From Psychroserpens algicola (GTDB lineage Bacteria > Bacteroidota > Bacteroidia > Flavobacteriales > Flavobacteriaceae), in assembly GCF_014526325.1 (NCBI RefSeq), contig NZ_JACNMJ010000009.1:124001-188000 (forward strand): a stretch of DNA of 64,000 bases, read 5' to 3'. Each line of letters starts with the position of its first letter. Position 1 is the stretch's first letter. The position numbers were made by a program, and so were the translations under genes. This document shows positions 1 through 64,000 of this stretch, one piece after another. The notes beneath the pieces were generated by a model that was not told the origin of the DNA, did not search any database, and saw nothing but the letters and a program-made list of their open reading frames with translations.

Positions 1-551
1 AAATCTTATTGCTTTATGGGACAGAAACTGAAGACTTTGAAGACTTGGTTTTAAAAGAAACTGAAGATGGCGAATTACAATTAGAACCTGTGATACACAA
101 CGCTAAAGTATTTGAAAAAATATACCTCGATTTGCAAGAGGATGAAATGCAGTTTTCTAATCCAAATTTCAAAGCATTGTACTATACCATAATAGATACT
201 TTACATCAGGAACCAGAATTTTCAACAAAAAATTTGGTTAATAAATTAGATCAGGATTTGGCTAATAATGTCACAACAATTTTAATGAATGATGAACGTT
301 ATAATTTGCATGATTGGGAACGAAATCATATCATTCCGAAAGAAAAGAAACATACAATCTCACAGTTAGTCACACAAACAATCTTAACTTTAAGATGCTA
401 TTTAATTGATAAAAAAGTAGCTGAATACCAGAGTGAAACACTTAAAGAAGAGGTAAACTCCAGAAGTATCCTTGAAGATGTGAAAGATTATTTAGGTTTA
501 AAAATGCTCTTGTCACGAAAACTGGGAAAAGTTATCGGTGGAAAAGTTTAA
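1..551 (+). CDS. dnaG: DNA primase, C-terminal fragment (5' end outside window)
   Basis: This is the 3' end of a gene that is open from the first base of the window, so no start can be assigned here. The roughly 180 visible residues are acidic and helical and resemble the C-terminal, DnaB-binding helical-bundle region of bacterial DnaG, which makes RNA primers at the replication fork. They contain no catalytic TOPRIM motif, which would lie upstream. The stop overlaps the stop of the convergent response-regulator gene by four bases. Assignment rests on the helical C-terminal pattern and on my recollection of a dnaG-regulator-nadE-gldB-gldC order in flavobacteria, so it is likely rather than certain. 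Confidence 0.7.
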   Translation, partial: ILLLYGTETEDFEDLVLKETEDGELQLEPVIHNAKVFEKIYLDLQEDEMQFSNPNFKALYYTIIDTLHQEPEFSTKNLVNKLDQDLANNVTTILMNDERYNLHDWERNHIIPKEKKHTISQLVTQTILTLRCYLIDKKVAEYQSETLKEEVNSRSILEDVKDYLGLKMLLSRKLGKVIGGKV

Positions 552-1177
552 GTTAAATCTAATTGTTTTCCTTGATTGACAAGGTCGATAAGATTGTTGA
601 CATTCAACTTTTTGAATAGTCTCGCTTTATATGTGCTAACCGTTTTTTCGTTTATATTAAGTTCGATTGCTATTTCTTTATTCTTTTTCCCAGAAGATAA
701 CAATTTTAAAACCTCGACTTCACGAGTGGACAAACGTTTATAAATTCTGCTTTTAGAATTTTTAGTGTCATTGTAGTTAAGATGCTTAGACATCTTATTG
801 CTTAAATAAATATCACCATTGTGTGCCGCATTAATTGCTTTAATGATTACATCTATAGGTTCCGATTTCGAAACATAACCCGAAGCTCCTGCTTTGATCG
901 TGCTAATCGCATAAATTTCTTCAGGATGATAGCTAAACATGATGATGTTAATGTGGCTATGCTCCTTTTTGATAGCTCTTAGTGCAGTGATTCCATTAAG
1001 TTCCGGAAGTTCAATTTCAGAAATAATAATATCTACGTCATGCCGTCTTACAAACTCGAAAATTTCCACTCCGCTGCCAACAGTTCCCACGACATTAATA
1101 GATTCGTGGTTTTCAAACAATAGTTGAAAGCCAGTAGTTACGATAGGATGATTGTCAACGACTAATACCTTAATCAT
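548..1177 (-). CDS. NarL/FixJ-type response regulator with Glu at the phosphoacceptor position
   Basis: The 209-residue protein has an N-terminal receiver domain (about residues 1-120) and a C-terminal LuxR-type helix-turn-helix (about 145-205, with LSTREVEVLKLL and NEKTVSTYKARLFKKL). It should be a DNA-binding transcription regulator. The receiver keeps the acidic start (VVDNHP, Asp8) and the conserved Lys in GYVSK. The position that is normally the phosphorylated Asp, in the stretch before LNG, is Glu54 (SEIELPELNG, codon GAA at 1016-1018). Asn9 also replaces the usual second Asp. This suggests a regulator that does not depend on phosphorylation or is constitutively active-like. No histidine kinase gene is adjacent. 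Confidence 0.88.
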   Translation of the reverse strand: MIKVLVVDNHPIVTTGFQLLFENHESINVVGTVGSGVEIFEFVRRHDVDIIISEIELPELNGITALRAIKKEHSHINIIMFSYHPEEIYAISTIKAGASGYVSKSEPIDVIIKAINAAHNGDIYLSNKMSKHLNYNDTKNSKSRIYKRLSTREVEVLKLLSSGKKNKEIAIELNINEKTVSTYKARLFKKLNVNNLIDLVNQGKQLDLT

Positions 1178-1257
1178 AATACATTTTTAATTGGTTAGTT
1201 AGTATATAGAGTGCCAGAACTTACTTAATAAGTTCAAGAATGTGGAGATTTGCAATG

Positions 1258-1265
1258 CAAAATTA
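1258..1265 (-). promoter_or_regulatory. Bacteroidota -7 box for the response regulator
   Basis: On the minus strand this reads TAATTTTG, matching the TAnnTTTG -7 element of Bacteroidota promoters, about 80 bases upstream of the regulator start. I see no clear TTG element at the expected -33 spacing, so this is a moderate call. Confidence 0.4.
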
Positions 1266-1312
1266 GTAAAAAAATCAACATAATCGATTTTTTATAGTGA
1301 TAAACTCAACAA

Positions 1313-2101
1313 TTATTTTAAATCTTTAGGAATTTCGCAAACTGGAATCGGAATCATTTTGTGTGTATTTGAGCGATTATACCTCATAAATATTTGAAAC
1401 ACTTCCTTTTGGCGTCCATCAAAATCAGCATCTGTTTTACCCTCATCTTTCATTTGCATAGCCCATTCTAATTCTGGGTAAGAAGCACCAATTTGATCTT
1501 CATCGCTACGAGCATCACCAAAAAGTCCGTCACTTGGTGCGGCTTTCATAATAGATTCTGGAACATTTAAATAATCACCTATAGCATAAACTTCTGATTT
1601 CATCAAATCAGCAATCGGACTCAAATCTACACCACCATCACCATACTTGGTATAAAATCCAACCCCAAAATCTTCAACTTTATTTCCGGTTCCAGCAACT
1701 AAAAGACCAAGTAATCCAGCATGATAATATAAAGTGGTCATACGTAACCGAGCTCTGGTGTTTGCTAAAGCCATATCTACAGTGGCTTGTTTGCCTTCTA
1801 GTGAAACTTCTGTTTTGAATTCTTCAAAAACTGGAGTCAGATCAACACGCGTGTCTTTAACATTAGAAAATCGTTGTTTTAATTGAGTAATATGTTCCTG
1901 AGCTCTACTTACATGGCTGGCAGCCTGATGAATTGGCATCTCTATACAAAGCAAGTCTAAACCTGTTTTTGCACATAATGTTGAGGTTACTGCAGAATCA
2001 ATTCCGCCTGAAATACCAATAACAAATCCATTTACGCCTGCGTTGGTCGCATAATCTTTAAGCCAGTTTACAATATAATCAACAACTTTTTCTGTTTGCA
2101 T
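1313..2101 (-). CDS. nadE: NH3-dependent NAD+ synthetase
   Basis: The product catalyses the last step of NAD biosynthesis, the ATP-dependent amidation of nicotinic acid adenine dinucleotide in the cytoplasm. The ATP pyrophosphatase P-loop SGGIDS is at residues 31-36. The downstream GTGNKVEDFGVGFYTKYGDGGVD region is the family's substrate and Mg-binding segment. At 262 residues it is the short form with no N-terminal glutaminase domain, so ammonia is the expected nitrogen donor. The gene is transcribed away from gldB, with a 105-base divergent spacer. Confidence 0.95.
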   Translation of the reverse strand: MQTEKVVDYIVNWLKDYATNAGVNGFVIGISGGIDSAVTSTLCAKTGLDLLCIEMPIHQAASHVSRAQEHITQLKQRFSNVKDTRVDLTPVFEEFKTEVSLEGKQATVDMALANTRARLRMTTLYYHAGLLGLLVAGTGNKVEDFGVGFYTKYGDGGVDLSPIADLMKSEVYAIGDYLNVPESIMKAAPSDGLFGDARSDEDQIGASYPELEWAMQMKDEGKTDADFDGRQKEVFQIFMRYNRSNTHKMIPIPVCEIPKDLK

Positions 2102-2129
2102 TTTTAATGAGTTTTTTTATCTAATGTAG

Positions 2130-2137
2130 TACCTTTG
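2130..2137 (+). promoter_or_regulatory. Bacteroidota -7 box upstream of gldB
   Basis: TACCTTTG matches TAnnTTTG exactly and is followed by GC, as is usual in this phylum. It lies about 70 bases before gldB. A TTG at -33 is not evident in the T-rich stretch upstream. Confidence 0.55.
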
Positions 2138-2206
2138 CGTAACAAAAATAACCTAAACACGTTAGTAATAAAAATTTAGTACGATTAAGTTTTTGTAAAT
2201 AAACCT

Positions 2207-3166
2207 ATGAAAAAAATCATAATTTTCAGCCTTTTGTTTATGTCCCTTTATAGTTGTAAAGACGACGATAAAATTGAAGCTGAAATTTCTAAAATAGAAA
2301 CCAATGTCACAGTAGAACGTTTTGATAGAGCGTTCGCTAATGCAAAACCTGAAGATTTATCAGAATTAAAAAACGCTTTTCCGTTTTTATTTTCTAGAAA
2401 TATTCCTGATGATTTCTGGATAGAACGTATGCGTGATACTAATCAGATACATCTCAATACCGCTACTCATGAAAAATTTGGTGATTTCAAACAAGAAACT
2501 CATGAGATTCGTAGCCTCTTTCAGCATTTAAAATATTATGATAAAACCTTTAAGGAGCCAAGAATCATCACGCTGACAAATTTTGTAAACTACAGAGAAA
2601 AATTAATCGTAACCGATACCATTGTTTTGATTGCAATTGATAATTATTTAGGGAGCGATCATGAGATTTATTCGGGTATTCAAAGGTATTTAGCAGATAA
2701 TATGACGCCTTCACAAATTGTTGTGGATATGGCCAAAGCGTATAGTGAACAACAAATTTTTCAACTTCAAAAAAAGACGCTTTTAGATGAGATGATTTAC
2801 TTCGGAAAACAACTGTACTTTAAAGATGTTATGATTCCATTTAAAACAGATGCTGAAAAGATTGGCTATAGACCAGAACAATTAGAATTTGCGAAAGCGA
2901 ATGAAGCAATGATCTGGACTGAGTTTGTAGAAAATGAAATGCTCTACGATACTGATAGCAGTTTGCCGGCACGATTTATTGCTGACGCTCCGTTTTCTAA
3001 GTTTTATCTAGAATTAGACAGTCAAACTCCTGGGCGACTCGGACAATATATAGGATGGCAAATTGTGAGAGCTTATATGGAAAATAATGATACGTCTCTC
3101 AAAGAAATGTTGCAAACTGACGCTGTTGATATATTTAATAAATCTAATTATAAACCACCAAAATAA
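2207..3166 (+). CDS. gldB: Gliding motility lipoprotein GldB
   Basis: This 319-residue predicted lipoprotein has a short signal peptide ending in LYSC (Cys17) followed by KDDDK, an acidic stretch typical of Bacteroidota lipoproteins. Composition, length and the immediately following gldC identify it as GldB, which is required for gliding motility in Flavobacterium. Its exact molecular role is not established. The start is an ATG directly before the signal peptide. The TAA stop shares one base with the gldC start (TAATG), so the two genes are translationally coupled. Confidence 0.9.
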   Translation: MKKIIIFSLLFMSLYSCKDDDKIEAEISKIETNVTVERFDRAFANAKPEDLSELKNAFPFLFSRNIPDDFWIERMRDTNQIHLNTATHEKFGDFKQETHEIRSLFQHLKYYDKTFKEPRIITLTNFVNYREKLIVTDTIVLIAIDNYLGSDHEIYSGIQRYLADNMTPSQIVVDMAKAYSEQQIFQLQKKTLLDEMIYFGKQLYFKDVMIPFKTDAEKIGYRPEQLEFAKANEAMIWTEFVENEMLYDTDSSLPARFIADAPFSKFYLELDSQTPGRLGQYIGWQIVRAYMENNDTSLKEMLQTDAVDIFNKSNYKPPK

Positions 3167-3504
3167 TGGCAAATACACATACTTCAAAAATAGAATTAAA
3201 CGTAGAGCTTGATGAAAACAGAGTTCCCGAAAAATTGCATTGGACAGCCGCAGATGGCGGAATTTCAAATGAAGAAGCTAAAGCGATGATGCTTGCCGTT
3301 TGGGATGCAAAAGCCAAAGAAACGTTGCGTATCGATTTATGGACAAAAGATATGCCTGTCGATGAGATGAAACAGTTTTTTCATCAAACCCTTGTCGAAA
3401 TGAGCAATACCTTTCATAGAGCAACTCAAGATGAAAAAATGACAGCGACAATGAAAGATTTTTGCGATTACTTTGCTGAAAAATTAGAATTAAAACAAAA
3501 GTAA
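3166..3504 (+). CDS. gldC: Gliding motility protein GldC
   Basis: The 112-residue acidic cytoplasmic protein has no signal peptide or membrane segment. It contains the family-typical phrases LHWTAADGG and LAVWDAKAKETLRIDLWTKDMPVDEMKQF (split here between residues 25-33 and 46-75). It is encoded in an overlapping pair with gldB, as in other flavobacteria, where GldC supports gliding. The downstream transcript end is probably the hairpin at 3589-3635. Confidence 0.93.
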   Translation: MANTHTSKIELNVELDENRVPEKLHWTAADGGISNEEAKAMMLAVWDAKAKETLRIDLWTKDMPVDEMKQFFHQTLVEMSNTFHRATQDEKMTATMKDFCDYFAEKLELKQK

Positions 3505-3588
3505 TTATTTAATCATTGGTTAAAGCTTAGGTAATATAGTAGCAGATGAAATCGACTATATTTGACCTGCTGTCAATTCAATCTAAAT

Positions 3589-3635
3589 AACATTAGTTAG
3601 GCTTCTCTGTCGAAGAAAACTAATGTTTTTTTTAT
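3589..3635 (+). terminator. Rho-independent terminator after gldBC
   Basis: A perfect 10-base stem, AACATTAGTT at 3589-3598 and AACTAATGTT at 3618-3627, is followed by a run of T. It lies 85 bases past gldC and just before the DUF4230 gene. Confidence 0.8.
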
Positions 3636-3647
3636 GTATATTAACAC

Positions 3648-4262
3648 ATGCGAAAAATACTATTTGGAGTTGTTGTAACATTAATTATACTCTTCACATT
3701 TAAATATTGTGGTGATCAAAAAGAAGATAAAATCACCCTTCAGGAAAACACAGCACTCATCAGAGAACAGATTAAAAATGTTGGTAAACTGGTCGTTACC
3801 GAAGGCCATTTTAGTGAAGTTTTTACCTATAAAAATTCTAAGGCTGTTTTTGCAGATTTAATTGAAGCTAAAAAGCAAGCTATTGTTATCGTGAATGCCG
3901 ATGTTACTATCGGATACGACTTAAGCTTAATAGAATATGAAATTGACGAACTCAACAAAACACTTCGTATTATAAGTATTCCAAAGGAAGAAATTAAAAT
4001 CAATCCAGATTTTGAATACTACGATATTCAAGCCGATTTTCTCAATCAGTTTGAAGCCAAAGATTATAACGCCATCAAAGAAACCGTCAACAAATCACTC
4101 ATGAAAAAAATTGAGGCTTCCGATTTAAAATCAAATGCCCAAAACCGACTCATTAGTGAGCTTGCTAAATTTTATATTCTGACCAACTCTATGGGCTGGA
4201 CACTAGAATATAACCAAAACCCTATTGAGTCTTCCGAAGAACTGCAGTCGCTAAAATTATAG
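3648..4262 (+). CDS. DUF4230 family membrane-anchored protein
   Basis: The 204-residue protein has an N-terminal membrane anchor or signal (residues 3-20, a hydrophobic run ending near Cys21) and a soluble domain of the DUF4230 type. That domain has the pattern KLVVTEGHFSEVFTYK and later NADVTIGYDLS and RIISIPKEEI. No function is known to me for this family. The gene starts right after a terminator hairpin. Its 3' end overlaps that of the convergent rhodanese gene by six bases. Confidence 0.8.
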   Translation: MRKILFGVVVTLIILFTFKYCGDQKEDKITLQENTALIREQIKNVGKLVVTEGHFSEVFTYKNSKAVFADLIEAKKQAIVIVNADVTIGYDLSLIEYEIDELNKTLRIISIPKEEIKINPDFEYYDIQADFLNQFEAKDYNAIKETVNKSLMKKIEASDLKSNAQNRLISELAKFYILTNSMGWTLEYNQNPIESSEELQSLKL

Positions 4263-4562
4263 TTTGTGCTTGACGCTTACCCAACCACCACCATTAATGG
4301 CGTCTATATTATTGAGGTTTAAAAACTTTGCAGCCTTTGCTGAACGGACACCACTTTCACAACAAGCAATAATAGGTTTGTTAAGCGCTTTAACTTCCCC
4401 AACACGATTATTTAACTCATTTAAAGGAATGTGAACCGAACCTTCAACATGACCTTGATCCCATTCACGCTGTGATCTTACATCTAAAATAATGGCTCCA
4501 TTTTCAATATATTGCTCTACCTGACGCTTTTTCGCCCCAAATATGAAACTTAAAAATCCCAT
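4257..4562 (-). CDS. Single-domain rhodanese-like protein
   Basis: The 101-residue product is one rhodanese domain with the opening IENGAIILDVRSQREWDQGHVEGS (residues about 19-42). Its active-site loop CCESGVRSA places a catalytic Cys before ESGVRS, as in persulfide-carrying sulfurtransferases. The first residues (MGFLSFIFGAKK) could weakly associate with the membrane. It probably carries or transfers sulfane sulfur, but the acceptor is unknown. It is divergent from the TetR regulator with 46 bases between the starts, so the two promoters share that region. Confidence 0.9.
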   Translation of the reverse strand: MGFLSFIFGAKKRQVEQYIENGAIILDVRSQREWDQGHVEGSVHIPLNELNNRVGEVKALNKPIIACCESGVRSAKAAKFLNLNNIDAINGGGWVSVKHKL

Positions 4563-4608
4563 AGTGTCTTTTTTGTTTAAATTTACGAAGAATTACAATA
4601 CTTAGTTT

Positions 4609-5178
4609 TTGAAACAGGAAACACGTAAAGACGAAATCATAAATACCGCAGCAAAACTCTTTAAAGAAAAAGGGTATAGCGCTGTTACTATGCGCGACCT
4701 GGCAACAGCTATGGGAATTAAAGCCGCAAGTCTGTACAATCATATCAATTCTAAACAAGACATCCTAAAAGCAATTATCATTTCTATTGCTGAAGAGTTT
4801 ACAAACGGCATGGAAACAATTATCCAGTCTCAGGATTCGAGTATTTCCAAACTCAAAAGCGTCGTCACACTTCATGTGAATATTACAGCAAACAACACTA
4901 ATGGGATGGCATCTTTAAATAATGACTGGATGCATCTTGAAGATCAATTGAACTACTATCTTCAACTTCGGAATGACTACGAGGCTAATTTTCTTAACAT
5001 CATAAAAGAGGGTGTTTCTTCCTTAGAAATTAAAGATAGTAATCCCGAAATCATCATGTTCTCTATGCTAACCACTTTACGTTCATTGTATTTGTGGATT
5101 CCCAAAAAAGAAGATCTTAAGTCAAACGATTTGGCTGATAATTTAAGTGAAGTTCTCATTGAAGGAATTAACAAATAG
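4609..5178 (+). CDS. TetR/AcrR family regulator, probable repressor of the paa genes
   Basis: The 189-residue protein has an N-terminal TetR helix-turn-helix (about residues 8-54: AAKLFKEKGYSAVTMRDLA and IKAASLYNHINSKQDIL) and a C-terminal helical ligand/dimer domain. TTG is the only start that gives a full HTH; the next in-frame ATG lies inside the domain. It sits directly upstream of paaE in the same direction. Between them is a perfect 20-bp palindrome overlapping a promoter, the expected target of such a dimer. TetR-type PaaR repressors that respond to phenylacetyl-CoA are known in other bacteria. That ligand is inferred here from context. Confidence 0.85.
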   Translation: MKQETRKDEIINTAAKLFKEKGYSAVTMRDLATAMGIKAASLYNHINSKQDILKAIIISIAEEFTNGMETIIQSQDSSISKLKSVVTLHVNITANNTNGMASLNNDWMHLEDQLNYYLQLRNDYEANFLNIIKEGVSSLEIKDSNPEIIMFSMLTTLRSLYLWIPKKEDLKSNDLADNLSEVLIEGINK

Positions 5179-5186
5179 TTATCAAA

Positions 5187-5202
5187 TAATTTTGTAAATT
5201 TG
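5187..5202 (+). promoter_or_regulatory. Tandem -7 boxes of the paaE promoter
   Basis: Two consecutive matches to TAnnTTTG occur: TAATTTTG at 5187-5194 and TAAATTTG at 5195-5202. The operator palindrome begins six bases further on, so transcription from either box would start at or inside the operator. No TTG is visible at -33, which may fit a regulated promoter. Confidence 0.55.
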
Positions 5203-5208
5203 TAAACG

Positions 5209-5228
5209 AAACTAACAATTGTTAGTTT
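5209..5228 (+). promoter_or_regulatory. 20-bp perfect palindromic operator upstream of paaE
   Basis: Each half is AAACTAACAA and the second half is its exact reverse complement, with no spacer. The size, symmetry and position between a TetR gene and the gene set it would control, overlapping the expected transcription start, are those of a TetR-family operator. A 16-of-20 match recurs at 18491-18510 before the dehydrogenase E2 gene. Confidence 0.75.
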
Positions 5229-5247
5229 GTTGTTTTAAGTACAAGTT

Positions 5248-6321
5248 ATGGCAGAATTTCACAATGTAACAATTGCAGATATTTACAAAGAAACTGAAGA
5301 TACCTCAGTAGTAACTTTCGATATTCCATCTGAATTACAAGAAACCTTTAAATTCAGACAAGGGCAACATCTTACTCTTAAAGCCGATATAAATGGCGAA
5401 GATGTGCGTCGTTCATATTCTTTGTGTTCTAGTCCATCTGAAAATCAATGGAAAGTTGCCGTAAAATTAATTCCAGGCGGAAAGTTTTCAACGTACATCA
5501 ACGATACATTAAAAGCTGGAGATCAACTTGAGGTCATGACACCTAGCGGAACTTTTGGTGTTGAGGTGAAACCTGAGTCGTCAAAAAATTACTTGTTTTT
5601 TGCTGCTGGAAGTGGGATTACACCTGTTTTGTCAATGATAAAAGCGCATCTTAAAGCTGAGCCCAATTCGACATGCAAATTGTTTTATGTCAATAAAACA
5701 GCAAAATCCATTATCTTTAAAGAAGAACTGGAACAACTTAGAAACACCTATTTCGGACGACTGGAAATCTATTATTTCCTAACCAAAGAACGTCGTGATA
5801 TCGAACTGTTTAATGGACGTTTTGATGATGAAAAAATGAAAGTCCTCACCAAAACATTTATCGATATTCCCGATACCAGCGAAGTGTTTCTTTGCGGACC
5901 AGAACAAATGGTCAATTATGTAAGTGAGTATTTAATAAATGCTGGACTCCCAAAACAATTGGTACATTTTGAATTATTTGTTACCGGATTGTCAGAAGAG
6001 GATATCAAACGTGCCGAACGTCTGGCGCAACAAAATGTCGAAGGTATTGAAGTTACGATTGTAGATGGCGGAAAAGAATTTGTGTTCACCATGACCAAAG
6101 AATACGACAATATTCTTGATGCAGCTTTAGGCGCTGGAGCCGATTTGCCTTTTGCGTGTAAAGGAGGTGTGTGTAGCACTTGTAAATGTGAAGTGAAAGA
6201 AGGTGCTGTCGAAATGAAAATCAATTATGCTTTAGATGATAAAGAAGTGAGTCAGAATCTGGTATTGAGCTGTCAGGCTGTACCAACATCAGATAAAGTG
6301 GTGGTCGATTTTGATGTGTAA
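5248..6321 (+). CDS. paaE: Phenylacetyl-CoA epoxidase reductase subunit PaaE
   Basis: This is the electron-transfer subunit that passes electrons from NADPH through flavin and an iron-sulfur cluster to the PaaA di-iron site. The 357 residues comprise an FNR-like FAD domain (about 5-105, RSYS at 55-58), an NAD(P)-binding domain (about 110-240, with AAGSGITP and LCGPEQMV) and a C-terminal plant-type ferredoxin domain. Its cluster ligands are Cys304, Cys309, Cys312 and Cys342. It is the first gene after the operator. In Escherichia coli paaE follows paaABCD, so the order is rearranged here. Confidence 0.95.
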   Translation: MAEFHNVTIADIYKETEDTSVVTFDIPSELQETFKFRQGQHLTLKADINGEDVRRSYSLCSSPSENQWKVAVKLIPGGKFSTYINDTLKAGDQLEVMTPSGTFGVEVKPESSKNYLFFAAGSGITPVLSMIKAHLKAEPNSTCKLFYVNKTAKSIIFKEELEQLRNTYFGRLEIYYFLTKERRDIELFNGRFDDEKMKVLTKTFIDIPDTSEVFLCGPEQMVNYVSEYLINAGLPKQLVHFELFVTGLSEEDIKRAERLAQQNVEGIEVTIVDGGKEFVFTMTKEYDNILDAALGAGADLPFACKGGVCSTCKCEVKEGAVEMKINYALDDKEVSQNLVLSCQAVPTSDKVVVDFDV

Positions 6322-6335
6322 ACGTGTTTGTTAAG

Positions 6336-6370
6336 AACGTCATTCTGAACTCGTTTCAGAATCACATTAT
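6336..6370 (+). repeat. Family A hairpin repeat, copy 1
   Basis: The copy reads roughly acgtcATTCTGAA-ctcgt-TTCAGAATcacatt, with a perfect 8-base stem at 6342-6349 and 6355-6362 and a five-base loop. It lies in the 311-base paaE-paaA gap, which otherwise holds only copy 2 and a GCTAAA-rich stretch before paaA. Confidence 0.85.
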
Positions 6371-6440
6371 AAGAATAAAAAAAACAAGAATCTATTATGG
6401 TTTGTTATAAACTAACCTTTGAACCTTAAAAAAAACTAAG

Positions 6441-6520
6441 ACGTCATTCTGAACTTGTTTATTCATAAATATCTATTGTAAATTAAGGTATTCATGAATC
6501 TTTGATTTCAGAATCACATT
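6441..6520 (+). repeat. Family A hairpin repeat, copy 2, split by a 45-base insertion
   Basis: The left half (6441-6460, acgtcattctgaacttgttt) and the right half (6506-6520, tttcagaatcacatt) match copy 1. They are separated by about 45 bases (6461-6505) inserted at the loop. The insert contains the short palindrome ATTCATGAAT at 6490-6499. Confidence 0.75.
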
Positions 6521-6632
6521 ATTTATAAAAAGAACTGGTTCTACAATTGAGTGGAACCTTAAAATATATTGAAAAAGAAAACTAAAAGTTCAACACGCTA
6601 AAGGCAAACGCCAATAGCTAAAAGCTAAAAAA

Positions 6633-7589
6633 ATGAGTGAAGAACAAATCAAAAATCTAGAAAAGCAATTTGAAGAACGAATTGCAAGGGACGAAAAAAT
6701 CGAACCTAAAGACTGGATGCCCGAAAAGTATCGTAAAACCCATATCCGACAAATGTCACAGCATGCGCATTCTGAAATTGTTGGAATGCTACCCGAAGGC
6801 AACTGGATTACTAGAGCACCTTCCTTAAGACGTAAAGTCGCTTTGCTTGCAAAAGTGCAGGATGAAGCTGGTCACGGACTCTATCTGTATTCCGCCACCG
6901 AAACCTTAGGTGTGTCCAGAGACGAACTTTACGAACAATTACACTCAGGAAAAGCCAAGTACTCATCCATTTTTAATTACCCAACCATTACTTGGGCCGA
7001 TATGGGAGCTATTGGCTGGTTGGTTGATGGTGCTGCGATTATCAATCAGGTGCCGCTTTGTAACACTTCTTATGGCCCTTATGCTAGAGCTATGATTCGT
7101 GTGTGTAAAGAAGAAAGTTTTCACCAACGTCAAGGCTATGAAATCATGATGAAATTAGCCAACGGAACTCCTGAGCAAAAGGAAATGGCTCAAGACGCTC
7201 TCAATCGTTGGTGGTGGCCAAGTTTAATGATGTTAGGTCCTACAGATGATGTGTCGGTACATACAGAACAATCTATGAAATGGAAATTGAAACGTAAATC
7301 AAACGATGACTTACGTCAGCAATTTATAGATCAAACGGTTCCCCAAGCGGATTTAATCGGACTCACAATTCCTGATCCCGATTTAAAATGGAATGAAGAA
7401 CGTCAAAGCTACGATTTTGGCGAAATTGATTGGGATGAGTTCTGGCAAGTCGTTAAAGGTCATGGACCTTGCAACAAAGAACGAATGAAAGCCAGAGTAG
7501 GCGCATGGGAACGTGGCGAATGGGTTCGTGATGCCGCTATGGCTCACGCCGAAAAGAAACAAGAACGCAAAGAAAAACAAGCCGTTTAG
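6633..7589 (+). CDS. paaA: Phenylacetyl-CoA 1,2-epoxidase catalytic subunit PaaA
   Basis: This is the di-iron oxygenase subunit that epoxidises the ring of phenylacetyl-CoA, working with PaaB, PaaC and PaaE. The 318 residues form a ferritin-like helical fold. The metal-ligand helices are visible as [32 protein letters not shown] and [15 protein letters not shown], and the substrate-loop motif [10 protein letters not shown] follows. The length matches the family (about 310). It is preceded by a repeat-filled gap of about 310 bases, unusually long for an operon-internal spacer, so it may have its own promoter. Confidence 0.97.
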
Positions 7590-7597
7590 TTCAAGAG

Positions 7598-7630
7598 ACG
7601 TCATACTGAACTTGTTTCAGTATCTCATTA
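7598..7630 (+). repeat. Family A hairpin repeat, copy 3 (compensated stem)
   Basis: The stem is ATACTGAA at 7603-7610 and TTCAGTAT at 7616-7623. Relative to copy 1 the third stem pair is changed on both sides (T-A to A-T), so pairing is kept. It occupies most of the paaA-paaB gap. Confidence 0.85.
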
Positions 7631-7684
7631 AGAAAAAATAATAATAAATCAGACTCCTATTAAATAGGAATAACAATAAACATC

Positions 7685-7975
7685 ATGTCAAATAAAAAAA
7701 ACTGGCCACTTTGGGAAATCTTCGTCAGAAGTAAAAACGGATTAGAACACCGTCATTTTGGTAGCCTTCATGCTGCAGATGCTGATATGGCTCTCGAAAA
7801 TGCAAGAGATGTGTATACAAGACGTAATGAAGGTGTGAGTATTTGGGTTGTAGAATCCAAACACATTACCGCGTCCAATCCAGAAAATAATGGCGAATTG
7901 TTTGAGCCTGCTCAGGATAAAGTGTATCGTCACCCAACATTTTATGATTTACCAGATGAAGTAAAACATATGTAA
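7685..7975 (+). CDS. paaB: Phenylacetyl-CoA epoxidase subunit PaaB
   Basis: This 96-residue non-catalytic subunit of the epoxidase links the PaaA-PaaC units. Family hallmarks are the start WPLWEIFVRSKNGLEHRHFGSLHA, shown in part at residues 7-20, then DADMALENARDVYTRR and IWVVESKHI. The length is normal. It lies between paaA and paaC in the conserved order, with repeat hairpins on both sides. Confidence 0.97.
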   Translation: MSNKKNWPLWEIFVRSKNGLEHRHFGSLHAADADMALENARDVYTRRNEGVSIWVVESKHITASNPENNGELFEPAQDKVYRHPTFYDLPDEVKHM

Positions 7976-7980
7976 TGCTA

Positions 7981-8012
7981 ACGTCATTTTGAACGTGTTT
8001 CAGAATCTCATT
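7981..8012 (+). repeat. Family A hairpin repeat, copy 4
   Basis: This reads acgtcATTTTGAA-cgtgt-TTCAGAATctcatt. The stem has one G-T pair. It fills the paaB-paaC gap and ends 15 bases before the paaC start. Confidence 0.8.
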
Positions 8013-8027
8013 ATTTAAAGATTAAAT

Positions 8028-8783
8028 ATGAAAAACGAAAACTTATACAACTACATCCTCGGAATAGCCGATAACAGCCTCATCCTTGGTCAGCGCATGG
8101 GTGAACTCTGTGGACATGGACCAACTTTAGAAACAGACATCGCTTGCACCAATATTTCTTTAGATCTATTTGGGCAAGTGCGCAGCTATTACCAGTATGC
8201 AGCCAAAATTGCAGGAGATGATAGAACCGAAGATGATATTGCCATGCTTCGTAAAGAACGCGAGTACAAAAATGTATTGCTGGTAGAACAACCTAATACG
8301 GATTTCGCCTATACGATCGGACGCCAATTTTTATTTGATGTTTATCATTTAGCATTCCTTGCAGAATTACAAAAAAGTAATGACCTGACCCTGTCTGCCA
8401 TTGCTAATAAATGTATAAAGGAAGTGAGTTACCATGAACGTTTTTCTTCAGATTGGGTAAAGCGTCTCGGTGATGGTACCGAAGAAAGTAACCAGAAAAT
8501 GCAAGCAGCTATCGACGATTTGTGGACTTATACAGACGAATTATTTCACCAAACCGAAGCCGATAAAGCCATGGTTGCAGAAGGCGTTGGCGTCGATGTA
8601 ACTCAATTAAAAGAGAAGTATTATAAACAGGTAAATGAGCTTCTAAAAGAAGCAAATCTCGAAATTCCCGAATCGAAATGGTTCCAAAAAGGAGGTAAAG
8701 AAGGTATTCATACAGAGCATTTAGGATATTTATTAAGCGACTTGCAATACATGCAACGCACTTATCCAAATATGGAATGGTAA
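8028..8783 (+). CDS. paaC: Phenylacetyl-CoA epoxidase structural subunit PaaC
   Basis: The 251-residue ferritin-like partner of PaaA is needed for the stability and substrate binding of the epoxidase, but it has lost the di-iron site. Recognisable segments are IADNSLILGQRMGELCGHGPTLE (in part), DIACTNISLDLFGQVRSYY, FAYTIGRQFLFDVYH and EVSYHERFSSDWVKRLGDGT. Length and position (paaB-C-D order) agree with the family. Confidence 0.97.
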   Translation: MKNENLYNYILGIADNSLILGQRMGELCGHGPTLETDIACTNISLDLFGQVRSYYQYAAKIAGDDRTEDDIAMLRKEREYKNVLLVEQPNTDFAYTIGRQFLFDVYHLAFLAELQKSNDLTLSAIANKCIKEVSYHERFSSDWVKRLGDGTEESNQKMQAAIDDLWTYTDELFHQTEADKAMVAEGVGVDVTQLKEKYYKQVNELLKEANLEIPESKWFQKGGKEGIHTEHLGYLLSDLQYMQRTYPNMEW

Positions 8784-8795
8784 TTAATCTTTGAG

Positions 8796-8828
8796 ACGTC
8801 ATTCTGAACGTGTTTCAGAATCTCATTT
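8796..8828 (+). repeat. Family A hairpin repeat, copy 5
   Basis: This reads acgtcATTCTGAA-cgtgt-TTCAGAATctcatt, a perfect 8-base stem, and fills most of the paaC-paaD gap up to the paaD start at 8835. Confidence 0.85.
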
Positions 8829-8834
8829 TAAGTT

Positions 8835-9335
8835 ATGACAACAACAGAACAAAATATAGACAACATCTTAATTCCAATTCTGGAACAGGTTTCAGATCCA
8901 GAAATTCCAGTATTATCTATTATGGATATGGGAGTTGTTCGTTCTGCTGTGATTATAAATAATAAAGTTAAAGTCGAAATCACACCAACCTACAGTGGTT
9001 GCCCAGCAATGGATGTGATAGGCGATGATATAAAAAAAGCACTAAAAGATGCAGGTTATGAATCTGAAATTGATTTGATTTTGCATCCGGCTTGGACAAC
9101 CGATTGGATCACTCCAAGAGGGCGAAAAGCATTAGAAGATTACGGTATAGCAGCACCTTTAGACGCCGAAGCAGATAAAGAGGTGTTGTTAAACGGTAAA
9201 CGAATCGTAAAGTGTACCCATTGTGGTTCACAAAACACGCGACTCGTCAGTCAGTTTGGTTCAACAGCATGCAAAGCACAATTTCAGTGCGACGATTGCC
9301 AGGAACCTTTCGACTATTTTAAATGTTTAAAGTAA
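8835..9335 (+). CDS. paaD: PaaD, MIP18-type Fe-S assembly factor of the epoxidase
   Basis: The 166-residue protein has an N-terminal MIP18/DUF59 domain (about residues 8-95: PILEQVSDPEIPVLSIMDMG and TPTYSGCPAMDVI) and a C-terminal zinc-ribbon-like domain. The ribbon has CTHCGSQNT followed by CDDCQEPF and a final CLK. It is thought to help mature the metal cofactors of the epoxidase system. The position after paaC is canonical. A 302-base gap follows, holding repeats of two other families. Confidence 0.95.
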   Translation: MTTTEQNIDNILIPILEQVSDPEIPVLSIMDMGVVRSAVIINNKVKVEITPTYSGCPAMDVIGDDIKKALKDAGYESEIDLILHPAWTTDWITPRGRKALEDYGIAAPLDAEADKEVLLNGKRIVKCTHCGSQNTRLVSQFGSTACKAQFQCDDCQEPFDYFKCLK

Positions 9336-9340
9336 GTATG

Positions 9341-9428
9341 GCGTTACCCAAGGGTCAGGCTTTCGGCAGTCGCTCTTAAAGTAAAAACTTTAAGGAGCTT
9401 CAACAAAGCCTCAATCCTTAACGCAAAT
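9341..9428 (+). repeat. Family D structured repeat, copy 1
   Basis: The ends GCGTTACCcAAGGGTC and CAATCcTTAACGCA are shared with copies at 12209-12331 and 18383-18466. The middle forms a hairpin, CTTAAAGT with ACTTTAAG. The sequence of that middle differs between copies while the ends stay alike. Confidence 0.7.
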
Positions 9429-9456
9429 TGACATCATAATTAAATAAGGTAAGACT

Positions 9457-9620
9457 GTTGAAATGCAGAATAAGAAAATAAAATTGTTTAGAATTTCGGA
9501 AACCTTGGACGAAATTTAGATTTTATTTTTTGGTTTCCAACCGAAAGAAGTGGAGGTTGGAAAATTCCTCATTTTAACTTGACTTTTTTGGTTCGTTTTT
9601 GTGTCAAGACAAAAATGAAT
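9457..9620 (+). repeat. Family C multi-stem structured repeat, copy 1 (before paaG)
   Basis: The outer arms are GTTGAAATG and CATTTTAAC. Inner hairpin 1 is AATTTCG/CGAAATT (9492-9498, 9510-9516). Inner hairpin 2 is TTTCCAACC/GGTTGGAAA (9534-9542, 9555-9563). A 3' tail hairpin is TTTTTGT/ACAAAAA (9596-9602, 9609-9615). Copies at 13652 and 17576 keep these stems with different bases. The element ends 17 bases before the paaG start. Confidence 0.75.
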
Positions 9621-9637
9621 AAAAAGAAATAATAGGT

Positions 9638-10420
9638 ATGAGTAATTCAATACAATTAAAAATTGAAAACAAAGTAGCGTATATCACGCTCAACAGACCA
9701 GAAGTTTTTAATAGCTTCAATCGGGAGATGGCATTTAGTCTTCAATCTGTTTTAGATGACTGTAAAACCAATGCAGAGGTGCGAGCCATTGTGCTCACTG
9801 GAAACGGAAAAGCATTTTGTGCAGGTCAGGATTTAAAAGAAGTCACAGACCCAGAGTTAAATCCCGGATTTAAAAAAATTCTGGACGAACATTACAATCC
9901 AATCATTACCAGAATCCGTGCTATAAAAAAGCCTGTTATTGCAGCAGTCAATGGCGTAGCAGCTGGAGCAGGAGCAAATATTGCATTGGCTTGTGATATT
10001 GTCGTGGCGGATGAAAAGGTGAGTTTTATTCAGGCGTTTAGTTTAATTGGTTTGGTGCCTGATAGTGCAGGAACGTTCTTTTTGCCGAGATTAATCGGAT
10101 TTCAAAAAGCATTAGCCTTAGCGATGTTAGGAGATAAAGTGTCTGCTGAAGAAGCCGAAAAACTAGGTATGATTTATAAAATGATTCCACTAGAAAATTT
10201 TGAAGATGAGGTAAATAAACTAGCAATAAAACTAGCCAACATGCCAACCAAAGCATTGGGTATGATTAAAGAATTGTTCAATCAATCGATGACCAATGAT
10301 TTAGAGGCGCAACTGGCTTTAGAATCTAAATTGCAGATAGAGGCAGCACAAAGCGAAGACTATGCCGAAGGTGTTGCTGCATTTATAGAAAAACGTAAAC
10401 CTAATTTTAAAGGCAAATAA
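9638..10420 (+). CDS. paaG: Ring-1,2-epoxyphenylacetyl-CoA isomerase PaaG
   Basis: This crotonase-fold isomerase turns the epoxide into the oxepin-CoA. The 260 residues show NRPEVFNSFNREM near the N-terminus, the first oxyanion-loop FCAGQDLKE, the second VNGVAAGAGANIALA, and GLVPDSAGT with the Asp expected in PaaG. The C-terminal YAEGVAAFIEKRKPNFKGK is close to the E. coli PaaG ending as I recall it. The 5' region carries a family C structured repeat. Confidence 0.93.
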   Translation: MSNSIQLKIENKVAYITLNRPEVFNSFNREMAFSLQSVLDDCKTNAEVRAIVLTGNGKAFCAGQDLKEVTDPELNPGFKKILDEHYNPIITRIRAIKKPVIAAVNGVAAGAGANIALACDIVVADEKVSFIQAFSLIGLVPDSAGTFFLPRLIGFQKALALAMLGDKVSAEEAEKLGMIYKMIPLENFEDEVNKLAIKLANMPTKALGMIKELFNQSMTNDLEAQLALESKLQIEAAQSEDYAEGVAAFIEKRKPNFKGK

Positions 10421-10428
10421 CATTGAAT

Positions 10429-10460
10429 CGTCATCCTGAACTTGATTCAGGATTTCAATA
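10429..10460 (+). repeat. Family A hairpin repeat, copy 6 (compensated stem)
   Basis: The stem is ATCCTGAA with TTCAGGAT, a C-G pair where copy 1 has T-A and copy 3 has A-T. It lies between paaG and paaH. If translated it reads RHPELDSGF, which explains why an upstream in-frame extension of paaH is open. Confidence 0.85.
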
Positions 10461-10473
10461 TATAAGAAAACAC

Positions 10474-11649
10474 ATGAACGTAGGAATTATAGGAAGTGGA
10501 ACAATGGGAAGTGGCATCGCACAAGTGGCAGCCACTGCTGGTTGTCAAGTGAAATTATACGACACCAATCAAGCGGCTTTAGACAAGGCAAAAGCTTCAT
10601 TGGAAAACATTTTATCACGTTTAATTGAAAAAGGACGAATTGATAGTGATGAAAAAACGAGAATCCAAAGTAATATCAATTATGTAAACAGCTTAAAAGA
10701 TTTAAGTGATGCTAACTTAACCATCGAAGCCATTATTGAAAATCTAGACATCAAGCAAAAAGTCTTTTCTGAACTTGAAGGCTATGTGTCTGAAGATTGT
10801 ATCATCGCGTCAAACACATCCAGTTTGTCCATTGCATCTATTGCTGCATCACTGAAGAAGCCTGAGCGTTGTATCGGAATTCATTTTTTTAATCCAGCGC
10901 CTTTAATGAAATTAGTTGAGGTGATTCCTGCGATTCAAACATCTAAAGAGGTGCTACAAAAATCAATTGAGACCATTTCCGATTGGAAAAAAGTGGTAGC
11001 CGTAGCCAAAGACACACCTGGTTTTATTGTCAATAGAGTGGCGCGACCTTTTTACGGTGAAGCTTTAAGAATTTATGAAGAAGGAATTGCCGATTTTGAA
11101 ACTATTGATTATAGTTTAAAGACCTTAGGAGGTTTCAGAATGGGACCTTTTGAATTGATGGATTTTATCGGAAATGATGTGAATTATACCGTTACGGAAA
11201 CCGTGTTTACAGCCTTTTATTTCGATCCGAGATACAAGCCAGCATTCACTCAAAAACGTTTTGCTGAAGCTGGTTACTTAGGACGTAAATCTGGAAAAGG
11301 TTATTATGACTACGATGCCAATGGAAAGCTAATATCACGTCATGCTGAAGGTGTTTCAGAATCTCATAATACTGAGTTGGCAGAACAAATTTTCAACCGT
11401 GTTTTGGTGATGCTCATCAACGAAGCTGCCGATGCGTTGTTTTTGAATATCGCTTCCGCAGAAGATATAGATAATGCCATGACTAAAGGCGTCAATTATC
11501 CAAAAGGATTATTGGCTTGGGCAGATGAAAAAGGAATCGATTGGTGTGTCAATACCATGGATGAATTATATAACGACTATCACGAAGATCGTTACCGTTG
11601 TAGTCCGTTGTTACGTAAAATGCATAGAGAAAACAAAACATTTTTTTAA
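10474..11649 (+). CDS. paaH: 3-hydroxyadipyl-CoA dehydrogenase PaaH
   Basis: The product oxidises 3-hydroxyadipyl-CoA with NAD+. The 391 residues start at the ATG giving MNVGIIGSGTMGSGIAQ, the dinucleotide-binding loop; an in-frame extension back to 10423 is repeat sequence and is not used. The catalytic-region GIHFFNPAPLMKLVEV, PGFIVNRVARPFYGEAL and the domain GPFELMDFIGNDV follow. A second C-terminal dehydrogenase domain contains INEAADALFLNIAS. A family A repeat sits inside the coding region (11338-11368), encoding SRHAEGVSESHN in the linker between the two C-terminal domains. Confidence 0.94.
   Translation: MNVGIIGSGTMGSGIAQVAATAGCQVKLYDTNQAALDKAKASLENILSRLIEKGRIDSDEKTRIQSNINYVNSLKDLSDANLTIEAIIENLDIKQKVFSELEGYVSEDCIIASNTSSLSIASIAASLKKPERCIGIHFFNPAPLMKLVEVIPAIQTSKEVLQKSIETISDWKKVVAVAKDTPGFIVNRVARPFYGEALRIYEEGIADFETIDYSLKTLGGFRMGPFELMDFIGNDVNYTVTETVFTAFYFDPRYKPAFTQKRFAEAGYLGRKSGKGYYDYDANGKLISRHAEGVSESHNTELAEQIFNRVLVMLINEAADALFLNIASAEDIDNAMTKGVNYPKGLLAWADEKGIDWCVNTMDELYNDYHEDRYRCSPLLRKMHRENKTFF
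11338..11368 (+). repeat. Family A repeat, copy 7, inside paaH coding sequence
   Basis: The sequence cgtcATGCTGAA-ggtgt-TTCAGAATctcataa keeps the flanks and loop of the intergenic copies, but its stem has one mismatch. It is in frame and encodes SRHAEGVSESHN between two PaaH domains, so it looks like an intergenic repeat captured by, and adapted to, a coding sequence. Confidence 0.7.
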
Positions 11650-11660
11650 TAAAGCATAAG

Positions 11661-11690
11661 GTCATACTGAACGTGTTTCAGTATCAAATA
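11661..11690 (+). repeat. Family A hairpin repeat, copy 8
   Basis: This reads gtcATACTGAA-cgtgt-TTCAGTATcaaata, with the same compensated stem as copy 3. It lies between paaH and paaI. Confidence 0.83.
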
Positions 11691-11730
11691 AGTAATAAAA
11701 ACTGAGTTGCTATAGTAGAGGAAGGTAAAC

Positions 11731-12135
11731 ATGAAAGGAGAACAAATTCCATATAAAATGCTATCTCAAGATGCCTACAGCCAATGGTTGGGGATTGAAA
11801 TTCTAGAATGTGAAATCGGACGTTGTAAAGTGGCTATGACCATTCGAAAAGACATGTTGAATAGTATGAATAAAGCACATGGCGGAATTAGTTATTCATT
11901 AGCAGATACGGCTTTCGGTTTTGCAGCTAATACGCATGGTAAATATGCGGTATCTATTGAAACCAGTATCAATCATATTGAAGCTTTAGACGAAGGTGAT
12001 TATATCGTTGCAGAATCAGTAATTGAGAAAGTAAATAATAAGCTTGGTTTTAATATCATAGAAGTGAAACGTGGAGAAGAATTAGTAGCCCTTTTTAAAG
12101 GGGTTGTCTATAGAACTCAAAAAGATTGGGAATAA
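11731..12135 (+). CDS. paaI: Hotdog-fold hydroxyphenylacetyl-CoA thioesterase PaaI
   Basis: This 134-residue single hotdog domain has the catalytic pattern Asn47, His50, Gly-Gly and Asp59 (NKAHGG followed by SLADTAF). These positions match the Asn, His and Asp of characterised PaaI. PaaI rescues CoA from dead-end or hydroxylated phenylacetyl-CoA intermediates. The gene follows paaH after an 81-base gap holding one hairpin, consistent with the paa operon. Confidence 0.93.
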   Translation: MKGEQIPYKMLSQDAYSQWLGIEILECEIGRCKVAMTIRKDMLNSMNKAHGGISYSLADTAFGFAANTHGKYAVSIETSINHIEALDEGDYIVAESVIEKVNNKLGFNIIEVKRGEELVALFKGVVYRTQKDWE

Positions 12136-12136
12136 A

Positions 12137-12163
12137 ATTCCTGCGAAGGCAGGAATCTCTTAG
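12137..12163 (+). repeat. Family B hairpin (left end of inverted pair without a gene)
   Basis: The stem is ATTCCTGC (12137-12144) with GCAGGAAT (12149-12156), followed by CTCTTAG. The same pattern, a hairpin followed by ATCTCTT, begins the cassette around the GIY-YIG gene at 16381. An oppositely oriented partner is at 12353-12374. Confidence 0.75.
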
Positions 12164-12208
12164 TAGAAAGAAAATGAATTTTGACTAAGAAAAAAAACAT
12201 AACAAGTA

Positions 12209-12331
12209 GGTGCGTTAGGGATTGATGTGGCATCCTTTTTTACATCCGTTCGAGTGAAATTGCTTTTAGCAATTTTGAATTGAGAACAAGTAAAAAAGAT
12301 ATAACGGAAAGCCCGACCTTTAGGGAACGCT
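12209..12331 (-). repeat. Family D structured repeat, copy 2 (inverted orientation)
   Basis: Read on the minus strand this has the same ends as copies 1 and 3 (GCGTTcCC near AGGGTCG-like bases, and CAATCCCTAACGCA). A T-run and an A-run flank a central hairpin, AAATTGC/GCAATTT. It lies between the two inverted family B hairpins of the paaI-paaJ gap. Confidence 0.7.
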
Positions 12332-12352
12332 AAAAAGAATATTAATAATTAA

Positions 12353-12374
12353 AAGATACCTGCTTTCGCAGGCA
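12353..12374 (-). repeat. Family B hairpin (right end of inverted pair without a gene)
   Basis: AAAAGATA is followed by CCTGC-tttc-GCAGG. On the minus strand this is a CCTGC-gaaa-GCAGG hairpin followed by TATCTTTT, the mirror of the hairpin at 12137. It ends a few bases before the paaJ start at 12381. Confidence 0.7.
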
Positions 12375-12380
12375 TTTAAA

Positions 12381-13592
12381 ATGAAAGAAGCATATATCAT
12401 TGATGGCATAAGAACGCCAATAGGAAACTATAAAGGCACTTTATCTGCTGTGAGAACAGACGATTTAGGTGCTTTAGTCATCTCAGAAGTCGTAAAACGT
12501 AATCCGAACATCCCAAAAGAAGCTTATGACGATGTCATTATGGGTTGCGCCAATCAAGCAGGAGAAGACAACCGTAACGTAGCACGAATGTCTTCACTGT
12601 TAGCAGGATTGCCATTTACAGTCCCAGGAGAAACGGTAAACCGCTTATGTAGTTCAGGATTATCTGCAATCATACATGCCAACAGGGCGATTAAAGCAGG
12701 CGATGGTGATCTGTTTATTTCTGGAGGTGTGGAGAACATGACACGTGGACCCTACGTGATTGCTAAACCGTCAAGTGCTTTTGGCAACGATTCTAAAATG
12801 TACGACTCAAGTTTTGGATGGCGTTTTGTAAATCCGAAAATGCACGAAATGTACGGTACAGATGGGATGGGAAACACCGCAGAAAACTTGGTCGAAAAAT
12901 ATAATATATCACGTGAAGATCAGGATAAGTTTGCCTATTGGAGCCAAATGAAAGCTACCAAAGCTCAAGAAAACGGTCGCTTAGCAAAAGAAATTGTAAC
13001 CGTAGAAATTCCACAACGTAAAAAAGATCCAATCCTATTTTCAAAAGATGAGTTTGTAAAACCTACAACCTCTTTAGAAGTATTAGGGAAATTACGTCCT
13101 GCGTTCAAAAAAGATGGCGGAAGCGTCACTGCAGGCAATTCATCAGGTTTGAATGATGGTGCTGCCGCTACGATTATCGCTTCCGAAGATGCTGTTAAAA
13201 AATATAACCTTAATCCTTTAGCCCGAATTGTAAGTTCTGCTGTGGTAGGTGTAGAACCAAGAATAATGGGTATTGGTCCTGTTCAAGCGTCAAACAAAGC
13301 TTTGGAAAAAGCAGGATTGACCATGGACGATATGGATGTAATCGAGCTAAATGAAGCTTTTGCTGCTCAGGCCTTAGCGTGTACAAGAGCTTGGGGATTA
13401 GCAGATGACGATCCAAGATTAAACCCAAATGGCGGCTCTATTGCTATTGGTCATCCCTTAGGAGTCACAGGAGCAAGAATTGCGTATTCAGCCGCTTTAG
13501 AATTAAAAGAACAACATAAAAAATATGCTTTGATAACCATGTGTATTGGTGTCGGACAAGGGTATGCTGCGATAATTGAAAATGTGATTTAG
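12381..13592 (+). CDS. paaJ: Beta-ketoadipyl-CoA thiolase PaaJ
   Basis: The product cleaves 3-oxoadipyl-CoA to succinyl-CoA and acetyl-CoA, and 3-oxo-5,6-dehydrosuberyl-CoA in the earlier thiolytic step. The 403 residues carry the three thiolase active-site elements: Cys90 (NRLCSSGLSAI), His358 (GHPLGVTGAR) and Cys388 (CIGVGQG). GGVENMTRGP and LNEAFAAQAL are also present. The start ATG follows closely on a family B hairpin. Confidence 0.95.
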   Translation: MKEAYIIDGIRTPIGNYKGTLSAVRTDDLGALVISEVVKRNPNIPKEAYDDVIMGCANQAGEDNRNVARMSSLLAGLPFTVPGETVNRLCSSGLSAIIHANRAIKAGDGDLFISGGVENMTRGPYVIAKPSSAFGNDSKMYDSSFGWRFVNPKMHEMYGTDGMGNTAENLVEKYNISREDQDKFAYWSQMKATKAQENGRLAKEIVTVEIPQRKKDPILFSKDEFVKPTTSLEVLGKLRPAFKKDGGSVTAGNSSGLNDGAAATIIASEDAVKKYNLNPLARIVSSAVVGVEPRIMGIGPVQASNKALEKAGLTMDDMDVIELNEAFAAQALACTRAWGLADDDPRLNPNGGSIAIGHPLGVTGARIAYSAALELKEQHKKYALITMCIGVGQGYAAIIENVI

Positions 13593-13593
13593 A

Positions 13594-13812
13594 AAATAGA
13601 ATATAGACTGCTTTGCTGTTAGAAATGGAAAAAAGATAGCAAGTAGTCGCCGTTGAAATGCAGAATAAAAAATGAAATCGTCAAGAATTTCCGAAGCCAT
13701 GGAGGAAATTTAGATTTTACTTTTGGTTTTAAATCCGTGAAACAGGATTTAAAAATTCCTCAATTTCAACTTGAATTTTTGGTTCGTTTTGTTTCAAGAC
13801 AAAATGAACATA
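13594..13812 (+). repeat. Family C multi-stem structured repeat, copy 2 (before paaZ)
   Basis: The outer arms are GTTGAAATG (13652) and AATTTCAAC. Hairpin 1 is AATTTCC/GGAAATT (13686-13692, 13704-13710). Hairpin 2 is TTTTAAATCC/GGATTTAAAA (13727-13736, 13745-13754). The tail is TTTTGT/ACAAAA with flanking GTTC/GAAC. Stems are retained with changed bases relative to copy 1. About 58 bases upstream of the outer arm are also shared with copy 3. It ends 13 bases before the paaZ start. Confidence 0.75.
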
Positions 13813-13824
13813 AAGAAGAAATAA

Positions 13825-16362
13825 ATGAAAAAAGTAGAACACTACGTCCAAGGAAACTGGACCACAGGAAACGAAGAGGGAACACCAATTCTAGATGCAA
13901 TCACTGGTGAAGCATTTACAAGTGTCGCTATCGAAGGATTAGATATTCCCGAAATACTAAACTACGGAAGAACCAAAGGAGGTGAGCAACTTCGTAAAAT
14001 GACCTTCCAGGAGAGAGGTAATATGCTCAAAAAGTTAGCATTGTATCTGACCAAACGTAAAGATGCATTTTATGACTTGAGTTACAGGACTGGAGCGACT
14101 AAAGTAGATAGCTGGATAGACATCGAAGGTGGTTTCGGAAACTTATTTGCCAATGCTTCACTAAGAAAATTATTTCCAAACCAACCCTTTCATGTCGAAG
14201 GGGATGCTATCGATTTATCTCGTGGCGGACGCTTTATGGCGCATCATATCATGGTGCCTAAAAAGGGTGTTGCCGTACATATTAATGCCTTCAACTTCCC
14301 GGTTTGGGGCATGTTAGAAAAATGTGCAGTCAACTGGATGGCAGGTGTTCCTGCAGTGGTATTACCAGCGCCTTCATCTTCTTATTTAGCGGAGGCTGTT
14401 GCTCGAACGATTATCGATTCAGGAATCTTACCTGAAGGTGCTTTGCAAATTATAAACGGAACGGTTAAAACAATTCTCGATACTGTAGAATCTCAAGATG
14501 TTGTGACCTTCACAGGTTCAGCACAAACGGGACGCTTATTAAAGGCGCATCCTAGACTCATTCAGGAATCTGTACCTTTTACTATGGAAGCTGATTCACT
14601 CAACGCTTCTATTTTAGGTGAAGATGCCGTTCCTGGTACACCAGAATTCGATTTATTTATCAAAGAAGTCCGTAAAGAAATGACTGTTAAAGCCGGACAA
14701 AAATGTACAGCGATACGCCGAATTATTGTCCCTGAAAACGTAGTTGAAGACGTACAAATAGCTCTAGGGAACGCTTTAGATAAAGTCACTATTGGAGATC
14801 CACGATTAAAAGAAGTCAGAATGGGATCGCTTGTGAGCCGTCAACAAGTTCAGGCGGTTAGAGATTCTGTAAACGATTTAGCAAAAGAAGCACAAATTGT
14901 ATATGGCGATTTAGACAACATTAAAACGATTGGTGCAGATGCTAAAAAGGGTGCGTTTATAAGTCCGATTTTATTAAGAGCTGATCATCCGTTCCAAAAT
15001 ACAGTGATTCATGAACGTGAGGCGTTCGGACCAGTAAGTACAATCATGCCTTATAAAAATTTAGACGAAGCGATTACCTTAGCGCAAATGGGTAAAGGGT
15101 CTTTGGTGTCTTCCATCGCAACAAACGATGATAAAATTGCTAAAGATTATGTGGTTAATGCTGCCAGTCATCATGGAAGAATTTTAGTATTGAACCGAGA
15201 AAGCGCTAAAGAAAGTACTGGTCATGGTTCACCATTACCATATTTAGTTCATGGTGGTCCAGGACGTGCTGGTGGAGGCGAAGAAATGGGAGGCATGCGA
15301 GGTATTAAGCATTATCTACAACGTACAGCCATTCAAGGGTCTCCAACAACCATTACCGAAATCACTGGGATTTACCAGCAAAATGCAAAGTATAAGGAAG
15401 CTGAACAGCATCCATTTAAATACCATTGGGAAGACATTCAGCCAGGTATGTCGCTAAAAACCCATAAGCGTACGATAACCGATACCGATATCATCAACTT
15501 TGCCAATGTCACCTGGGATCATTTTTATGCGCATACCGATATCACGTCTCTCGACGGAAGTATTTTTGAAAAAAGAACAGCGCATGGCTATTTCATTATT
15601 TCTGCAGCTGCAGGATTATTTGTCTACCCAAATAAAGGTCCAGTAGCCGCAAATTACGGTTTAGATAGTATTCGTTTTTTACGACCATTGTATCATAACG
15701 ACACCATTGATGTGCGACTCACCTGTAAGGAAAAAGTAGATCGTGATGTCGCTTCAGCCGAACATCCAAGCGGTATTGTAAAATGGCATGTCGAAGTGTT
15801 TGATGCCAACTTTGAGAATAGACCTGAAAGTCAAAAAAATGAAAAAGATAGTCCTTTAGTTGCTGTGGCTACTATTTTGACGATGGTTCAAAAAAAGCAA
15901 GAAACGTTTGTGGAGATGACTGAAACTAAAATTAATGAATGTCTGTCTAAGCTTTCTAAAGATACAAAACCAAAATGGGGAATCATGACAGCCCAACACA
16001 TGATCGAGCATTTAGAATACACATATAAAATTACGTCAGGTGAGATTCAGGATTTTGAAATCGCAACCCCTGAAAAGATATTAGAAAAGGTACATTATAG
16101 TCTGTATAACTATGATAAGTTTCCAAAAAATAGTCAGTTTCCACATTTGGAAAAAGACACCTTAGATGATTTAAAACATCCAGACTTAGATACAGCCATA
16201 GAAAAGTTTAAAGCACAAAGGGAAAAGTATATTCAATTTTTCAAAGAACACCCTGAAGCTAAACTCAAGAATTTAGTGTTCGGAGAATTAAATAAATACG
16301 AATCGTATTTGCTTGAAAGAAAACATCTGAACCATCATTTTGAACAATTCAATCTTTTATAA
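13825..16362 (+). CDS. paaZ: PaaZ, oxepin-CoA hydrolase / semialdehyde dehydrogenase, with extra C-terminal DinB/DUF1569-like domain
   Basis: This bifunctional enzyme opens the oxepin-CoA ring and oxidises the resulting aldehyde. Residues 1 to about 525 are an aldehyde dehydrogenase domain with Glu255 (TMEADSLN) and Cys294 (GQKCTAIRR), matching E. coli Glu256 and Cys295. Residues about 535-690 are a MaoC-type hydratase with Asp565 and His570 (WDHFYAHTD) and TAHGYF. E. coli PaaZ ends there (about 680 residues). This protein continues to 845 with a domain containing WGIMTAQHMIEHLEYT and a final KHLNHHFEQF, resembling DUF1569/DinB-like metal-binding helical bundles. Its role is unknown. A Met at residue 698 could be a fossil start of a once separate gene. 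Confidence 0.94.
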   Translation: MKKVEHYVQGNWTTGNEEGTPILDAITGEAFTSVAIEGLDIPEILNYGRTKGGEQLRKMTFQERGNMLKKLALYLTKRKDAFYDLSYRTGATKVDSWIDIEGGFGNLFANASLRKLFPNQPFHVEGDAIDLSRGGRFMAHHIMVPKKGVAVHINAFNFPVWGMLEKCAVNWMAGVPAVVLPAPSSSYLAEAVARTIIDSGILPEGALQIINGTVKTILDTVESQDVVTFTGSAQTGRLLKAHPRLIQESVPFTMEADSLNASILGEDAVPGTPEFDLFIKEVRKEMTVKAGQKCTAIRRIIVPENVVEDVQIALGNALDKVTIGDPRLKEVRMGSLVSRQQVQAVRDSVNDLAKEAQIVYGDLDNIKTIGADAKKGAFISPILLRADHPFQNTVIHEREAFGPVSTIMPYKNLDEAITLAQMGKGSLVSSIATNDDKIAKDYVVNAASHHGRILVLNRESAKESTGHGSPLPYLVHGGPGRAGGGEEMGGMRGIKHYLQRTAIQGSPTTITEITGIYQQNAKYKEAEQHPFKYHWEDIQPGMSLKTHKRTITDTDIINFANVTWDHFYAHTDITSLDGSIFEKRTAHGYFIISAAAGLFVYPNKGPVAANYGLDSIRFLRPLYHNDTIDVRLTCKEKVDRDVASAEHPSGIVKWHVEVFDANFENRPESQKNEKDSPLVAVATILTMVQKKQETFVEMTETKINECLSKLSKDTKPKWGIMTAQHMIEHLEYTYKITSGEIQDFEIATPEKILEKVHYSLYNYDKFPKNSQFPHLEKDTLDDLKHPDLDTAIEKFKAQREKYIQFFKEHPEAKLKNLVFGELNKYESYLLERKHLNHHFEQFNLL

Positions 16363-16380
16363 AAAATTGAATTGTTCAAA

Positions 16381-16410
16381 GTTCTCACGAAAGTGAGAAT
16401 CTCTTAAAAG
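16381..16410 (+). repeat. Family B hairpin, left end of the GIY-YIG cassette
   Basis: The stem is TTCTCAC (16382-16388), loop GAAA, stem GTGAGAA (16393-16399), then TCTCTTAAAAG. It is oriented with the single-stranded foot facing the GIY-YIG gene. Confidence 0.8.
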
Positions 16411-16421
16411 AAGTTCAAAAT

Positions 16422-16706
16422 ATGAAACATTACGTTTATATGATTACAAATAAAATAGATGGTGTTTTATATATAGGAGAAACAAAAAAGTTAAAGAAGA
16501 GAATATATCAACATAAAACTAAAGCACATCCTACTGCTTTTTCAGCACGATATAATTTAGATAAGTTAATTTTTTTTGAAGAGCATGAAACAATAGCTGA
16601 AGCTAAATTAAGGGAAAAGCAAATAAAGAAATGGAACAGAAGTTGGAAAATTGAATTGATAAAAAAAACAAATCCAGATTGGAAGGATTTGTACGAAGAT
16701 TTATAA
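16422..16706 (+). CDS. Small single-domain GIY-YIG nuclease
   Basis: The 94-residue protein is almost exactly one GIY-YIG domain. It has YVY at residues 4-6, YIG at 17-19, the catalytic Arg27 in KKRIYQHK and the metal-binding Glu65 in KLREKQIKKW. The ending NPDWKDLYEDL is typical of the short Bacteroidota members often mislabelled as excinuclease subunits. All catalytic positions appear intact. There is no link to phenylacetate metabolism. It interrupts the paa gene order and is flanked on both sides by inverted hairpins, suggesting it cuts at, or spreads with, those hairpins. Confidence 0.92.
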   Translation: MKHYVYMITNKIDGVLYIGETKKLKKRIYQHKTKAHPTAFSARYNLDKLIFFEEHETIAEAKLREKQIKKWNRSWKIELIKKTNPDWKDLYEDL

Positions 16707-16725
16707 AACTAAGTATAACATATTA

Positions 16726-16762
16726 AAAGAGATTCCCGCTTTCACGGGAACACGCAAGCGTG
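16726..16762 (-). repeat. Family B hairpin, right end of the GIY-YIG cassette
   Basis: AAAAGAGA is followed by TTCCCG (16733-16738), a loop, and CGGGAA (16745-16750). It is the inverted partner of the hairpin at 16381. It runs into a further small inverted repeat, CACGC-aa-GCGTG, that abuts the ATG of the next gene at 16763. Confidence 0.78.
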
Positions 16763-17515
16763 ATGACACAACCATACGTAACATTAGATATTAAAAACGA
16801 AGTAGGATACATCGAGTTTTTTCATCCTGCACACAACTCTTTGCCAGGAGATGTATTGGCGAAATTAGCAAATACAATTACAGAAGCCGGACAAAACGAC
16901 GCTATTAAAGTTATCGTTCTTAAAAGTGGAGGCGACAGAACATTTTGTGCAGGCGCAAGCTTTAAAGAACTCATCAGTATTAATGATGCAGCAACAGGAA
17001 AAGTCTTCTTTTCTGGATTTGCGAACGTCATCAATGCCATGCGTAAATGTCCGAAATTTATCATCGGGCGCATCCAGGGAAAAACTGTTGGAGGAGGAGT
17101 TGGATTAGCCGCATCAACCGATTACTGTATGGCGACAACATTTGCAGCCATCAAACTGAGTGAGTTAAATATTGGAATCGGACCATTTGTGGTCGGACCA
17201 GCAATTGAGCGCAAAATGGGATTAAGCGCCATGTCACAAATCGCTATCGATGCGAATTCGTTTTATCCAGCAGAATGGGCGAAACAAAAAGGACTCTATA
17301 CGCATGTTTATGAAAGCACTGAAGCCTTAGATGAGGCTGTAAAAACAACCGCTGAGCATTTGTGTACCTACAATACCGAAGCAATGCTGGAAATGAAAAA
17401 AGTCTTCTGGAAAGGCACTGATGATTGGGACGAACTGTTAGCCGAACGCGCGCAAACCAGCGGACGATTAGTATTGTCAGACTTTACTAAAGAGAAATTG
17501 AAAGGATTTAAATAA
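16763..17515 (+). CDS. Enoyl-CoA hydratase/isomerase family protein, probable PaaF-type 2,3-dehydroadipyl-CoA hydratase
   Basis: This 250-residue crotonase-fold protein has the first oxyanion loop FCAGASFKEL and the second QGKTVGGGVGLAAS. The pathway needs a second crotonase besides PaaG, to hydrate 2,3-dehydroadipyl-CoA, and this is the only candidate in the locus. It is divergent from E. coli PaaF, so the exact substrate is inferred. ATG at 16763 is preferred over the GTG three bases earlier. The start codon directly follows the right-end hairpin of the GIY-YIG cassette, so insertion may have replaced the native leader. Confidence 0.85.
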   Translation: MTQPYVTLDIKNEVGYIEFFHPAHNSLPGDVLAKLANTITEAGQNDAIKVIVLKSGGDRTFCAGASFKELISINDAATGKVFFSGFANVINAMRKCPKFIIGRIQGKTVGGGVGLAASTDYCMATTFAAIKLSELNIGIGPFVVGPAIERKMGLSAMSQIAIDANSFYPAEWAKQKGLYTHVYESTEALDEAVKTTAEHLCTYNTEAMLEMKKVFWKGTDDWDELLAERAQTSGRLVLSDFTKEKLKGFK

Positions 17516-17516
17516 G

Positions 17517-17772
17517 AGATAGAAATTAGACCGTTACGCTGTTAGAGATAAGAATTAAGATGGCAGGAGGTCACCGTTGAAATGCAGAATATAAAAATCA
17601 AATCGTTAAGAATTTCTGAAACCTTGGAAGAAATTTAGGTTTTATTTTTGGTTTTCAAACTCGGTAAGAGATTGAAAAATTCCTCATTTCAACTTGAACT
17701 TTTGGTTTTGTATTCTAAAATCATGTCTACAAGACATAATTCTAGAATAGTGTTTCAAGACAAAATGAACAT
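17517..17772 (+). repeat. Family C multi-stem structured repeat, copy 3 (before paaY), with a nested insertion
   Basis: The outer arms are GTTGAAATG (17576) and CATTTCAAC (17685-17693). Hairpin 1 is AATTTCT/AGAAATT (17611-17617, 17629-17635). Hairpin 2 is TTTTCAA/TTGAAAA (17652-17658, 17672-17678). The tail hairpin is enlarged by about 40 bases at 17711-17750. That insert is itself palindromic (ATTCTA/TAGAAT and ATGTCT/AGACAT). The upstream part from about 17517 matches copy 2. The element ends 12 bases before the paaY start. Confidence 0.73.
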
Positions 17773-17783
17773 AAATAAATAGT

Positions 17784-18380
17784 ATGATATACGAATTTAA
17801 AGGCTACACACCAGTTGTTCACGAAAGCAGTTTCGTGCATCCACTAGCTGCAGTAACAGGAAATGTCATTATTGGCAAAAACTGTTATATCGGTCCAGGC
17901 ACTGCCATTCGTGGCGATTGGGGACAAATCATTTTGGAAGATGGTGTCAACGTTCAGGAAAACTGTACCGTTCACATGTTTCCAGGAAAGTCGATAACGC
18001 TTAAAGCTAGTGCTCACGTCGGTCATGGTGCCATTATTCATGGTGCTAATTTGGGGAGAAATTGCCTCATCGGTATGAACACCGTCATTATGGATGATGC
18101 CGAAATTGGAGACGAATCTATCGTAGGTGCTATGGCATTTATAAAGGCCGAAACGATAATCCCAAAGCGTAGTTTAGTGGTTGGGAATCCAGCAAAAGTC
18201 ATCAAGCAAGTAAGCGACGAGATGATTGCCTGGAAAACAAAAGGAACGCAATTATATCAGCAATTACCCAAAGATTGCCACGACACTTTAAAAGCCGTCG
18301 AGCCGTTGAGAGAAGTGCCAGAAAACATGACAATGCAGGAAGAGGCTTATAAAACTTTAAGAGATACATTTAAGACGTAG
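17784..18380 (+). CDS. paaY: PaaY, left-handed beta-helix (gamma-carbonic-anhydrase-like) thioesterase
   Basis: The 198-residue hexapeptide-repeat protein has FVHPLAAVTGNVIIGKNCYIG, in part at residues 17-34, and later HVGHGAIIHGANLG, the metal-binding His motif of the gamma-carbonic anhydrase fold. In characterised paa clusters PaaY hydrolyses the dead-end 2-hydroxycyclohepta-1,4,6-triene-1-formyl-CoA. Length and cluster position agree. The 5' leader consists of a family C repeat. Confidence 0.92.
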   Translation: MIYEFKGYTPVVHESSFVHPLAAVTGNVIIGKNCYIGPGTAIRGDWGQIILEDGVNVQENCTVHMFPGKSITLKASAHVGHGAIIHGANLGRNCLIGMNTVIMDDAEIGDESIVGAMAFIKAETIIPKRSLVVGNPAKVIKQVSDEMIAWKTKGTQLYQQLPKDCHDTLKAVEPLREVPENMTMQEEAYKTLRDTFKT

Positions 18381-18382
18381 TT

Positions 18383-18466
18383 GGGCGTTACCGCAAGGGT
18401 CGCGCTTTACACTATATCTTTTTTAAGAAAAATAAAAAAGGATGCCGTTTCAATCGCTAACGCAAA
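18383..18466 (+). repeat. Family D structured repeat, copy 3
   Basis: GGGCGTTACCgCAAGGGTCG-GCTTT, then ATATCTTTTTTA / TAAAAAAGGATGCC, then CAATCGCTAACGCA. The ends are close to copies 1 and 2, while the central hairpin is shortened. It separates paaY from the E2 gene. Confidence 0.72.
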
Positions 18467-18490
18467 TGGAACCATCTTTCAAGATAGAAC

Positions 18491-18510
18491 AAACTAACAA
18501 ACGCTAGTTA
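18491..18510 (+). promoter_or_regulatory. Second probable TetR operator, upstream of the E2 gene
   Basis: AAACTAACAA followed by ACGCTAGTTA matches the perfect 20-bp palindrome at 5209-5228 in 16 of 20 positions, including all ten of the left half. It lies seven bases before the E2 start codon. This suggests the same regulator controls the dehydrogenase genes. Confidence 0.6.
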
Positions 18511-18516
18511 ATACAA

Positions 18517-19830
18517 ATGTCGAAATTCGAACTTAAAATGCCCAAAATGGGCGAAAGCATAACAGAAGGAACCATTATTAATTGGTTGATACATGAAGGC
18601 GATACTTTTGATGAAGGCGATATCATCCTTGAAGTCGCTACCGATAAAGTAGATAATGAAGTGCCAGCACCAGCTTCAGGGACACTCACTAAAACAATGT
18701 TTCAGGCAAAAGATGTCGTTCCTGTTGGTGAAGTGATTGCGATTCTGGAAGTTTCAGAAGAGGATACGAAATTAAAGTCGGAACCAAATTTGACATCGGA
18801 AACTCAAAAGACATCTAAAACGGTCAGTTCGAAAGCAGCTGAAAACGAGCCTAGTGAAAAGAGAAAAAAACCTTCAGTTTCAAAGTCATTTTCGGTTTCA
18901 AATTCTAATACCTTCTTTTCACCATTAATTATTAAAATCGCAAAAGAACATCACATCAGCTTTGAAGAGCTAGCACGAATTCCAGCTACAGGACATGAAG
19001 GTCGCTTGCGTAAAAGTGATGTGTTTCAATATATAGAAGACGGACGACCTTATAAATTCGCACAGCCAGTAACACAAGATCCAACAGCCTATCGCATTCC
19101 GCAGTTGTCGTTCGATAAAGGTAAAGGGAAAGTGATTGAAATGGATCGCATGCGTCAAATGATAGCCGATCATATGGTGTATTCTAAGCATACTTCGCCT
19201 CACGTTACGGCGTATGTAGAAGCCGATTTGACTAATATGGTCAACTGGAGAAGTGCCAACAAAAAGGCTTTTCAGGAAAAATATGGTGAGCGATTAACCT
19301 TTACACCATTGTTTGTAGAAGCTGTCGCTAAAGCGGTTAAGGATTTTCCAAATATTAATGCCTCAGTCGATGGTCATACTATCATCGTAAAAGAAGACAT
19401 AAACATCGGCATGGCAACCGCATTGCCAAGTGGGAATTTAATAGTGCCTGTGGTTAAAAATGCAGATACTAAAGATTTAAAAACCTTAGCTGAAAATGTC
19501 AATGAACTCGCCGGAAAAGCGAGAGACAATAAATTGGCTGGTGATGACATCAAAGGAAGCACATTTACCATTTCAAACGTAGGTACGTTTGGTAGTGTTA
19601 TGGGAACGCCAATTATCAATCAGCCAGAAGTGGCGATTTTAGCGCTTGGGATTATTAAAAAGCGACCTGAAGTTATCACAACCGATAAAGGTGACGAAAT
19701 CGCCATACGCAGTATGATGTATCTATCCTTGTCTTTTGACCATCGTGTGGTCGACGGATTTTTAGGCGGAAGCTTCGTACGTCGTGTTGCCGATTATTTC
19801 GAACAATTTGATGTAAATAGAACAATTTAA
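18517..19830 (+). CDS. Dihydrolipoamide acyltransferase (E2) of a 2-oxo acid dehydrogenase complex
   Basis: The 437 residues comprise an N-terminal lipoyl domain with the lipoylated Lys44 (ATDKVDNE), a Ser/Lys-rich linker (about 95-130), a peripheral-subunit-binding domain (about 135-175: SPLIIKIAKEHHIS and GRLRKSDV), and the catalytic acyltransferase domain ending in SFDHRVVDG. It transfers an acyl group from E1 to CoA. An operator-like site precedes it, and the fused E1 follows after 68 bases. The substrate could be branched-chain 2-oxo acids, as usual for this E2 type, or phenylpyruvate given the paa context. Confidence 0.92.
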   Translation: MSKFELKMPKMGESITEGTIINWLIHEGDTFDEGDIILEVATDKVDNEVPAPASGTLTKTMFQAKDVVPVGEVIAILEVSEEDTKLKSEPNLTSETQKTSKTVSSKAAENEPSEKRKKPSVSKSFSVSNSNTFFSPLIIKIAKEHHISFEELARIPATGHEGRLRKSDVFQYIEDGRPYKFAQPVTQDPTAYRIPQLSFDKGKGKVIEMDRMRQMIADHMVYSKHTSPHVTAYVEADLTNMVNWRSANKKAFQEKYGERLTFTPLFVEAVAKAVKDFPNINASVDGHTIIVKEDINIGMATALPSGNLIVPVVKNADTKDLKTLAENVNELAGKARDNKLAGDDIKGSTFTISNVGTFGSVMGTPIINQPEVAILALGIIKKRPEVITTDKGDEIAIRSMMYLSLSFDHRVVDGFLGGSFVRRVADYFEQFDVNRTI

Positions 19831-19838
19831 AATGAAAT

Positions 19839-19868
19839 TACTATCCTGAACATTGTTCAGGATTTCAT
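19839..19868 (+). repeat. Family A hairpin repeat, copy 9
   Basis: The stem is ATCCTGAA with TTCAGGAT, followed by TTCATAA, between the E2 and E1 genes. It is the last family A copy I can see in the window. Confidence 0.8.
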
Positions 19869-19871
19869 AAA

Positions 19872-19892
19872 TATACCTGCCTAGCAGGAAAG
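19872..19892 (+). repeat. Family B hairpin, degenerate copy
   Basis: CCTGC-cta-GCAGG followed by AAAGAT, directly before the E1 start at 19899. It resembles the family B hairpins but has a shortened loop and foot. Confidence 0.55.
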
Positions 19893-19898
19893 ATAACT

Positions 19899-21971
19899 AT
19901 GAACAAAAACATACTTAAAAAAGGATTTTCAAAACTTTGCACAGCTAAGGCTATGGCCGAATTATATGAAGCTAATTTTAAACAGGTTTCAAAATATGTG
20001 CATGCGACTTCGCGAGGTCATGAGGCAATTCAGGTTGCTTTAGGTTTACAGCTAAAGCCTCAGGATTACGCATTTCCATATTACAGAGATGACGCCATGT
20101 TATTGGCATTTGGATTAGAGCCTTATGATCTCATGTTGCAGCTTTTAGCTAAAAAAGACGATCCGTTTTCTGGAGGACGAACTTATTATTCGCATCCGAG
20201 TTTAAAGGACGACGATAAACCAAAAATTCCACATCAATCCTCTGCAACAGGCATGCAAACTATTCCTGCAACTGGTGTGGCTATGGGTATGCAATACTTA
20301 GAACAACAGAATTTAAAAAATCCCAATGTCATTCAGAGCAATAGCAAGGATGCTCAAAAGCCAATTACTGTTTGTAGTTTAGGTGATGCTTCTGTAACCG
20401 AAGGAGAAATTGCTGAAGCCTTTCAGATGGCTGCCTTAAAGCAAATGCCTATTCTCTATTTAGTGCAAGATAATGGTTGGGATATTTCGGCAAATGAAGC
20501 CGAAACCAGAGCACAAAATGCGGCAGAATACGCTGCTGGTTTTCATGGTTTAGAAGCCATTTCTATTGATGGTGCTAATTTTACCGAAAGTTATGAAGCC
20601 CTTGAAACCGTTATCAATACTATTCGTGAGGAAAGACGACCATTTCTGGTTCATGCGAAAGTACCTTTATTAAATCATCATACCTCTGGTGTTCGCATGG
20701 AATGGTATCGAGATGATTTAGAGGAGGCACGTTCACGTGATCCTTATCCAGTTTTGAAGCAGCAATTACTTGATGCAGGTTGTACGGAAACTGAAATTGA
20801 AACGATAGAAAATTCTGCGAAAGCGAAAGTAGAAGCAGACTTCAAAAAAGCCTTAAAAGCTGAAGATCCAAAACCAGAAGATTTATTTACCAACGATTTT
20901 GTACCAACGCCAATTACAGAAGAACTAGGTGAGCGTACACCAGAAGGTGCAGATAAAGTCGTGATGGTTGATTGTGCTTTGTTTGCCGTTGAAGAGTTGA
21001 TGAAAAAGCACAAAGAATGCTTACTCTACGGACAAGATGTTGGTGGTCGTTTGGGAGGTGTCTTTAGAGAAGCGGCTACCTTAGCTCAAAAATTTGGAGA
21101 TGAACGCGTGTTTAATACACCTATTCAAGAAGCCTTTATTGTAGGTTCTACTGTAGGTATGAGTGCTGTTGGATTAAAACCAATCGTTGAGGTTCAGTTT
21201 GCCGATTATATCTGGCCTGGATTAAATCAATTGTTTACTGAAGTCAGTCGCAGTTGTTATTTATCCAACGGAAAATGGCCTGTAAGTATGATTTTACGTG
21301 TGCCAATTGGAGCCTATGGAAGTGGTGGCCCTTACCATTCGTCATCGGTAGAAAGTGTGATTACCAATATTCGAGGGATTAAAATTGCCTATCCGAGTAA
21401 TGGCGCAGATTTAAAAGGCTTGATGAAAGCGGCATATTATGATCCTAATCCGGTAGTGATATTAGAGCACAAAGGCTTGTATTGGTCTAAAGTGAAAGGC
21501 ACTCAAGGCGCAACTTCAGTAGAGCCTAGCGAAGATTATGTGTTACCGTTTGGTAAAGCGTGGGTGTTGCAGGAAATCTGGAAGCAGGAGCAATTAGAAA
21601 CGCTAACGATTGTAACCTACGGAATGGGTGTGCATTGGGCGTATAATGCATCAGGAGAACTCGATATGCGAGATCAGATTGAGATTATTGACTTACGGAC
21701 TTTATTTCCGTTAGATGAAGACACGATTATGAAGTCTGTAAAGAAAACAGGCAAATGTTTAGTAGTTACTGAAGAACCTTCAAATAACAGTTTTGCTAGA
21801 GCCTTAGCTGGGAAAATACAGGAAGAGTGCTTCAAGTATTTAGATGCACCTGTGATGACTATTGGTAGTGAAAATATGCCTGCTATTCCTTTAAATTCCA
21901 CTTTAGAAGAAACTATGATTCCTTCAACAGAAAAAGTAAAAGCTAAGATTGAACGATTATTAAACTATTAA
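19899..21971 (+). CDS. Fused alpha/beta E1 of a 2-oxo acid dehydrogenase complex
   Basis: This 690-residue thiamine-diphosphate enzyme decarboxylates a 2-oxo acid and acylates E2. Residues about 1-330 are the alpha half, with TPP/Mg motif GDASVTEGE ending at QDNGW. Residues about 345-690 are the beta half, with YGQDVG, PIQEAFIVG and VEVQFADYIWPG. Separate alpha and beta subunits are usual, but this fused arrangement occurs in Bacteroidota. The first motif has GDA instead of the common GDG, and the metal-binding Asp and Asn are kept. No E3 gene is nearby. With E2 it may supply phenylacetyl-CoA from phenylpyruvate, or it may be the branched-chain enzyme. Confidence 0.9.
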   Translation: MNKNILKKGFSKLCTAKAMAELYEANFKQVSKYVHATSRGHEAIQVALGLQLKPQDYAFPYYRDDAMLLAFGLEPYDLMLQLLAKKDDPFSGGRTYYSHPSLKDDDKPKIPHQSSATGMQTIPATGVAMGMQYLEQQNLKNPNVIQSNSKDAQKPITVCSLGDASVTEGEIAEAFQMAALKQMPILYLVQDNGWDISANEAETRAQNAAEYAAGFHGLEAISIDGANFTESYEALETVINTIREERRPFLVHAKVPLLNHHTSGVRMEWYRDDLEEARSRDPYPVLKQQLLDAGCTETEIETIENSAKAKVEADFKKALKAEDPKPEDLFTNDFVPTPITEELGERTPEGADKVVMVDCALFAVEELMKKHKECLLYGQDVGGRLGGVFREAATLAQKFGDERVFNTPIQEAFIVGSTVGMSAVGLKPIVEVQFADYIWPGLNQLFTEVSRSCYLSNGKWPVSMILRVPIGAYGSGGPYHSSSVESVITNIRGIKIAYPSNGADLKGLMKAAYYDPNPVVILEHKGLYWSKVKGTQGATSVEPSEDYVLPFGKAWVLQEIWKQEQLETLTIVTYGMGVHWAYNASGELDMRDQIEIIDLRTLFPLDEDTIMKSVKKTGKCLVVTEEPSNNSFARALAGKIQEECFKYLDAPVMTIGSENMPAIPLNSTLEETMIPSTEKVKAKIERLLNY

Positions 21972-22037
21972 AGCAATTTAATTTAAATTAATTCTTTGAA
22001 TTTTGTATATTGAACCTTTAATACATTAACTAATATC

Positions 22038-22409
22038 ATGAAAAAACAACTTCTTATTTTGAGCTTCGCATGTTTTTTATTTGCTGGTAATCAATTATCA
22101 TTTGCTCAATCACAAATGGAAACACAGAAACATGCAATTAAAAATGCGGATGATTCTGTTAAAAAGAATGCACAAAAAGTGATTAACTTATTAGAGAGAG
22201 AGGCGAAGTTAGATGCAGCTCAAAAAAATAAGATTTATGACATTTTCGTGGGAGTCGATAAAAAGATGCAAGGTATTGATGCTATTAAAGATACTTCTGA
22301 GCGTAAAGCTAAAAAGGAAAAAATGCAAGCTTATATTGATCAAAAATTACAACAGGTACTTACAAAAGAGCAATATGCATTGTATACTAAGAAAATGGCA
22401 GCTAAATAG
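22038..22409 (+). CDS. Small secreted Spy/LTXXQ-like protein
   Basis: The 123-residue protein has a clear signal peptide (residues 1 to about 24, ending SFAQS). A charged helical mature region follows, with LDAAQKNKIYDIF and LTKEQYALYTKKM. The repeated leucine-x-x-x-Gln helix pairs resemble periplasmic chaperone-like LTXXQ proteins such as Spy/CpxP. Two similar small genes lie at 35961 and 36402. Function is not established. A bidirectional terminator follows. Confidence 0.75.
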   Translation: MKKQLLILSFACFLFAGNQLSFAQSQMETQKHAIKNADDSVKKNAQKVINLLEREAKLDAAQKNKIYDIFVGVDKKMQGIDAIKDTSERKAKKEKMQAYIDQKLQQVLTKEQYALYTKKMAAK

Positions 22410-22429
22410 AGATGCTTAATATCATACAA

Positions 22430-22462
22430 AAAAAAGCGACCAAATTTTGGTCGCTTTTTTTT
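22430..22462 (+). terminator. Bidirectional terminator between convergent genes
   Basis: AGCGACCAAA (22435-22444) pairs with TTTGGTCGCT (22446-22455), flanked by an A-run and a T-run. It serves the Spy-like gene and the SulP gene, which converge here. Confidence 0.85.
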
Positions 22463-24137
22463 ATATGTTGTACTCAGAAAGTGGTTTCGTAAACTTTTCC
22501 GGATCAGCCGCTAAGTGATACCTTGGATCATCAATATCTTCTATGATGACTTCTTTAAACTTCGGACTGGCTTTATACATCAGTTCTTTACAGTCTTTGC
22601 TTAAGTGCTTTAATTTGATGGTTTTACCTTCAGCTTCATATTTGTTTACCAAATTAAAGATCGCCTCCAAAGCAGAATGGTCACTAACACGAGATTCTAC
22701 AAAATCTATTTCAACATGTTCTGGATCATTTTTGACATCAAATTTGGAGTTAAAATTTTGTATCGAACCAAAAAATAAAGGGCCCCAAATTTCGTAGGTT
22801 TTAGTACCATTGGCTTGAATGCGTTTGCGGGCTCTAATCATAGTTGCATTTTTCCATGCAAATACAAGTGCAGAAATGATAACACCTGCAATAACAGCCA
22901 CTGCTAAATCTTTCCATACAGTAATTGCCGATACTGCGATTAATACTAAGGCATCTGATAGAGGTATTTTTCTTATAATTCTGAAACTACTCCATGCAAA
23001 CGTACCGATAACAACCATGAACATCACGCCAACTAGAGCCGCTATAGGAATTTGTTCAATTAAAGGAGCTCCAAATAATACAAAACATAGCAACGCTACA
23101 GCAGCAACTGCTCCTGATAATCGTCCGCGACCACCAGAATCTACATTAATGATTGATTGTCCGATCATCGCACATCCGCCCATTCCGCCAAAAAGGCCAT
23201 TCAGCATATTGGCGCTACCTTGAGCAATACATTCTCGGTTTCCATTACCTCTGGTTTCGGTAATTTCATCTACAAGATTAAGTGTCATTAGAGATTCAAT
23301 TAAACCAACAGCTGCAAGAATAAACGCCGTAGAAATAATGAGGTCCCAATGACCAGCTAATGTTCCAAAAAGACCAAATATTTGATCCTGGAATGTGGGA
23401 AGTCCACCTTCTAGTCCTTTACCACCACCATCTTGAATAAATGAACCAACAGTACTCATTTCAATACCTCCAAAAATAGTAATACAAGCGACTACTATAA
23501 TTGCAATTAGAGCTGCAGGTATCTTTTTAGTGAGTTTTGGGAGTCCAAACATAATACCCATAGTTAAGCCAATAAAGGCTAACATTTTCCATAAATCGGT
23601 GTTAGAGAATAAGTATGAAAACCATTCTGAAGTATTATTCCATATCGAAATATCTTTAGGTACTGCATTTGGAAATAGACCTAATTGAGATAGAAAAATC
23701 ACAATGGCAAGACCATTAACAAACCCCATCATAACAGGATGCGGAATAAGTCGAACAAATTTTCCCAGTTTAAAAATTCCTGCTAATATCTGAATTCCAC
23801 CAACGAAAAGTAAAGTGATAAACAACCATTGAAGTCCGAGATTTTCAATAGGTGTTTCTAAATTTAAGCCAACTTCATTTCCTTTTTGGATTAAATGAAC
23901 CATCACAACAGCCATGGCTCCAGTTGCTCCAGAAATCATTCCGGGACGTCCTCCGAAAAGGGCAGTAACAATTCCCATCATAAAGGCTCCATAAAGCCCA
24001 ACCAATGGATCGACACCTGCAACAAAAGCAAATGCCACTGCTTCTGGAACTAATGCTAGTGCAACAGTTAAACCAGAAAGAATATCATTTTTCGGATTTT
24101 GGGTAAAGTTTTTTCTAGTTGTTTGACCTAATATCAT
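22461..24137 (-). CDS. SulP family inorganic anion transporter
   Basis: This 558-residue inner-membrane protein has about 10-12 hydrophobic segments and the SulP N-terminal signature DILSGLTVALALVPEAVAFAF (seen over residues 18-38). GLYGAFMMGIVTALFGG and a conserved GGMGGCAMIGQS also occur. The C-terminal cytoplasmic part (about 440-540) is STAS-like, with EIWGPLFFGSIQNF. It probably transports sulfate, bicarbonate or a related anion by Na+ or H+ coupling. The substrate cannot be read from sequence. Confidence 0.92.
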   Translation of the reverse strand: MILGQTTRKNFTQNPKNDILSGLTVALALVPEAVAFAFVAGVDPLVGLYGAFMMGIVTALFGGRPGMISGATGAMAVVMVHLIQKGNEVGLNLETPIENLGLQWLFITLLFVGGIQILAGIFKLGKFVRLIPHPVMMGFVNGLAIVIFLSQLGLFPNAVPKDISIWNNTSEWFSYLFSNTDLWKMLAFIGLTMGIMFGLPKLTKKIPAALIAIIVVACITIFGGIEMSTVGSFIQDGGGKGLEGGLPTFQDQIFGLFGTLAGHWDLIISTAFILAAVGLIESLMTLNLVDEITETRGNGNRECIAQGSANMLNGLFGGMGGCAMIGQSIINVDSGGRGRLSGAVAAVALLCFVLFGAPLIEQIPIAALVGVMFMVVIGTFAWSSFRIIRKIPLSDALVLIAVSAITVWKDLAVAVIAGVIISALVFAWKNATMIRARKRIQANGTKTYEIWGPLFFGSIQNFNSKFDVKNDPEHVEIDFVESRVSDHSALEAIFNLVNKYEAEGKTIKLKHLSKDCKELMYKASPKFKEVIIEDIDDPRYHLAADPEKFTKPLSEYNI

Positions 24138-24159
24138 AATGATTGCCTTTAAAAGGCGG

Positions 24160-24167
24160 CAAATATA
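24160..24167 (-). promoter_or_regulatory. -7 box of the SulP gene
   Basis: The minus strand reads TATATTTG (TAnnTTTG) 22 bases before the start, giving a leader of about 15 bases. There is no clear TTG at -33. Confidence 0.45.
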
Positions 24168-24210
24168 AGGTTTTAGAAATGAAGAGTAAAGTTACATAGG
24201 ATTTATAAGA

Positions 24211-24246
24211 TAAAAAAAACATCTATAATTTTAAATTATAGATGCT
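24211..24246 (-). terminator. Terminator of the hutU-DUF4136 unit
   Basis: On the minus strand CATCTATAATTT pairs with AAATTATAGATG and is followed by a run of eight T (A-run at 24212-24219). Confidence 0.8.
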
Positions 24247-24267
24247 TTAATTAATTTATATAAATGT

Positions 24268-24825
24268 TTATTGAGCCAATTCTGGAGGGTATTTTTCCAT
24301 AATCTTAGATACAAATTCTTTGATTTTTTCCTCTTTCTTTTCTACACTACGTTGTGTTAAAGTACCAGAACCCATACCTTGCCATACCAATTCTTTTTTG
24401 TTGGCATCGATTAAATCAACATATAAAACACCTTGATTTCTTGTTGATACTGTTGGTTGATTCCAACCCCAGCCCCAACCTGGTCCGAAGCCTCCCCAGC
24501 CCCAGCCACCAACGCCCCAGGAATTATTATAAACATCAACACGTTGTTCTGATTTCGTAAAAATACTAACTAGTAAATCTGGATTTTCAGATTTTGTATA
24601 GCCTTGAGCAAGTAATTCACTTTCAATAGCACGAAGAATTCTACGTTTATCAAGGTCACTAATTTCAGCTTTGTCTATTCCTGTTTTAAAGAAGGCAAAT
24701 GTTTTATAATCATTAAAATTTGTTTCTTTGTCGTAATCTGAAGCAACTCTTACTGAGCTGCATGATGTGATAATAAAGGCCATTATCACAACTGGTAATA
24801 ATTTGAGTAGTTTTTTCATAGTCAT
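24268..24825 (-). CDS. DUF4136 family lipoprotein
   Basis: The 185-residue protein has a lipoprotein signal ending IITSC (Cys22). The start SSVRVASDYDKETNFNDYKTFAF, in part at residues 23-41, is typical of DUF4136. A Gly/Trp-rich loop at about 102-120 alternates GWGWG motifs. Function is unknown; members are predicted outer-membrane lipoproteins. It follows hutU by 14 bases on the same strand and is probably co-transcribed. Two ATGs (residues 1 and 3) are equally plausible starts. Confidence 0.85.
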   Translation of the reverse strand: MTMKKLLKLLPVVIMAFIITSCSSVRVASDYDKETNFNDYKTFAFFKTGIDKAEISDLDKRRILRAIESELLAQGYTKSENPDLLVSIFTKSEQRVDVYNNSWGVGGWGWGGFGPGWGWGWNQPTVSTRNQGVLYVDLIDANKKELVWQGMGSGTLTQRSVEKKEEKIKEFVSKIMEKYPPELAQ

Positions 24826-24839
24826 TTTTTTTATTATAG

Positions 24840-27011
24840 TTATAACGAGTTCAATAAGTCATCATCAACTTTATTTGGAAGTGTAACTTTTAAATTTGGC
24901 TCAATGTCCATAGCGCGTTTGATTGCAAACTCTGCACCTTGATTTCTAGCCCAACTTCGTCTTGCAATTCCATTGTTGACATCCCAAAAAAGCATTGATT
25001 TTAAACGCTTTGAGGCTTCTTTACTACCATCAAGAACCATACCAAAACCGCCATTTATAACTTCACCCCATCCTACACCACCACCATTGTGTATGCTTAC
25101 CCATGTTGCACCTCTAAAACTATCACCAATTACGTTGTGAATAGCCATGTCGGCAGTAAAACGTGAGCCGTCGTAAATGTTACTAGTTTCTCTGTAAGGC
25201 GAATCGGTTCCGGAAACATCATGATGATCTCGACCTAGGACAACAGTTCCTATATCGCCTTTAGCTATTGCATTATTAAAAGCATTTGCTATTTTCATTC
25301 GTCCTTCAGCATCTGCATAAAGAATTCTTGCTTGCGAGCCCACAACTAAATTGTTTTCTTGAGCGCCTTTTATCCATTGGATATTATCGTCCATTTGTTG
25401 TTGAATCTCTTGAGGAGACTCTTTTTTGATAGCTTCCAATACTTCGCATGCAATAGCATCAGTTATTGCTAAATCTTCTGGTTGTCCTGAAGCGCATACC
25501 CAACGAAACGGACCAAACCCATAATCAAAGCACATTGGCCCCATAATGTCTTGAACATAAGACGGATATTTGAAATCAATACCATTTTCAGCCATAATAT
25601 CGGCTCCTGCTCTGGAAGCTTCTAATAAAAAAGCATTTCCATAGTCAAAGAAATAAGTGCCTTTTGCTGTGTGCTTGTTTATTGCAGCAGCATGTCTGCG
25701 TAAGGTCTCTTGGACTTTCTCCTTAAATAATCTAGGCTTGTTGGCCATCATATTATTGGACTCTTCAAAAGTCATGTCGACAGGATAATAACCTCCAGCC
25801 CAAGGATTATGAAGTGAGGTTTGATCACTCCCTAAATCGATATGTATATTTTCTTTATCAAATTTTTCCCAAACATCAACAATGTTTCCTAAGTAGGCTA
25901 TGGAGATGGTTTCTTCTTCAGCTTTTGCCTTTTTAACACGGGCAACCAACGCATTTAAGTCGGTGATTTTTTCATCAATCCATCCTTGGTCTAATCGTAC
26001 TTGAGTAATTTTTGGGTTGACTTCAGCGCAAACTGTAATACAACCAGCGATGTTACCAGCTTTTGGTTGAGCACCAGACATCCCACCTAGTCCTGAAGTT
26101 ACAAAAAGGTGTCCTTTAGGTGATTTTTTTATTTTTCTGAAACCGTTTAAAACGGTTATTGTTGTTCCGTGAACAATGCCTTGCGGACCAATATACATAT
26201 AACTTCCAGCTGTCATTTGACCATATTGGGTTACGCCTAGCGCATTAAATTTCTCCCAGTCGTCAGGTTTAGAGTAATTGGGAATCATCATACCATTGGT
26301 TACAACAACACGTGGCGCTTCTTTATGGCTCGGGAATAATCCCATTGGATGACCAGAATACATGACCAATGTTTGTTCATCTGTCATTTCAGAAAGGTAT
26401 TTCATTGTGAGTCTATACTGCGCCCAATTTGAGAAAACACCACCATTACCACCATATGTGATTAATTCATGTGGATGTTGAGCAACGGCATCATCTAAGT
26501 TGTTTTGAATCATTAACATAATAGCCGCAGCTTGCTTAGATTTTGCTGGATATTCTTCTATAGGTCTTGCATACATTTTGTAATCTGGGCGCAAACGGTA
26601 CATGTAAATTCTACCATAAGTATCTAATTCATTTTTGAATTCAGATATTAGTGCTTTGTGATCTGAACTATCAAAATAACGCAAGGCATTTTTTAAGGCA
26701 AGTTTTTGTTCTTCTGAAGACAAAATAGCTTTGCGTTTTGGTGCATGATTTATTGAAGTGTCATACGGTTTTGGTTGTGGTAAAACCTTAGGGATTCCCT
26801 CTTTAATTTGATCTTGAAATGATAGTGTTGCTGGCATTATTTTCTTTTTAGTTGACTTCAGTGTGGTAGAAGGATTAAAACCATAGGGACAATGTCTACA
26901 GCCGCTTTCACAACAATAGCCTCTTTTTAAGTGGTATTGTTCTGTAAAACAGCGGTAACCTTCAGGTGTTAGGTAATAATCTCCTTCTTCTACCGGAATT
27001 ATCTTCTTCAT
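24840..27011 (-). CDS. hutU: Urocanate hydratase with N-terminal DUF5522-like Cys-rich module
   Basis: The second enzyme of histidine degradation converts urocanate to imidazolone propionate using tightly bound NAD+. The core includes YSGHPMGLFPSH, NAD-binding GLGGMSGAQPKA and the active-site region GPMCFDYGFGPFRWVCASG. At 723 residues it is longer than the about 560-residue proteobacterial enzyme. The first 45 residues are a separate module, YRCFTEQYHLKRGYCC then GCRHCPYGF (Cys33, Cys34, Cys38, Cys41), matching the small DUF5522 family. Met59 (26837) could be the start of the enzyme proper, so an in-frame fusion or a downstream start are both possible. No other hut genes are in the window. 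Confidence 0.93.
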   Translation of the reverse strand: MKKIIPVEEGDYYLTPEGYRCFTEQYHLKRGYCCESGCRHCPYGFNPSTTLKSTKKKIMPATLSFQDQIKEGIPKVLPQPKPYDTSINHAPKRKAILSSEEQKLALKNALRYFDSSDHKALISEFKNELDTYGRIYMYRLRPDYKMYARPIEEYPAKSKQAAAIMLMIQNNLDDAVAQHPHELITYGGNGGVFSNWAQYRLTMKYLSEMTDEQTLVMYSGHPMGLFPSHKEAPRVVVTNGMMIPNYSKPDDWEKFNALGVTQYGQMTAGSYMYIGPQGIVHGTTITVLNGFRKIKKSPKGHLFVTSGLGGMSGAQPKAGNIAGCITVCAEVNPKITQVRLDQGWIDEKITDLNALVARVKKAKAEEETISIAYLGNIVDVWEKFDKENIHIDLGSDQTSLHNPWAGGYYPVDMTFEESNNMMANKPRLFKEKVQETLRRHAAAINKHTAKGTYFFDYGNAFLLEASRAGADIMAENGIDFKYPSYVQDIMGPMCFDYGFGPFRWVCASGQPEDLAITDAIACEVLEAIKKESPQEIQQQMDDNIQWIKGAQENNLVVGSQARILYADAEGRMKIANAFNNAIAKGDIGTVVLGRDHHDVSGTDSPYRETSNIYDGSRFTADMAIHNVIGDSFRGATWVSIHNGGGVGWGEVINGGFGMVLDGSKEASKRLKSMLFWDVNNGIARRSWARNQGAEFAIKRAMDIEPNLKVTLPNKVDDDLLNSL

Positions 27012-27015
27012 TACA

Positions 27016-27023
27016 CAAAGATA
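27016..27023 (-). promoter_or_regulatory. Possible -7 box of hutU
   Basis: TATCTTTG on the minus strand, only five bases before the first ATG. Transcripts from here would be nearly leaderless for the DUF5522-containing start. There is no TTG at -33. Confidence 0.35.
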
Positions 27024-27058
27024 ATGTAAATTGGAAAGATTTTTGATTGTTGTTTCAT

Positions 27059-27382
27059 ATGGTTTTAATATCTAAATATTTGGTTCCAAAAGGATTTGTA
27101 GGAATTACTTTGTATCCGTTTATATTTCTGAAATATGGTAGTTTAAAAGCCAATCGTTTTTTAATTAATCATGAACGCATTCATTTAAGACAACAACTTG
27201 AATTATTGATTGTTCCTTTTTATGTGTTTTACGGAATAGAGTTTTTAATTAGGTTTATACGAACTCAAAATAAATATGTAGCATATCAGAATATTTCATT
27301 TGAAAGAGAAGCCTTTGAAAATGAAAAAGACCTTGATTATTTAAATTCAAGGCCTTTTTTTAAATTTCTTAAGTATATGTAA
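27059..27382 (+). CDS. Small membrane protein with HExxH motif (uncharacterised)
   Basis: The 107-residue protein contains two hydrophobic segments (about residues 9-24 and 48-66). Between them is NHERIHLRQQ, which contains HExxH. Downstream is SFEREAFENEKD, where a Glu could be the third zinc ligand. This arrangement suggests a miniature membrane metallopeptidase-like protein. I know no named family for it. ATG at 27059 is preferred over upstream TTG codons. It is divergent from hutU. A terminator-like hairpin lies inside its last codons, and its stop abuts the convergent T9SS gene. Confidence 0.65.
   Translation: MVLISKYLVPKGFVGITLYPFIFLKYGSLKANRFLINHERIHLRQQLELLIVPFYVFYGIEFLIRFIRTQNKYVAYQNISFEREAFENEKDLDYLNSRPFFKFLKYM
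27331..27359 (+). terminator. Terminator-like hairpin inside the 3' end of the HExxH gene
   Basis: CCTTGA (27331-27336) pairs with TCAAGG (27347-27352) and is followed by CC and a T-run. It lies within the coding sequence, about 20 bases before the stop, which is unusual. Termination would cut the message short unless translation prevents folding. Confidence 0.45.
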
Positions 27383-30300
27383 TTACTGTCTTATAACTAC
27401 TTTTTGAATTTTTTGTTTTCCGTTTACAAGTACAGCTTTTACAATATAAGCACCATGAGATAATCGGGTTTCATTTAGAATAAATTCGGTGTCATTGACT
27501 TCATTTTTTTCAAAGATTACTCGACCTAAAATATCATATACGTTAATATTGTCAATCAATCCAATTTCAGATTTGATTTTTATATAGTCACTATTAGGTG
27601 CAATAATTGAAATATCACCATTGTCAAAATCATTAACACCAAGCGTGTCATAAGTATATCTTAATATAAAGCGGGTGTCATGTATGCCTTCTTCTATTGA
27701 AAAATTGTAAGGTGAATTACGAATGTCATGAATGATGTTGAGTTCAGTGTCTTCAATATAGATGTTTTGACCTTCATTCAAAAACAATCCATCGAGTGTA
27801 TTTATGGCAATGGTATGCACGCCTGTTTCATTTGCAATTAAGCCTAAAGGTACAGTGTCTTCTTGAAGAAATGGTAATGATCGACCTTGAATGGACAGGG
27901 TTTGGTTATTTAGTAAAGAATAAAACCCATTAGATCCTTCACTAAAATCATATCCATCATATAGACGGTCAAAATCATTGGTTGCATTTTCTACATAGCC
28001 AACAAGTATTGAGTTAGTAATGTCGTTAGGTGAAAGTAAATCTAACCAAATTCTATGACGTTCAACAGTACTGTTGTTTCCAGAACCATCAGTTCTGAAA
28101 AAAGTATTGTTGTTGTAACTTGAAAGAACCTGCCTCATACTATTGTTAAATGTAACATTAGATGACACAGGAGCACTGTGATTCATTAAGACAAAGAACC
28201 CTTGACCCGATCCTATAAATAAATCATTTGTACCTGGTGGATTTGATCCTGTATTGTTATGTTCGATATAATCATTGCCATCATAATTGTATACATAATC
28301 TTCATAGAAAGGATCTGCTGTGAGGTCAGAATATGTCGAGTCGTGAGGCCAAACATAAACGGTTCCGTTAATGGCTGTATTAAGATTAACAAAAGCATTA
28401 GCTGAGATAGCCGAAGGGTAAGGATTTCCAATAAGATTCCAGTTGTCATCTTCATTAGTCGCTGTATTTCCATTTCCAGCATAGGTTCCGCCATTCCAAT
28501 TTCCATGAGAAATTGGCTTGGTTATAATACCATTATTTGGTACGCCACTAAATAATGCCGTATTATTAGGAATTGTATAAGTTGTCGCAGGTATATTCGT
28601 TGGAGTTCCTGAAAGCCCTCTTACGATATAACCAGTACCATCGGTCATGTTTCCTGAGGCAGGATACCATTCGCCATGAAATCCAGGAACATTGGTGGCT
28701 ACAGTTGGAGTCCAATAATACATTTGTGTTGATCCAGGAGAAATATCACTTACCTGAAAGCTAGCTACTGGAGACGACCAATACACATACTCTGAATTGG
28801 CAACTGCACTTTCGTCAAAGTTTGGAGAGCGTTGCATATGAATCTCACCAGTATTAATTGCGCTATCATCAACTTGTATTAAACTGGAACTGCTTTTAAG
28901 ATTTAATATTCCAGTATTTTGGACATTGACCCATTCTTGAACAATTATCTCGGTATTGGTATCAATTTCCAGATATGCATCAGCTTCTAAAGTTAAATTT
29001 CTGGCTGTAGCAGGTTGTGGAGGTAATGGTATAGGTACCTGAGTTTTGTCAGCAATGGGATTATTAGGGACTGTGCTATTGTCAGGAATGACGACACAAC
29101 TATTAATGCTCGGAACTCCAAAAGGTGTCCAGTTATTTCCAACATACCAATTTGTGCCATCAGAAATGTCAGAACCATTCCATACTTTTTTATTATGAGT
29201 AACTGTTACAGTTTCAGTACAACTATTCTGATCTGTAGCGGTATAAGTTTGAATGCCATTTGGTACTGCATAAACAGTATCAGTAAAACCTCCAGAATAT
29301 GGGGTTGTTAAACCACTGTCAGTATATAAACCTGTTGTCGGAGACCATGTTATTTGAGGTGTAGCGGGTGCTCCATCAGCTGTTATATATATATTGTCAA
29401 TGGACCAGTCTAATATTCCAAAGGTTTCTCCAGCAAATCTGAATCTAACATAAAGTGATGTATTGCCATCATGACTAGAAATATCATGGTTCATAAGACT
29501 TGCTGGTATATTAGCAGAAACATTAATCACAGAGTATCTTACAGTCCAATTCGTATTGTCAGTGGAAGTTTCAACATAAACTGAATAAGAATACGAGGCA
29601 CTCCAATGGTCAAGTTCTTGCCTGTAATCTAATTCAAGATTTGTTTCTCCTGTAATATCTATTTGAGGAGATGTTAGTGTCCAAGTGCCATTGTCAAATC
29701 CACTGTCCCAGTCAAGCATAGCTTCACGTGCTGTACCTCCAGCATTAGCTGTATTAGAAATAATCCATTGTGTATTTACTGTAGCATTTGCTGTAGTCCA
29801 GCCTGCTGGAAAACCTGCGCCATCAAAAGTTTCTGAAAACACTGTAGTACGATTGGAAGATGGGCTATTAGTTGTTGCTACTAGCTCTGTATAGTCTAAA
29901 GAACATGTGTCTGCACCAATAGGATAAATCGTATCTGTAATACTCATATTACAGTTGTCTATACAAGTTATATCTGCTGCCCATCCTTCATATTCTACAG
30001 ATGAATCACTATCAAACACAAATGTTAATGCTCCTGAAGGATCTGTAGAAGTAAATGGTCCTGGAATAGCTGTGCCTGTAAAAGTGCCTAATAATGGATA
30101 TGTTGCATCTGGACCATCATATACTAATAACTCATCGCAACACGATTCTAAGTCAAATGCTGTAAACGTCACAGTAACTGAAGTGCCTGGGACATCTGGT
30201 ATTAGTGTTGTGGTGGTATATTCATTAGAAAAATAGTCTCCTCCAGCACCTCCGCTGTCGTAAAATGTATTTCCACATACTGCAGGAGGCACATAAGGTG

Positions 30301-32176
30301 CACAAGAAAGATTAGCTGCCCAACCATCATATTCTACGGATGAATCACTATCAAATACAAAAGTTAGTGCTCCACTTGCATCAGAAGATGTAAAAGGACC
30401 AGGTATACTTGTCCCAGAAAAAATACCTAACAATGGGTATGTCGCGTCAGGACCATCATAGACACTTAATTCATCATATGTCCCTTCAGTGTCAAACATC
30501 GTGAAGGTCGCAGTAATAGCAAGTCCAGCAGTATCTGGGAAGAACGTAGTAGTCGTTAATTCATTTGAAGCGTAGTTTCCAGATGCACCACCACTATCAT
30601 AAAAGATAGATCCACACACATATGTAGAGGGGCTACATGTGATATCAGCGACCCAACCACTGTTTTGAACAGATCCGTTACTGGTAAACACAAAAGTTAA
30701 TGCTCCTGATACATCAGAAGATGTAAACGGACCGGGTATGGTAGTGCCAGAAAATGTTCCCAATAAAGGGTATGTTGCATCAGGACCATCATAAACATTT
30801 AATTCATCAGTACCGTTTTGTGTATTGAAAGCTGTGAAAGTAGCTGTAATTAAGTTGCCAGCAGTATCTGGAAAAAATGTTGTGGTTTGCGATTCGTTTG
30901 CTGCATAATTTCCGCCAGAACCTCCACTATCATAAAATGTAGAGCCACATACAGGTGTACTACAGGTAAGATCTGCAGCCCAACCGCTTAATTGGGTAGT
31001 TGAATCACTGTCAAATACAAAAGTTAAGGCTCCAGATGCATCAGTAGATGTGAATGGTCCCGGAATCGTAGTACCTGTAAAAGTACCTAAGGAAGGATAA
31101 GTTGTATTTGGTCCGTCATAGACTGTTAAATCATCCCAGGTATTTTCTAAATTAAATGCCGTAAATGTAGCTGTAACGACATCTCCAGCTGTATCAGGAT
31201 AAAATGTTGTGGTTTGTAGTTCGTTAGCGGAATAGTTGCCGCCTGCACCACCACTATCATAAAATGTAAAGCCACATGTTGGTGGTGTTGGTGGTGCAGT
31301 ACAGGTAATATCAGCTACCCAGCCAGTACCAGTATTAGCATCTCCATCAGTAATCAATTCGAATGTAATTGCTCCAGTAGGATTTCCGACAGTTGTAGAG
31401 GTAAATGACCCAGTAGTTGTTACAGTTCCTAGTACAGGAAAAGTGTTATTTGGCCCGTTATAAACCGTTAAAACATCACCAGCATCAGGTATATTAACTG
31501 TTGTAAAATCTACAGTAACTGTTCCGCCAGCAAAATAAGGGTTGATGGTTGTGGTTTCGTTACCAGAATATGGACCTGTTGGACCACCTCCATCAAAATA
31601 CTGACTCCCACATACAGGTACACTTGCACAGGTTGTTGTTCCATTTCCACCAGTTTGCTGAAAACTAATAGTACCTTGAGCACCATCATAATTGGTAATA
31701 AGTACAACATAAATTTCTCCTTGCATGGCATTTAAAATGTTCATGGTTTCTGTTGGAGCTATATCAAAACTACAATCTGTTATAAAATCAGGAGCATAAG
31801 GATAAAATGTTGGATCTGTAGTATTATTTGGGCATGTAGGGCAATCGGTGTAACTTATACTAGCATTAGCATCATTAAGATCTACAAATGGTCCCCATGC
31901 GATAAAGTCGACATCAATAGGCGTACCCGCTGTAGTTTCTTGACTTATTGTGAATATTAAATCACCTGCCAAGTCAATTTCCATAAAGAAATAACTCGCA
32001 TTTGGAATTGAACCTAAACAACCAACAGCTGTCAGGTTAGTACCACCATATACATTATTGAAAGTTAATTCGGAAGTTCCTGAGCAAAACTGTTCAGAAC
32101 TTAGGATGTCAGTTCCTTGCGAAAAAGACATGTTTAGACTAAGGAACAGTATAAGTAAAAGAGTAATTTTTTTCAT
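27383..32176 (-). CDS. Large secreted protein with five CUB-like repeats and T9SS sorting domain
   Basis: The 1597-residue protein has a signal peptide ending SFSQ (about residue 20). Five tandem CUB-like domains of about 110 residues lie at about 188-740. Each starts with a Cys then FYDSGG-like bases and carries ELxVYDGPDATYPLLG. A MAM/jelly-roll-like domain follows (about 765-950). A long beta-rich region contains YVYWSSPV and NLIGNPYPSAI phrases, seen in many T9SS cargos. The C-terminal Por-type sorting domain (about 1515-1597) ends in KVVIRQ. It is exported by the type IX system, probably as an adhesin or surface-binding protein. Repeats 2-5 are also similar in DNA. Its stop abuts the convergent small gene. 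Confidence 0.88.
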   Translation of the reverse strand: MKKITLLLILFLSLNMSFSQGTDILSSEQFCSGTSELTFNNVYGGTNLTAVGCLGSIPNASYFFMEIDLAGDLIFTISQETTAGTPIDVDFIAWGPFVDLNDANASISYTDCPTCPNNTTDPTFYPYAPDFITDCSFDIAPTETMNILNAMQGEIYVVLITNYDGAQGTISFQQTGGNGTTTCASVPVCGSQYFDGGGPTGPYSGNETTTINPYFAGGTVTVDFTTVNIPDAGDVLTVYNGPNNTFPVLGTVTTTGSFTSTTVGNPTGAITFELITDGDANTGTGWVADITCTAPPTPPTCGFTFYDSGGAGGNYSANELQTTTFYPDTAGDVVTATFTAFNLENTWDDLTVYDGPNTTYPSLGTFTGTTIPGPFTSTDASGALTFVFDSDSTTQLSGWAADLTCSTPVCGSTFYDSGGSGGNYAANESQTTTFFPDTAGNLITATFTAFNTQNGTDELNVYDGPDATYPLLGTFSGTTIPGPFTSSDVSGALTFVFTSNGSVQNSGWVADITCSPSTYVCGSIFYDSGGASGNYASNELTTTTFFPDTAGLAITATFTMFDTEGTYDELSVYDGPDATYPLLGIFSGTSIPGPFTSSDASGALTFVFDSDSSVEYDGWAANLSCAPYVPPAVCGNTFYDSGGAGGDYFSNEYTTTTLIPDVPGTSVTVTFTAFDLESCCDELLVYDGPDATYPLLGTFTGTAIPGPFTSTDPSGALTFVFDSDSSVEYEGWAADITCIDNCNMSITDTIYPIGADTCSLDYTELVATTNSPSSNRTTVFSETFDGAGFPAGWTTANATVNTQWIISNTANAGGTAREAMLDWDSGFDNGTWTLTSPQIDITGETNLELDYRQELDHWSASYSYSVYVETSTDNTNWTVRYSVINVSANIPASLMNHDISSHDGNTSLYVRFRFAGETFGILDWSIDNIYITADGAPATPQITWSPTTGLYTDSGLTTPYSGGFTDTVYAVPNGIQTYTATDQNSCTETVTVTHNKKVWNGSDISDGTNWYVGNNWTPFGVPSINSCVVIPDNSTVPNNPIADKTQVPIPLPPQPATARNLTLEADAYLEIDTNTEIIVQEWVNVQNTGILNLKSSSSLIQVDDSAINTGEIHMQRSPNFDESAVANSEYVYWSSPVASFQVSDISPGSTQMYYWTPTVATNVPGFHGEWYPASGNMTDGTGYIVRGLSGTPTNIPATTYTIPNNTALFSGVPNNGIITKPISHGNWNGGTYAGNGNTATNEDDNWNLIGNPYPSAISANAFVNLNTAINGTVYVWPHDSTYSDLTADPFYEDYVYNYDGNDYIEHNNTGSNPPGTNDLFIGSGQGFFVLMNHSAPVSSNVTFNNSMRQVLSSYNNNTFFRTDGSGNNSTVERHRIWLDLLSPNDITNSILVGYVENATNDFDRLYDGYDFSEGSNGFYSLLNNQTLSIQGRSLPFLQEDTVPLGLIANETGVHTIAINTLDGLFLNEGQNIYIEDTELNIIHDIRNSPYNFSIEEGIHDTRFILRYTYDTLGVNDFDNGDISIIAPNSDYIKIKSEIGLIDNINVYDILGRVIFEKNEVNDTEFILNETRLSHGAYIVKAVLVNGKQKIQKVVIRQ

Positions 32177-32203
32177 ATCGACATAATTCTAGTTGGTTAC
32201 TTC

Positions 32204-32635
32204 TTATAGAAAACTAATAAATTGCCATTCGGTTTTGACCTGACAATTAGTATTTGTATCTATAATTATTGCTTTCCATTTGAGACATTTACAATTCAAA
32301 TCGTTATAGAGTAATTCTTGATTTCCTATTAAGTTATCTGAAAAGTTTGCTATTTTGATTGTTTTAATTTCTGAACGTAATGTGCCTTCAACACCCTTCC
32401 AGCAGGAATTAAGCGGTTGAATCTGAAGAGTTAATTCTAAGTTTTCAGAATTGGTTGTCTGTGAAAAATCCCATGAGATTATTATATCATTAACTCGTGG
32501 GTTATCTCCAGAAACCGTTTTAGAGTTAAAAGTGAAGTCTTGTATACAATCGCTTGGGCTAGACGTTAAGTCTTGACTGAAAGCATAAGTATATATAAAA
32601 GTTGATATTACTAGAAGAAGTAATTTTTTAGTCAT
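32204..32635 (-). CDS. Small secreted protein of unknown function
   Basis: The 143-residue protein has a signal peptide ending AFSQ. The mature part is beta-rich with four to five Cys (Cys29, and later SCWKG, NCKCLKW and NCQVK). It lies 27 bases upstream of the large CUB/T9SS gene on the same strand, so they are probably one transcript. It may act with that secreted protein. I recognise no family. Confidence 0.65.
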   Translation of the reverse strand: MTKKLLLLVISTFIYTYAFSQDLTSSPSDCIQDFTFNSKTVSGDNPRVNDIIISWDFSQTTNSENLELTLQIQPLNSCWKGVEGTLRSEIKTIKIANFSDNLIGNQELLYNDLNCKCLKWKAIIIDTNTNCQVKTEWQFISFL

Positions 32636-32912
32636 AATCTATCGTTCTTAATTAATACTACATCACAATATTTGCTAAACATTGTAGTAAGTTTTATTCA
32701 GAAAGTAGATTTGGTAGAGTAATGTATTAAAATTATCATAATATTAACAATTTTTTTAAATTAAATTTAAAGATTTAGTTAACATGAGTAAAATAGTGGT
32801 TAAAATTCATGTTTTGTGTGGTTAACTATTTAAATGTCAGAATGTAAATGTCGAATTGCTAAAGGTTTTTCTTTTAGTTTATATGTGTAATTATTACCTT
32901 ATATTGGGTTGT
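32636..32912. other. AT-rich divergent intergenic region
   Basis: These 277 bases lie between divergent units (the T9SS/secreted pair and the ACC-deaminase operon). I see no gene, RNA or strong hairpin. Promoters for both directions must lie here, but no sequence matches TTG-N19-TAnnTTTG well. Confidence 0.5.
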
Positions 32913-33800
32913 ATGTTTCAGATAAAATTCAATAAAAATTTAAGTATCGATAATCAGGTTTTTATCAAGCCTGAATATTTAATTCATCCATATATTTCTG
33001 GGAATAAATATCGAAAATTGAAGTATAATATCATTTCAGCTAAGGAAACACATCATACCTTATTAACGTTTGGTGGAGCTTTTTCTAATCATTTAGCAGC
33101 AGTGGCTTCAGCAGGCAAAGAGTTTGGTTTTAAAACCATAGGCATAGTTCGAGGAGAAGAGTTGGAGTCTAAGGTTGATGTCAATCCTACATTGCGCTAC
33201 GCAAAAAAATGTGGTATGCATTTGAAATTTATCACACGTAACCAATATAAACATAAAGCTGATATTAACTTTATATCAGATTTAGAACAGGAATTTGGTG
33301 ACTTATATGTCATTCCAGAAGGCGGTACAAATGCTTTAGCTGTCAAAGGGTGTGAAGAAATTCTTACCAAAGAAGACCATCAATTTGATTACGTCTGCTG
33401 TTCGGTGGGGACAGGAGGTACGATTTCCGGACTTATAAATTCTGCAGCATCGCATCAAAAAATTATAGGTTTTCCTGCGTTAAAAGGTGATTTTTTAAAA
33501 GAAGAAATCACTAAATTTGTAACTGATAAAAATTGGGAGTTACAAACCGATTATCATTTTGGAGGCTATGCAAAAATTAATGATGAATTGATTGGTTTTA
33601 TCAACCAATTTAAGCACCTATACGATATTCCATTAGACCCTGTTTACACAGGAAAGATGATGTATGGTATTTATGATTTAATTGAAAAAGGCTATTTTCC
33701 GAAGGATGCAAAAATTTTAGCAATTCATACAGGAGGTTTACAAGGCATAGAAGGGATGAATTTAAAATTAAAACAACAAAAGAAGCCTTTAATCGTTTAA
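32913..33800 (+). CDS. PLP-dependent ACC deaminase / D-cysteine desulfhydrase family enzyme
   Basis: The 295-residue fold-type II PLP enzyme has the lysine motif GNKYRKLKYNI, then FGGAFSNHLAA. A glycine-rich phosphate-binding loop, VGTGGTISGL, and a C-terminal HTGGLQG are also present. Members are commonly named 1-aminocyclopropane-1-carboxylate deaminase, but many act on D-cysteine or other D-amino acids, so the substrate is open. ATG at 32913 gives the family's normal N-terminus; an upstream in-frame extension to 32856 looks spurious. It begins an operon with the glucosaminidase and hemL. Confidence 0.88.
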   Translation: MFQIKFNKNLSIDNQVFIKPEYLIHPYISGNKYRKLKYNIISAKETHHTLLTFGGAFSNHLAAVASAGKEFGFKTIGIVRGEELESKVDVNPTLRYAKKCGMHLKFITRNQYKHKADINFISDLEQEFGDLYVIPEGGTNALAVKGCEEILTKEDHQFDYVCCSVGTGGTISGLINSAASHQKIIGFPALKGDFLKEEITKFVTDKNWELQTDYHFGGYAKINDELIGFINQFKHLYDIPLDPVYTGKMMYGIYDLIEKGYFPKDAKILAIHTGGLQGIEGMNLKLKQQKKPLIV

Positions 33801-33805
33801 AATTT

Positions 33806-34621
33806 ATGAAAAAATTACTTGTCGTTGCACTTATAGGCTTAATTGCTTTGAGTTGTGGTTCAAAAAAGAAAATAGTCACAAAAAAAGGAAAGACAAAGCA
33901 AAAAACTGAAACAGTTGTAGTAGTACCTGAACCAGCTTCGGAAACGGAATTACCTAAAGAACCTGTTGTCATACCTGAGCATTCTAACTTAAATTCTACT
34001 GAAATCTATATCCTGACCTATAACGCCATTGCAATGGATGAAATGCGAAAATCTAAAATTCCGGCCAGTATTACATTGGCACAAGGTATTTTAGAATCCG
34101 GTTCTGGAAAAGGTAGATTATCGGTTGAGGCCAATAATCACTTTGGTATCAAATGTCATGGGTGGACTGGTGCAAAAATCTATCATGACGATGATAAATC
34201 GCAAGAGTGTTTCCGAAAATACAAACATGCATTTAGTTCTTTTGAAGATCACTCGGAGTTTCTAACAGGTCGTGGTCGATATTCTAAATTATTTGATTTA
34301 CGACCTAATGATTATAAAGGTTGGGCAAAAGGCTTACGTGCAGCAGGCTATGCTACTGATAAAAGGTATCCTCAAAAACTTATTAGTTTGATAGAACGCT
34401 ATCAGCTCGATAAATATGATGATATGGTTTTAGGTCATAAGTCCTCAAAAACAGAAGTGACACAGGCAGATGTTTCAATTCATCATAAAGTGGTTAAGGG
34501 TGATACACTATACTCATTATCAAAACGATACAATACAACTGTAGATGTGCTTAAACGTCTTAACGGTCTAAAAAATAATGATCTTTCTTTGGGTCAAATT
34601 CTTATTATTAAATCCAATTAA
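33806..34621 (+). CDS. Glucosaminidase-LysM cell-wall hydrolase lipoprotein
   Basis: The 271-residue predicted lipoprotein (Cys17 in IALSC, then SKKK) has a low-complexity Lys/Thr linker. A mannosyl-glycoprotein endo-beta-N-acetylglucosaminidase domain follows (about 75-205: [20 protein letters not shown] with the catalytic Glu, [22 protein letters not shown]). The C-terminus has one LysM peptidoglycan-binding domain (about 227-271, [15 protein letters not shown]). It likely trims peptidoglycan in the periplasm. It starts five bases after the PLP gene and ends one base before hemL. Confidence 0.92.
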
Positions 34622-34622
34622 C

Positions 34623-35909
34623 ATGTTATATCAACGTAGTAGTGCGTTATTTAAGGCAGCTGAAGCTGTTATTCCTGGAGGCGTAAATTCTCCAGTTCGA
34701 GCCTTCAAAGCTGTTGGAGGAACACCAATTTTTGCTAAATCAGCAAAGGGTGCTTATGTATATGATGAAGACGATAATCGTTATATCGATTATATAAATT
34801 CTTGGGGTCCAATGATACTAGGACATGCTTATGAACCAGTCGTAAATGCGGTTATAGAAAAAGCTAAACATGGAACATCATTTGGAATGCCTACAGAAAT
34901 TGAAACTAAAATAGCTGAGCTGGCTGTTTCAATGGTGCCAAATATAGATCAAATCAGATTTGTAAACTCTGGAACCGAAGCCTGTATGAGTGCCATTCGT
35001 CTAGCAAGAGGGTTTACGGGAAAAGAAAAGATCATCAAATTTGCCGGATGTTATCATGGTCACAGTGATGCGTTTTTAATTCAGGCAGGAAGTGGTGCCG
35101 TAACGTTTGGTAGTCCAAACAGTCCAGGAGTAACACAAGGTACAGCTAAAGATACATTGCTGGCAAAGTATAATGATATCGATCATGTAAAAGCATTAGT
35201 AGAGGCAAATAAAGATGAAATTGCATGTATTATTATAGAACCAGTGGCAGGTAATATGGGATGTATTCCGCCAAAAAATAATTTTTTACAACAGCTCAGA
35301 GAGGTGTGTGATGCCCATGCAATTTTACTTGTTTTTGATGAGGTTATGACAGGTTTTAGATTGGCTAAAGGTGGTGCTCAAGAATTGTACAATATTAATG
35401 CTGATATTGTTTGCTACGGAAAAGTGATAGGAGGCGGCTTACCTGTTGGTGCATTTGCAGCTCGACATGAAATTATGAGTCACCTGGCACCTTTAGGGAG
35501 TGTGTATCAGGCAGGAACACTAAGTGGAAATCCGTTGGCTATGGCTGCTGGAATGGCGATGCTGAATTCTATAGAGAGTGATACGGACTTGTTTAAGCGT
35601 CTTGAAGAAAAAACAGAATATTTGCATAAAGGTTGCGCCGAAGCTCTAAATAAATATGATATAGCACATACTATAAATCGTAAAGGATCTATGCTATCTA
35701 TTCATTTTTCTGAAGATGAAGTTATCGATTTTGATAGTGCTGCAAAAGGTAATAATGAGCGGTTTAAATCCTTTTTTCATGGGATGCTTAATGAAGGGAT
35801 ATATATTGCGCCAAGTGCTTTTGAAACCTGGTTCATAACCGATGCGCTTTCTTATGAAGATTTAGATGACACTATATGCGCTGTTGCTAAAGTGGCTCAA
35901 AATTTATAG
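34623..35909 (+). CDS. hemL: Glutamate-1-semialdehyde 2,1-aminomutase
   Basis: The product makes 5-aminolevulinate for heme by the C5 pathway. This 428-residue class III aminotransferase has [17 protein letters not shown], the Asp of [10 protein letters not shown] and the PLP lysine in [17 protein letters not shown] at 34623 gives the normal start ([13 protein letters not shown]), one base after the glucosaminidase stop; the in-frame extension upstream overlaps that gene and is not used. Confidence 0.97.
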
Positions 35910-35912
35910 CAT

Positions 35913-35945
35913 AAAAAAAGCGACTTATAACAGTCGCTTTTTTTA
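35913..35945 (+). terminator. Bidirectional terminator after hemL
   Basis: AGCGACT (35919-35925) pairs with AGTCGCT (35932-35938), between an A-run and a T-run, separating convergent genes. Confidence 0.85.
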
Positions 35946-35960
35946 TTTGAGATTTAATAA

Positions 35961-36290
35961 TTATCTATCTCTAAAGTATTTTAAGTACAAAACATATTCT
36001 TCTTCAGTTAATATGTTTTTTAATCTTTCGTCTAAGGCTGTATTTATTTTTTCAAAACGTTCCGTGTTTTCGGTTAAATTGGAACTTATTTTTTTATAGG
36101 CAATACCATAGTCTTGGTACGCTTTATATACATCTTGCTTTTTGGAGTCTTCAAATTTAACAATCTTCCTTAGCTCTTTAGTTTTTATGTTGGCCTGAGC
36201 GTTGATTTCTAAAGTGTTCTGAGCAGTAATACTTTGAGTGTTAAATAGCAGAGCTACTGAAAATAGGCAAAGTGTAATTAATTTTTTCAT
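35961..36290 (-). CDS. Small secreted LTXXQ-like protein
   Basis: The 109-residue protein starts at the ATG giving MKKLITLCLF; eight extra residues upstream are not convincing. It has a signal peptide to about residue 24 (SITAQ) and a helical charged mature part ending LKNILTEEEYVLYLKYFRDR. It resembles the proteins at 22038 and 36402 and may bind unfolded proteins or membranes in the periplasm. Function is unproven. Confidence 0.72.
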   Translation of the reverse strand: MKKLITLCLFSVALLFNTQSITAQNTLEINAQANIKTKELRKIVKFEDSKKQDVYKAYQDYGIAYKKISSNLTENTERFEKINTALDERLKNILTEEEYVLYLKYFRDR

Positions 36291-36341
36291 TGTCTTTTGA
36301 TGTAAATAATTCAACAGGTTTAAAATTAACGATTTTTATTA

Positions 36342-36376
36342 TAAAAAAAAGCATCAACCTTAAAAATCGATGCTTT
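36342..36376 (-). terminator. Terminator of the DUF4890-like gene
   Basis: On the minus strand AGCATC pairs with GATGCT over a short loop and is followed by eight T (A-run at 36343-36350). Confidence 0.7.
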
Positions 36377-36401
36377 AATGCAATTTATTTGTTAACTCAA
36401 A

Positions 36402-36869
36402 TTAATGATCACCTTTCATTTTGCGTTTTGATTTCGCTTTTCCATGACGTCTACCTTGAGTTTTTTCCCATTTTTCATACTGCTCAGACGTTAAAATAGC
36501 TTTCATTTTTTGTTTTGTCTCTATTTGACGGTCTAAGCGTTCGTTTACGGCCTTGATTTTTTGTTCATCCGTTTTTTCAACTTTTAATTTAGTGTCGTTT
36601 TCTGTATCGCTTTTCATTTTTGCTCTTTCAGCCATTTTTTCCTTTCTGTGAATCGCTTGCTCCAACATGAGTTCTTTGACTTGTGATTGTTGTTTTTCAG
36701 TCAAGTCTAATGCAAGTGTGAGTTTTTTTGTTGCTATTGTGGCTTGATCTTCGGCAGACATGTTTTTCATTTGCTCTGCTCTGGCTTTTCTGTCTTGCTT
36801 TTTGTCTTTGTCTTGCGCTACAGCATTCAGACTAATAAAAGCTATTGCGATTAAAATTAATTTTTTCAT
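36402..36869 (-). CDS. Secreted, highly charged LTXXQ/DUF4890-like protein
   Basis: The 155-residue protein has a signal peptide ending NAVAQ. The mature part is rich in Lys, Glu and Gln and carries two LTXXQ-type motifs, LTEKQQSQVKEL and LTSEQYEKWEKT. The C-terminus is very basic (RRHGKAKSKRKMKGDH). This organisation matches periplasmic Spy-like stress proteins of Bacteroidota. It is adjacent to a smaller relative at 35961, suggesting a periplasmic stress or membrane-binding pair. Confidence 0.8.
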   Translation of the reverse strand: MKKLILIAIAFISLNAVAQDKDKKQDRKARAEQMKNMSAEDQATIATKKLTLALDLTEKQQSQVKELMLEQAIHRKEKMAERAKMKSDTENDTKLKVEKTDEQKIKAVNERLDRQIETKQKMKAILTSEQYEKWEKTQGRRHGKAKSKRKMKGDH

Positions 36870-36973
36870 AATACAATGTGTTTAAAATTTAATAGGTTTT
36901 TCAATGTTTTTAATTGATGGTTTTTGGACAACATTAGTTGTGATTGGTTTAATGCAGATGTGAATTTTAACTC

Positions 36974-38485
36974 CTAATTAACAGTTTGCGCTTTTTTAAT
37001 GAGCCCTAAGGTTGTTGTATATAAAGGTTTAGATTCCATTTTGCTTTTTAACCATGCGTAAAAACTCATTACGAAAATATCTTCTTGTTTTTCATCAACC
37101 CAAATAAATGCATTTTCAACCTTATTTTTAAACGCTTGAGTTGTAATCTGCTCAGGGTTTTTAAAGTACGCCATCACTAAATTAATAAAAATAATAGCTC
37201 TTTCTTGGTCAATCTGACGCAAATAATTAAAATATGAGCGCTTAAAACTCAGTAATCTGGATTCGGCCAGGTCAAATTCACTAAGCTCTATATAAAGAAT
37301 GATTTCAGCAATATTCTTTTTAATAATCCATTCTTTTCCTGCTTTTTCGATGTAATATTTATCAGTGTGATAAAATTTTGAAAATATGGTTTTAGCACTT
37401 TTAAAATCTTGCTTTTGCATATAAAACATAACCAAGGCTAAATGAATATCTAATAGCGATTCTAAATCGGTATGCTTGGTTTGTTTTGTAGATTCTAATA
37501 ATGATATAGCATCGTCTTGTTTGTTTATATAGTTAAGATTAAGCGCCATTAGTAAAGTATATTTTAGTTTAAAATTGGCATAATGTTTTTTTCTCTGTTG
37601 TTGCATAAGGGTGTGCATGTGATCTAAATAGTCTAATGAATCATGAAATTTTTTATTCCTAAATAAAGTGTTAGAAATCATATATACCACTTTGATATGG
37701 TGAACCAGCTGTTTGTCTTTCCTTTTATGGTTTAAGATTTTTTGATAGGTTTCGATTAAAAAAGGTTCGATTTTTAAGTAATCATTAGTAACAAAAGCCG
37801 ATAAACTAACAATGGTCATTAATTGGTAAAGTGATTTAAATGATAAGGCTTCATTTATACTGATATTGTGTTCTTCAAGTGTCGTATGGAGTATGGTTTT
37901 AAAGTCAACAATTTTTCCTTTATAAGTCATGTCGCTAAGTGTTTGCCTGATTTTTGCATACACCATGTTGAGCTCTTCTTCAAGATAATGTTGTTTTTGA
38001 TTACTTCGGAAATTGGCAATAACCGCATTTATGTCTACTGAAGGATTTGTATAAGCATATTGAATTTTAGTATGATATATTTCATTTAAAATAGGAAACA
38101 GATGGTGTTCTTGTGCTAAACGTTCAGCTTTGTCTAGGATCTGATAAGCGATCTTAGGTTTTTTGTAAAATAAAAAGGTTCGTGAGGCTAGTATATATTT
38201 GATGATTTGCATATCAACCGAATTCTCTTCTTCTAAATTACTATTAGCTATAAAATCAATAAGCGATTGGTACAGCCGTTTTCTCAGTGCGTGATAAGCG
38301 TCTTTGCGATAAGCGCCATATAATTTTTGACAGATGTCCTTAGAGGATAGTTCGTTTTGCGACAACAGTTTAAATAATTGAATGTTTTTTGTGTCATTTC
38401 GTTTGTTCTTTCGCTCTAGATAAGAGGTGAATTGTTGCTTGTCTTCCGAAGAAAACGTAGCTACTATAGCTTTTAAGTCTGTCAT
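36974..38485 (-). CDS. Large all-helical TPR-like protein of unknown function
   Basis: The 503-residue protein has no signal peptide and no membrane segment. It is helical throughout, with paired helices of TPR spacing (for example KIAYQILDKAERLAQEH, NKKFHDSLDYLDHMHTL, KQDFKSAKTIFSKFY). Similar cytoplasmic repeat proteins are common in Bacteroidota, but I know no assigned role. The N-terminal 60 residues are distinct and basic. It is transcribed divergently from the small membrane operon at 38635. Confidence 0.65.
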   Translation of the reverse strand: MTDLKAIVATFSSEDKQQFTSYLERKNKRNDTKNIQLFKLLSQNELSSKDICQKLYGAYRKDAYHALRKRLYQSLIDFIANSNLEEENSVDMQIIKYILASRTFLFYKKPKIAYQILDKAERLAQEHHLFPILNEIYHTKIQYAYTNPSVDINAVIANFRSNQKQHYLEEELNMVYAKIRQTLSDMTYKGKIVDFKTILHTTLEEHNISINEALSFKSLYQLMTIVSLSAFVTNDYLKIEPFLIETYQKILNHKRKDKQLVHHIKVVYMISNTLFRNKKFHDSLDYLDHMHTLMQQQRKKHYANFKLKYTLLMALNLNYINKQDDAISLLESTKQTKHTDLESLLDIHLALVMFYMQKQDFKSAKTIFSKFYHTDKYYIEKAGKEWIIKKNIAEIILYIELSEFDLAESRLLSFKRSYFNYLRQIDQERAIIFINLVMAYFKNPEQITTQAFKNKVENAFIWVDEKQEDIFVMSFYAWLKSKMESKPLYTTTLGLIKKAQTVN

Positions 38486-38581
38486 TTAATCGTCAGTAAA
38501 TTAATTTAAATATTAGTAAAAATAGTATTAAATATAATTTTTTAATAAATATAATCGTCAGTTTTTAATATAATGAGTGTT

Positions 38582-38610
38582 TTGAGAACGTTCAAACTAT
38601 TGCACATTTG
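38582..38610 (+). promoter_or_regulatory. Possible promoter of the 38.6-39.8 kb membrane operon
   Basis: TTG at 38582-38584, an 18-base spacer and CACATTTG at 38603-38610, one mismatch from TAnnTTTG. The first small gene starts 25 bases later. Confidence 0.4.
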
Positions 38611-38634
38611 TAGAGTAATCAACAAAACAAACCA

Positions 38635-38793
38635 ATGAAACAGTTTTTTAAAACCACACTTTTTATAATCGCTATGAGCTTACTCATCGTGTTTTCAAAA
38701 CGCATACAAAATGAAATCATAGAAGGCTATAATCATTGCATAGCTCAGCTAACTAGTTATTCAATGTCAAACCAGGCTTACATAGGTGTTTAA
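38635..38793 (+). CDS. 52-residue membrane peptide, unknown function
   Basis: ATG to TAA encodes 52 residues with one N-terminal hydrophobic segment (TTLFIIAMSLLIVF, residues 7-20) and a polar tail ending in NQAYIGV. It lies 25 bases after a promoter-like sequence and stops one base before the ATG of the next membrane protein. That tight spacing supports it being real and translationally coupled. I recognise no family. Confidence 0.6.
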   Translation: MKQFFKTTLFIIAMSLLIVFSKRIQNEIIEGYNHCIAQLTSYSMSNQAYIGV

Positions 38794-38794
38794 A

Positions 38795-39262
38795 ATGCAG
38801 CTCAAGAAATTAAATACAGCATTTATAATCACTATAGGTGTTTCTGTAATTGTATTTGTCTATTTGGTGTTTCTGGGATATGATGAGATTAAAACCTTAA
38901 AAGATGTGATTAAAATTATTGCATCAATCTTATTTCCAATTCCATTATTGTTTTTTGTACGCTTTATTTTAATAGAGCATTTTTTACCAGAAAACACAGA
39001 TGCGTATAAACTGCAACATCAAAAGCCAGCAACAATATTACTTGTAGTTACCATAATTATAGGAGTTGTGTCTATGCAAGGTGTAGAGTGGGTAACAGGT
39101 CAGAAATTAGAAGACCATCTTATTTTTGCACACCTCATTAATTCTACAACCATAAGTAGTTATGTGCTTAACTATATTTTATACAACAACTTAAGAGTTA
39201 ACGGAATTTTAAGTGGTGTACTGCTTTCACTGGCAATACATGTCTTTTTTCTAACCGCTTAA
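38795..39262 (+). CDS. Polytopic membrane protein, unknown function
   Basis: The 155-residue product has about five hydrophobic segments (near residues 8-28, 38-60, 75-95, 112-130 and 136-153) and short charged loops. ATG at 38795 is one base after the upstream peptide's stop and is preferred to a GTG nine bases earlier. It is followed 41 bases later by another unknown membrane protein. The group may be an operon for a membrane complex, but no function can be assigned. Confidence 0.65.
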   Translation: MQLKKLNTAFIITIGVSVIVFVYLVFLGYDEIKTLKDVIKIIASILFPIPLLFFVRFILIEHFLPENTDAYKLQHQKPATILLVVTIIIGVVSMQGVEWVTGQKLEDHLIFAHLINSTTISSYVLNYILYNNLRVNGILSGVLLSLAIHVFFLTA

Positions 39263-39303
39263 TACAATACATACAAAAATATAATCATCAAAAATTTAAA
39301 ATT

Positions 39304-39786
39304 ATGAATCCAATTATTCAACCTCCAAAACCAAGAACAAATGCTAATAAACGCGAATTGTTATTCACGTTTCAATCCATCATTGTCACAGGTTTGCTGG
39401 CATTTACTGCTATTGCTTTTTTTCTGCATTTTAATTTAAGAATAGAAAAAGGCATCAAAGTTATTTTTGCTCCTTTTTTATCAGTTGTACCACTATTGTT
39501 TGTGCTATCTATTCTGAGAGATTTACGACAAGGTTTTAAAGAAGGCAACTATGGCAAAAATGAAATTATTAAGTTTTGCCTTATTACGATCGGAATTACA
39601 ATAGCATTTACCTGTGTCACATTTTTACTGACCAAAATAGATGCTTTAGAAATATTGCTAGCAGCCATTATGGCGATATTAAGTATAGTTTTCTTTTTAA
39701 GAAGCAAAATTAAAGACATACTAGGAATGAGTATTATTACAGGAATAGCCGAAGGTATTATCGTCTACATGATTTTTTTGTTTTGA
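39304..39786 (+). CDS. Polytopic membrane protein, unknown function
   Basis: The 160-residue protein has a Pro/Asn-rich cytoplasmic start (MNPIIQPPKPRTNANKR) and five hydrophobic segments. A basic loop, RDLRQGFKEGNYGKNE, follows the second segment. It is the last gene of the small membrane operon and is followed by a strong terminator. It is similar in layout to the preceding protein but not an obvious duplicate. Confidence 0.65.
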   Translation: MNPIIQPPKPRTNANKRELLFTFQSIIVTGLLAFTAIAFFLHFNLRIEKGIKVIFAPFLSVVPLLFVLSILRDLRQGFKEGNYGKNEIIKFCLITIGITIAFTCVTFLLTKIDALEILLAAIMAILSIVFFLRSKIKDILGMSIITGIAEGIIVYMIFLF

Positions 39787-39810
39787 TGATTGGTTAGTAA
39801 GTAACCCAAG

Positions 39811-39841
39811 ACCTCGCAGCTTTTAAAGTTGCGAGGTTTTA
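39811..39841 (+). terminator. Terminator of the membrane operon
   Basis: ACCTCGCAGC (39811-39820) pairs with GTTGCGAGGT (39828-39837) across a short loop, followed by TTT. Confidence 0.8.
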
Positions 39842-39912
39842 AATACAGAACTACAGAATTTCAATTCACAAGATCTTTCATGGACTCTTTTTCAGATGTC
39901 TTTCTGAAATGG

Positions 39913-39942
39913 TTGAATTAAAGTCGAAATTTGCTAACTTTG
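39913..39942 (+). promoter_or_regulatory. Consensus Bacteroidota promoter of the M49-like peptidase gene
   Basis: TTG (39913-39915), exactly 19 bases, then TAACTTTG (39935-39942). This is a full match to TTG-N19-TAnnTTTG, 28 bases before the start codon. Confidence 0.75.
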
Positions 39943-39969
39943 GATAGAATCAATAAACACTAATTTCTA

Positions 39970-41619
39970 ATGAAAAAACTAATAATAGTATTGGTAGTCG
40001 CTTCGTTTTTCTACAGCTGTAAAGATGATAAAAAAGATGTTGTTACTGAAGCGGAAACCACTACAGAAGATGTCAGCAATATGGAAAAAAACCTGAGCAA
40101 ATATGTGAATTTTAAATTAACGGCAGATGTGTCTAAGCTCACTGAAAAAGAACGTCAAATGTTGCCTTATTTAATTGAAGCAGCTAACATGATGAACGAT
40201 TTATTTTGGTATGAATCTTATGGTGACAAAAGTGAATTGTTACAGTCGATTTCCGATGAAAAAACCAAAGCATTTGTTGAGATAAATTACGGACCTTGGG
40301 ATCGTTTAGACGGAAATGTGCCTTTTGTTAAAGGTGTTGGCCCTAAACCTGCTGGTGCAAATTTCTATCCTAAAGATATGACAAAGGAAGAGTTTGAAGC
40401 TGCAGACATCGAAAACAAATCGAGTCTATACAATTTTGTACGTCGCGATGAAAGTGGGAAATTATACTCTATTCCGTATCACAAACAGTTTGAAAGTAAG
40501 TTAAAAGAAGTCTCACAACTTTTAATTGAAGCATCTGAATTGGCCGAAGATGAAGGACTCAAAACGTATCTGGAATTAAGAGCTAAAGCGCTCTTAGATG
40601 ATAATTATCAGCCTAGTGATTTAGCGTGGATGGATATGAAAACCAATACTATTGATATTGTTATCGGTCCAATTGAAACCTACGAAGATCAACTATTTGG
40701 TAACAAAGCGGCACACGAAGGTTATGTGTTAATTAAAGACCAGGAGTGGAGTAAGCGTTTAGCAAAGTTTAGTGCTTATTTACCAGAGCTTCAAGTTGGA
40801 TTGCCTGTTGATGAAGCTTATAAAAAAGAAACACCAGGAACCGATAGTGATCTCAATGCTTATGATGTGGTTTTTTATGCTGGTGATTGTAATTCTGGAA
40901 GTAAAACCATAGCCATTAATTTACCAAATGACGAAGAAGTTCAATTGCAAAAAGGAACACGACGCTTACAGCTTAAAAATGCTATGCGTGCTAAATTTGA
41001 TAAAATACTTGTGCCAATTTCAAAAGTTCTAATCGATGAAAGTCAGCGCAAGCACATTACGTTTGACGCGTTTTTTTCAAATACGATGTTTCATGAAGTA
41101 GCACATGGTTTAGGTATTAAAAATACAATTAATGGAAAAGGAACCGTACGAACTGCCTTAAAAGAACATGCCAGTGCTTTAGAAGAAGGTAAGGCAGATA
41201 TACTTGGGTTATATATGATTCAGCAATTAAATGCTAAAGGAGAATTGACCGATGATTTAAAAGATAATATGGTCACTTTCATGGCAGGAATTTTCCGTTC
41301 AGTACGTTTTGGAGCCTCTTCAGCTCACGGAAAAGCAAATATGATTCGTTTTAATTTTTTCAAAGAAAAAGGAGCGTTTACAAGAAATGCTGATGGTACC
41401 TATAAAGTTAATTTTGATAAAATGGAAACTGCTATGCGTGATTTGTCAAACCTCATTCTTACATTACAAGGCAATGGTGATTATGATGGTGTTGCCCAAT
41501 TGGTCGCTGAAAAAGGAATTATTTCTAAAGAGTTACAAGCAGATTTAGATCGTTTAAGTGACGCTAGTATTCCTGTAGATGTCGTTTTTGAACAAGGCAC
41601 AAAAGTATTGGGTTTATAG
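39970..41619 (+). CDS. Dipeptidyl-peptidase III-like (M49) metallopeptidase lipoprotein
   Basis: The 549-residue predicted lipoprotein has FFYSC (Cys16) followed by KDDKKD. The zinc site is HEVAH at residues 375-379, with a downstream EEGKAD at 405-410 supplying further ligands. Classical M49 enzymes have HEXXGH and EECRAE/D; here the helix motif is the shorter HExxH. Other family features are YGPWDRLDG, FYPKDMTKEEFE and NAYDVVFYAGDCNSGSKTIAINLPN, seen in part. The family removes dipeptides from N-termini. Lipid anchoring suggests periplasmic or surface peptide use. Confidence 0.85.
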   Translation: MKKLIIVLVVASFFYSCKDDKKDVVTEAETTTEDVSNMEKNLSKYVNFKLTADVSKLTEKERQMLPYLIEAANMMNDLFWYESYGDKSELLQSISDEKTKAFVEINYGPWDRLDGNVPFVKGVGPKPAGANFYPKDMTKEEFEAADIENKSSLYNFVRRDESGKLYSIPYHKQFESKLKEVSQLLIEASELAEDEGLKTYLELRAKALLDDNYQPSDLAWMDMKTNTIDIVIGPIETYEDQLFGNKAAHEGYVLIKDQEWSKRLAKFSAYLPELQVGLPVDEAYKKETPGTDSDLNAYDVVFYAGDCNSGSKTIAINLPNDEEVQLQKGTRRLQLKNAMRAKFDKILVPISKVLIDESQRKHITFDAFFSNTMFHEVAHGLGIKNTINGKGTVRTALKEHASALEEGKADILGLYMIQQLNAKGELTDDLKDNMVTFMAGIFRSVRFGASSAHGKANMIRFNFFKEKGAFTRNADGTYKVNFDKMETAMRDLSNLILTLQGNGDYDGVAQLVAEKGIISKELQADLDRLSDASIPVDVVFEQGTKVLGL

Positions 41620-41642
41620 TTTGACATCACCTATATAATTAC

Positions 41643-41674
41643 AAAGGCTTTAGCATACGCTAGAGCCTTTTTTG
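41643..41674 (+). terminator. Terminator after the M49-like gene
   Basis: AAAGGCTTTAGC pairs with GCTAGAGCCTTT (one mismatch) and is followed by a T-run. Confidence 0.8.
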
Positions 41675-41712
41675 GTTTAAATTTTATATCTTGTTAGAAC
41701 AAACTATGTTTT

Positions 41713-42591
41713 ATGGCCTATTGGTTATCCATTGTTATTACTATTCTTGTTGTTTACATTGCCATTAGTATCGCGTTGTATTATTTACAAGATTATATGT
41801 TATTTAAACCTGAAAAGTTGCCTGCCGATTTTCAGTTTGATTACGAAAATCAGGAGACAAAAGAGTACAATCTCGAAACGCGTGATGGTGCTATAATTAA
41901 TGGACTTCGATTTTTTCCTAAAGGTGAAAGTAAAGGTGTGGTAATTTACCTCAAAGGCAATTCAAAAAGTATTAAAGGCTGGGGTAAATTTGCAGTCGAC
42001 TTCACAAGACATGGTTATAATGTGTTGATGGTTGATTATCGTGGCTTCGGAAAAAGTACAGGTAGACGCTCTCAAAAAGCGATAAAACGTGATTTACAGT
42101 TAGTATATAATAAAGTCAAAGAGAAAACCAGTGAAGATCGTATCATCCTTTATGGACGATCTTTAGGATCTGGGTTTGCAGCAAAATTGGCATCGATGAA
42201 CCATCCTAAAATGCTCATTCTCGATGCGCCTTATTATAGTTTAACCAAGGTAACAGCGCGCTATGCTCCATTTATGCCATTATCCTTATTGATGAAATAT
42301 CCGCTGCCAACTTATAAATGGTTAAAATATGTGCAATGCCCAATTCATATCATTCATGGTACTCACGATACCTTGATTCCGTTTAAAACAAGTGTAAAGT
42401 TATCTAAGGTAAACCCTAAACTTACAAAGCTGCATACCGTTATTGGAGGCGGACACAAGAACTTAAATAATTTTGAATCTTACCATAGCATGTTAGATGA
42501 TATTTTAAATAACACACCAAAACTCATCGATTTAGAAACCACAAGTATTAATGTCATTCACACCTCAAAACCGACTAAGAAAAAAGCTTAA
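41713..42591 (+). CDS. Membrane-anchored alpha/beta hydrolase, first of a tandem pair
   Basis: The 292-residue protein has an N-terminal membrane anchor (about residues 4-24) and a hydrolase domain. The nucleophile elbow is YGRSLGSGFA, and a late Asp (HGTHDTLIPF) and His (GGGHKNL) complete a triad. The usual oxyanion His-Gly motif reads LKGNSK, so Lys replaces His. It is related to BEM46/YfhR-type hydrolases whose substrate is unknown. The next gene, a paralogue, overlaps its last 41 bases. Confidence 0.85.
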   Translation: MAYWLSIVITILVVYIAISIALYYLQDYMLFKPEKLPADFQFDYENQETKEYNLETRDGAIINGLRFFPKGESKGVVIYLKGNSKSIKGWGKFAVDFTRHGYNVLMVDYRGFGKSTGRRSQKAIKRDLQLVYNKVKEKTSEDRIILYGRSLGSGFAAKLASMNHPKMLILDAPYYSLTKVTARYAPFMPLSLLMKYPLPTYKWLKYVQCPIHIIHGTHDTLIPFKTSVKLSKVNPKLTKLHTVIGGGHKNLNNFESYHSMLDDILNNTPKLIDLETTSINVIHTSKPTKKKA

Positions 42592-43375
42592 AAAAGGACT
42601 TAAAGTTTTTTTGATTTTATATGTTATGATAGGTACATCACTCTATTTTTTACAAGAAAAGTTACTATTCCTTCCTACGGTTTTAGAACAGGATTATCAA
42701 TATCAGTTTGCTTATCCATTTGAAGAAGTGTTCTTAAAGCCTTCTGAAAATGTTAGCATTAATGCCATTCATTTTAAATCTGAAAACCCCAAAGGTGTAA
42801 TTTTGTATTTCCACGGAAATGCAGGCGACCTGAGCCGATGGGGAACCATTGCCGAATTTTTTGTAGCCAAACATTACGACATGTTTATTATGGATTATCG
42901 TACCTACGGAAAAAGTAAAGGCAAGTTGAGCGAGCAAGCATTTTATGACGATGCGCAATATTGCTATGATTATCTCTTAAAGCAATATGCTGAAGCAGAA
43001 ATTACACTCTATGGTCGATCTTTAGGAACGGGAATAGCCACATTTCTAGCCTCAAAAAATCAGCCAAAACAGCTTGTTTTAGAAACTCCATATTATAGCA
43101 TTTTGGATGTAGCGCGACATCGGTTTCCAATTTTTCCAGTATCGTCTTTACTGAAATATAAATTTCTTTCTAATGAATTTATTGGTAATGTCAAATGTCC
43201 AATTACGATGTTTCATGGCACTTCCGATGGTGTTGTTCCTTATGCTTCCGCAGAAAAATTAAACGCTGTTGCTCCTGTTAGTCAAACAACATTTATTACA
43301 ATTGAAGGAGGAAGCCATAATGACCTGGTGGAATTTGATGCATACAGAACTGCAATTGATAAGGTGTTAGAATAA
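42551..43375 (+). CDS. Membrane-anchored alpha/beta hydrolase, second of a tandem pair
   Basis: This 274-residue protein has the same layout as its upstream neighbour: an anchor at about 18-33, FHGNAGDLSRWG as a normal HG oxyanion motif, the nucleophile YGRSLGTGIA, the Asp in HGTSDGVVPY and the His in GGSHNDL. The ATG at 42551 lies within the upstream coding region in another frame, so expression is probably coupled. The two arose by duplication. The intact HG motif contrasts with the first copy. Confidence 0.87.
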   Translation: MSFTPQNRLRKKLKKGLKVFLILYVMIGTSLYFLQEKLLFLPTVLEQDYQYQFAYPFEEVFLKPSENVSINAIHFKSENPKGVILYFHGNAGDLSRWGTIAEFFVAKHYDMFIMDYRTYGKSKGKLSEQAFYDDAQYCYDYLLKQYAEAEITLYGRSLGTGIATFLASKNQPKQLVLETPYYSILDVARHRFPIFPVSSLLKYKFLSNEFIGNVKCPITMFHGTSDGVVPYASAEKLNAVAPVSQTTFITIEGGSHNDLVEFDAYRTAIDKVLE

Positions 43376-43406
43376 AAAAAGCTCCAGATAATTCCAGAGC
43401 TTTTTA
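43373..43406 (+). terminator. Bidirectional terminator
   Basis: AAAAAGCTC pairs with GAGCTTTTT across a central loop, between the convergent hydrolase and zincin genes. Confidence 0.75.
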
Positions 43407-43425
43407 TACATGTATGTTTAATTAA

Positions 43426-45918
43426 TTATCCATTAGGATTCAAAATTGCATCAATACGTTCTAAAGCATCAGCGATATGAATTCTACTCATAGAGTCAGC
43501 TCCACGAGCAGATCGCAATTGACTGCGTAATGTTTTTAATTCGGCTCTTACAACAGCTCTTATATCTGACTGACTGGTATTTACAGCAGTCGATTTTTGA
43601 TAACCTCCAAACGCAGGAGCTTTGCCTTGATTTTTAGCAGTCATTAAATACGCTAATCTATCAATATGAGCGCGTTGTAAATTACGTCGGTACGTATCAA
43701 TTCTCTTTCCTGTACGTAATTCGCTCCAAATGCCTTGACGAAGATCTTTCATCATATCTGTAAGTGCATAAGCCTCGCTACCATTAAATGTTTCAGCTTC
43801 GGTTAAACGTTGCATTTTACCTAAGCTCATAATGTTATTTAATGTTCTTACTTGTAAGCCGCGAACACGATTTACAGAACCAGAATATTCTATACGATCA
43901 AAAATAGTTTTATCAATCAACCACTCTGGTGTGGTAAATAAATTCTCCTGAATAAATTTCATGGCTCTTTTTTGATGATCTTTTGCTACAGGTGTGTAGA
44001 CAGCTCCAGGTTGATCAGCAGCTTTATAATGCTCATAAACACCACCAATATTATTAGAGACATGTCCCATGTAGCGATTAAATTGAGAAACTACGTGACC
44101 ATACATTTCCTGTAAATCATCATAATCTTCACCAGCTTCAGTTGTCCAACTAATTAAATTAGGAACAATACGCTTTAAGTTTTTAATACCGTATTCACTT
44201 GCTAACATAGCATCATCACCTAAATCTTCAGTTTGAGAACTAGGATCATGTACATCGCCTACTTGTTGGTGACCAAAACGATACATTGGATCTCCAGCAT
44301 GTTCCATAATCCATTGATTAAGTATTGGTTTTTCTTCTTCAGCAGTTTTTCCTAAAATAGGTCTGTAACCCCAAGAAATAGCATATTTATCATAAATACC
44401 AATATTCGGCATTAATGCTACACCTTCATCACCAGGTTGAGCCACATAGTTAAAACGAGCATAATCCATAATAGAAGGTGCTGTACCATATTTTTGAGTG
44501 AATTCAGCATCACGTAATTTTTCTACAGGATAAGCAACACTACTTCCCATATTATGAGGTAATCCAAGTGTATGACCTACTTCGTGAGCAGATACAAAAC
44601 GAATTAAACGTCCCATAACTTCATCTTTAAATTGTGGGCTTTGTGCATCTGGATTAATAGCTGCAGTTTGAACAAAAAACCAGCCACGTAATAATGACAT
44701 TACATTGTGATACCAATTGATATCACTTTCTAAAATTTCTCCGGTTCTTGGGTCACTTACGTGAGGTCCGTTAGCATTAGGAATTGGAGATGCTAAGTAA
44801 CGTACAACAGAATAACGAACATCTTCAGGTGTCCATTCTGGATCTTCTTCAACAGTTGGAGGATCTTTTGCAATAATTGCATCTTTAAATCCTGCAGCTT
44901 CAAAAGCTACCTGCCAATCTTCGATACCTTGTTTGATATATTTACGCCACTTTTCTGGAGTTGCTCTATCCACATAGTATACAATTTGCTTTTTAGGAAC
45001 AACTAATTCACCACGATTAAATTTTGCAATATCTTCATCTTTTACTTCTAATCTCCAACGGTCTAAGAACGTAAGCGACTTACTTTTTTGATCTTCTAAA
45101 CCATAATCTGTCTGGCTTCTGGCAAACCAACCTACACGCTCATCAAAATAGCGGCGTTTCATTAAGTTTTCAGGGAGTAAAATCATGGAGTTATTAATCT
45201 CAATAGAAATACTTCCAGTACTCGAATTTGATGGAGGAGAACCAGCAGCATAAGTTTTTACATGTCTTGATTCAATATTTCGTGGGTAACTTTTTATGTT
45301 TTCTATAAAAGATTTATCACTTTCTAATCGGGTAACTTTAAAAGGACGTCTTCTAAATTGTGGTAATCCTAATGACTTTACATCTTTTTCAAATAAAGGT
45401 GTAGCATCAATCACTGTGCTTGTAGAATCTTTACTGAATGCTTTAATAGGAAATGTGTAGAGTACAGGCTCAAAATTTGAGTTTTCTACAGCTTCATTTA
45501 CAGGAAGAGAATCTGCTGCGACTACATTATAAGACACGACACGAAGGATAACTTTCTTTCCTTTTTTCTGCCAACGCAGGACTTGCTCATTTTGCTTTCC
45601 GCCACCAAAGCCTAATCCGCTTGCAGTTTTAGAAATACGAGTCACCATGAGCATTTCTCTGTCAAAAAGAGAGTCAGGGATTTCGTAGTAATATTTATCG
45701 TCTAAGGTATGAACTGTGAATAACCCTTCATCGCTTTTAGCATCTTTAGTAATGACTTTGTTATAAGGTTTTGGGTCATTTTTACCTGGTTTTTTAGCAG
45801 GTGGTTTGGCTGCAGCTGTAGCTGCTTTTGCTTTATTGGCTTTTTTAGCTGTCGAGCATGACAAAGCAATAAAGCATACGGAAACTACTAAGAGTAGTTT
45901 TAAAGAAAATTGTTTCAA
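43426..45918 (-). CDS. Zinc-dependent metalloprotease lipoprotein (DUF5117/DUF5118 type)
   Basis: The 830-residue predicted lipoprotein (IALSC near residue 21, then a Lys/Ala-rich linker) has a metzincin-like zinc motif HEVGHTLGLPH at residues 445-455, with Met/Asp in the SIMDYARFNY turn. The preceding part (about 90-380) has FDREMLMVTRISKT, and the region YYVDRATPEKWRKYIKQG is typical of the large Bacteroidota metalloproteases carrying DUF5117/5118. It is probably surface or periplasmic and digests proteins for nutrition. It has a single-gene layout with a terminator on its 3' side. Confidence 0.9.
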   Translation of the reverse strand: MKQFSLKLLLVVSVCFIALSCSTAKKANKAKAATAAAKPPAKKPGKNDPKPYNKVITKDAKSDEGLFTVHTLDDKYYYEIPDSLFDREMLMVTRISKTASGLGFGGGKQNEQVLRWQKKGKKVILRVVSYNVVAADSLPVNEAVENSNFEPVLYTFPIKAFSKDSTSTVIDATPLFEKDVKSLGLPQFRRRPFKVTRLESDKSFIENIKSYPRNIESRHVKTYAAGSPPSNSSTGSISIEINNSMILLPENLMKRRYFDERVGWFARSQTDYGLEDQKSKSLTFLDRWRLEVKDEDIAKFNRGELVVPKKQIVYYVDRATPEKWRKYIKQGIEDWQVAFEAAGFKDAIIAKDPPTVEEDPEWTPEDVRYSVVRYLASPIPNANGPHVSDPRTGEILESDINWYHNVMSLLRGWFFVQTAAINPDAQSPQFKDEVMGRLIRFVSAHEVGHTLGLPHNMGSSVAYPVEKLRDAEFTQKYGTAPSIMDYARFNYVAQPGDEGVALMPNIGIYDKYAISWGYRPILGKTAEEEKPILNQWIMEHAGDPMYRFGHQQVGDVHDPSSQTEDLGDDAMLASEYGIKNLKRIVPNLISWTTEAGEDYDDLQEMYGHVVSQFNRYMGHVSNNIGGVYEHYKAADQPGAVYTPVAKDHQKRAMKFIQENLFTTPEWLIDKTIFDRIEYSGSVNRVRGLQVRTLNNIMSLGKMQRLTEAETFNGSEAYALTDMMKDLRQGIWSELRTGKRIDTYRRNLQRAHIDRLAYLMTAKNQGKAPAFGGYQKSTAVNTSQSDIRAVVRAELKTLRSQLRSARGADSMSRIHIADALERIDAILNPNG

Positions 45919-46025
45919 AGTGGTTGAATTTTAAATTAGTCTTCTAAAGTAAGAAATCTAAAAGAGTGTTAAAAATATCACAAGGTTTTAATATTATTTT
46001 AACTTAAATATATGGCGTATAAAAC

Positions 46026-46060
46026 CAAAGAAAGCCACAGGTTTTATGTGGCTTTCTTTG
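46026..46060 (-). terminator. Hairpin terminator of the FN3/cytochrome gene
   Basis: A perfect 13-base stem, CAAAGAAAGCCAC with GTGGCTTTCTTTG, has a nine-base loop and a short T-rich 3' side on the minus strand. Confidence 0.65.
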
Positions 46061-46084
46061 TAGAAGTTATATAATTAAAATGGC

Positions 46085-47620
46085 TTAGTCGAGTGTGTCT
46101 AAATATTCTAATAATAAAGCAACACCTTCATCGTGAAGAATAGTCGTTCCGATATAAGGCATTCCATATTCAGGAATTGTATTTTGTATTCTGGTCAAGA
46201 TACTGTTTTTTCGTTCTAAGATATTAGACTCACCAAAAGCTGTTTCATAAGATAATCTTAATGTAGATTGCTCTTCACAAAATCCGCCTTGGGTATGGCA
46301 GTGTGCACAATTTATATCCATATAAGCTCTAGCACGACGGTCAAGTGTTAAAGAGGTGTCTTCAGAATTTGGTAATGTATTTACTGATGTAGGATCAGAT
46401 AGTCCATTAATCATCTCGTTGTCAATTAATGCTTGTAGTTGATTTGAGCCATTAACTTCAAAGTTGAGCGTTCTTAGTTTTGGTCCAATCGGAGTGGTTT
46501 CAGAGTTGTTACTATGACAAATAAAACACTGAACACTTGATGGAATTTCATAATTTATACTTTGTGATTCTCCTTCAGAATCCACCCAAGTAACAGGAAC
46601 TGTTGCGCCATCTGAATCTAAGGTAGCCTCGGTTTGCGATGCATTCCAGATATAATTTCCAGTTTCCCAAGAGCCATCAATTTTAATAAGAATTCTGGTT
46701 TCTATGATGTTCCTACCTAATGTTAAGTCTGTTTCATCATTGTTGTAGAAAAATGTCTTAACAATAATAGTATTGTCAGGAAATAATGGTAAACCATCAT
46801 TAACATAAGTTAGTTTTTCACCAGTTGGAAGAACAATAAAGCGTTGTTTGTGAGCATAATCCGTAAACAATTTTGTACTTAAATCGTACTCAAATCCGTA
46901 AGGTGTTATTTCTAAGTTTTCAAGGTCGCCATTAAATAAGTTTAATTCAGAAAGTGTTGGTCTAAATTCAGGAATAACAGGAATTGCTAAGGTTGTAAAA
47001 CTTAAAACATCAGAGTTTGAACTCTCATTACCAACTTCGCAAATCACTTTTACATACACATCATAATCTGTGTATGGGTTTAAACCTGTAATTTCGATAG
47101 AAGTTTCAGTAACCGAAACTGAAGTTCCAGAACCAACAGTAAATCCGGAAGCACCATATTCTAACTCGTAAGTACCTGTGACATTAACTGTGTCTTCCCA
47201 GGCTATAAGAGCTGAAGTGTCTGTAATCATACTAGCATTTAAATTGGTTACAGCTTCACAAGGTAATATTGAAGTTGTAAAAGTAAATACATCTGTATAC
47301 ATGCTCACATTGGTTTCAGAACAAATGGTTTGAATATATACATCGTATGTAGCATTGTCGTTTAAACCAGTAAGTACTGTGCTGGTATTGGTTGTTGAAA
47401 GCGTCGTGCCACTGCCAAGAGGAAATCCAGCTATACCATATTCCAGTATGTAAGATCCTGTGTTATTAGCATCATCCCATGAAATAGTTACAGAATTATC
47501 TGTAACGTCATTTACAGAAACATTGGAGACAGCATCACAAGCTGCGACTAAATCATCATCATTATTACATGCTAGCACAAAAATGATGAGCATTAATAGT
47601 AGACCGGTTTTTTTTAACAT
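46085..47620 (-). CDS. Lipoprotein with two FN3 domains and a di-CxxCH cytochrome-like domain
   Basis: The 511-residue protein has a lipoprotein signal (FVLAC, then NNDDD). Two fibronectin type III domains span about 25-210, each with LxGLNxxxxYDVYVxxIC spacing. The C-terminal domain begins LSELNLFNGDLENL and continues DLSTKLFTDYAHKQRF, like the SO2930/HNE_0200 family. It has heme-c motifs CFICH (about residue 363) and CAHCH (about 437). It is presumably an outer-membrane di-heme protein in electron transfer or peroxide/sugar chemistry; no partner gene is adjacent. Confidence 0.82.
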   Translation of the reverse strand: MLKKTGLLLMLIIFVLACNNDDDLVAACDAVSNVSVNDVTDNSVTISWDDANNTGSYILEYGIAGFPLGSGTTLSTTNTSTVLTGLNDNATYDVYIQTICSETNVSMYTDVFTFTTSILPCEAVTNLNASMITDTSALIAWEDTVNVTGTYELEYGASGFTVGSGTSVSVTETSIEITGLNPYTDYDVYVKVICEVGNESSNSDVLSFTTLAIPVIPEFRPTLSELNLFNGDLENLEITPYGFEYDLSTKLFTDYAHKQRFIVLPTGEKLTYVNDGLPLFPDNTIIVKTFFYNNDETDLTLGRNIIETRILIKIDGSWETGNYIWNASQTEATLDSDGATVPVTWVDSEGESQSINYEIPSSVQCFICHSNNSETTPIGPKLRTLNFEVNGSNQLQALIDNEMINGLSDPTSVNTLPNSEDTSLTLDRRARAYMDINCAHCHTQGGFCEEQSTLRLSYETAFGESNILERKNSILTRIQNTIPEYGMPYIGTTILHDEGVALLLEYLDTLD

Positions 47621-47907
47621 TTGGGTTGTTTTTTTCTGATTAATAGCTGATTGCGAATGTAATAAAATTCTTTTTTATTGAAAGAATAAATCGATATGAA
47701 GTTGTTTTTCGTCTTTTAAAAGAATTATAATTCTTTGATTTACAGCTGTCAAATTGTTTGAATTAATCGTGTTTGTTATATGTAATGGGTCATTTTGTAA
47801 ATCAATGAAGTGCACTACATAGTATCTGTAATTGTTATAAAAACCTCATGTACTTTTTTTTAAGCTAAAACTTTATTATATTGTTCTCTTATTAAGTATA
47901 AGACCAT
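47621..47907. other. AT-rich divergent intergenic region
   Basis: 287 bases between the FN3/heme gene and the Tat lipoprotein gene. I see no RNA gene and no strong hairpin. It should hold two divergent promoters, but no full consensus is visible. Confidence 0.5.
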
Positions 47908-48126
47908 ATGAAAAGAAGAGATTTTTTAAAAAATAGTGGTAAAGCTATTTTAGTAACATCAACTATTTCACTAACAGGTGTCATTTTTAACTCTTGTAGT
48001 TCTAGTGATGATGATTCTTTTGATGACGGCTACTATGACGATGGCTATTACGACGATGGCTACTATGATGACGGTTATTACGATGATGGCTATTATGATG
48101 ATGGTTATTACGATGACGGCTACTAA
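47908..48126 (+). CDS. Tat-signal surface lipoprotein made of DDGYY repeats
   Basis: The 72-residue precursor starts KRRDFLKNSGKA, a twin-arginine signal, followed by a hydrophobic stretch and Cys30. SSSDDD then follows, resembling the acidic surface-export signal of flavobacterial lipoproteins. Residues 39-72 are six and four-fifths copies of DDGYY. The 15-base DNA units differ at third positions (GAT/GAC, GGC/GGT, TAT/TAC), so the protein repeat is maintained by selection. Its role is unknown: metal binding, an adhesive or tyrosine-modified tail, or a modified-peptide precursor are possible. A fused glycosyltransferase gene follows after 42 bases. Confidence 0.75.
   Translation: MKRRDFLKNSGKAILVTSTISLTGVIFNSCSSSDDDSFDDGYYDDGYYDDGYYDDGYYDDGYYDDGYYDDGY
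48022..48123 (+). repeat. 15-base tandem repeat encoding DDGYY
   Basis: Seven units, the last truncated, with only synonymous differences between units. Gain or loss of units would keep the frame and change only tail length. Confidence 0.85.
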
Positions 48127-48168
48127 CAGTCATTTCATTGTCAACTACTCCTTTTTAAATCCTTTTTT

Positions 48169-50238
48169 ATGCTGAACATTGCATTTTTACACGATGTAGA
48201 AATGGACTATATTGGTGGTGCCGAATTGTCAAATAAGAAAATTATTGACAAAGCCATATCACTAGGTTATTCTGTTATTTACGATGATTTAACAGATTTT
48301 GAATACACTAAAAAACAACTTTCCAATTGCGATGTCGCTATAGTCAATAACATTGTCTCATGCGATTATGAGTTTGAATTGATTTCTCACTTGATTAAAC
48401 ACGATATTCCTTATGTGAAATGGGAGCATGATTATGGATTATGCGAAAAACGTAGCGTGTATTGTTATGTTGATTCTAAGGTAAAAAATTGTTGTAATAC
48501 CAATAGATTTCATCATTATCGTAATTTATTTGTCAATTCAAAACTCAATGTTTTTCAATCACCAATGCATTATGATTATCATAAGCGTTTATATGGAGAG
48601 GCAGTAAAAAATCATATAGTTCTTCCGCCGCCTATAAATGTTGAAGATTTATCTGTTTCCGAAGACAAACATAAAGATCATGTATTGTTTTTAGGAGATA
48701 TTAAGTTTATTAAAGGTGGATATGAGTTATTAGATTATGCCGAAGCACACCCAGAAAAGCAAATTACGGTTTATGGTAAAAACCGGTTGCGAAGAGAGCC
48801 TTCAAAAAATGTCAGTTTCAAAGATAAAACCAATAATGCTGAAATATTAAAAGTGTTAGGTAAAACGGAATATTTTTTCTTTAAGCCTCGATGGCCTGAA
48901 CCTTCAGGAAGAGTTGCTGCAGAAGCTTTTTTGTCTGGAGCTAAGCTAATTTCAAACGACAGAGTAGGGACGTTTTCCTATGATTTTTATCCTAATCACC
49001 TTGAGCAAGGTAAACAGCTCATGCAGAACGCGCCGAATTATTTTTGGGAGCAGGTTTGTGAAGCTTTGCATAAAACGGTAACTACTCCCAAATTTAAGCA
49101 CGCTTTAATCTATAAAAGTTATGGAGGATTAGGAGATCAGTTTATCGCCATTCCGGCAATTAATAAACTTCAAGATGTTTCTGAACAAGTCACTGTAGCA
49201 TTACCTAATAACTTGATTAATGTGTTTAAAACTAATACCAAGGGCTTAAATTTAATACCTATTAGTACTGTTGAAACAATAGACATGTCTCAATTTGACA
49301 AGGTCATTAATTTAGGAAATTACCCTAAAAGCAGGCGCTTTAGGAATATAGGAGTTATTAATTATGAAACACATCACAGACTGCGGCAGCACGCTTTAAA
49401 GCATTATATTGATGCGATAGCGACAATGCATCCTGAAGCCGATAATTCGTATTCTGGGTTTCCTTATTTTAAAAGTGATACCAATACAAAACAACCTTAT
49501 TTTACAGTGCATCCTGGAGCAGGCTTCAAACCTAAGTGGTGGCCAACAGAACGTTATGTAGAATTGATAGAAGTGCTTCTAAAAAAGTTTCCATCCTTTC
49601 AATGTACAGTAATTTTAGGTCCTAATGATCCAGACCCTGAACATTTTAAGCATATAGATAAGGTTACCATTGAAACTGGAAATTTAGATGAGGTTGCTAT
49701 TTGTCTTTCTGGTGCTACATTTCATATAGGAAATGATTCTGGGATTACGCATTTTGCAGGTGTTTATAATGTACCTTCAGTTGCGTTTCACGGATTAACA
49801 GGGCCAGGTTCTTGGTCGACATTGGCTGAAAATCGTGAAGTAGTATGGGGAAAACCAGGACATTGCAGTATCACGTGTAAATATGATATTGCTATAGCTT
49901 GTGAACATCGAATTTGTCTACATTCTATTAGTGTTAACAGAGCAGTTTCTGCTGTCTATAAATTACTTCAAAAAAGTATGAAATCAACTAAAAATACACG
50001 AATAAAATACATATTTAATCCTGAAGTTTTAATCCATAAAACAGACCAAGGTTTTACGCTTAAGATGAAAGATAAAGAGCTTTTACTTGAGTTTAAAGAG
50101 GCTGCTGAGCAATTAGAATTTGAAGATTTGGTTCAAAATGATTTATTTGAAGATCAAATTAAAGAAGCCAATCTGAAGCCTCTAATTACTGCTTTAGTTA
50201 ATGAAGATTTGGTTTTTGGAATTCCTTTTAAAGCTTAA
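48169..50238 (+). CDS. Fused GT4-like and GT9 (heptosyltransferase-like) glycosyltransferase
   Basis: The 689-residue protein has two halves. Residues 1 to about 300 resemble a GT4 enzyme (DVEMDYIGGAELSNKKI; VLFLGDIKFIKGGYEL; PRWPEPSGRVAAEAFLSGAK, the nucleotide-sugar region). Residues about 315-600 resemble a GT9 ADP-heptose transferase (YKSYGGLGDQFIAIPAI; VHPGAGFKPKWWPTERY; GNDSGITHFAGVY). The remaining tail of about 75 residues is acidic and unassigned. It likely acts in surface polysaccharide or glycoprotein assembly in the cytoplasm. It is probably co-transcribed with the DDGYY lipoprotein. The 3' end overlaps the convergent GT2 gene by 11 bases. Confidence 0.82.
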   Translation: MLNIAFLHDVEMDYIGGAELSNKKIIDKAISLGYSVIYDDLTDFEYTKKQLSNCDVAIVNNIVSCDYEFELISHLIKHDIPYVKWEHDYGLCEKRSVYCYVDSKVKNCCNTNRFHHYRNLFVNSKLNVFQSPMHYDYHKRLYGEAVKNHIVLPPPINVEDLSVSEDKHKDHVLFLGDIKFIKGGYELLDYAEAHPEKQITVYGKNRLRREPSKNVSFKDKTNNAEILKVLGKTEYFFFKPRWPEPSGRVAAEAFLSGAKLISNDRVGTFSYDFYPNHLEQGKQLMQNAPNYFWEQVCEALHKTVTTPKFKHALIYKSYGGLGDQFIAIPAINKLQDVSEQVTVALPNNLINVFKTNTKGLNLIPISTVETIDMSQFDKVINLGNYPKSRRFRNIGVINYETHHRLRQHALKHYIDAIATMHPEADNSYSGFPYFKSDTNTKQPYFTVHPGAGFKPKWWPTERYVELIEVLLKKFPSFQCTVILGPNDPDPEHFKHIDKVTIETGNLDEVAICLSGATFHIGNDSGITHFAGVYNVPSVAFHGLTGPGSWSTLAENREVVWGKPGHCSITCKYDIAIACEHRICLHSISVNRAVSAVYKLLQKSMKSTKNTRIKYIFNPEVLIHKTDQGFTLKMKDKELLLEFKEAAEQLEFEDLVQNDLFEDQIKEANLKPLITALVNEDLVFGIPFKA

Positions 50239-50974
50239 TAGATTCTTCAACCTGATGCCACTCAAAATTTAAAAATAAACGACTATGCGCATCAAATGGA
50301 TCTCTGTTCTTGTCCTTTAAAATACGATACTTAGCATCAAATAATGGTTTTGTGATGCTAGAATCTCTATGTAATTGATGTTGTGGTTGTTTGGAGTTTT
50401 TATGCTCATGAGAGAAGATAGTTTGATCTCTGTAAGTATATAACTTAGTTCCTACACGCTTTTGAAATTCGATAAAAAACACATCTTCATGACCATAGTG
50501 CCCACAGAACTCTTCATCAACACCAAGTGATTTAAAGTAGGTGCTTTTACTTAAAAAAAAGGTGTTGTAATGCGGCATTGCAACTTCATTGTCTCTAATT
50601 CTTTTAAACGTAAATATTTGATTTGGCGTTTTAGTTTGTATCAAAAATTGAAATACAGACTCAGGAAATGTGTGATCCAAATCAGTGAGCACCATCTTTT
50701 GAGATTTGGCAAGGTGTACTCCCAGGTTTCTTGCGCCACCTTGATTCCACATAATATGTGTTGAAATTTTAGCTAGAGAGTAATTGAGCTGACAGTTTTT
50801 AGGGAGCTTTACATCTACTGGTGAATGATCGTCTATAAAGATAAAATGAATCTGTTTTAGAGTCTCTAAATCGTAGCCTTCATAGGTTTTAATTAGATGA
50901 TAAAGTGCATCAAGATTTTTGTCTAAATAGACTGGTACTATATAAGTTAATTGTATTTGTTGGTATTTCAGCAT
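50228..50974 (-). CDS. GT2 family glycosyltransferase-like protein
   Basis: The 248-residue protein has a GT-A fold opening QLTYIVPVYLDKNLDALYHLI, in part at residues 7-24, and FIDDHSP as the early nucleotide-binding Asp pair. It continues WNQGGARNLGVHLAKS and TDLDHTFPES, which may take the place of the DxD motif. CGHYGHEDVFFIEFQ resembles the acceptor-side GxxGxEDxxF pattern of GT2 and galactosyltransferase-type enzymes. It probably adds a sugar to a surface glycan, like its neighbour. Single gene, divergent from nothing close. Confidence 0.78.
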   Translation of the reverse strand: MLKYQQIQLTYIVPVYLDKNLDALYHLIKTYEGYDLETLKQIHFIFIDDHSPVDVKLPKNCQLNYSLAKISTHIMWNQGGARNLGVHLAKSQKMVLTDLDHTFPESVFQFLIQTKTPNQIFTFKRIRDNEVAMPHYNTFFLSKSTYFKSLGVDEEFCGHYGHEDVFFIEFQKRVGTKLYTYRDQTIFSHEHKNSKQPQHQLHRDSSITKPLFDAKYRILKDKNRDPFDAHSRLFLNFEWHQVEESIKL

Positions 50975-51013
50975 TTAGATTCGTAATTAAGCTTCTAAAG
51001 ATAAGTTTTAGAA

Positions 51014-51085
51014 ACAAAAAAAGAATCACATTTCTGCAATTCCTTTTTTTTATAGTATGATTCTGATGTAATTCCAGAATTACAT
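51014..51085 (-). terminator. Probable terminator region of lysS
   Basis: On the minus strand a hairpin ATGTAATTC/GAATTACAT overlaps the lysS stop. A second stem, AGAATCA with TGATTCT (29-base loop), then ends in a seven-base T-run. The long loop lowers confidence. Confidence 0.45.
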
Positions 51086-52771
51086 GATTTCTACATATAA
51101 GCCGTCTTCAGTTTTTGAAACTTTAGCAACTTTTTTTCCAGTTAAACCTTTGATGGTTTTATCCCATTTTTTATTGCTTAATCCAGATTGTGTTTTTAAA
51201 TCGTTTAAATTAACTGGAGAATTAGATTTTAATAGGGCAAACACTGCTTTTTCTTCTTCAGTCATTTCAACTTGCTTTTTTTCTGGGCGCATTTGCGGAA
51301 AAAACAATACTTCTTGTATAGATTGATTATTGGTTAAAAACATGATAAGTCTATCCATACCGATTCCCATACCAGAAGTAGGAGGCATTCCGTATTCTAA
51401 AGCCCTTAAAAAATCATGATCTATAAACTCTGTAGCTTCATCATCACCTTTAGCCGCTAATTTTAGCTGGTGCTCAAAGCGCTCGCGTTGGTCTATCGGA
51501 TCGTTTAATTCTGAATAGGCATTGGCAATCTCTTTTCCGCAGACCATTAATTCAAAACGCTCTGTTAATTCAGGATTGTCGCGATGTTCTTTACATAACG
51601 GGCTCATTTCCTTAGGATAGTCAGTGATGAATGTCGGTTGAATGTAATTGCCTTCACATTTTTCACCAAAAATCTCATCAATTAATTTTCCTTTACCCAT
51701 AGTATCGTCAACTTCAACACCTAAGTCTTTTGCAGCTTGGCGGATTTCAGCTTCAGTTTTACCAGTGATATCAAATCCTGTGAAATGCTTTATTGAGTCA
51801 GCCATAGTCACACGAGCATATGGTGCTTTAAAGTCGATTTTGTGTTTACCAAACGTAGCCTCGGTTGTTCCATTAACAGCCATGGCGCAATGTTCTAGGA
51901 GTCGTTCACAAAAATCCATCATCCAGTTATAGTCTTTGTAGGATACATAGATTTCCATGGCAGTAAACTCTGGATTGTGTGTGCGGTCCATGCCTTCATT
52001 TCTGAAGTTTTTAGAGAATTCGTAAACACCATCAAAACCTCCAACGATAAGACGTTTTAAATATAACTCGTTTGCAATTCGCATGTATAACGGAATGTCT
52101 AAGCTATTATGATGCGTAATGAACGGTCGTGCTGCTGCACCTCCAGGAATAGGTTGAAGTATTGGCGTTTCGACCTCAAAATATCCAGAATTATTAAAGA
52201 ATTCACGCATGGCATTAAAAAGCTTTGTTCGCTTAATAAATACGTTTTTTACATGCGGATTTACAACTAAATCGGCATAACGTTGTCTGTAACGCAATTC
52301 AGGATCATTAAATTCGTCAAAAGTATTGCCTTCTCCATCTGTTTTAGGAAGAGGTAATGGTTTTAAAGCTTTACTTAGCAGTGTAAAATCTTTTACCATA
52401 ACCGTTTTTTCACCAACCTTAGTTGTAAAGAGTTCACCTTCAATACCTATGAAATCGCCAATATCTAGTAGTTTTTTATAAACATCGTTGTATTTGCTTT
52501 TGTCGTCTCCCGAACAGATTTCATCTCTATTGAAGTACACTTGTATTCTTCCAGCACTGTCCTGTAATTCAGCAAAACTTGCACTTCCTTGAATTCGACG
52601 AGACATTAATCGACCAGCTATAATCACCTTTTTACCTTCTTCAAACATGTCTTTAATCTGTTTAGAAGTATGATTTACAGGATATAAATCTGCAGGATAA
52701 GGGTTAATACCTAAGGCTCTTAATTTGGCGAGTTTTTCGCGTCGTACTTGTTCTTGTTCTGAAAGCTGCAT
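51080..52771 (-). CDS. lysS: Lysyl-tRNA synthetase (class II) with C-terminal extension
   Basis: The 563-residue enzyme charges tRNA-Lys. It has an N-terminal OB anticodon domain (about 55-145, with AGRLMSRRIQGSASFAELQD in part) and the class II catalytic core, including FRNEGMDRTHNPEFTAME and GMGIGMDRLIMFLT. The last 65 residues, after MRPEKK, form an extra small winged-helix-like domain not found in the about 500-residue E. coli enzyme. The ATG at 52771 gives the usual MQLSEQEQVRREKL start; the longer in-frame extension is not supported. A -7 box lies 22 bases upstream. Confidence 0.96.
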   Translation of the reverse strand: MQLSEQEQVRREKLAKLRALGINPYPADLYPVNHTSKQIKDMFEEGKKVIIAGRLMSRRIQGSASFAELQDSAGRIQVYFNRDEICSGDDKSKYNDVYKKLLDIGDFIGIEGELFTTKVGEKTVMVKDFTLLSKALKPLPLPKTDGEGNTFDEFNDPELRYRQRYADLVVNPHVKNVFIKRTKLFNAMREFFNNSGYFEVETPILQPIPGGAAARPFITHHNSLDIPLYMRIANELYLKRLIVGGFDGVYEFSKNFRNEGMDRTHNPEFTAMEIYVSYKDYNWMMDFCERLLEHCAMAVNGTTEATFGKHKIDFKAPYARVTMADSIKHFTGFDITGKTEAEIRQAAKDLGVEVDDTMGKGKLIDEIFGEKCEGNYIQPTFITDYPKEMSPLCKEHRDNPELTERFELMVCGKEIANAYSELNDPIDQRERFEHQLKLAAKGDDEATEFIDHDFLRALEYGMPPTSGMGIGMDRLIMFLTNNQSIQEVLFFPQMRPEKKQVEMTEEEKAVFALLKSNSPVNLNDLKTQSGLSNKKWDKTIKGLTGKKVAKVSKTEDGLYVEIM

Positions 52772-52792
52772 GCTAAAATGTATTTTGAGGTG

Positions 52793-52800
52793 CAAAATTA
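52793..52800 (-). promoter_or_regulatory. -7 box of lysS
   Basis: TAATTTTG followed by CA on the minus strand, 22 bases from the start. A TTG occurs 21 bases further upstream, slightly more than the usual 19-base spacing. Confidence 0.55.
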
Positions 52801-52822
52801 CATTATTTACAAGAATTAGAAC

Positions 52823-52856
52823 AAAAAAACCGCTAGGTTTTATCAACCTAACGGTA
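52823..52856 (-). terminator. Terminator of the DUF1573/thioredoxin-like unit
   Basis: On the minus strand ACCGTTAGGTT pairs with AACCTAGCGGT (one mismatch) and is followed by seven T. Confidence 0.75.
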
Positions 52857-52875
52857 TAAATAACTAAAGTTGAAT

Positions 52876-53763
52876 CTATCTTGTTTTTAAAGCCTCGAGA
52901 TTTTTGACCAAGTCCTCGTTATCAGGAAATAGCTGTATTGCCTTTTCAATGGTTTTTACAGCTTCCTCAAAATTGCCATTGATACCTAGAGTGTTTGCCA
53001 AACTCATATATGCTCTTGGTTGATCTGGAAATAATTTCGCATTGAGTTTAAAAACCGTTATGGCTTCATCTATCTCATTGTTGCCATACAAGATGCGACC
53101 GTAGGTGTTTAATTCATACATGCTGGAGACTTTTCCGTCAAAACTTTTAATCAATTTTCGACTTCGTTTTCTTAAACCATTTAATCCGTCTTCTTTTAAA
53201 ATGGAATGCACTTTACTAACAATCTGATAATTTGATTTATAGTCATTTGACGTGATGATGTTTAAGAGGTCTGCCTCTAAAGTTTTAACAGGATGTTCAA
53301 CAATGCGATTAACTTCTTTTCCGTCTTTGTAAAAAATAAACGTTGGTACACGATGAATATTTAAACCCGCTTCTTCATGTTTCGGACTCTGTTTGTACAT
53401 GTCAGGTTTTCGACTTAGCGCTATGACTTTTAGCTGGGCTTCAGGAAACTTGCAAGCTTCTAAAATTTTATAAAATCGTGGTACTTCTAGTTTACTATCT
53501 CCACACCAAGTACCCATAAAAAGCGTGATTTGATAGTTGTTAAGTTGAGAACCAATTGCATCTATTGTAGTTTGGTCAGGATCATAAGCTTTATAGTTTT
53601 TTATAAACCATTCTTTATAGTTTTCTGACATCAAACCTGCTTTGTTAATTTTTCCCAGTAAGAAAGGCGTTTCGCCATCTAACGCAATTTCAGTATTAAT
53701 GTCTTGTGCAAATGCGGTTATCGAAAATAGACTGAAAGCCATGTAAATAATATAATTTTTCAT
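52876..53763 (-). CDS. Secreted thioredoxin-like protein with C-terminal TPR repeats
   Basis: The 295-residue protein has a signal peptide ending AFAQ. A thioredoxin-fold domain (about 60-165) follows with the active-site-like WCGDSK; the second Cys is absent (CGDS rather than CxxC). VPTFIFYKDGKEV then follows. Residues about 215-295 contain two TPR units, AITVFKLNAKLFPDQPRAY and AVKTIEKAIQLFPDNED. It may bind partner proteins in the periplasm. It follows the DUF1573 gene with five bases between, so the two are one unit. Confidence 0.85.
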   Translation of the reverse strand: MKNYIIYMAFSLFSITAFAQDINTEIALDGETPFLLGKINKAGLMSENYKEWFIKNYKAYDPDQTTIDAIGSQLNNYQITLFMGTWCGDSKLEVPRFYKILEACKFPEAQLKVIALSRKPDMYKQSPKHEEAGLNIHRVPTFIFYKDGKEVNRIVEHPVKTLEADLLNIITSNDYKSNYQIVSKVHSILKEDGLNGLRKRSRKLIKSFDGKVSSMYELNTYGRILYGNNEIDEAITVFKLNAKLFPDQPRAYMSLANTLGINGNFEEAVKTIEKAIQLFPDNEDLVKNLEALKTR

Positions 53764-53768
53764 AGGAT

Positions 53769-54224
53769 TTACTTGATGGTTTTAGACGCTTTGGCAACAA
53801 CATTGCCTTTTATTTGTAGACGTTTTTGAGGCTGGTCGGCATTAGAAAACACAGTAATTGACTTTGAAAATTTACCAAGTCTGCTAGTTGCGTACTTGAT
53901 ATCTATTGTTGCCGATTCTCCTGGTAAAATAGCTTGTTTAGGATAGGTTGGTACAGTGCATCCACACGTTGTTTTTACTTTAGAAATCACTATTGGTGCG
54001 CGACCTCTATTTTTAAACTTAAAGGTCCTTATCCCATTGTCGTTTTGTTGAATCGTACCATAATCTATGGTTTCACTTTCAAAAACGAATACACCAACAG
54101 CGTCATTTGACGATAGTTCCTGAGAGAAACTAAAAGCTGAGTATAATAGTGCAATGCATAGAGCGATTGATAAAATTAGACTGTTCTTTTTTGATGGATT
54201 GTGATGACATGTAAAATGTTTCAT
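53769..54224 (-). CDS. DUF1573 secreted protein
   Basis: The 151-residue protein has a hydrophobic signal (about residues 15-34, ending SFSQ) and one Ig-like DUF1573 domain. The domain has the family pattern FKFKNRGRAPIVISKVKTTCGC (in part), then TVPTYPKQAILPGE. Such proteins are periplasmic and of unknown role. They are abundant in Bacteroidota, often beside thioredoxin-like genes as here. The N-terminal 14 residues (MKHFTCHHNPSKKN) are unusually long and polar for a signal peptide, so a later start is possible. Confidence 0.88.
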   Translation of the reverse strand: MKHFTCHHNPSKKNSLILSIALCIALLYSAFSFSQELSSNDAVGVFVFESETIDYGTIQQNDNGIRTFKFKNRGRAPIVISKVKTTCGCTVPTYPKQAILPGESATIDIKYATSRLGKFSKSITVFSNADQPQKRLQIKGNVVAKASKTIK

Positions 54225-54334
54225 GATGATTTATTTTTATGATTAATACAATCACAAACATCATGATAAGTAAGTAAAAACAGTGTTTATTTACGGTTGG
54301 AAATGAGTACTAGTCCTTAGGTTGAATTTTGTAA

Positions 54335-55393
54335 CTACTTGTTAAACAGTGACTTTAATTCGTCTCTGGAATTGACATTAAGTTTTTTGTATATATTATT
54401 TACATGTGTTTTTACAGTACTCACACTTACAAAAAGAGTTTCAGCAATAGCCTTATTGGTGTTGTCAGTCAATAAGAGGTCTAATACATTTTGCTCTTGT
54501 TTGGTCAATTGCTCTATGGCGTTAGAATGCTTTTTTTTCTTTCTTTTCATAGCAGAAAATAGAAACCAAAGGTTAAGAAGTAAAGACACGAGAGTTAGTA
54601 GGATCAGCATGTAAATCCAGAACTCATCCTTGTGTTTGTCGGTAGATGAGACAATAAATTTATCTGAAGTTAATTCGGCTTCATACTGTTTAGCGTAGCT
54701 CGAATTAGGATAGCTGGACTTCAGGCGATCTAATAAGTCGTCATAATACGAATTATCTTCTATATCTTTAAGGTAGTAGTTATGGAACTGATGGCTTCGG
54801 TCTGATAAAAAGGTGTAAATATACAGTTCGGCCAGCGGTTCATTTAAGTTTTCACCATAATCTTGGAGCTTTTTAAACCACTTTTTATTGTTGAGCTGAC
54901 GGTTGGCCTGACTTCTAAATTCTGAAAAAGCGAACTTCATTTCCTCCTTTAGAGAATCGATTTTAATAAACGCAGCGGTTTTTGGATTATTAGATATAAT
55001 ATCACAAAACATTTGTGCATCAAAGGATAACGGAAAGGTTATAGTGTCAGTGCTTTTGGCGATAAATAAAATGTCTTTGCTGTCTTCGCAATGCCCTTCA
55101 AAATGATTGCTACCTTGATTGTAAGACGTACAATTATCAACGTGGAGTTTATATATTTTTTGCTCTGGTTCTAACTGATTGCCTACAAATTGAAAAAAGC
55201 CTTCGCTGTTTGTCGTTGTTTTCGAAATAATTTGCTCATCATTTATACCTTCAAGTGTGCGATAATCTTCAATTACAGATAAATATACTTCATTTTGCCA
55301 GCGCTCATTATCAATATGTCCCTTAAATTGATGTTGCGCATTGGTAAAATTTCCAACGAGAATACAGGCTATAATGTATTTATAAAATCTCAC
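54335..55393 (-). CDS. Membrane-anchored LuxR-type regulator with periplasmic domain
   Basis: The 352-residue protein has a cleavable signal (ending TNAQ) and a periplasmic domain of about 240 residues with Cys pairs and helical segments. One transmembrane segment follows (about 265-285, IYMLILLTLVSLLLNLWF) and then a cytoplasmic LuxR helix-turn-helix (about 298-350, LTKQEQNVLDLLLTDNTNK and VSTVKTHVNNIYKKL). It is a one-component regulator that would sense something outside and bind DNA at the membrane. It faces the DUF1573/thioredoxin-like unit on the same strand, 110 bases upstream, and may control it. Confidence 0.85.
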   Translation of the reverse strand: MRFYKYIIACILVGNFTNAQHQFKGHIDNERWQNEVYLSVIEDYRTLEGINDEQIISKTTTNSEGFFQFVGNQLEPEQKIYKLHVDNCTSYNQGSNHFEGHCEDSKDILFIAKSTDTITFPLSFDAQMFCDIISNNPKTAAFIKIDSLKEEMKFAFSEFRSQANRQLNNKKWFKKLQDYGENLNEPLAELYIYTFLSDRSHQFHNYYLKDIEDNSYYDDLLDRLKSSYPNSSYAKQYEAELTSDKFIVSSTDKHKDEFWIYMLILLTLVSLLLNLWFLFSAMKRKKKKHSNAIEQLTKQEQNVLDLLLTDNTNKAIAETLFVSVSTVKTHVNNIYKKLNVNSRDELKSLFNK

Positions 55394-55554
55394 AGCACTA
55401 AACTAGTATTTTTTATTTTAATCTGATTATTTCAGACTAAAAACTGAGCCTTAAATGTATCTCATAGAAATAAAGTGTTAAAGTCTGGTTTAAAGTGTAA
55501 CATCTTGAAAAATATGAGGTCTTATAAGTACATCAATCAATCAAAATATACATC

Positions 55555-55713
55555 ATGAGTTTCTGGAGAGCTGTTCTAGCTATCATTTTTCCGCCTTTAT
55601 CTGTTTTAGGAAAAGGTTGCGGATCTTTTTTTATTGTCTTTTTATTATGGATTTGTGGCTGGGTTCCTGGCGTAATCGCTGCACTGGTAATTCTTAATAA
55701 TCCTGAAAGATAA
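55555..55713 (+). CDS. YqaE/PMP3 family small membrane peptide
   Basis: The 52-residue protein contains two hydrophobic helices with the family pattern FPPLSVLGKGCGSFFIV, then CGWVPGVIAAL and a final NNPER. This UPF0057/PMP3 layout is unmistakable. Members are small inner-membrane proteins linked to salt or membrane-potential stress in fungi and plants; the bacterial role is unclear. Confidence 0.9.
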   Translation: MSFWRAVLAIIFPPLSVLGKGCGSFFIVFLLWICGWVPGVIAALVILNNPER

Positions 55714-55718
55714 AAGCG

Positions 55719-55726
55719 TATCTTTG
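55719..55726 (+). promoter_or_regulatory. -7 box of the lipoprotein gene at 55753
   Basis: TATCTTTG followed by TG, 27 bases before the start codon; a strong match to TAnnTTTG without an obvious TTG at -33. Confidence 0.55.
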
Positions 55727-55752
55727 TGTTATTAAAATTAAACTTATTTAAC

Positions 55753-56517
55753 ATGAAAAAATTTTTTACGCTAATAGCATGTGCTTTAATGATACTGCTA
55801 AACAGTTGCCAATTTTCTGAAAACATCTATATAAATGAAGATGGAAGTGGTAAAATGGAATTTACTATGGATGCATCTGAAATGATGGAAATGGTCGCTG
55901 AAATGGGAGATGGGGAAACTTCAAAAGGAATGGATAAGGCCATGGATTCTACTATTGTTTTTAAAGATTTTATAGAAGAACATAGAGATAGTATTTCTAA
56001 ATTATCTGCTGAAGATCAGAAAAAAATTAAAGCACTAGAAGATTTTAAAATGCATATGGTAATGAATCCTGAGACCAAGAAAATGGTCTTTGATTTATCT
56101 ACCGATTTTAAAAATGCCAATGAACTTCAGGATATGTTTAAAGCGATGAATCAAGTTGGTGATTTGAATGGGAAAGGTGCAGCAAGCCCTGGAGGTAATC
56201 CTATGGCTGGAATGGGAGCCGATGGCACAACAGATGTTCAGTATTCATTTGACGGATCAGTTTTTAAGCGATCAGCAAAGATTATTGATAGTGAAAAACA
56301 TGCACAAACTGTCGATAGTTTGGGTCAAGCTGCAATGATGTTTGGGTCTTCAAAATATAAAATCAATTATCATTTTCCGAGGGCAATTAAGTCTATATCA
56401 AAAGAAGGTGCGATGTACAGTGAAGATCGCAAAACAGTGACACTCGAAGTTGGATTTATGGACGTGCTTAAAGATCCTGAATTACTAGATTTTGAAGTCG
56501 TTTTAGAAGATAAATAG
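55753..56517 (+). CDS. Lipoprotein of unknown function
   Basis: The 254-residue predicted lipoprotein (LLNSC then QFSE) has an early ENIYINEDGSGKMEFTMDAS phrase. It is rich in Met and Asp/Glu, with a Gly/Met-rich loop around residue 155 (NPMAGMGADGTT). The start at 55753 gives a normal signal peptide and fits the -7 box; an upstream in-frame extension is not used. lipB begins three bases after the stop, suggesting co-transcription. I recognise no family. Confidence 0.72.
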   Translation: MKKFFTLIACALMILLNSCQFSENIYINEDGSGKMEFTMDASEMMEMVAEMGDGETSKGMDKAMDSTIVFKDFIEEHRDSISKLSAEDQKKIKALEDFKMHMVMNPETKKMVFDLSTDFKNANELQDMFKAMNQVGDLNGKGAASPGGNPMAGMGADGTTDVQYSFDGSVFKRSAKIIDSEKHAQTVDSLGQAAMMFGSSKYKINYHFPRAIKSISKEGAMYSEDRKTVTLEVGFMDVLKDPELLDFEVVLEDK

Positions 56518-56519
56518 TA

Positions 56520-57218
56520 TTGAATAAACAAATAAAAGTTGAAGATTTAGGAACTAAAGACTTTAAAAAAACTTGGGATTACCAAGAAGAATTATTTAAA
56601 GGTATTTTAGATACTAAAATCAAAAATAGACGTGAGGATGCTGGATTAGAAACAGATAATTATTTTCTGTTTGTAGAGCATCCTCATGTATATACGCTTG
56701 GTAAAAGTGGCGATGTTTCTAATTTACTTCTGTCAGAATCACAGCTTACTCAAAAGGGAGCAACATTTTATAAAATTAATAGAGGAGGAGATATCACCTA
56801 TCACGGTCCAGGGCAGATTGTAGGGTATCCAATCTTAGATTTAGACAATTTTTTTACTGACATTCATAAGTATTTGCGTTTTTTAGAGGAAGTGATTATT
56901 CTCACACTAGCCGAATATGGATTAAAAACTGAGCGTAGCCCAGGAGAGACAGGAGTTTGGCTCGATGTTGGAACACCGTTTGCACGTAAAATATGTGCTA
57001 TGGGAGTTCGTGCAAGCCGTTGGGTAACTATGCATGGATTTGCGTTAAATGTCAATGCCAATTTGGGGTATTTTGATAATATTATTCCTTGTGGAATCAG
57101 AGGAAAAGCTGTAACGTCTTTACATGTTGAGCTTGGTGTTGAAACTATTGATGAGCAAGAGGTCAAGACCAAACTTCTTAAGCATTTTAAATCGCTTTTT
57201 GAGGCAGAGTTTATCTAA
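56520..57218 (+). CDS. lipB: Lipoyl(octanoyl) transferase
   Basis: The product moves octanoate from acyl carrier protein to lipoyl domains, such as that of the E2 in this window. The 232 residues show GGDITYHGPGQIVGYPILDL (in part), the catalytic Lys in RKICAMG and the catalytic Cys in IIPCGIRG; both residues are intact. The start is TTG, three bases after the lipoprotein gene; no ATG gives a full domain. The 3' end abuts the convergent small lipoprotein gene. Confidence 0.95.
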   Translation: MNKQIKVEDLGTKDFKKTWDYQEELFKGILDTKIKNRREDAGLETDNYFLFVEHPHVYTLGKSGDVSNLLLSESQLTQKGATFYKINRGGDITYHGPGQIVGYPILDLDNFFTDIHKYLRFLEEVIILTLAEYGLKTERSPGETGVWLDVGTPFARKICAMGVRASRWVTMHGFALNVNANLGYFDNIIPCGIRGKAVTSLHVELGVETIDEQEVKTKLLKHFKSLFEAEFI

Positions 57219-57602
57219 TTATTCTCTTATAAATTCAATTAATGGTCCATCTGCTTCTGGCTGATTGGCTAGATACAACCTGTCATTTTCAAAATAGTAA
57301 TCGTATTCTACATCAAGCAGAGTAACTGTGTTTTCAGAAAAACTAATCTCGTATACTCCCGTATCAGGAATGGTATGAAGGTCTTCTGTGACATTATTTA
57401 GAATATTGAGCATATTGGCTGAAAGATTGAAAGTCCAGATATGATCACCGGCTTCTAAATGAATAGGCTCGCAAAAACAGCTTACCGCAACTAAATTCCA
57501 TTCTCCATTTAATTCATTTGTTATTGTATTGCTTGACTCATCAGTGTTATTGCAAGAAGATAAAAAGCCGATTACAAATATTAAAAACAGTGTTTTTTTC
57601 AT
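57219..57602 (-). CDS. Small lipocalin-like lipoprotein
   Basis: The 127-residue predicted lipoprotein (LSSC then NNTDESS) has a beta-rich body starting LNGEWNLVAVSC and containing YEISFSENTVTLLDV. This resembles the lipocalin-like small lipoproteins common in flavobacteria, and function is unknown. Its stop directly abuts lipB. Confidence 0.72.
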   Translation of the reverse strand: MKKTLFLIFVIGFLSSCNNTDESSNTITNELNGEWNLVAVSCFCEPIHLEAGDHIWTFNLSANMLNILNNVTEDLHTIPDTGVYEISFSENTVTLLDVEYDYYFENDRLYLANQPEADGPLIEFIRE

Positions 57603-57687
57603 TTCTTACTTTGTTAGGTGTAATTATAAGATGCAAATTTTCGAAATGGTTGCGTTAAATTATGAATAAAGTTGTAAGATATGAATC

Positions 57688-58737
57688 CTAGCCTTCTTGA
57701 TTAAAAAATACTTTATAATAATGCATTTTCTTTTCTTCGTCATAGCCGCGTTCTAGATATTCTGCGGAAGCATCTGGAGCATCAACATCGAGTTTTATCT
57801 GAATATTAGTATCGAGTTTTATTTCAGTTTTAATTTTTTGTTTTTGCTTTTTTAAGACTATTTCAGAAACATCAAACTGATTTCTAATGAGGATGTTATG
57901 GTCATTTTCGTAGGTTTTTTTATAGTCTTCGAATAGCTGAAGCGCATCCTCTTTTTCAAAAACTTCCTCTTTAAAAGATTCGATATTTATGACTTCATTT
58001 TCTTTAAAGAAATCTACGGTTTTAGATAAAAACTGACTTTGTTCTTGTCCGCCAAACTGAGGTTGAACAACCTCTTTTGAGAATTCTCGACACATTTCAA
58101 TATAATTCTTGGTGTGTTGATTAGAATCATCAGGATATTTAACATTCAAGAAGCTTTTAATCCAATATTGGGCGTCGTAGTTATTATTATCAACACTTAA
58201 CACAATCTTACCTTCAGTATCAGCAGCATTTAAGATGAGTACGCCTTTATCTACTTTTTTTGTTGCAATCCCTTTTTGAGTGATGATATCGTAGCTGCCA
58301 TTTTCTAAATACGTCTGAAAAAAATGAGATTTATTTTCAATTTTAAATATACCTACTGCATCAGTTTGGTAATCTTCGTATTGAATGTCGTGAAACATAC
58401 ACACAATAACATCTCCGGTTTTGATTTGAGCAGAATTTGATTGTTCAAATAAATGTGTGACGATATGTTTTGAAACTTCCACAAAATTACTGTCGTCATT
58501 CAATAGTTGAGAGCTGTAACTGTTAATTTCGTTGAGATCAACATTAGAATGATGGTTAAATCTGTAGGATTCTGCCAGGCTGGTAAATGGTCGTAATAAA
58601 TACGGAAGTATCAGGTCATAACTAATTTCTTCAAAGTCGATGACCTGCTCAGAAAAAGCATTTTTTGTACTGTTAAATTTGTTGCCTACTTTATGGAGAA
58701 TACACTTAGATATGGAGGCTTTATTACGTTTAATCAT
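57688..58737 (-). CDS. Nucleoid-associated protein (NdpA/YejK-like)
   Basis: This 349-residue cytoplasmic protein has the family-like segments CILHKVGNKFN near the N-terminus, DVIVCMF, and DAVGIFKIENKSHFF. GVLILNAADTEGKIVLSVD and a mid-region YWIKSFLNVKYPDD also match. The E. coli relative is a nucleoid protein of uncertain function. No operon partner is visible. The call is by pattern and length, without a search. Confidence 0.75.
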   Translation of the reverse strand: MIKRNKASISKCILHKVGNKFNSTKNAFSEQVIDFEEISYDLILPYLLRPFTSLAESYRFNHHSNVDLNEINSYSSQLLNDDSNFVEVSKHIVTHLFEQSNSAQIKTGDVIVCMFHDIQYEDYQTDAVGIFKIENKSHFFQTYLENGSYDIITQKGIATKKVDKGVLILNAADTEGKIVLSVDNNNYDAQYWIKSFLNVKYPDDSNQHTKNYIEMCREFSKEVVQPQFGGQEQSQFLSKTVDFFKENEVINIESFKEEVFEKEDALQLFEDYKKTYENDHNILIRNQFDVSEIVLKKQKQKIKTEIKLDTNIQIKLDVDAPDASAEYLERGYDEEKKMHYYKVFFNQEG

Positions 58738-58784
58738 GATGAAAAATTAAAGTCACAATACTACTAAATTTTGACTTCATTATA

Positions 58785-58816
58785 TAAAAAAAACGCCAAA
58801 GAAAACTCTTTGGCGC
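58785..58816 (-). terminator. Terminator of the OmpA-family gene
   Basis: On the minus strand CGCCAAAGA pairs with TCTTTGGCG over a four-base loop and is followed by eight T. Confidence 0.85.
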
Positions 58817-58858
58817 CTTCATTTAGACTGAGGCATCGATTTGGTTGCTGTAAATATC

Positions 58859-60415
58859 TTATTGCTTGATAAATTCTACACGTCGATTTTGTGCTTTACC
58901 TTCTTCGGAAGTGTTATCAGCTACTGGTTCGCTTTCACCTTTTCCTTCAGAAATGAGCCTGCTTGCATCTATTTTATAAACAGTAATAAGAGCCTGTTTA
59001 ACTGCTTCAGCACGCGATTTTGATAGTTTCATATTTGTATCATCACCTCCATCGGCATCTGTATGCCCAACAATTTTAAGCTTAATGGTATTGTCTTGTT
59101 GCAATACTTGTGAAATTTGACGGATTATACCATAAGATTGTGATTGAATAGTAGCAGAACCTGAGTTAAATAATATGCCGTTAGTTGAAATCTTACCTTC
59201 AGCTAATAGTTTGCGACGAAGGTCTACACCACCTTTTGCAATTTTAAGGTTTTTGATGAAAATACGTTCTTTTCCATCTTTGAAATTATTAATGTGAAAC
59301 TTGATGTGATTTAATACATTAGGAACTTCAATAAATCGAGGAATATCTACATATTTCACCTCGTTTACCCATAAGCGATAGCGCTTTTTTGTTACAGAAA
59401 TTGCAATGTGTGGCTGGTTTAACACTTCATCTCTAATATCTGCTTCAATAGAAGAATTGATATCTCCTCCTCCTCGGTTAAAGAAATTCATGTTTTTAAT
59501 TGCAAAAGCCGAATATTGTCCAAACGGAAGCGATGTCATCACATGGTGCTCTGAGCCTGCGTTAAACTTTAAATTATCACTCAAATAAATATGCAATCGT
59601 GCTGTTGACGAAGTTTGCTGTGAGATGCCACTTGTAAGAATATCAAATTCAATAGTGTAGTCTTCAGGAAGTTGGTTCACATCTGGAATGAAAAAAATAC
59701 CATATCCTGATTTTAATTCTAACCAATTTTCATTTTTTATTTTGACAGTTTCTCCAGATCCATTAGTATTCCATTTTGAAGGGAAGTCACCAATGAAATC
59801 CTGAGAAAAATCATCAAAGAAAATAAGTTCATCTCCTGGAACAAAATCATATTTACTAAGTATTTCTAAGTCGTCAGATATGTTTTTAGAATCTTCAGGT
59901 TGTTGATTGTCATCACTATCATCAGTAGTGCTGTCATTTTCATCTTCAGATGATTCGTCTTTTGTAGTAGAAGATTCTGATTCATTATCATCATTATCTT
60001 TTCGTTCTCGTTCACCTAAAAGAAGTTCTTTAGCAGTCTTAATACTATATTTTAGAGCTTTTTTTGCTTTATTAATTTGAAGCGTGGCTTTTCCTTGTTT
60101 TAGAACACCAACACCATCTAAATCGGAAATTATTTCTGGAGCACTTTCGCTTAGAGCAGTCATTTCAACAAGTGCTTCCTCAAGTACATCAATATCGTCA
60201 TCATCTAATGGTGTTCCTGCTTGAGCATATCCATCATATTTGTAAACCTTATCATAGAGATCAAAAGATTCTCCTACAAAAGTATCTACACTTGAAATAC
60301 CAACTCGGCTTTTCGGACGTTTTAATTTTTTTGTTTGTGAATGTAATTGTGGGCAAAATATGAGAATAGCGAAAACAATTGCTACAAGCTTAGCATATGA
60401 AGGTTTACAATGCAT
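58859..60415 (-). CDS. OmpA-family cell-wall-anchored outer membrane protein
   Basis: The 518-residue protein has a signal peptide (about 1-26, ending LHSQ). A low-complexity acidic region rich in Asp, Ser and Glu lies at about 140-185. A jelly-roll/lectin-like domain (about 195-395, DDFSQDFIGDFPSKWN) follows, then a C-terminal OmpA peptidoglycan-binding domain (about 405-518, VGHTDADGGDDTN, SKSRAEAVKQAL, NRRVEF). It is likely in the outer membrane, tethered to peptidoglycan. A consensus-like promoter lies upstream, and its leader is about 25 bases. Confidence 0.9.
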   Translation of the reverse strand: MHCKPSYAKLVAIVFAILIFCPQLHSQTKKLKRPKSRVGISSVDTFVGESFDLYDKVYKYDGYAQAGTPLDDDDIDVLEEALVEMTALSESAPEIISDLDGVGVLKQGKATLQINKAKKALKYSIKTAKELLLGERERKDNDDNESESSTTKDESSEDENDSTTDDSDDNQQPEDSKNISDDLEILSKYDFVPGDELIFFDDFSQDFIGDFPSKWNTNGSGETVKIKNENWLELKSGYGIFFIPDVNQLPEDYTIEFDILTSGISQQTSSTARLHIYLSDNLKFNAGSEHHVMTSLPFGQYSAFAIKNMNFFNRGGGDINSSIEADIRDEVLNQPHIAISVTKKRYRLWVNEVKYVDIPRFIEVPNVLNHIKFHINNFKDGKERIFIKNLKIAKGGVDLRRKLLAEGKISTNGILFNSGSATIQSQSYGIIRQISQVLQQDNTIKLKIVGHTDADGGDDTNMKLSKSRAEAVKQALITVYKIDASRLISEGKGESEPVADNTSEEGKAQNRRVEFIKQ

Positions 60416-60446
60416 GAAGATTTAATGTGTTGATTAATAGCTTGTT

Positions 60447-60476
60447 TAAAGGTAAATAATCCTATTCAATTGGCAA
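60447..60476 (-). promoter_or_regulatory. Promoter of the OmpA-family gene
   Basis: On the minus strand TTG (60474-60476), 19 bases, then TACCTTTA (60447-60454), one mismatch from TAnnTTTG, 32 bases from the start. Confidence 0.6.
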
Positions 60477-60536
60477 AGAATGATGTATAGATTGTTACTT
60501 TAAATGTGTAGTTGGCTAGTTGTTACCGATAATTAT

Positions 60537-62972
60537 TTATTGAATTTCATACACAATTACAGAGTTATCATCACCTTTGGTGACGACCTCCAAGGCATTG
60601 TCTTTGTCTATATTACTTAATTCTAATTCAGAATTGGCATATACAGGGAAATTTGCAATAGGTTTAGCTTGACTGTCAAAAAGATAGCCTTTCTTAGATT
60701 GTAAATCTGTAACCGTAACATAGATTTTATCATTGATATAAAAAATCTTTGGAGCCGTATAATCACCAAAATCTAACTCAATAGTTTTTGATTTTATCGT
60801 GAGTTTATTGTCATTTAAGACTACAAGTGTTTTACTTGTGGTTGCTAACTTATGATCAGAATTTACATTTAAATTTTTATGGTCTATACGACCAGACTGA
60901 TTTACCTCCAAAAGTTCACCGTTAGTATTAGATGTTGTAAATTTATTATTGTATAGGTAAATATTGTTGTTTGAGAAGCTTATATTCTCTTTGACTTTGA
61001 CTCTTGTTTTTCCAACACGATCCAGTATTTCAAGCTGATTTCCTGATGAAAACACAATAAAATCCTTTCTGTTAATTCTAAAATGTTTAGGTTGTGATGT
61101 AATGGTATTTGGGGCAGATGTATAGGTAAACCCTTTTACGATTTTACCGTTTTTATCATACATTAAAACTGATTTTCCTTGAGTAACCATCAATCTGTAA
61201 TTTTTCTTTTTGTCGTAATCAAATACAGAGACGGGTTGTGTAATGTCATCATTAAATGTCAGAGGGAAATTATTGACGTCTTTACCATTTCTATCTAAAA
61301 CATAGAGACGTTTAGAAGAATTAAAGACCAATTGTAATCGACCGTTTTTGTAAGTGTCAATTTGCTCTATTTTTCCCAGGATTTTGCCGTCTATTTGTTT
61401 TTTCCAAAACACCTTGCCTTTGTTTGAAATGAGGTAAAGGTTGTTATTGATGTCTTGTACTGCAATATCCATTTGATTTGTAGTATGATTTTTTACAAAC
61501 TGCGGACTAGTAGCCAGGTTGGCATCGATTGAAATATTAAATTCTTCTGCTACAGAATGTTTGGTTTTTCTGCCTTTTGAAGTCTTAAATATGGCATTGA
61601 TATGGGCGAAATCTGTATCGTAAACATATTGAATAACTGATGTTTTAAAATCAGAAATGTTCAGGTTTTTATCGTCAGTAAAATTCAGGTTGAGTAAGGC
61701 GTTTAGTTCATCAGAATTTCCAAATAAAAGTAGTGACGCTTCATCGCTCAATTCTAATTGTAAGTCTTGGTAATCTTCAGTGCTGGTAAGTGTGGTTTTG
61801 TTTTGGTAATTTGTGATGAAGTGTTTTAAAATATTGCTGTTATCAGAGAACACAAAAAAATCATTTATTTGAATAAAATTTGTGGCCGTTATATTGCTCA
61901 TAAAAGGCGTAAACTCTGAAAGATTTTGGACGTCTATTTCTTTAAGTGTATAAATGTTTATAGACCTAAATTCATCTTCAACAGTTTGAGTGTCAAAGCT
62001 ATTTAACATCGATTCAGGGTCAATTGAGCGCAAAAGGAAGATGTTGTGATTATCGACGCTGGCTTGTCCGATTTCAACAGTATTTTGAAATGTATTGTGC
62101 TGAGTTGTCGTAGAATCCTGAAACCTATGACGAATCAAATTTTGTCTGAATATTTCAAAATCATTAAACGTTAAGCTTTTAAAACTTTCGGTATTGCTTG
62201 GTACTATAGAAGCAATTTTGTTCTCCTGAGGAATAGTGTTTTTGAAAACATTAATTAAACTTTTTGTTGAATCAATTGCCTTTGTTACACCATTAATATA
62301 TATAGCGTTTTGAGAGATGTCACTATCAAGAATGGTATAATTTGAAAATTGTGTACGATTTAGTGTAGAATCTTTAAATATTACAGGGTTAAATTGTTTA
62401 CGTGTGTGATTTACATAAATTGAAACCATTTTGTCAGTATTAGAGATGTCTTCAAGTAATTCTAATCCAGAGGTCATGGCTTTGTTTGCAGTAGCATTTT
62501 GAGTAAATTTCAGTGTGTTAGAAACAAAAAAAGTGCTGTCTATAATTCTAGAGAAAAAAGGATTGCCTTTATAGTATAATTTAGAAATGCCATTTCTGTT
62601 ATTATATATGGTGTCAATTTTTAAGCCTGAAATGGAATCCAGTTGTAATTTCTTTTGAGACAAAGGAACGATAAAACAAATGGCTAGACTATCATTCTTG
62701 TCTTTAGATAATGTGATTAAACTATAGTCCTTATTTATATGGTGTACAGGAAGAATTAAATCGTTGATACCTTCAACTTGCTTGTAAGAGGTGATTGCTT
62801 TGATTAAAGCATTGTTTTTTAATCCGTTTTCAAGTCCTTCGGCAGAGTTTATTTTAATAATGATTTCAGATTGGTCAGGAACAAGTGATAAAGGGTTAGT
62901 CGATGATGACTTGGAGTTTTCACAATTATACAGGCAAAGCAAACAGAAAACTATACACCAAATGTTTTTCAT
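60537..62972 (-). CDS. Large lipoprotein with C-terminal beta-propeller-like repeats, unknown function
   Basis: The 811-residue predicted lipoprotein (CLYNC then ENSKSS) has an N-terminal half (about 25-480) of alternating beta segments and helices, which matches no domain I recognise. The C-terminal part (about 490-811) has repeated blades such as DINNNLYLISNKGKVFWKK, RLYVLDRNGKDVNNFPL and SVLMYDKNGKIVKGF. These are typical of PQQ/WD-like propellers on outer-surface proteins. Possibly binds cell-surface ligands. It may share a transcript with nothing nearby; rnhB is 48 bases upstream on the same strand. Confidence 0.68.
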   Translation of the reverse strand: MKNIWCIVFCLLCLYNCENSKSSSTNPLSLVPDQSEIIIKINSAEGLENGLKNNALIKAITSYKQVEGINDLILPVHHINKDYSLITLSKDKNDSLAICFIVPLSQKKLQLDSISGLKIDTIYNNRNGISKLYYKGNPFFSRIIDSTFFVSNTLKFTQNATANKAMTSGLELLEDISNTDKMVSIYVNHTRKQFNPVIFKDSTLNRTQFSNYTILDSDISQNAIYINGVTKAIDSTKSLINVFKNTIPQENKIASIVPSNTESFKSLTFNDFEIFRQNLIRHRFQDSTTTQHNTFQNTVEIGQASVDNHNIFLLRSIDPESMLNSFDTQTVEDEFRSINIYTLKEIDVQNLSEFTPFMSNITATNFIQINDFFVFSDNSNILKHFITNYQNKTTLTSTEDYQDLQLELSDEASLLLFGNSDELNALLNLNFTDDKNLNISDFKTSVIQYVYDTDFAHINAIFKTSKGRKTKHSVAEEFNISIDANLATSPQFVKNHTTNQMDIAVQDINNNLYLISNKGKVFWKKQIDGKILGKIEQIDTYKNGRLQLVFNSSKRLYVLDRNGKDVNNFPLTFNDDITQPVSVFDYDKKKNYRLMVTQGKSVLMYDKNGKIVKGFTYTSAPNTITSQPKHFRINRKDFIVFSSGNQLEILDRVGKTRVKVKENISFSNNNIYLYNNKFTTSNTNGELLEVNQSGRIDHKNLNVNSDHKLATTSKTLVVLNDNKLTIKSKTIELDFGDYTAPKIFYINDKIYVTVTDLQSKKGYLFDSQAKPIANFPVYANSELELSNIDKDNALEVVTKGDDNSVIVYEIQ

Positions 62973-63020
62973 TTAAAAGGTTTTTACAAATATAAAAAGT
63001 TATATATCTAATTTAAATTG

Positions 63021-63602
63021 TTAGGGTAACAATCTAAAAGATTTTCTATGGTATTTTGTGGGACCATATTTTTTAATTGCTGCACGATGTTCTTTAGTTG
63101 GATACCCTTTGTTTTGTTTCCAGTTGTACATAGGAAACTCTAAATGGATTTGATCCATATACTCATCTCTAAAAGTTTTTGCTAAAACAGAAGCAGCAGC
63201 GATTGATAAGTATTTACTATCTCCTTTTACAATAGTTTTAAACGGGATGTCATTTAGAGGTTTAAATCTATTACCATCTACAATTATAAATTCAGGAGCA
63301 GTTTTAAGGGCTTCAATAGATTTGTGCATTGCCAGGATTGAGGCATTTAAAATGTTTATAGTGTCTATATCTTCAGGGAAAATATGTGTAAAGGCGTAAG
63401 AGACGGCGTCTTTAATAAGTATGGGTTGTAAAGTGTTTCTCTTTTTTTCTGAAAGTTGCTTAGAATCATTTAATAGGCTGTTGCTAAATGATTCAGGCAA
63501 AATGACTGCTGCAGCTGTTACTGGACCAGCTAAGCAGCCACGCCCAGCCTCGTCTGTGCCACATTCTAGTTTGAAATTTGAAAATGATGATTTTAGACTC
63601 AA
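63021..63602 (-). CDS. rnhB: Ribonuclease HII
   Basis: The product removes RNA from RNA-DNA hybrids and single ribonucleotides from DNA. The 193 residues carry the signature [19 protein letters not shown] with Asp17 and Glu18, and the later catalytic Asp in [30 protein letters not shown] is also present (seen in part). Length is normal for RNase HII. It precedes the large lipoprotein gene by about 50 bases on the same strand. Confidence 0.97.
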
Positions 63603-63747
63603 AATGTTAAAGTTTGAACAAAGTTAAAATTTTAACGCAACCAATGAAGTGTTTATGTATCTAATAACTAGTAATTACAAGGCTTAGCATGCAAAAAATC
63701 GATTGTCAGCCATTAATTACTTGTTAACATTTTTTTATTATAAATAC

Positions 63748-63778
63748 TTGTATATTTAATATATTATTAAGATGTTTG
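63748..63778 (+). promoter_or_regulatory. Possible promoter of the SusC-like gene
   Basis: TTG (63748-63750), 20 bases, then GATGTTTG, one mismatch from TAnnTTTG, 28 bases before the start codon. Confidence 0.4.
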
Positions 63779-63805
63779 CGCTAGACTAACTCAAATAATT
63801 GTTTT

Positions 63806-64000
63806 ATGAAATTAAAGTTAACATGGTTAATGACGCTTTTTATGGCGTTTGTGATGCAGTTCTCTTTCGCGCAAGAGAAAACAGTCACAGGAACAGTTAC
63901 ATCTCAGGCTGACGGATTACCGTTGCCAGGTGTAAGTATTATAGTAAAAGGGACTACGCGTGGAGTTCAAACAGATTTTGATGGTAATTACTCTATCAAA
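63806..64000 (+). CDS. SusC/RagA-type TonB-dependent outer membrane receptor, 5' fragment
   Basis: Only 65 codons lie in the window, so the gene is cut by the window end. The signal peptide ends QFSFAQ. The mature start KTVTGTVTSQADGLPLPGVS is the carboxypeptidase-regulatory-like plug extension of SusC receptors, followed by VKGTTRGVQTDFDGNYSI. These import glycans or peptides with a SusD partner, expected just downstream. The substrate cannot be told. Confidence 0.9.
   Translation, partial: MKLKLTWLMTLFMAFVMQFSFAQEKTVTGTVTSQADGLPLPGVSIIVKGTTRGVQTDFDGNYSIK

Follow-up and report, generated by a model that had tools for sequence, protein, structure and literature searches.

A minimal GIY-YIG nuclease gene between inverted CGTC-type REP hairpins: a candidate mobile unit

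What is a small nuclease gene doing inside a phenylacetate operon, and do the hairpins at its two ends belong to it? The question is raised by a locus in the window, by which we mean the whole 64,000-nt stretch of Psychroserpens algicola DNA analysed here. The original prediction, made from the letters of the window, was that a GIY-YIG nuclease gene and its flanking hairpins form a mobile REP-like unit. This is supported by the hairpins found at other copies of the gene, by the controls and by the empty sites in relatives; the movement itself is something that we infer, and on these comparisons the unit is likely to be mobile.

The open reading frame at 16422-16706 on the forward strand encodes a 94-aa protein that matches PF01541, the Pfam GIY-YIG family, with 66.7 bits against a cut-off of 22.6. 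GIY-YIG is its single Pfam domain, which bears out the claim of a 94-residue nuclease of this type inside the paa locus. Within the phenylacetate operon, the gene is preceded by paaZ (TIGR02278) and followed by a gene for an enoyl-CoA hydratase, for which paaG is our own working label. When 20 relatives are aligned, the columns without variation include Y6, Y17, G19, T21, R27, H31 and E65, and the AlphaFold model has a mean pLDDT of 96.5. In a fold comparison, the UPF0213 protein 1zg2 was the sole solved structure matched at E < 0.001 (E 1.9e-4), with Slx1 (6seh; E 0.05), the UvrC N-terminal domain and I-TevI as further matches of weak E-value. The nuclease thus has its fold in common with UPF0213 and, more weakly, Slx1-like proteins, and is also like UPF0213 in size; as far as we are aware, no association of these proteins with hairpins has been described. 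The protein matches the GIY-YIG domain and fold only, not the HUH motif and catalytic tyrosine that define the RAYTs of REPtrons (IS200/IS605). It has the catalytic domain of a GIY-YIG homing endonuclease (PF01541), and a Pfam search found no separate target-binding (NUMOD-type) region. The dN/dS of the nuclease was 0.02-0.23 in 14 of 16 pairs, the remaining two being one pair that is too close (0.71, few changes) and one that is saturated; the comparison indicates strong purifying selection.

The two ends of the unit carry hairpins of the same type in opposite orientation, just as had been proposed. The left hairpin (TTCTCAC-GAAA-GTGAGAA, 16382-16399, forward strand) and the right hairpin (TTCCCGT-GAAA-GCGGGAA, 16750-16733, reverse strand) both have a GAAA loop and a foot, TCTCTT, that points inward to the gene (16400-16405 and 16732-16727, respectively). 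It had also been noted that the stems are unlike between the two ends and still pair, and both indeed fold better as DNA than most shuffles: z was -3.45 for the left hairpin alone (1 of 200 shuffles as good) and -3.19 for the right hairpin with its outer stem (2 of 200). The predicted extent, 16381-16750, covers both main hairpins and leaves out the outer parts of the unit. The outer left palindrome, the outer right stem with its tag and the recurrence of the hairpins at other copies had all been missed. On the right, a small outer stem, CACGC/GCGTG (5 bp), is followed by an outward tag, GTCAT, the two occupying 16751-16767 on the reverse strand; the tag overlaps the start of the next paa gene, ATGAC, to which it is reverse-complementary. 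On the left, a palindrome with arms of ~15 bp spans 16339-16380 (forward strand). Its 5' arm (16339-16353) is paaZ coding sequence, namely the last codons, the paaZ stop codon (16360-16362) lies within its loop, and its 3' arm (16366-16380) mirrors the coding arm. Folded together, the left hairpin and this palindrome reach z -8.3, with 0 of 200 shuffles as good. The window unit does not have the same tag on both hairpins, with GTCAT on the right and, on the left, ATCAT contributed by paaZ codons. By eye, some flank elements, for example that of locus L092 and the right end in the window, seem to have an extra internal stem, giving a branched shape and not a single hairpin.

The resemblance of these hairpins to REPs, which had been pointed out without naming a family, can be made specific for the wider family of the nuclease. 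A 2013 survey by Di Nocera, De Gregorio and Rocco (PMC3733652) described, in its passages on the CGTC REPs, palindromic repeats from five phyla with an unpaired CGTC or TGTC tag, a stem beginning with AT, a loop of 4-5 nt and a CCA tail, which occur mostly as head-to-head dimers with the tags outside. In the same passages a dedicated transposase is apparently absent. The hairpins flanking the wider nuclease family agree with this picture. Among 80 flank elements collected with GTC preset, the base before GTC was T in 42 and C in 33, the stem began with AT in 73, the foot was CCA in 44, and the commonest loops were GAAA (20), CTTGA (13) and GCAG (12). Among the places listed, REP neighbours within 150 bp of each other were head-to-head in 27 cases, head-to-tail in 3 and tail-to-tail in none, and this dimer orientation is the same as that of the hairpins around the nuclease gene. 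The nuclease-flanking hairpins thus have in common with CGTC REPs the GTC tag, the AT stem start, the loops of 4-5 nt, the CCA-like tail and the head-to-head arrangement, and differ in that they flank a nuclease gene, where the survey's text on the family (PMC3733652) gives it no dedicated transposase. The window copy itself departs from this canon at its left end, which lacks GTC.

If the hairpins belong to the gene, other short GIY-YIG copies should carry them in the same orientation. An alignment-based scan of genome contigs returned at least 547 relatives, and the best 80 of these, which were kept as loci, come from many bacterial phyla and one archaeal MAG record. There were 200 bp or more on both sides of the gene in 74 of the 80, and under 200 bp on one side in the other 6. 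A strict detector, which required GTC and a stem of 8 bp with 7 or more pairs formed, found tag-outward hairpins on both sides of 34 of the 74 loci, compared with 3 of 1105 random intervals of the same loci; the tag-inward counts were 6 of 74 and 3 of 1105. When all 64 trinucleotides were tried as the tag, GTC came first with 34, TCA, a shifted reading, had 9, and the median was 0. A wider detector (at least 5 perfect pairs plus a foot C) found tag-outward hairpins on both sides in 42/74 loci and 1/301 other ORFs (Fisher 4e-34), and on at least one side in 62/74 loci and 45/301 other ORFs of the same loci. Another GIY-YIG gene of the relatives, uvrC, was flanked in 0 of the 11 stretches with a usable ORF (out of 14). 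Such hairpins are therefore found at other copies in the same orientation and are far rarer around unrelated genes, and we regard the association of hairpin and nuclease as close to certain. The wider both-sides test fails in 32/74 loci, and 12/74 are without any tag-outward hairpin. By eye, many loci that escaped the strict detector have GTCATTGCGAGG..GCAATC or CTC-tagged hairpins, and a still wider detector, which had no control of its own, marked both sides in 66/129 loci and either side in 103/129. Tag-inward elements on either side were also commoner near the nuclease (36/74 loci against 46/301 control ORFs), so that many copies lie within REP clusters. In one locus (L034, genome G037), the GIY-YIG copy sits, by eye, among another repeat type (GGTGGCTGAGGCTCTCGAAGCC) and not among CGTC REPs.

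The ends of the unit can be approached through copies at unlinked places. BLASTN among the nuclease loci gave 389 copy pairs with homology across the gene, from which 45 were listed and seven picked for measurement among those without other flank homology; the other listed pairs are at the same site, end inside the unit as weak alignments do, or were outside the measured set. In the seven unlinked pairs, 24 of the 28 homology ends lay within 13 bp of a tag. For example, the upstream homology of L061 and L087 ends at 59 and 52 bp, with tags at 56 and 49, and the downstream homology at 43 and 40 bp, with tags at 42 and 39. This comparison places the unit boundaries near the tags. Measured tag to tag, 58 units were 347-547 bp long (median 404).

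The hairpins also appear to go with the enzyme in kind and in number. On a nuclease tree of the 91 of 129 loci whose hairpins fall clearly into one class, a tree with few columns and many weak forks, the three classes required 19 changes against 39.4 after shuffling (0 of 200 as low), and in Bacteroidota alone (54 rows) 14 against 25.9 (0 of 300 as low); by this comparison, the hairpin class follows the nuclease. Among 149 genomes of the class, the nuclease, called at E 1e-15, was present in 47 of the 61 that bear at least one of three REP patterns and in 29 of the 88 others (p 1.5e-7), and REP number and nuclease presence gave a Spearman coefficient of 0.53, both figures ignoring kinship. Most of the genome correlation is carried by pattern C. 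Pattern A alone was significant only at one copy or more (p 0.009; p 0.21 and 0.25 at 3 and 10 copies), and pattern B alone was not significant in the 149 genomes (p 0.33). When the 14 REP-positive genomes without the nuclease were rechecked at E 1e-4, 9 had some match and 5 had none; G095, a single-contig genome, has 419 type-C REPs and no nuclease match at that threshold.

Whether relatives lack the unit at orthologous junctions had been proposed as a check, and some of them do, at three places. The paaZ-paaG junction is only a few bases long in eight genomes of the genus (G001, G004, G006, G010, G011, G015, G020 and G022) and likewise in G031, which belongs to a different genus. The nuclease unit occupies this junction in G000, G005, G014 and G016, and in G002, G008 and G012 there is, by eye, a head-to-head hairpin dimer without the gene. 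Between paaG and paaY, 14 of the 27 genomes shown have 2-7 bp, counting the stop codon; G019 has a nuclease unit there, and G002 and G016 have, by eye, gene-less dimers. After an lpdA-like gene, a unit is present in G004 and none in G006, which is 96% identical over a 650-bp neighbour query; a 20-bp exact direct repeat surrounds the G004 unit and has one near-copy in G006. Since G012 has a unit at the same place, both a gain in G004 and a loss in G006 would fit. A fixed target-site duplication was looked for in 58 units and not found: the lengths vary, where an insertion sequence of that kind would have a constant one, and only 8 of the 58 exceeded the shuffled 99% level, 3 of the 4 examined further being repeat clusters. 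Downstream of paaG in L171, L172 and L175 (G021, G013 and G032) there is a small gene near other short repeats; it looks like a member of what we take to be the "four helix bundle" or 23S rRNA intervening-sequence family and is perhaps another small mobile gene.

The subfamily to which the window copy belongs occurs in 14 of 397 family genomes, its own included (E 1e-34), and 3 of these 14 copies have an in-frame stop. Adding G005, G014, G016 and L040 gives 18 loci, which represent 12 or more genus codes, and paaZ, the nuclease and paaG were found in each. In 18/18 the unit lies 3' of the paaZ end, so that this subfamily is site-specific for the 3' end of paaZ, with the same insertion site in different hosts as in a homing endonuclease. 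The 3' arm that mirrors the last paaZ codons is likewise present in 18/18, and 210 of 216 cells of the mirrored arm are Watson-Crick, compared with 175 on average and at most 190 in 2000 among-species shuffles. This could mean that a single inherited structure has undergone compensatory change, or that the arm was copied when the unit inserted. Two species (G309 and G501) have nuclease genes identical over 282 bases, while identity is 88.0 and 87.7% in the genes on either side. Near-identity extends some 50 bp into paaZ and stops at ATGAC, and within this block the left hairpin has one substitution and, in G501, several extra repeat copies. The comparison points to a recent-looking exchange between two species at the same site, a homing-like signature. 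Much of the inheritance nevertheless seems vertical, since nuclease and paaG divergence correlate across all pairs (Spearman 0.70). The paaZ-site subfamily, whose site is empty in some species of a single genus and filled in others, is a natural test system. In L203, the left hairpin upstream of the nuclease is present in several near-tandem copies that are absent in the related species L202.

On balance, we favour a mobile element of ~350-550 bp, in which a UPF0213/Slx1-like GIY-YIG nuclease gene lies between inverted, outward-tagged CGTC REPs and its product cuts at the hairpin or tag and at the target, leading to homing-like copying. The nuclease would recognise and nick or cut its cognate hairpin or tag, and a target, and the break would be repaired from a unit-bearing copy, such that the unit is copied in and not cut and pasted. 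Recognition of a junction in a hairpin or cruciform would be in keeping with the similarity to Slx1. GIY-YIG enzymes hydrolyse DNA, and we know of none that rejoins DNA ends, which favours cutting plus repair from a unit-bearing copy. The irregular target duplications, the exchange-like identity and the one-site specificity also fit cut-and-repair better than a transposase with a fixed stagger. The parts of this proposal differ in strength: that the enzyme moves the REPs is fairly likely, and for homing-type copying of the unit the chances are about even. The unit would probably be the autonomous partner of the CGTC REPs, with single REPs and gene-less inverted dimers as its non-autonomous derivatives. 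Hairpin binding and cutting by the enzyme, movement driven by it and copying by repair are thus proposed steps, drawn from the comparisons above. A bolder version, which we consider doubtful, would make these units a class of their own: homing elements with hairpin ends, whose minimal GIY-YIG nuclease mobilises the CGTC REPs of bacteria from different phyla and perhaps also of archaea. In the paaZ subfamily, the hairpin arm that mirrors the host target codon by codon would then be a base-pairing guide to the insertion site.

Several other accounts of the locus need to be weighed. The gene could be a free-standing GIY-YIG homing endonuclease gene for which the hairpin or REP DNA is a landing site that is not itself moved, the REPs being spread by another enzyme. 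The site-specific subfamily and the exchange-like pattern of G309 and G501 would be expected from such a gene, as would the fact that, at the paaZ site, the tags coincide with stretches of the host's own genes (the CATCAT/CATCAC codons and the start ATGAC). However, in most of the unlinked pairs compared, both hairpins are part of the shared homology, hairpin class tracks the nuclease tree, and presence of the nuclease goes with higher REP numbers, which makes this account unlikely. The reverse arrangement, with REPs mobilised by some other transposase and the nuclease gene as cargo caught between two of them, is very unlikely in our estimate. REP-rich genomes without the nuclease, such as G095, speak for it, and Di Nocera et al. 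raised the possibility that a wide range of transposases acts on CGTC REPs, but only 1 of the 301 other ORFs of the same loci is bracketed, and in the survey's account of the family (PMC3733652) tyrosine transposase genes are not flanked by CGTC REPs and other transposases show a few fortuitous associations.

The hairpins might also serve the gene where it stands. A host enzyme domesticated for trimming or resolving the hairpins or cruciforms of REPs, with flanking hairpins that regulate its own gene or transcript, would agree with the strong purifying selection and with the closest folds, UPF0213 and, more weakly, the branched-DNA nuclease Slx1. Such a function is hard to reconcile with the patchy occurrence (14/397 family genomes), with units, dimers and empty states at the same junctions and with the exchange-like identity between two species, and we rate it as decidedly improbable. 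Finally, hairpins are common near gene ends, and those seen here could simply terminate transcription or stabilise mRNA next to a small gene, their pairing being a coincidence. We strongly disfavour this idea and rejected it on the control counts (1/301 ORFs flanked on both sides, against 42/74 nuclease loci): the elements have a common tag, first stem pairs, loops and foot, they are oriented tag-outward far above the controls, and the wider detector marked the upstream side of the gene as often as the downstream side (53/74 and 51/74 loci).

Among known systems, the preferred mobile unit is closest in layout to the REPtrons, RAYT genes with GTAG REPs, which in the survey's outline of them (PMC3733652) likewise place one nuclease gene between hairpin repeats, and whose hairpins are likewise dispersed as singletons and as head-to-head dimers with the tags outside. 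REPtrons have an HUH-tyrosine transposase and a GTAG tag, whereas the present unit has a GIY-YIG domain and a GTC(AT) tag; GTC, not GTAG, topped the 64-trinucleotide scan. The unit is therefore REPtron-like by architecture and is not a REPtron by enzyme and tag. Free-standing GIY-YIG homing endonucleases of the T4 seg type have the catalytic domain in common with the nuclease, and the one-site insertion and exchange-like flank identity of the window subfamily are alike. In contrast to them, the nuclease here has 94 aa and no second domain, its unit has hairpin ends, and its wider family is found at many sites. The 2013 survey left open whether, and by which enzyme, the CGTC REPs are spread, and the short GIY-YIG nuclease is a concrete candidate that would be easy to express; its candidacy rests on being REP-flanked and on tracking both the sequence class and the number of the REPs. 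If true, this would be a second, independently evolved solution to the role that RAYTs are thought to have, and GIY-YIG enzymes would join those that drive mobile DNA with hairpin ends. A search of open-licence PubMed Central papers by title and start of abstract found, among the matches listed, no paper linking GIY-YIG with REPs, and the term GIY does not occur in the available text of PMC12306157; preprints and most subscription papers lay outside the search, so that another report of the link may exist.

The window and its genome contain further REPs. Five CGTC-type REPs in one orientation lie directly 3' of successive paa-operon genes, all on the forward strand: canonical copies at 6339-6365 (of the CTGAA..TTCAG class), 7600-7626 and 8798-8824, and others at 10430-10456 and 11661-11687. 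A sixth, at 11339-11363, is inside an ORF. Ahead of the thiolase gene, two hairpins that point inward (12137-12159 and 12355-12375) were seen by eye with no listed ORF between them; this region, 12137-12375, is possibly a decayed or non-autonomous unit. The idea that the window hairpin is a high-copy repeat of its own genome was rejected: one consensus with two mismatches gave 5 matches. A different REP class is abundant there, with 33 copies (0 for the reversed control), of which 31 keep both variable stem pairs as Watson-Crick. This is the class found downstream of the second nuclease copy (L002), whose upstream hairpin looks, by eye, interrupted.
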